Shown in pieces: positions 1 to 10,879 of a DNA stretch of 10,879 bases (the first letter of the stretch is position 1; each line of letters opens with the position of its first letter). This stretch comes from Candidatus Nealsonbacteria bacterium CG01_land_8_20_14_3_00_12 (GTDB lineage: Bacteria; Patescibacteriota; Minisyncoccia; Minisyncoccales; PETJ01), in assembly GCA_002781125.1 (NCBI GenBank), contig PETJ01000033.1, positions 1 through 10,879 on the forward strand, read 5' to 3'. A program made the translations under genes and the position numbers. The notes under the pieces were generated by a model. It searched no databases, had not been told where the DNA came from, and was given only the letters and a program-made list of their open reading frames with translations.

Positions 1-84
1 TAACTGTCTCAATTTTTCTCTCGAATCTTGAAGCGATTTTTCTAATTCCTCTTTTGATTTTTGTCGTAATTCTGTTGTTTTCAT
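1..84 (-). CDS. rpmC: 50S ribosomal protein L29 (partial, 3' end beyond window)
   Basis: The first 28 codons of a minus-strand gene are present, running off the left edge. They begin MKTTELRQKSKEELEKSL and continue as a charged helix rich in Lys, Glu and Arg. This matches the start of bacterial L29, a small two-helix protein of about 60-70 residues that sits near the polypeptide exit tunnel beside L23. Its position after rplP is the standard S10-operon place. The ATG at 82-84 is the only sensible start. No Shine-Dalgarno is visible; instead a 9-base repeat (accgagctt on the plus strand, 88-96 and 102-110) lies just upstream. It is separated from rplP by a 202-base spacer with a terminator-like hairpin, so its expression relative to the upstream genes may be reduced or independently controlled. 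Only the start is seen, so identity rests on context plus the N-terminal helix. Confidence 0.85.
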   Translation of the reverse strand, partial: MKTTELRQKSKEELEKSLQDSREKLRQL

Positions 85-87
85 TTA

Positions 88-110
88 ACCGAGCTTTTAT
101 TACCGAGCTT
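88..110. repeat. Short direct repeat immediately upstream of the rpmC start
   Basis: The 9-mer accgagctt occurs at 88-96 and 102-110, exactly 14 bases apart (twice seven). The 14-base units 83-96 and 97-110 agree at 11 of 14 positions. On the coding strand the last unit ends at the rpmC ATG, in the place a ribosome binding site would occupy. Confidence 0.6.
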
Positions 111-131
111 CTTAAGGAAGCGAGGTGGAAA

Positions 132-150
132 AAGAGGGTGAAGCCCTCTT
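132..150 (-). terminator. Terminator-like hairpin upstream of rpmC
   Basis: A perfect 7-bp stem (aagaggg at 132-138 pairs with ccctctt at 144-150) has a 5-base loop. On the minus strand the 3' arm runs directly into Ts, giving TCTTTTTCC. The stem is moderately GC-rich and the T-run is short, so this could be a weak intrinsic terminator or attenuator between rplP and rpmC rather than a full stop. Confidence 0.45.
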
Positions 151-190
151 CGCCCTATAAAAGCGAATCGAAGAGTATTCCCTCTTCTCA

Positions 191-211
191 ACCCTTTGCT
201 ACGCTCGGGTA
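191..211. repeat. Dispersed repeat, copy 1 (core cccttYgctacgctcgggt)
   Basis: This 21-base segment matches 10571-10591 in the same orientation with one mismatch (t versus c at the sixth base). The two copies are more than 10 kb apart, one in a spacer and one inside a short ORF, which points to a dispersed element rather than a local duplication. Confidence 0.65.
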
Positions 212-215
212 GTTG

Positions 216-258
216 AAGATGAGTTCGAAGAAAAGTGTTTCTTCCCTCGTCTCATCTT
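216..258. other. Long two-part hairpin in the rplP-rpmC spacer
   Basis: The outer stem pairs aagatgag (216-223) with ctcatctt (251-258). The inner stem pairs gaagaaa (227-233) with tttcttc (238-244) around a 4-base loop. The stems are separated by a 3-by-6 internal loop. The total of 15 pairs in 43 bases would be a stable RNA structure just downstream of the rplP stop. Confidence 0.6.
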
Positions 259-286
259 GACTCGACGAACGAAGTTCTCTTCGCCT

Positions 287-697
287 TTATTTTTTTATAA
301 ATTTGGTTTTCACTGGTAATTTATCGGCTGCTTTTTCAAGGGCCTCTCTAGCCACTTCTTCTTTTACTCCTTCTAATTCAAAAATAATACGGCCAGGTTT
401 AATCGGAAAAACATAAAACTCAACTGAACCCTTTCCTCCACCCATGGGAACTTCCGTCCCCTTTCTGGTAATCGGTTTATCTGGGAAAATTCTAATCCAG
501 AGCTTTCCTCCCTTTTTTAAATATCTTAGAATCATTCTTCTAGCTGCCTCAATTTGTCTGGCTGAAATCCAGCGAGTTCCCAAGCTTTTCAATCCAAAAG
601 AACCGAAGGCAAGTTCAGTTGCCCTTGTTTCAATTCCTTTGGAAACACCTTTTCGCCACTTCCGATGTTTAACCTTTTTCGGCATCAGTATTGCCAT
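287..697 (-). CDS. rplP: 50S ribosomal protein L16
   Basis: This is a 136-residue protein, the usual L16 length. L16 binds 23S rRNA near the A site and helps position tRNA and 5S rRNA. The family signature is clear: [14 protein letters not shown] at the N-terminus, [10 protein letters not shown] at 31-40, ARQIEAARR at 46-54, [13 protein letters not shown] at 65-77 and a C-terminal KLPVKT. I chose the ATG at 695-697 because it places L-x-P-K as in known L16 proteins; an ATG at 683-685 is a shorter option, and a TTG at 707-709 lies in a repeat. No Shine-Dalgarno is seen. The glycine loop reads VPMGGGKG (83-90), whereas E. coli has VRMGKGKG; the Arg is E. coli Arg81, a hydroxylation site, so that residue is Pro here. 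It follows rpsC after 20 bases containing a heptamer repeat. Confidence 0.97.
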
Positions 698-698
698 A

Positions 699-719
699 AC
701 AATTTGCAATTTGCAATTT
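699..719. repeat. Heptamer tandem repeat (gcaattt, 3 units) before rplP
   Basis: Three 7-base units (acaattt, gcaattt, gcaattt on the plus strand) fill nearly the whole rpsC-rplP junction. They overlap the rpsC stop codon and end one base before the rplP ATG, so they occupy the ribosome-binding region. Confidence 0.65.
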
Positions 720-1353
720 AAAACTTCTCACCTTTATAGATCCAGACTTTTACTCCCACTACTCCATAAGTACAGAAAGCTCGGGATTTCGCGTAATCAA
801 TATCAGCTCTTATAGTTTGACGAGGCAATCTCCCTTTTTTTAACCATTCAATTCTGTGAATTTCAACTCCATCCAATCTTCCAGCTACTTCAACCCTTGC
901 TCCCTGAACTCCTTTCGTTGCCATAATTTTAGCCAGGGCCTGTTTTAAGACTCTCCGATAACGTACCCTTTTTTCAATTTGTTGAGCTATCCATTGAGCA
1001 GCCAGGGGAGCTGAAGCCCAAAGGTCTCTGACTTCTCGAATTTCAATTTTTAAGTCCTTTTTTTCCTTGATTACTTTGTTTTCTAACTCTTTTTTTAACT
1101 CTTCAACCCCTCCCCCACCTCGACCAATGATTAACCCCGGCCGAGCCGAAGAAATTATCACATTTATTTTTCCTGGGGATCTCTCAATTTCAATTTTTTC
1201 TATTCCTAGTTTCCCCAATTTTTTTTCTAAAAATTCTCTAATTTTAAAATCCTCCTCCAAATATTTTGAGAATTCTCTTTTGCTTAACCAGCGAGAACCC
1301 CAGTCAGTTAAGTCTTTTATTCTAAATGCCTTTGGATGGACTCTATGTGTCAT
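718..1353 (-). CDS. rpsC: 30S ribosomal protein S3
   Basis: This is a 211-residue S3, close to the usual 210-235. S3 lines the mRNA entry channel on the 30S head and contributes to mRNA unwinding. Residues 1-17 ([17 protein letters not shown]) match the family N-terminus. A KH type-2 domain carries the GRGG loop at 77-80 within [10 protein letters not shown]. The C-terminal domain has RYRRVLKQA (131-139), keeping the two arginines and the lysine linked to helicase activity in E. coli S3 (Arg131, Arg132, Lys135). The end reads [15 protein letters not shown], typical of S3. The start ATG is one base after the rplV stop (TAA-T-ATG), which implies translational coupling. There is no Shine-Dalgarno. 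Confidence 0.98.
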
Positions 1354-1354
1354 A

Positions 1355-1858
1355 TTAGAATGCTTTTCTTCTAAAGACTCTTTTTATACCTTTTTCAATC
1401 TTTGGCCTTGGTAGTTCGATTTCAGGTTTAAATTTGGGCTTTTCAATTTTAGGTATTCTTTCCAGTGGCTTAAGCGGAACTTTCTTAATCTCTTTAATTT
1501 TTTTAACTTTTTTTGGCTTTTTGGTAATTTCGTCAAGAACAATAGTGACGTGAGAAGTCTTTTTTTGAATCTCGTCGGCTCTTCCTCGAGCTCGAGCTCG
1601 CCATCTTTTTAATTTTGGACCTTCGTCAACTAAAATTTTTGAAATATACAAATTTAATTCCTCTAACTGAAAATTATTTTTAGCTGAAGCAACGGCTGAT
1701 TTTAAAAGTTTCAAAAGCGGCTGGGCTGCCTTTTTTACTGTATATCGCAAAATTGTTTGAGCTTCCTCAACGGTTTTTCCCCGAATTAAATCAGAAACCT
1801 GCCGAACTTTTCGAGGAGTAATTCTTAAATAACGCAATTTGGCAGTAACAGATACCAT
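1355..1858 (-). CDS. rplV: 50S ribosomal protein L22 with long C-terminal tail
   Basis: This is a 167-residue protein; bacterial L22 is usually about 110-115. L22 has a globular domain at the tunnel exit and a beta-hairpin that lines the nascent-chain tunnel. The core is clear at 1-112: RITPRKVRQVSDLIRGK (12-28), ILVDEGPKLKRWRARARGRAD (the hairpin, about 75-95) and KKTSHVTIVLDE (99-110). Residues 113-167 form an extra tail rich in Lys, Pro, Ile and Glu, with repeated P-K-[IF] patterns such as PKIEKPKFKPEIELPRPKIEK, and no known domain. It is probably extended and surface-exposed. The start is 3 bases after the rpsS stop. No frameshift is seen: the tail stays in frame to a stop one base before rpsC. 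Confidence 0.96.
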   Translation of the reverse strand: MVSVTAKLRYLRITPRKVRQVSDLIRGKTVEEAQTILRYTVKKAAQPLLKLLKSAVASAKNNFQLEELNLYISKILVDEGPKLKRWRARARGRADEIQKKTSHVTIVLDEITKKPKKVKKIKEIKKVPLKPLERIPKIEKPKFKPEIELPRPKIEKGIKRVFRRKAF

Positions 1859-1861
1859 ATT

Positions 1862-2176
1862 TTATTTCGCTTCTTCTATTTTTTCAGTTTCTTTTTCAGC
1901 TACCTTTGCTTCTAACTCTCTTTGCATTCTTCCTCCGTGTCGGGAGAATTTTGTAGTCGGAGCAAATTCACCAAATTTGTGCCCAACCATTTCTTCAGTC
2001 ACTTTAACCGGAAGGAATTCCTTGCCATTATGAACTCCAAAAGTAAAACCAATCATTTCCGGAATAATGGTACAAGCCCTTGACCAGGTTTTAATAGCTT
2101 CCCCTGGTTTTGCCTTTTTCATTTTCTCTAATAATCTTTGGTCAATATAGGGACCTTTTTTAAGTGAACGTGCCAT
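1862..2176 (-). CDS. rpsS: 30S ribosomal protein S19
   Basis: This is a 104-residue S19, slightly longer than the common 90-95. S19 sits on the 30S head with S13 and contacts the A-site tRNA and bridge regions. [12 protein letters not shown] (1-12) is the canonical start; [45 protein letters not shown] is almost family consensus, and the core ends near RHGG. The last 20 or so residues ([18 protein letters not shown]) are a charged helical tail. The ATG is one base after the rplB stop (TAA-T-ATG), with no Shine-Dalgarno, so reinitiation after rplB is likely. Confidence 0.98.
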
Positions 2177-2177
2177 A

Positions 2178-2975
2178 TTATTTTTTCTGCCTTCTTTTTA
2201 TTATATATTTAGCTGTCCATTTTTTTCTTTTTCTGGTTCTAACTCCCCGAGCTGGTTTTCCCCAGGGAGTTTTGGGATATCTCAAACCAATCGGAGTTTT
2301 TCCTCCTCCTCCACCATGGGGATGATCGGGAGGATTCATCGCCGTTCCCCGAACAGCCGGTCTCCAACCTTTTAGTCTTCTTCTCCCAGCTTTGCCAATT
2401 ATTTCAAACCTTTTTTCTGGATGAGAAACCTGGCCAATTGAAGCGAAACACTTCTGAGAAACTTTTCTAATTTCTCCTGAAGGCATTTCTAAATGAGTAA
2501 AAGACTCTTCCTGAGCTAAGACTTTAGCTGAGGTTCCGGCTCCTCTTGATAGCTTTCCTCCTTTCCCGGGTTCTAATTCAATATTATAAACTTGAGTTCC
2601 TACCGGAATATTTTTTAATTTCATCCGATTGCCAATTTTAATCTCGGCTTTCTCAGCGCAGGTTATCTCATCACCAACTTTTAAATCCTTGGGAGCTAAA
2701 ATATATCTTTTCTCGCGGGTGGCGGGTGGCTTAGCATCTTGATATTCTACTAAAGCAATGAAAGCAGTCCGGTAAGGATCGTATTCCAGGGCAATGACAA
2801 TACCTGGCATTCCTAATTTTTCTTGGCCAAAATCTAAAAGTCTATAAAGCCTTTTTACTCCGCCACCTCGATGGCGAATGGTAATTCTACCAGAAACCTG
2901 CCTCCCCGCTTTCTTTTTGAACGCCAAAAGCAACCTCCTTTCCGGTTCCTTCTTTGTTAAAAATGTTTTTTTCAT
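2178..2975 (-). CDS. rplB: 50S ribosomal protein L2
   Basis: This is a 265-residue L2 (E. coli 273). L2 is a core 23S-binding protein needed for subunit joining and for the peptidyl-transferase centre. [18 protein letters not shown] (28-45) and the C-terminal [17 protein letters not shown] (207-223) are diagnostic; the DHPH segment includes the equivalent of E. coli His229. Two small differences: the N-terminus before SGRIT is about a dozen residues shorter than in E. coli, and the loop after DHPHGGG reads GGK rather than the usual EGR. The start ATG lies 5 bases after the rplW stop; the upstream AT-rich bases offer no convincing ribosome binding site. Confidence 0.98.
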
Positions 2976-2980
2976 AATTT

Positions 2981-3430
2981 TTATCTCGGTAATACTTCTA
3001 TTTTTTGTCCCTCTTTAATTCTCACAATTGCTTTTTTATATCCTTTCCTCCAACCCCTAATCTTTCCTAACCTTCTTTTTTTTGGCGGTAAATTTATAAT
3101 TTTAACACCCAAGACATCTACTCCGTAAAGGTTCTCAATTGCCTTTTCAATTTCCACTTTATTTGCTCGAGAATAAACCTTAAAAACATACTGATTCTTT
3201 TTAACTAAATCAGTTGCTTTCTCGGTAACCTGGGGAGTTTTTAAAATTTTGTAAGCTTCCCCAATAACTGTCTTTCTTTCTCTTTTGGGAACCGTCACTA
3301 TTTCTGGGGCCCGCCTTTGGCGGGAGGGTGGTGGGAGGGTTGGAGTCCTAATTTCTTTTTGTTTTTCAATCGGCCTTTCAATTTTTTCTTCGGGAGGTTT
3401 CTTTTTTTTAAAAATATCTCGTAAAGCCAT
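2981..3430 (-). CDS. rplW: 50S ribosomal protein L23 with long N-terminal extension
   Basis: This is a 149-residue protein; L23 is normally about 95-100. L23 surrounds the tunnel exit and is the docking site for trigger factor and SRP. The core starts near residue 59: EAYKILKTPQVTEKATDL (58-75), NQYVFKVYSRANKVEIEKAIENLYGVDV (79-106) and the basic loop PPKKRRLGKIRGWRKGYKKAIV. Residues 1-57 are additional, low in complexity and rich in Lys, Pro, Glu and Arg. Within them, TLPPPSRQRRAP (31-42) is encoded by a GC-rich palindrome and a G-run array unlike the AT-rich surroundings, so it may derive from a repeat insertion. The chosen ATG is one base after the rplD stop (TAG-T-ATG); internal starts nearer the core are not evident, which supports a true extension. 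Confidence 0.95.
   Translation of the reverse strand: MALRDIFKKKKPPEEKIERPIEKQKEIRTPTLPPPSRQRRAPEIVTVPKRERKTVIGEAYKILKTPQVTEKATDLVKKNQYVFKVYSRANKVEIEKAIENLYGVDVLGVKIINLPPKKRRLGKIRGWRKGYKKAIVRIKEGQKIEVLPR
3310..3339. repeat. GC-rich hairpin fused to G-quadruplex motif inside rplW
   Basis: A perfect palindrome cccgcc-ttt-ggcggg spans 3310-3324. It runs into four G-triplets on the plus (template) strand at 3322-3324, 3326-3328, 3333-3335 and 3337-3339, with loops of 1, 4 and 1 bases. This fits the canonical intramolecular G-quadruplex pattern. It encodes the Pro/Arg-rich part of the L23 extension. Confidence 0.65.
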
Positions 3431-3431
3431 A

Positions 3432-4061
3432 CTATTTCAAAAATGTTTCCTTAACTAATTTTATCGCTTCTTTTGGCATGATTAAATATTTAAAAGAAAG
3501 CAGATCTAAAGCATTTAAATCTTTGGCTTGAATGGTTTCAATATCGGGAATATTTCTTGCCGCTAAAATTAGATTCTTATTTAATTCCGGCAGAGCAATT
3601 AAGGAACTTTCATTTTTACAAGGTAATTTTTTTAAAATCTCTGTCATTTCTTTTGTTTTCGGTTTTTCAATCTTTAATTTATCTAAAAGAATCAATAAAT
3701 TATTTTTAATTTTTCCTGATAAAACCATAAAAAGGGCTAATCTTTTCATTTTTTTTGGAATTTCCTTTTTAAACACTCTTTCTTTTCTCGGCCCAAAAAT
3801 CACTCCACCGCCTTTCCATAAAGGAGAACGAATTGATCCCACTCTGGCCCGGCCTGTTCCTTTTTGTCGCCAGGGTTTTCTTCCCCCACCCCGAACCTCG
3901 GCTCTTGTTTTTGTGTGGGCAATTACTTTCCGACGATTAGCCATTTGAGAAACCACCACCTGATGAACTAAATCAGGACTTATTTTGACATCAAAAATTT
4001 CCTTTGGTAGTAAGGTAGTCCCTACTTCTTTCCCTTCTTGATTATAAACAGTATACTTCAT
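3432..4061 (-). CDS. rplD: 50S ribosomal protein L4
   Basis: This is a 209-residue L4, normal length. L4 is a primary 23S-binding protein whose extended loop lines the exit tunnel; in some bacteria it also represses the S10 operon. The loop is clear: TRAEVRGGGRKPWRQKGTGRARVGSIRSPLWKGGGVIFGP (about 52-91). The C-terminal half is more divergent but keeps the LxxLxxxKIKNNLLILLDKL pattern. The first codons (MKYTVYNQEG) lie in a heptamer repeat that also encodes the end of L3. The ATG at 4059-4061 is 19 bases downstream of the rplC stop, and the usual ribosome-binding position is filled by the repeat unit GAAGTAA. Confidence 0.97.
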   Translation of the reverse strand: MKYTVYNQEGKEVGTTLLPKEIFDVKISPDLVHQVVVSQMANRRKVIAHTKTRAEVRGGGRKPWRQKGTGRARVGSIRSPLWKGGGVIFGPRKERVFKKEIPKKMKRLALFMVLSGKIKNNLLILLDKLKIEKPKTKEMTEILKKLPCKNESSLIALPELNKNLILAARNIPDIETIQAKDLNALDLLSFKYLIMPKEAIKLVKETFLK

Positions 4062-4101
4062 ACTTCTTACTTCTTACTTCTTACTTCGTACTTCTTACTT
4101 C
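4053..4101. repeat. Heptamer tandem repeat (ttacttc, 7 units) across the rplC-rplD junction
   Basis: Seven consecutive 7-base units fill 49 bases: atacttc twice, ttacttc three times, gtacttc once and ttacttc once (plus strand). They encode the last residues of L3 (EVRSTK), its stop codon, the spacer, and the start and first codons of rplD (M-K-Y). Because 7 is not a multiple of 3, the repeat puts a TAA in each successive frame. Confidence 0.8.
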
Positions 4102-4677
4102 CAATAATGTTCCTTTTCTGCCCGGCACTGCTCCTTCGACGGCTAATAAATTATTTTCTGGATCGACTTTGGTGATTTTCAAATTTTTAACTGTTACTCT
4201 TTCAAAGCCCATTCTTCCTGGCATTTTTTTGCCCTTAACCACTCTTTCTGGAATACTCATTCCTACTGAGCCCAAAGTCCGAAGCTCATGTTTTGTCCCG
4301 TGAGAAACAGACAGCCTGCCTTTAAATCCCCACCTTTTGACTGCTCCGGCAAAGCCTTTTCCTTTCGATATTCCCGAAACTTTAACTTTATCTCCTTCTT
4401 GAAAAATTGAAGCATCAATTTTGTCACCAACTTTAAACTCCCCATTTTTAAATTCTCTTAAATATCTATACGGCTTTTGGGCCTGGGGCTTTTTAATCTT
4501 TTTTGGTTTTCCAATTTTTTTAAATCCAACTTGAATAGCTTGGTAACCATCTTTTTCTTTTGTTTTGATTTGGGTAACTTCGCAAGGACCAGCTTCAATC
4601 AAAGTTACCGGGACCGCAGAACCCCTTTCATCAAAAATTTGGGACATACCTAATTTTAAACCCAAAATAAATTTCAT
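4081..4677 (-). CDS. rplC: 50S ribosomal protein L3
   Basis: This is a 198-residue L3 (usual 200-215). L3 binds near the 3' end of 23S rRNA and its loop reaches the peptidyl-transferase centre. MKFILGLKLGMSQIFDERG (1-19), VTLIEAGPCEVTQIKT (24-39) and ISKGKGFAGAVKRWGFKG (103-120) are diagnostic, followed by SHGTKHELRTLGSVG and VVKGKKMPGRMG. In the loop, SIPERVVKGKKMPGRMG differs from the E. coli form around the methylated Gln but keeps the KGKKM core. I chose the ATG at 4675-4677 because MKFILGLKLGM is the family start; the 7 upstream in-frame residues are unlike L3. It is the first gene after a strong promoter and a leader hairpin. The C-terminal residues come from a heptamer repeat. Confidence 0.96.
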   Translation of the reverse strand: MKFILGLKLGMSQIFDERGSAVPVTLIEAGPCEVTQIKTKEKDGYQAIQVGFKKIGKPKKIKKPQAQKPYRYLREFKNGEFKVGDKIDASIFQEGDKVKVSGISKGKGFAGAVKRWGFKGRLSVSHGTKHELRTLGSVGMSIPERVVKGKKMPGRMGFERVTVKNLKITKVDPENNLLAVEGAVPGRKGTLLEVRSTK

Positions 4678-4689
4678 GTTTAATTGAAA

Positions 4690-4707
4690 ACCGGGCAATA
4701 GCCCGGT
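4690..4707 (-). promoter_or_regulatory. Leader hairpin before rplC (attenuator-like)
   Basis: A perfect 7-bp stem with 4-base loop (coding strand ACCGGGC-TATT-GCCCGGT) is followed by TTTTC and lies 12 bases before the rplC ATG. It is inside the predicted rplC leader. The GC-rich stem with a short T-run resembles a weak intrinsic terminator; it could attenuate transcription or control access to the start codon. In E. coli the S10 leader is the target of L4 autoregulation, but no homology to that leader is claimed. Confidence 0.5.
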
Positions 4708-4768
4708 CTTCTACCGTGACTATTTTAAAAATAAAATTTAAATTTTAAAATTTAATCCTAACATTTTA

Positions 4769-4797
4769 ATTATATATTAAAAATTTATCTATGTAAA
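4769..4797 (-). promoter_or_regulatory. Sigma70-type promoter for the rplC operon
   Basis: The minus strand reads TTTACA (4792-4797), 17 bases, then TATAAT (4769-4774): 5 of 6 and 6 of 6 matches to consensus with ideal spacing. It lies just after the rpsJ stop, so rplC and the following genes can be transcribed separately from rpsJ. The predicted start near 4762 gives a leader of about 85 bases, AT-rich and ending in a hairpin. Confidence 0.7.
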
Positions 4798-4806
4798 TCT
4801 GTGTGT

Positions 4807-5148
4807 TTACATTTTGATTTCGATGTCTACGCCAGCCGGTAAAGTTAAACTCATCAAAGCATCAATCACTTTTGGATTGGGATTCAAAATATCAATCATT
4901 CTTTTGTGGACTCTCATCTCAAACTGTTCTCGACTATCTTTGTGTACAAAAGAGGACCTATTAACAGTATATTTATGAATTTCAGTCGGTAAAGGAACGG
5001 GTCCTGAAACTTCGGCTCCGTAACGCAAAGCTGTCTCGATAATCTGTTTTGCCGAATTATCAATTACTTTATGGTCATAAGACCACAACTTAATTCTAAT
5101 TTTCGGTTTGACCTCTTCTTCAACTGCAACAGCTTTCTTTTTAGCCAT
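4807..5148 (-). CDS. rpsJ: 30S ribosomal protein S10
   Basis: This is a 113-residue S10 (usual about 102). S10 is in the 30S head and, as NusE, also takes part in antitermination complexes with NusB. The core is unmistakable: [41 protein letters not shown] (16-56), [29 protein letters not shown] (59-87) and a C-terminal [11 protein letters not shown]. About a dozen extra residues ([12 protein letters not shown]) precede the core, and the ATG at 5146-5148 is the only start in frame near it. It is the last gene before the strong rplC promoter, 90 bases after tuf, so it may be transcribed mainly with tuf. Confidence 0.98.
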
Positions 5149-5167
5149 CTTAAAAGAACCTTATAAT

Positions 5168-5218
5168 GATGAACGCACGATTTAAAGCACGATTTACGCC
5201 CGATATCGGGTGTTCATC
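5168..5218. other. Palindromic spacer between tuf and rpsJ
   Basis: The spacer contains an outer inverted repeat (gatgaac at 5168-5174 with gttcatc at 5212-5218), an exact 12-base palindrome (cccgatatcggg, 5199-5210) and a 10-base direct repeat (gcacgattta at 5175-5184 and 5187-5196, period 12). No T-run follows on either strand, so it is not a standard terminator. It would fold in the tuf-rpsJ transcript and could be a processing site or a repeat remnant. Confidence 0.55.
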
Positions 5219-5238
5219 GTGTTTTTATCTGGTGTTAA

Positions 5239-6438
5239 TCATTTAGCGATTTTGGTAACCACTCCTGCTCCTACTGTTTTTCCTCCCTCTCTGATAGCAA
5301 ATCTCTGTTTTTCTTCCATGGCAATTGGGACTATCATTTTTATTTTTAAATTAACTGTATCCCCCGGCATCACCATCTCTGTTCCCTCTGGCAAAGTTAC
5401 TTCTCCGGTAACATCAGTGGTTCGAAAATAAAACTGGGGTTTGTAACCAACAAAAAAAGGAGTGTGTCTTCCACCTTCTTCTTTGGTTAAAACATAAACT
5501 TCGCCTTCGAAATCAGTGTGGGGAGTAATAGTTCCTGGTTTTGCCAAAACTTGACCTCTTTCCACCTCTTCCTTTTTTATACCCCGCAGTAAAATGCCAA
5601 CATTATCTCCTGCTCTTCCTTCGTCTAAAGTTTTATTAAACATTTCAATACTGACAGCTATAGTCTTAATTGTTGGCCGAATGCCAACTAATTCAACTTC
5701 CTCATTAGGATGAATCACTCCCCTTTCAATTCTTCCAGTGGGAACTGTTCCCCGGCCAGCAATCGAAAAGACGTCTTCGATAGCCATCAAAAATGGTTTT
5801 TCTATTTCCCTAACTGGCTCGGGAATATATTCATCAATCGCCTTTACCAAATCCAAAATTGGTCGAGCCTCTGTCTCATCCGGGGACTTCGCTTCCAAGG
5901 CTTTCAAAGCTGAGCCTCGAATTACCGGGATTTCATCTCCAGGAAAATTATATTTTTTCAAAAGCTCCCTTACTTCGCTTTCAACCAAATTGATAATTTC
6001 CGGGTCATCAACGGCATCGCATTTATTTAGAAAGACGACAATTGCCGGTAAGCCAACTTGCCTGGCTAAAAGAATGTGTTCTCGAGTTTGGGGCATTGGG
6101 CCATCAACAGCCGAAACGACTAAAATAGCTCCATCCATCTGAGCAGTCCCGGTAATCATATTTTTAATGTAGTCGGCATGGCCTGGACAATCAATGTGGG
6201 CATAGTGACGCTTCTCTGTTTCATATTCCACATGAGAAATGGTGATTGTTAATCCTCTCGCCTTTTCTTCAGGAGCAGCATTAAGATCCTCGACTGTGAC
6301 CTCTTTTGTGGCCAACCCCTTTAATTTTAAAATACGGGTTATAGCGGCAGTGACCGTACTTTTACCATGGGCGACATGGCCAATGGTACCAATATTAACA
6401 TGGGGCTTTGCCCTGACAAATTTTGCTTTTTCTGCCAT
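5239..6438 (-). CDS. tuf: Elongation factor Tu
   Basis: This is a 399-residue EF-Tu (E. coli 394), the GTPase that delivers aminoacyl-tRNA to the ribosome. The G domain has the P-loop GHVAHGKS (20-27), switch [14 protein letters not shown] (60-72) with the magnesium-binding Thr64, DCPGH (83-87) with catalytic His87, NKCD (138-141) and SALK (176-179). Domains 2 and 3 follow, with [13 protein letters not shown] and EGGRHTPFF. The P-loop is odd: the near-universal Asp (Asp21 in E. coli, GHVDHGKT) is Ala23 here, read from GCC. I chose the ATG at 6436-6438 because [21 protein letters not shown] is the family start; 11 upstream in-frame residues come from leader repeats. The gene has its own probable promoter and a repeat-built leader. 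Confidence 0.98.
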
Positions 6439-6446
6439 ATTTGTGT

Positions 6447-6546
6447 CGCGAAACAGACGCGAAACTCCCACCGAGTGGGAACCCTACGCGAAACAGAAGC
6501 GAAAGTTTAGCGTCAGTTTTGCGTATGGTTTAGCGTCAGTTTAGCG
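6447..6546. repeat. Phased GCG repeat array and hairpin in the tuf leader
   Basis: The triplet gcg starts at 6448, 6459, 6488, 6499, 6510, 6521, 6533 and 6544 on the plus strand, mostly 11 bases apart (one step of 12, and one of 29 across a hairpin). A 20-base direct repeat (6447-6466 and 6487-6506, 18 of 20 identical) flanks the hairpin tcccac-cga-gtggga (6466-6480). A second perfect 15-base repeat, gtttagcgtcagttt, is at 6505-6519 and 6528-6542. The array covers most of the predicted 5' untranslated region of tuf. Confidence 0.7.
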
Positions 6547-6567
6547 ATATTTATTAATTATATTATT

Positions 6568-6595
6568 ATTTTATTAACTTCAATAAATTTGTCAA
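6568..6595 (-). promoter_or_regulatory. Sigma70-type promoter for tuf
   Basis: The minus strand reads TTGACA (6590-6595, perfect), 16 bases, then TAAAAT (6568-6573, 5 of 6). The predicted start near 6561 gives a leader of about 120 bases that contains the 11-bp phased repeats. A perfect TATAAT also occurs at 6557-6562 but its upstream partner is weaker. The promoter starts about 10 bases after the fusA stop, so tuf can be expressed above the level of fusA. Confidence 0.6.
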
Positions 6596-6604
6596 TGTGA
6601 ATAA

Positions 6605-8689
6605 TTATCTTCTCTTGCCTTCAATTATTTCCTGAGCTATATTCTGGGGCATTTCCTCATAATGATCAAATTCCATTGTAAAGGTTCCCCGGCCCTGTGT
6701 CAAGGAACGCAAAGTGGTAGCATAGCCAAACATTTCGGCTAAGGGAACTTTTGCCCTAATTATTTTTACCTGAAATCTATCTTGGGTTTCTTCAATTTTT
6801 CCTCTCTTCGCTCCCAGGTCTCCAATTACACTTCCAAAAAACTCTTGAGGAGAAATCACTTCCAATTTCATTATTGGCTCTAACAAAACGAGTTTTGCTC
6901 TTCTGGCTGCGCTTTGAAGAGCGGCCGAGCCTGCAATTTTAAATGCGAATTCAGAAGAGTCAACTTCATGAAAAGAACCATCGTAAAGAGTAACCCTTAA
7001 ATCAACTAATGGATATCCAGCCAAAACTCCTTTTTCCATTGCCTCCTTGACTCCTTTTTCAACTGCCGGAATGAATTCCTGGGGAATTACTCCTCCTTTA
7101 ATTTCATCTACAAATTCAAATCCCTCCCCACTCTTTTTGGGTTCAACCTTTAGCCAGACATGGCCATACTGTCCCCTACCTCCTGATTGCCTAATATATT
7201 TTCCTTCAGCTTCGGCCAGTTCTTTAATCGTCTCTTTATAAGCCACTTGAGGTCTGCCAACATCTCCTTCGACCTTAAATTCTCTTTTCATTCTATCAGT
7301 AATAATTTCCAAATGAAGTTCACCCATTCCTGAGATAATGGTCTCGCCAGTCTCTTGATCGGTTTTCATTTTAAAAGTTGGGTCTTCCTCAGATAATCTT
7401 TTTAAGGCCAGACTCATTTTTTCCTGGTCAGCTTTTGTCTTTGGTTCAATTCGGATGGAAATCACTGGTTCTGGGAAAGTAATTTTTTCTAAGATAATCG
7501 GGTTATTACTATCGGAGAGGGTGTGGCCGGTTGAGGTGTTTTTTAATCCAACCGTGGCCAAAATATCTCCGGCAAATGCCTCCTCCGTTTCTTCCCTTTC
7601 GGCGGCATGCATTCTTAATAATCTACCAATTCTTTCTTTTTCCCCGGTTATCGGATTTAATAAATAAGAGCCTCTTTTTAAATATCCTGAATAAACTCGG
7701 AAAAAAGTCAAAGTCCCAACATAAGGATCGGCCTGAATTTTGAAAGCTAAAGCTGAAAAGGGTTCAGAATCCAGGGGTTTTCTTTCAATAACTTCGCCAG
7801 TTTTGGGATCAGTTCCTTTTATTGGCGGCAAATCAACCGGGCTTGGCAAATAATAGATTATCGCATCCAAAAGGGGCTGAATTCCTATTCTTTTAAAGAG
7901 GGAGCCAAAAAAGACCGGAAAAATCTTGCATTTTATCACCGCCTTCCTTAACCCCTTTCTTAGTTCAGTAATCGAAATTTCTTTTTTAGACAAATATTTT
8001 TCCAAAAGTTCTTCATCCTCAGCGGCAACTTTTTCAATTATTTTTTTTCTCCATTCTTTTGCCTTTTCCTCCAATTCTTTTGGAATTTCCTCTTCCTTGA
8101 CAATTTCTCCTTCTTTCCCTTCAAACCTTAAGGCCTTCATCTTTAATAGATCAACCAATCCGGAAAAATTATCTTCCTCGCCAATTGGTAACTGCAATGG
8201 AATAGCATTCATCGCCAATCTTTTCCAAATCGATTCCAAATTCATCTCAAAAGTTGCCCCAACCTTGTCCATTTTATTCACAAAACAAATTCTTGGAACG
8301 CCAAAATTATCAGCTTGATGCCAAACAGTCTCCGATTGAGTCTGAACACCGGCTCCGCCATCAAAGACAACAATTGCTCCATCCAAAACCCTCAAAGACC
8401 TCTGAACTTCAGCCGTAAAATCAATGTGTCCAGGAGTGTCGATAATATTTATTTGATAATTCTCCCCATCAAGGGACCAATAGCAAGAAGTGGCAGCAGC
8501 CATGATTGTCATCGCCCTTTCCCTCTCCAAAGCCATCCAATCTAAAATTGTCGTCCCTTTTTCCAAAGTTCCAATTTTGTAGGTTTTGCCGGTGTAATAC
8601 AAAATACAAACAGTGGTGGTAGTCTTACCAGCTGAAATATGAGCGATAATACCTATGTTTCTGTATTTTTCGATTGGATATTTCCGCAT
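6605..8689 (-). CDS. fusA: Elongation factor G
   Basis: This is a 694-residue EF-G (E. coli 704), the GTPase for translocation and, with RRF, ribosome recycling. The G domain has AHISAGKT (16-23), switch I RERAMTI (56-62), DTPGH (84-88) with catalytic His88, and NKMD (138-141). Domain II follows [16 protein letters not shown], domain III has [10 protein letters not shown], domain IV has [14 protein letters not shown] and [18 protein letters not shown], and domain V ends with [18 protein letters not shown]. Two conserved positions differ: the P-loop Asp (AHIDAGKT) is Ser19, and the switch-I RGIT is RAMT. All other motifs look functional, and no second copy is in the window. The ATG at 8687-8689 is preceded directly by a heptamer repeat, with no Shine-Dalgarno. 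The gene follows rpsG after a 205-base gap. Confidence 0.97.
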
Positions 8690-8724
8690 GTTAGATGATA
8701 GATATTAGATATTAGATATTAGAG
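8690..8724. repeat. Heptamer tandem repeat (ATCTAAT, 5 units) ending at the fusA start
   Basis: Five 7-base units fill 8690-8724; on the coding strand they are variants of ATCTAAT, and the last unit touches the fusA ATG. The two outermost units are degenerate and the middle ones identical or nearly so. The repeat fills the ribosome-binding region and offers several TAATAT words that could resemble a -10 box. Confidence 0.75.
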
Positions 8725-8758
8725 CGAGGCAAGTGGTTTCAGGGTGAATTAAAACTCT

Positions 8759-8894
8759 AAGCGAGGGAATCGATTTTCGGGACCATCCGCAGGCAAATTG
8801 CATGGTTTCGCTGAAGGCGAAAATTTGCCGAGGAACTGAGCTTGCGCCTCGCTGGGGCGCAGAGCGTGTACCGAAAATCGCATTCCCGAAGCGA
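8759..8894. mobile_element. MITE-like inverted-repeat element between rpsG and fusA
   Basis: Terminal inverted repeats gggaatcgattttcgg (8765-8780) and ccgaaaatcgcattccc (8871-8887) pair over 16 positions with one bulged base. The 6-mer aagcga flanks both ends (8759-8764 and 8889-8894), like a target-site duplication. Inside are two further hairpins: ggcaaatt with aatttgcc (8792-8799 and 8822-8829), and tgcgcc with ggcgca (8843-8848 and 8856-8861). There is no credible transposase or other gene. It begins directly after the rpsG stop. A related string occurs at 10710-10728. As RNA it would form a branched structure upstream of fusA; it could be a mobile repeat, a regulatory leader, or both. 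Confidence 0.5.
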
Positions 8895-9362
8895 CTACCA
8901 GGCGAAGTGGGCAAAGGCTCGATTGGCTTCTGCCATCCGATGGGTATCCTCTTTCTTTTTTACGGCTACACCTTCATTTTTTGAAGCTGAAATTAATTCT
9001 TCAGCCAATTTTTCTTTCATCGGTTTTCCTTTTCTTGATTTGGCAGCCTGGATTATCCAGCGTATAGCTAAGGTTGACCTTCTCTCCTTTTTTACTTCCC
9101 TGGGAACCTGATAGGTTGCTCCTCCAATCCTTTTTGGTCTTACTTCTAAAAGGGGTGAAGCATTTTCCAAGGCAAAATTAAAAACTTCCAGGGGATCTCG
9201 CTGAGTTTTTTCTTTAATGATATCAAAAGCCCGGTAAACGATTTTCCTGGCCAATTCCTTTTTCCCCCGCCTCATTACCTGATTAATAAATTTAGCAACA
9301 ATAACATTATTATAGACGGTGTCAGGCATTATTTCTCTTTTAACTTTCTTTTTTCCTTTCAT
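8895..9362 (-). CDS. rpsG: 30S ribosomal protein S7
   Basis: This is a 155-residue S7, the normal length. S7 nucleates assembly of the 30S head and contacts E-site t[31 protein letters not shown] (near the start), [22 protein letters not shown] (mid) and [17 protein letters not shown] (end) are diagnostic. I chose the ATG at 9360-9362, giving [14 protein letters not shown], because it is one base after the rpsL stop (TAG-T-ATG) and matches the family start; an upstream in-frame start would overlap rpsL by 50 bases. The E. coli S7 repressor site lies in a roughly 100-base rpsL-rpsG spacer; that spacer does not exist here, so any S7 autoregulation must act elsewhere. Confidence 0.98.
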
Positions 9363-9363
9363 A

Positions 9364-9777
9364 CTATTTCTCTTTCTTAGCTCCGTATTTTGACCTTTCT
9401 TGTTTTCTTCCCTCAACGCCTCCCGTGTCCAAAATACCTCTGACTATGTGGTATCTCACCCCTGGTAAATCTTTAACTCTTCCGCCCCGAATTAAAACTA
9501 TTGCGTGCTCTTGTAAGTTATGACCTTCTCCAGGAATATAGGCAGTGACTTCCATTCCGTTAGTTAATCTCACTCGAGCTACTTTTCTCAAGGCCGAATT
9601 TGGTTTTTTGGGAGTAACAGTAAAAACTTTGAGGCAAACTCCTCTTTTGAATGGAGAGAAATATTTTATTGGTCGATTTTTCAAAATATTAAAACCGAAT
9701 GTCAAAGCCGGCTTCTTTCCAGGCTTTTTAATTTTTTCTCTTCCTTTTTTGATTAATTGTCTGATTGTTGGACACAT
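9364..9777 (-). CDS. rpsL: 30S ribosomal protein S12
   Basis: This is a 137-residue S12. S12 sits at the decoding centre and controls accuracy. [14 protein letters not shown] (2-15), [11 protein letters not shown] (55-65), [27 protein letters not shown] (84-110) and RSKYG (128-132) are family hallmarks. The lysines of TPKKPNS and RVKDLPG, where streptomycin-resistance changes arise, are the sensitive type, and Asp103, the site modified by RimO in E. coli, is present. Between PAL and KRGVC there are about 13 more residues than in E. coli or Thermus, similar in place and length to the longer S12 of Firmicutes. I chose the ATG at 9775-9777 because upstream residues do not match the family. A good promoter lies 40 bases upstream. 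Confidence 0.97.
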
Positions 9778-9793
9778 GGTGGTAAAAATTAAT

Positions 9794-9808
9794 AAGCACA
9801 GAGTGCTC
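9794..9808 (-). promoter_or_regulatory. Small hairpin in the rpsL leader
   Basis: On the coding strand AGCAC-TCT-GTGCT (with a flanking G-U pair) lies just after the predicted transcription start and about 17 bases before the rpsL ATG. A loose T-run follows. It may be a small operator, a weak terminator for the upstream protease gene, or a leader stem. Confidence 0.35.
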
Positions 9809-9815
9809 AAATTTT

Positions 9816-9844
9816 AATTTAGCAAATATTGAAAAGAAAGTCAA
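9816..9844 (-). promoter_or_regulatory. Sigma70-type promoter for rpsL-rpsG-fusA
   Basis: The minus strand reads TTGACT (9839-9844, 5 of 6), 17 bases, then TAAATT (9816-9821, 4 of 6) preceded by TGC, an extended -10 element. It directly abuts the stop codon of the protease gene. The predicted start is near 9809, giving a leader of about 30 bases. Confidence 0.6.
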
Positions 9845-10471
9845 TCAAAATAGTGGAGTACCAACGATTAAGGTGAAAATCCAGTTGATAATCAGGGTCA
9901 GCCAATGGAAGAAAAAGAAAATAATAAAAAGCAAAATGAATAAACCAAATTGGCTTAGAATTATTTTTAGGTTTTGCATAGAATAAGGCAAGAAGGTAAA
10001 AAGAATGTGAGAGCCATCAAGGGGAGGAATGGGCAGTAGATTAAAGACAGCCAAAAGTATATTTATATAAACAATGTAACTAAACATCAAAGAGAGGCCG
10101 GGAAGAATGTCTAAGATAGGAAAAAATCGCAAGGCTAATCCAAAGACTAAAGCTAGGGCTAAATTTGATCCCGGGCCAGCTAAAGCTACTTTGGCTGAAC
10201 CATATTTTTGATCTCTGAAATTATAAGGATTTATCGGTACCGGCCTTGCCCAACCAAAAATAATTCCTCCTCCCGTTAATTTTGCCATGATGACTAAAAA
10301 AAGAGGCAAAATAATTGAACCAATTGGATCTAAGTGCTTAATTGGATTTAAAGTGAGCCTGCCAGCATATTTTGCTGTAGGGTCTCCTAAATAATTTGCC
10401 ATTGCTCCATGGGAAACTTCGTGAATAACAATAGAAAAAATTAAAATAATAATTAAAAATAGATATTCCAT
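9845..10471 (-). CDS. Site-2 protease family membrane metalloprotease (peptidase M50)
   Basis: This is a 208-residue, very hydrophobic protein with five to six predicted membrane segments. The zinc motif HEVSH (17-21) lies in the first segment, AGPGSNLALAL (98-108) is the conserved central motif, and NLLPIPPLDG (144-153) supplies the third zinc ligand (Asp152). This fits the compact site-2 proteases that cut substrates within the membrane; the lack of a PDZ or CBS domain places it in the minimal group, substrate unknown. I chose the ATG at 10469-10471; an in-frame TTG 21 bases upstream lies within the promoter. It precedes rpsL with no room for a separate terminator, so read-through into the str genes is possible. 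Its mRNA is predicted to be almost leaderless. Confidence 0.92.
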   Translation of the reverse strand: MEYLFLIIILIFSIVIHEVSHGAMANYLGDPTAKYAGRLTLNPIKHLDPIGSIILPLFLVIMAKLTGGGIIFGWARPVPINPYNFRDQKYGSAKVALAGPGSNLALALVFGLALRFFPILDILPGLSLMFSYIVYINILLAVFNLLPIPPLDGSHILFTFLPYSMQNLKIILSQFGLFILLFIIFFFFHWLTLIINWIFTLIVGTPLF

Positions 10472-10480
10472 AATTTCTTT

Positions 10481-10508
10481 ATCATAACACAATCAGAAAT
10501 CTTGTAAA
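10481..10508 (-). promoter_or_regulatory. Promoter for the site-2 protease gene (near-leaderless)
   Basis: The minus strand reads TTTACA (10503-10508), 16 bases, then TATGAT (10481-10486) with an upstream TG-T extended -10. The -10 box ends 9 bases before the ATG, so transcription should start about 3 bases before the start codon. Its -35 box overlaps that of the divergent promoter. Confidence 0.5.
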
Positions 10509-10530
10509 AATTAAAAACCTTTGATAAGAT
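10502..10530 (+). promoter_or_regulatory. Divergent promoter for the small CxxC ORF (near-leaderless)
   Basis: The plus strand reads TTGTAA (10502-10507), 17 bases, then TAAGAT (10525-10530) with an upstream TG-A extended -10. Both boxes match consensus at only 4 of 6, so it is weaker than the opposing one. The -10 box again ends 9 bases before the ATG. Confidence 0.35.
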
Positions 10531-10539
10531 AGAAATACC

Positions 10540-10677
10540 ATGGCAAGTCAAAAAGATAAATCTTTTTTTCACCCTTCGCTACGCTCGGGTAAACAATGTC
10601 CAATTTGCGGAAAGAGAGAAATCAAAGAAAGCTCTGCCTTTTTTTCAACCTTCGCTTTCCTATGGAAAGCTTGGTGA
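10540..10677 (+). CDS. Short hypothetical protein with one CxxC motif, carrying a repeat-derived peptide
   Basis: This 45-residue plus-strand ORF starts MASQKDKSFFHPSLRSGK and continues QCPICGKREIKESS. CPICGK resembles one half of a zinc ribbon, as in small RNA- or DNA-binding proteins, but the second cysteine pair is absent. Residues HPSLRSG (12-18) are encoded by the dispersed repeat at 10571-10591, as if it had inserted in frame between SFF and KQCPICGK. A run of seven Ts (10639-10645) lies near the 3' end; one extra T would change the end and give a 54-residue product. I do not recognise a family. The aligned promoter and start favour a gene, but it may be a decaying fragment. Confidence 0.35.
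   Translation: MASQKDKSFFHPSLRSGKQCPICGKREIKESSAFFSTFAFLWKAW
10571..10591. repeat. Dispersed repeat, copy 2, inside the small CxxC ORF
   Basis: It matches 191-211 in 20 of 21 bases, same orientation. Here it is read in frame as part of HPSLRSG; its reverse complement would encode PERSEG-like peptides. The ends are weakly complementary (accc and gggt). Confidence 0.65.
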
Positions 10678-10879
10678 ATAATGGTTTGGAAATTAAACTT
10701 TAAAACAATCTGAAGGCATTTGCCGAGGGTGACACTTCGCAGCCGATGACGAAAAGCGAGGGTCTTTGCCGAAGGGAGCATCTCGCAGCCCCGCCCCCTG
10801 TTTAATCTGATCGGTCTCCTTAATAAAGGAGGCGGGGCGAGAGAAGCCACGGCGGGAAAAGAAATGAATTTTTCTTCTA
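10678..10879. other. Repeat-rich non-coding region at the right edge
   Basis: No credible gene is seen in these 202 bases. They hold an imperfect direct repeat of about 27 bases (10719-10745 and 10766-10790, both beginning tttgccga and ending cgcagcc), a string matching the rpsG-fusA element (10710-10728), and a GC-rich nested palindrome at 10788-10838. An ATG at 10864 has too little downstream sequence to judge. Confidence 0.6.
10788..10838. other. Nested GC-rich palindrome
   Basis: The outer stem pairs gccccgc (10788-10794) with gcggggc (10832-10838). The inner stem pairs ctcctt (10816-10821) with aaggag (10826-10831) around a 4-base loop. Neither strand has a T-run at the end, so it is not a standard terminator. 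The 3' half contains AAAGGAGG, the only strong Shine-Dalgarno-like string I noticed, but it is not placed before a start codon. Confidence 0.55.

Follow-up and report, generated by a model that had tools for sequence, protein, structure and literature searches.

The locus analysed in this work raises the question of how a cell can translate with an EF-Tu and an EF-G that both lack the aspartate of the P-loop. The cited passage of PMC5311926 describes this residue, Asp21 of EF-Tu, as conserved universally and as crucial to GTP hydrolysis on the ribosome. The genes for the two factors lie side by side in the window, i.e. the whole stretch of DNA that was analysed, a 10,879-bp contig of a Patescibacteria MAG of 440,920 bp (71 contigs, 79.67% complete). 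On the minus strand, the gene order is a site-2-protease-like ORF, rpsL, rpsG, fusA, tuf and the genes of the S10 operon, ending with rplP; the neighbours of fusA and tuf were named from their sequences and served as references for the loci of relatives. A single EF-Tu and a single EF-G were found in the genome of the window (G000), and therefore both have to be functional, unless a second copy is missing from the 80%-complete assembly.

The two elongation factors and their relatives

Both genes encode full-length members of their families (Table 1), with tuf most likely starting at ATG 6438 (MAEKAKF...) rather than at GTG 6471. A profile search found all three domains of EF-Tu (PF00009, PF03144 and PF03143) and domains I-V of EF-G (PF00009, EF-G_D2, EFG_III, EFG_IV and EFG_C). 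The EF-Tu has Ala23 in place of the aspartate of the GHVDHGK motif; nonetheless, it scores above the cut-off of the family model, and thus it is a variant inside the EF-Tu family. In the EF-G, both the P-loop aspartate (AHIDAGK) and the glycine of the RGIT motif are replaced (by Ser19 and Ala59, respectively), and the family model still recognizes the protein. A sequence-only reading of this DNA had reported the motifs GHVAHGKS (Ala23, gcc) and AHISAGKT (Ser19, tca); we found both at those places on the minus strand, and both are shared by separately assembled relatives. The two losses are real and unusual, and they do not represent the decay of a broken gene.

Table 1. Features of tuf and fusA in the window
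Feature	Position	Strand	Basis
tuf, EF-Tu, 399 aa from ATG 6438	5239..6438	-	TIGR00485, 677 bits vs cut-off 522; ORF
EF-Tu P-loop, GHVAHGKS	6358..6381	-	sequence; pattern survey
EF-Tu Ala23, codon gcc	6370-6372	-	position of E. coli Asp21, by alignment to solved EF-Tu
EF-Tu Asn53, codon aat, switch I	6280..6282	-	Asp in Asp-type relatives; specificity scan, pair scan
fusA, EF-G, 694 aa	6605..8689	-	TIGR00484, 1051 bits vs cut-off 659; ORF
EF-G Ser19, codon tca, in AHISAGKT	8633..8635	-	position of Thermus EF-G Asp22, by alignment
EF-G Asp50, codon gat (kept in type I, the window's; Asn in type II)	8540..8542	-	codon read; clusters
EF-G Ala59, codon gcg, in RAMTI (replaces the RGIT glycine)	8513..8515	-	codon read; specificity scan
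EF-G Met63, codon atg (nearly always Thr in Asp-type EF-G)	8501..8503	-	codon read; specificity scan; clusters

Among 30 genomes, namely that of the window and 29 relatives from other families (the window genome's own family being absent among those drawn for comparison), the EF-Tu alanine was found in five and the EF-G serine in three, the window's counted; the EF-Tu of G012 was read in a neighbouring locus and the EF-G of G005 via a pattern, and both have Asp. A survey of 246 genomes of the order for non-Asp P-loops returned 51 rows, of which 16 are EF-Tu with GHVAHGK and 10 are EF-G with AHISAGK. They come from 20 variant genomes: six with both changes, ten with the EF-Tu change only and four with the EF-G change only. 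The pattern detects, in exact contexts, codons with C or G at the second position (Ala, Ser, Thr, Pro, Gly, Arg, Cys and Trp), and is blind to Asn, Glu, Gln and Lys in the P-loop and to genomes without the gene; from the eight residues that it allows, only Ala occurs in EF-Tu and only Ser in EF-G. An EF-G pattern that accepts any residue matched 232 of the 246 genomes. Fifteen of the 16 EF-Tu alanines and all ten EF-G serines were confirmed as proteins; the EF-Tu of G046 lies at a contig end and is known from the pattern alone.

Outside the order, the same pattern found neither change in 569 distinct genomes of the phylum, which combine a survey of the phylum (379 genomes, of which 7 belong to the order, leaving 372) with one of the class (237 genomes, 17 of them in the order, leaving 220), with an overlap of 23. 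The sole EF-Tu and EF-G matches in these two surveys were the window's own. From the surveys of the order, the phylum and the class, the frames of 31 look-alike rows of the form [A/G]H[V/I/M]x[A/H]GK were read (G145, G516, G455, G487, G077, six from the class survey and twenty more), and all proved to be sequences other than EF-Tu or EF-G; the other pattern rows deviate at position five of this form and were discarded from their translation alone. As an outside control we used 80 named loci from several phyla, with few close relatives: among the matches listed, EF-G has Asp in 79 (one was unread) and EF-Tu, where present, has Asp in 51 of 51. The named relatives in our searches are "Candidatus Nealsonbacteria", with "Minisyncoccales bacterium" as one listed name. 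As far as sampled, the bypass of the P-loop aspartate is confined to one order.

Switch I residues that accompany the altered P-loops

All catalytic motifs other than the P-loop had been described as intact. This is correct for the catalytic His (PGH) and for NKxD, which are kept in all 15 extracted Ala EF-Tus and in all ten Ser EF-Gs, but not for switch I, which is altered at Asn53 in EF-Tu and at Ala59 and Met63 in EF-G.

In a specificity scan of EF-Tu, columns 23 and 53 alone fully separate the 15 Ala rows from 52 others. The G075 row is in a wrong frame and was dropped from the EF-Tu trees and the pair scan, leaving 51 Asp rows. In the resulting set of 66, the residues at 23 and 53 are Ala-Asn in 15 rows and Asp-Asp in 51, with no mixed combination, and this pair ranks first among 21,945 column pairs, with a normalised mutual information of 1.000 against 0.600 for the runner-up (kinship ignored). 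Residue 53 is, as we take it, Asp50 of E. coli and Asp51 of Thermus, a numbering that agrees with the alignment to solved EF-Tu. Among the 120 nearest listed protein clusters, 118 could be scored, and they comprise 113 Ala-Asn, one Ser-Asn and four Asp-Asp, again with no mixed pair; 14 of the 120 match the window EF-Tu at 99-100% identity. The 49 named loci in which both EF-Tu motifs were matched are all Asp-Asp (among the matches listed). The switch I glycine is retained in the window EF-Tu, and the partner change is Asp53Asn.

In EF-G, residues 19 and 59 separate the Ser from the Asp rows fully, and residue 63 does so nearly. The 66 Asp rows have Gly59 throughout, and at residue 63 they have Thr (64), Ser (1) or Val (1). 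Eight of the ten Ser rows read Ser-Asp-Ala-Met-Met at positions 19, 50, 59, 60 and 63, and that of G101 reads Ser-Asn-Lys-Ile-Lys; in the G154 EF-G a masked stretch causes misalignment of residues 19-63, and this row supplies one of the nine Ala59 and a Val63 in the scan. The eIF5B equivalent of the RGIT glycine is a carbonyl ligand of the monovalent cation, according to the cited passage of PMC4509514.

The Ser EF-Gs fall into two types. The 120 listed clusters nearest to the window's protein (type I) all have Ser19 and Met63 and keep Asp50, with Ala (88), Glu (26) or Gly (6) at residue 59, and hence the loss of this glycine is usual but not obligatory in type I. The 26 listed clusters around G101 (type II) all have Ser, Asn at the position of Asp50, Lys59 and Lys63, and the remaining 94 clusters in that listing are canonical Asp-Asp-Gly-Thr. 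Type II repeats the Asp to Asn partner change of EF-Tu, and its lysine sits at the position of the cation-ligand glycine. The EF-G serine is encoded by TCN in eight of the ten genomes and by AGT in two, namely in G101 (type II) and in G028 within type I; since TCN is used elsewhere in type I, the serine has been retained through a switch of codon class.

How the altered sites may work

From these patterns we lean, with modest conviction, towards the view that the EF-Tu and EF-G of the window are the bacterium's ordinary housekeeping factors, in which the GTP site has been rewired and the loss in the P-loop would be compensated by partner residues in switch I. The rewired GTPase sites probably act without a monovalent cation. 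In eIF5B, this cation is held by the P-loop Asp and the carbonyl of the switch I Gly (PMC4509514; also section 12 of PMC4342817), and PMC6310460 proposes either K+ or a Lys/Arg finger as the activator of P-loop NTPases. The effect of K+ on the intrinsic GTPase rate is small, according to PMC5311926, which also calls Asp21 crucial, and thus losing the aspartate looks like a harder problem than losing K+; the Ski7 paper likewise cites work in which the cation contributes little to catalysis (PMC4509514).

In Thermus EF-Tu, Asp51 contacts the phosphates and Mg2+ (cited passage of PMC4329189). In the absence of Asp21 and its K+, an Asp50 left by itself would make for under-compensated phosphates, a problem that Asn would ease: the replacement would take away the other carboxylate close to Mg2+ and the phosphates, offsetting the loss of Asp21 and of its K+. 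The site would then operate without the cation, and hydrolysis would still proceed via the His and the sarcin-ricin loop. In EF-G of type I, the hydroxyl of Ser may touch a phosphate directly, or may touch a cation weakly, and Met63 together with residue 59 would repack switch I. In type II, Lys59 could replace K+, which would accord with the choice of activators proposed in PMC6310460. The Asp to Asn partner is seen in two separate settings, EF-Tu and EF-G type II. It is possible, and we offer this tentatively, that the order has at least three separate K+-independent designs: Ala/Asn for Asp21/Asp50 in EF-Tu, Ser with a repacked switch I in EF-G type I, and Ser, Asn and a Lys ammonium replacing K+ in EF-G type II, with the factors having moved between lineages as exchangeable modules.

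The P-loop of eIF2 gamma, a GTPase whose GAP is eIF5, reads GHVAHGKS, the same as that of the window EF-Tu. Section 12 of PMC4342817 describes this Ala at the P-loop Asp position of eIF2 gamma, together with features of its own, an Asn at the switch I Gly and the lack of a monovalent cation. However, eIF2 gamma is an initiation factor, whereas the window protein is an elongating EF-Tu with the switch I Gly kept and with Asp53Asn as the partner; as a candidate eIF2 gamma it was rejected, with 103.2 bits against a cut-off of 514.5 (TIGR03680, an archaeal model). In EF-G II (EF-G2), the P-loop Asp is also replaced, by Gly, and the cation residue of switch I is unconserved (same section of PMC4342817), but this is a separate paralogue, while the serine of the window belongs to the str-operon EF-G; with 539.7 bits, below the cut-off of 890 (NF009377), the assignment of the window EF-G to this family was rejected as well. 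In Ski7 the residue at the P-loop Asp position is Asn, but this protein is a proposed pseudo-GTPase that still binds a cation (cited passages of PMC4509514), which means that the loss of the cation in the variants described here is not certain. With the canonical EF-Tu and EF-G, the window proteins share the domains, the catalytic His, NKxD and the place in the operon, and they differ from them in the P-loop Asp and the partner residues of switch I.

Spread of the changes and rival explanations

All trees described here are quick searches, and those of EF-Tu are weakly supported. On a ribosomal-protein tree (11 proteins, 65 rows, 1801 columns), the EF-G serine needs seven changes and the EF-Tu alanine eight; this tree omits ten genomes with few ribosomal proteins and was built from neighbours of fusA and tuf that were possibly co-transferred, with family codes supporting its placement of G154. 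The serine needs two changes on a tree of the EF-G G domain with the trait columns removed, where nine rows form a clade (support 95) and G101 stands apart, and three changes on a tree of domains II-V. The alanine needs two changes on the tree of EF-Tu residues 3-85 with the trait columns removed (81 columns, weakly supported) and ten on that of residues 86-398, with well-supported branches forcing only one change in either. It seems that the EF-G serine spread horizontally as a fusA gene, and that the EF-Tu alanine spread through recombination at the 5' end of tuf, in its first ~80 codons.

The genome G154 is a case in point. Its ribosomal proteins, its family code and residues 81-398 of its EF-Tu all place it with G078 and G114, and its EF-G falls in the Ser clade. 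Residues 1-80 of its EF-Tu are 90% like those of the Ala-type G117 and G036, while residues 81-398 are 91% like those of its Asp-type kin G078. In the DNA, the first 240 bases of tuf are 74-80% identical to five Ala rows vs 64-71% to five kin, and the remainder is 73-77% identical to the Ala rows vs 75-80% to the kin. The third positions of the 5' part are only 40-54% identical to those of the Ala rows, which indicates that the recombined tract is old. In G056, on the other hand, the N-terminal part of EF-Tu is closest to that of its Asp-type family kin G080, and yet the protein is Ala-Asn, which suggests a separate origin of the pair. We estimate, without a formal computation, two to four origins for the EF-Tu pair and two for the EF-G serine. 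With two changes on the N-terminal tree, and maybe only two origins, the perfect coupling of residues 23 and 53 is partly shared descent.

This history invites the explanation that the second changes are lineage markers that hitchhiked in the same recombined or inherited tract and are functionally uncoupled from the P-loop. The small number of changes on the gene trees compared to the ribosomal-protein tree (two vs eight for Ala on the EF-Tu N-terminal tree, two vs seven for Ser on the EF-G G-domain tree) and the tract-like mosaic of the G154 EF-Tu argue in its favour. Nevertheless, 23 and 53 are invariant among the Ala rows, whereas the tract varies at most of its remaining positions; the N-terminal part of the G056 EF-Tu is Ala-Asn although it is nearest to that of Asp-type G080; and the Asp to Asn partner recurs in a different protein, EF-G type II. 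We regard hitchhiking as rather improbable.

The double loss had been taken by the sequence-only reading for a single shared change rather than chance drift, possibly in cation use, ion environment or the ribosomal GTPase centre. The first half of this suggestion holds to the extent that the two changes co-occur in 6 of 246 genomes against ~0.65 expected (Fisher p = 5e-6 over the 246 genomes and 0.005 over 47 families, kinship ignored); kinship-aware independent pairs give a mean of 2.1-2.4 in the same direction vs 0-0.5 against, which is not significant with so few pairs. One way to account for the tendency to co-occur, as well as for the patchiness within families and the signs of horizontal spread, would be an outside agent (an antibiotic, a toxin or a modifying enzyme that recognizes the P-loop or switch I) selecting for altered EF-Tu and EF-G that sweep by recombination. 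However, 14 of the 20 variant genomes carry the EF-Tu or the EF-G change alone, and we consider such an agent unlikely.

The second half of the suggestion, according to which an ion environment or an altered ribosomal GTPase centre makes the P-loop Asp dispensable in translational GTPases generally, fares worse. The above-chance coincidence of the two changes (kinship ignored) speaks for it, but the Asp is kept in IF2 in 12 of 12 variant genomes read and in LepA in 4 of 4 (the genes were named by motifs, and 30 of 37 matches were read as loci); the sarcin-ricin 14-mer is unchanged where it was found, in 10 of the 20 variant genomes and in 3 of 10 controls. As the changes are also separable, a shared ion environment has very little probability: a general change of ion use across the variant genomes is unlikely, although for the window's own cell it is still conceivable. 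The sarcin-ricin 14-mer was not found in the genome of the window, and its rRNA may be absent or divergent there. Each of the two losses comes with switch I changes of its own, and a common theme is therefore more likely to lie in compensation within the individual proteins.

Finally, assembly or sequencing error, named beforehand as a possible refutation and nominally favoured by a MAG that is only 79.67% complete in 71 contigs, is excluded for practical purposes, because at least one change occurs in 20 genomes and in more than 200 listed protein clusters from several sources, separately assembled relatives carry both changes, and the exact EF-Tu sequence of the window (P0001) is present on 54 contigs of the protein collection.

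Among the open-access papers searched, largely by titles and abstracts, we found none that describes an EF-Tu or a canonical EF-G naturally devoid of the P-loop Asp. In the natural proteins described here, both elongation GTPases get by without a catalytic residue that is nearly invariant, probably thanks to compensation. In the passages cited above, the role of this Asp in translational GTPases (holding K+, orienting the gamma-phosphate or electrostatics) is unsettled, and natural EF-Tu and EF-G that lack it and have fixed sets of partners are ready-made double substitutions for testing that role. The history of tuf suggests, moreover, that the nucleotide-binding part of EF-Tu is exchangeable by recombination. 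If the tentative proposal of at least three separate designs is true, this order would possess natural K+-independent elongation factors.

EF-Tu switch I and other genes of the window

Relative to the three solved EF-Tu chains among the alignments listed, switch I of the window's EF-Tu (6280-6330) is longer by one residue, and in the alignment this extra residue is common to the other rows of the order. Further genes are collected in the table; that for the membrane protein lies immediately upstream of rpsL.

Further genes of the window, with names or identities assigned by eye where so marked
Feature	Position in window	Remarks
L22 gene	1355-1858	long, lysine-rich C-terminal tail; named by eye
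L23 gene	2981-3430	proline-rich N-terminal extension; named by eye
Membrane protein, M50/site-2 protease by look	9845-10492	identity by eye
93-aa ORF	10569-10850	at the end of the contig

Paired and possibly composite translational GTPase genes

In G154, a genome of the same order, there are two IF2-like genes, distinct from each other (L249, L261), and the P-loop aspartate is kept in both. Another genome, G083, has two EF-G genes of the Asp type, each on a separate contig (L202, L203), a pair that could stem from a mixture of strains. The genome to which the window belongs encodes a GTPase (L006:271-1197; G000:C4:2570-3496) with a TypA-like N-terminal start, AHVDHGKTTLVDGLLKQSG, which continues as release factor 3 sequence past DTPGH, in a reading frame that reaches past the contig end. 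It is either a genuine hybrid or a misjoin at a conserved motif.

Codon usage at the EF-G serine

The EF-G serine, at 8633-8635 in the window, is encoded by TCN in eight of the ten genomes that carry it and by AGT in the other two, namely G028, whose EF-G is of type I like that of the window (Asp50 kept, Met63), and G101, representing type II (Ser-Asn-Lys-Lys). The occurrence of AGT in G028, as opposed to TCN elsewhere in type I, indicates that the serine was retained through a switch of codon class within this type.
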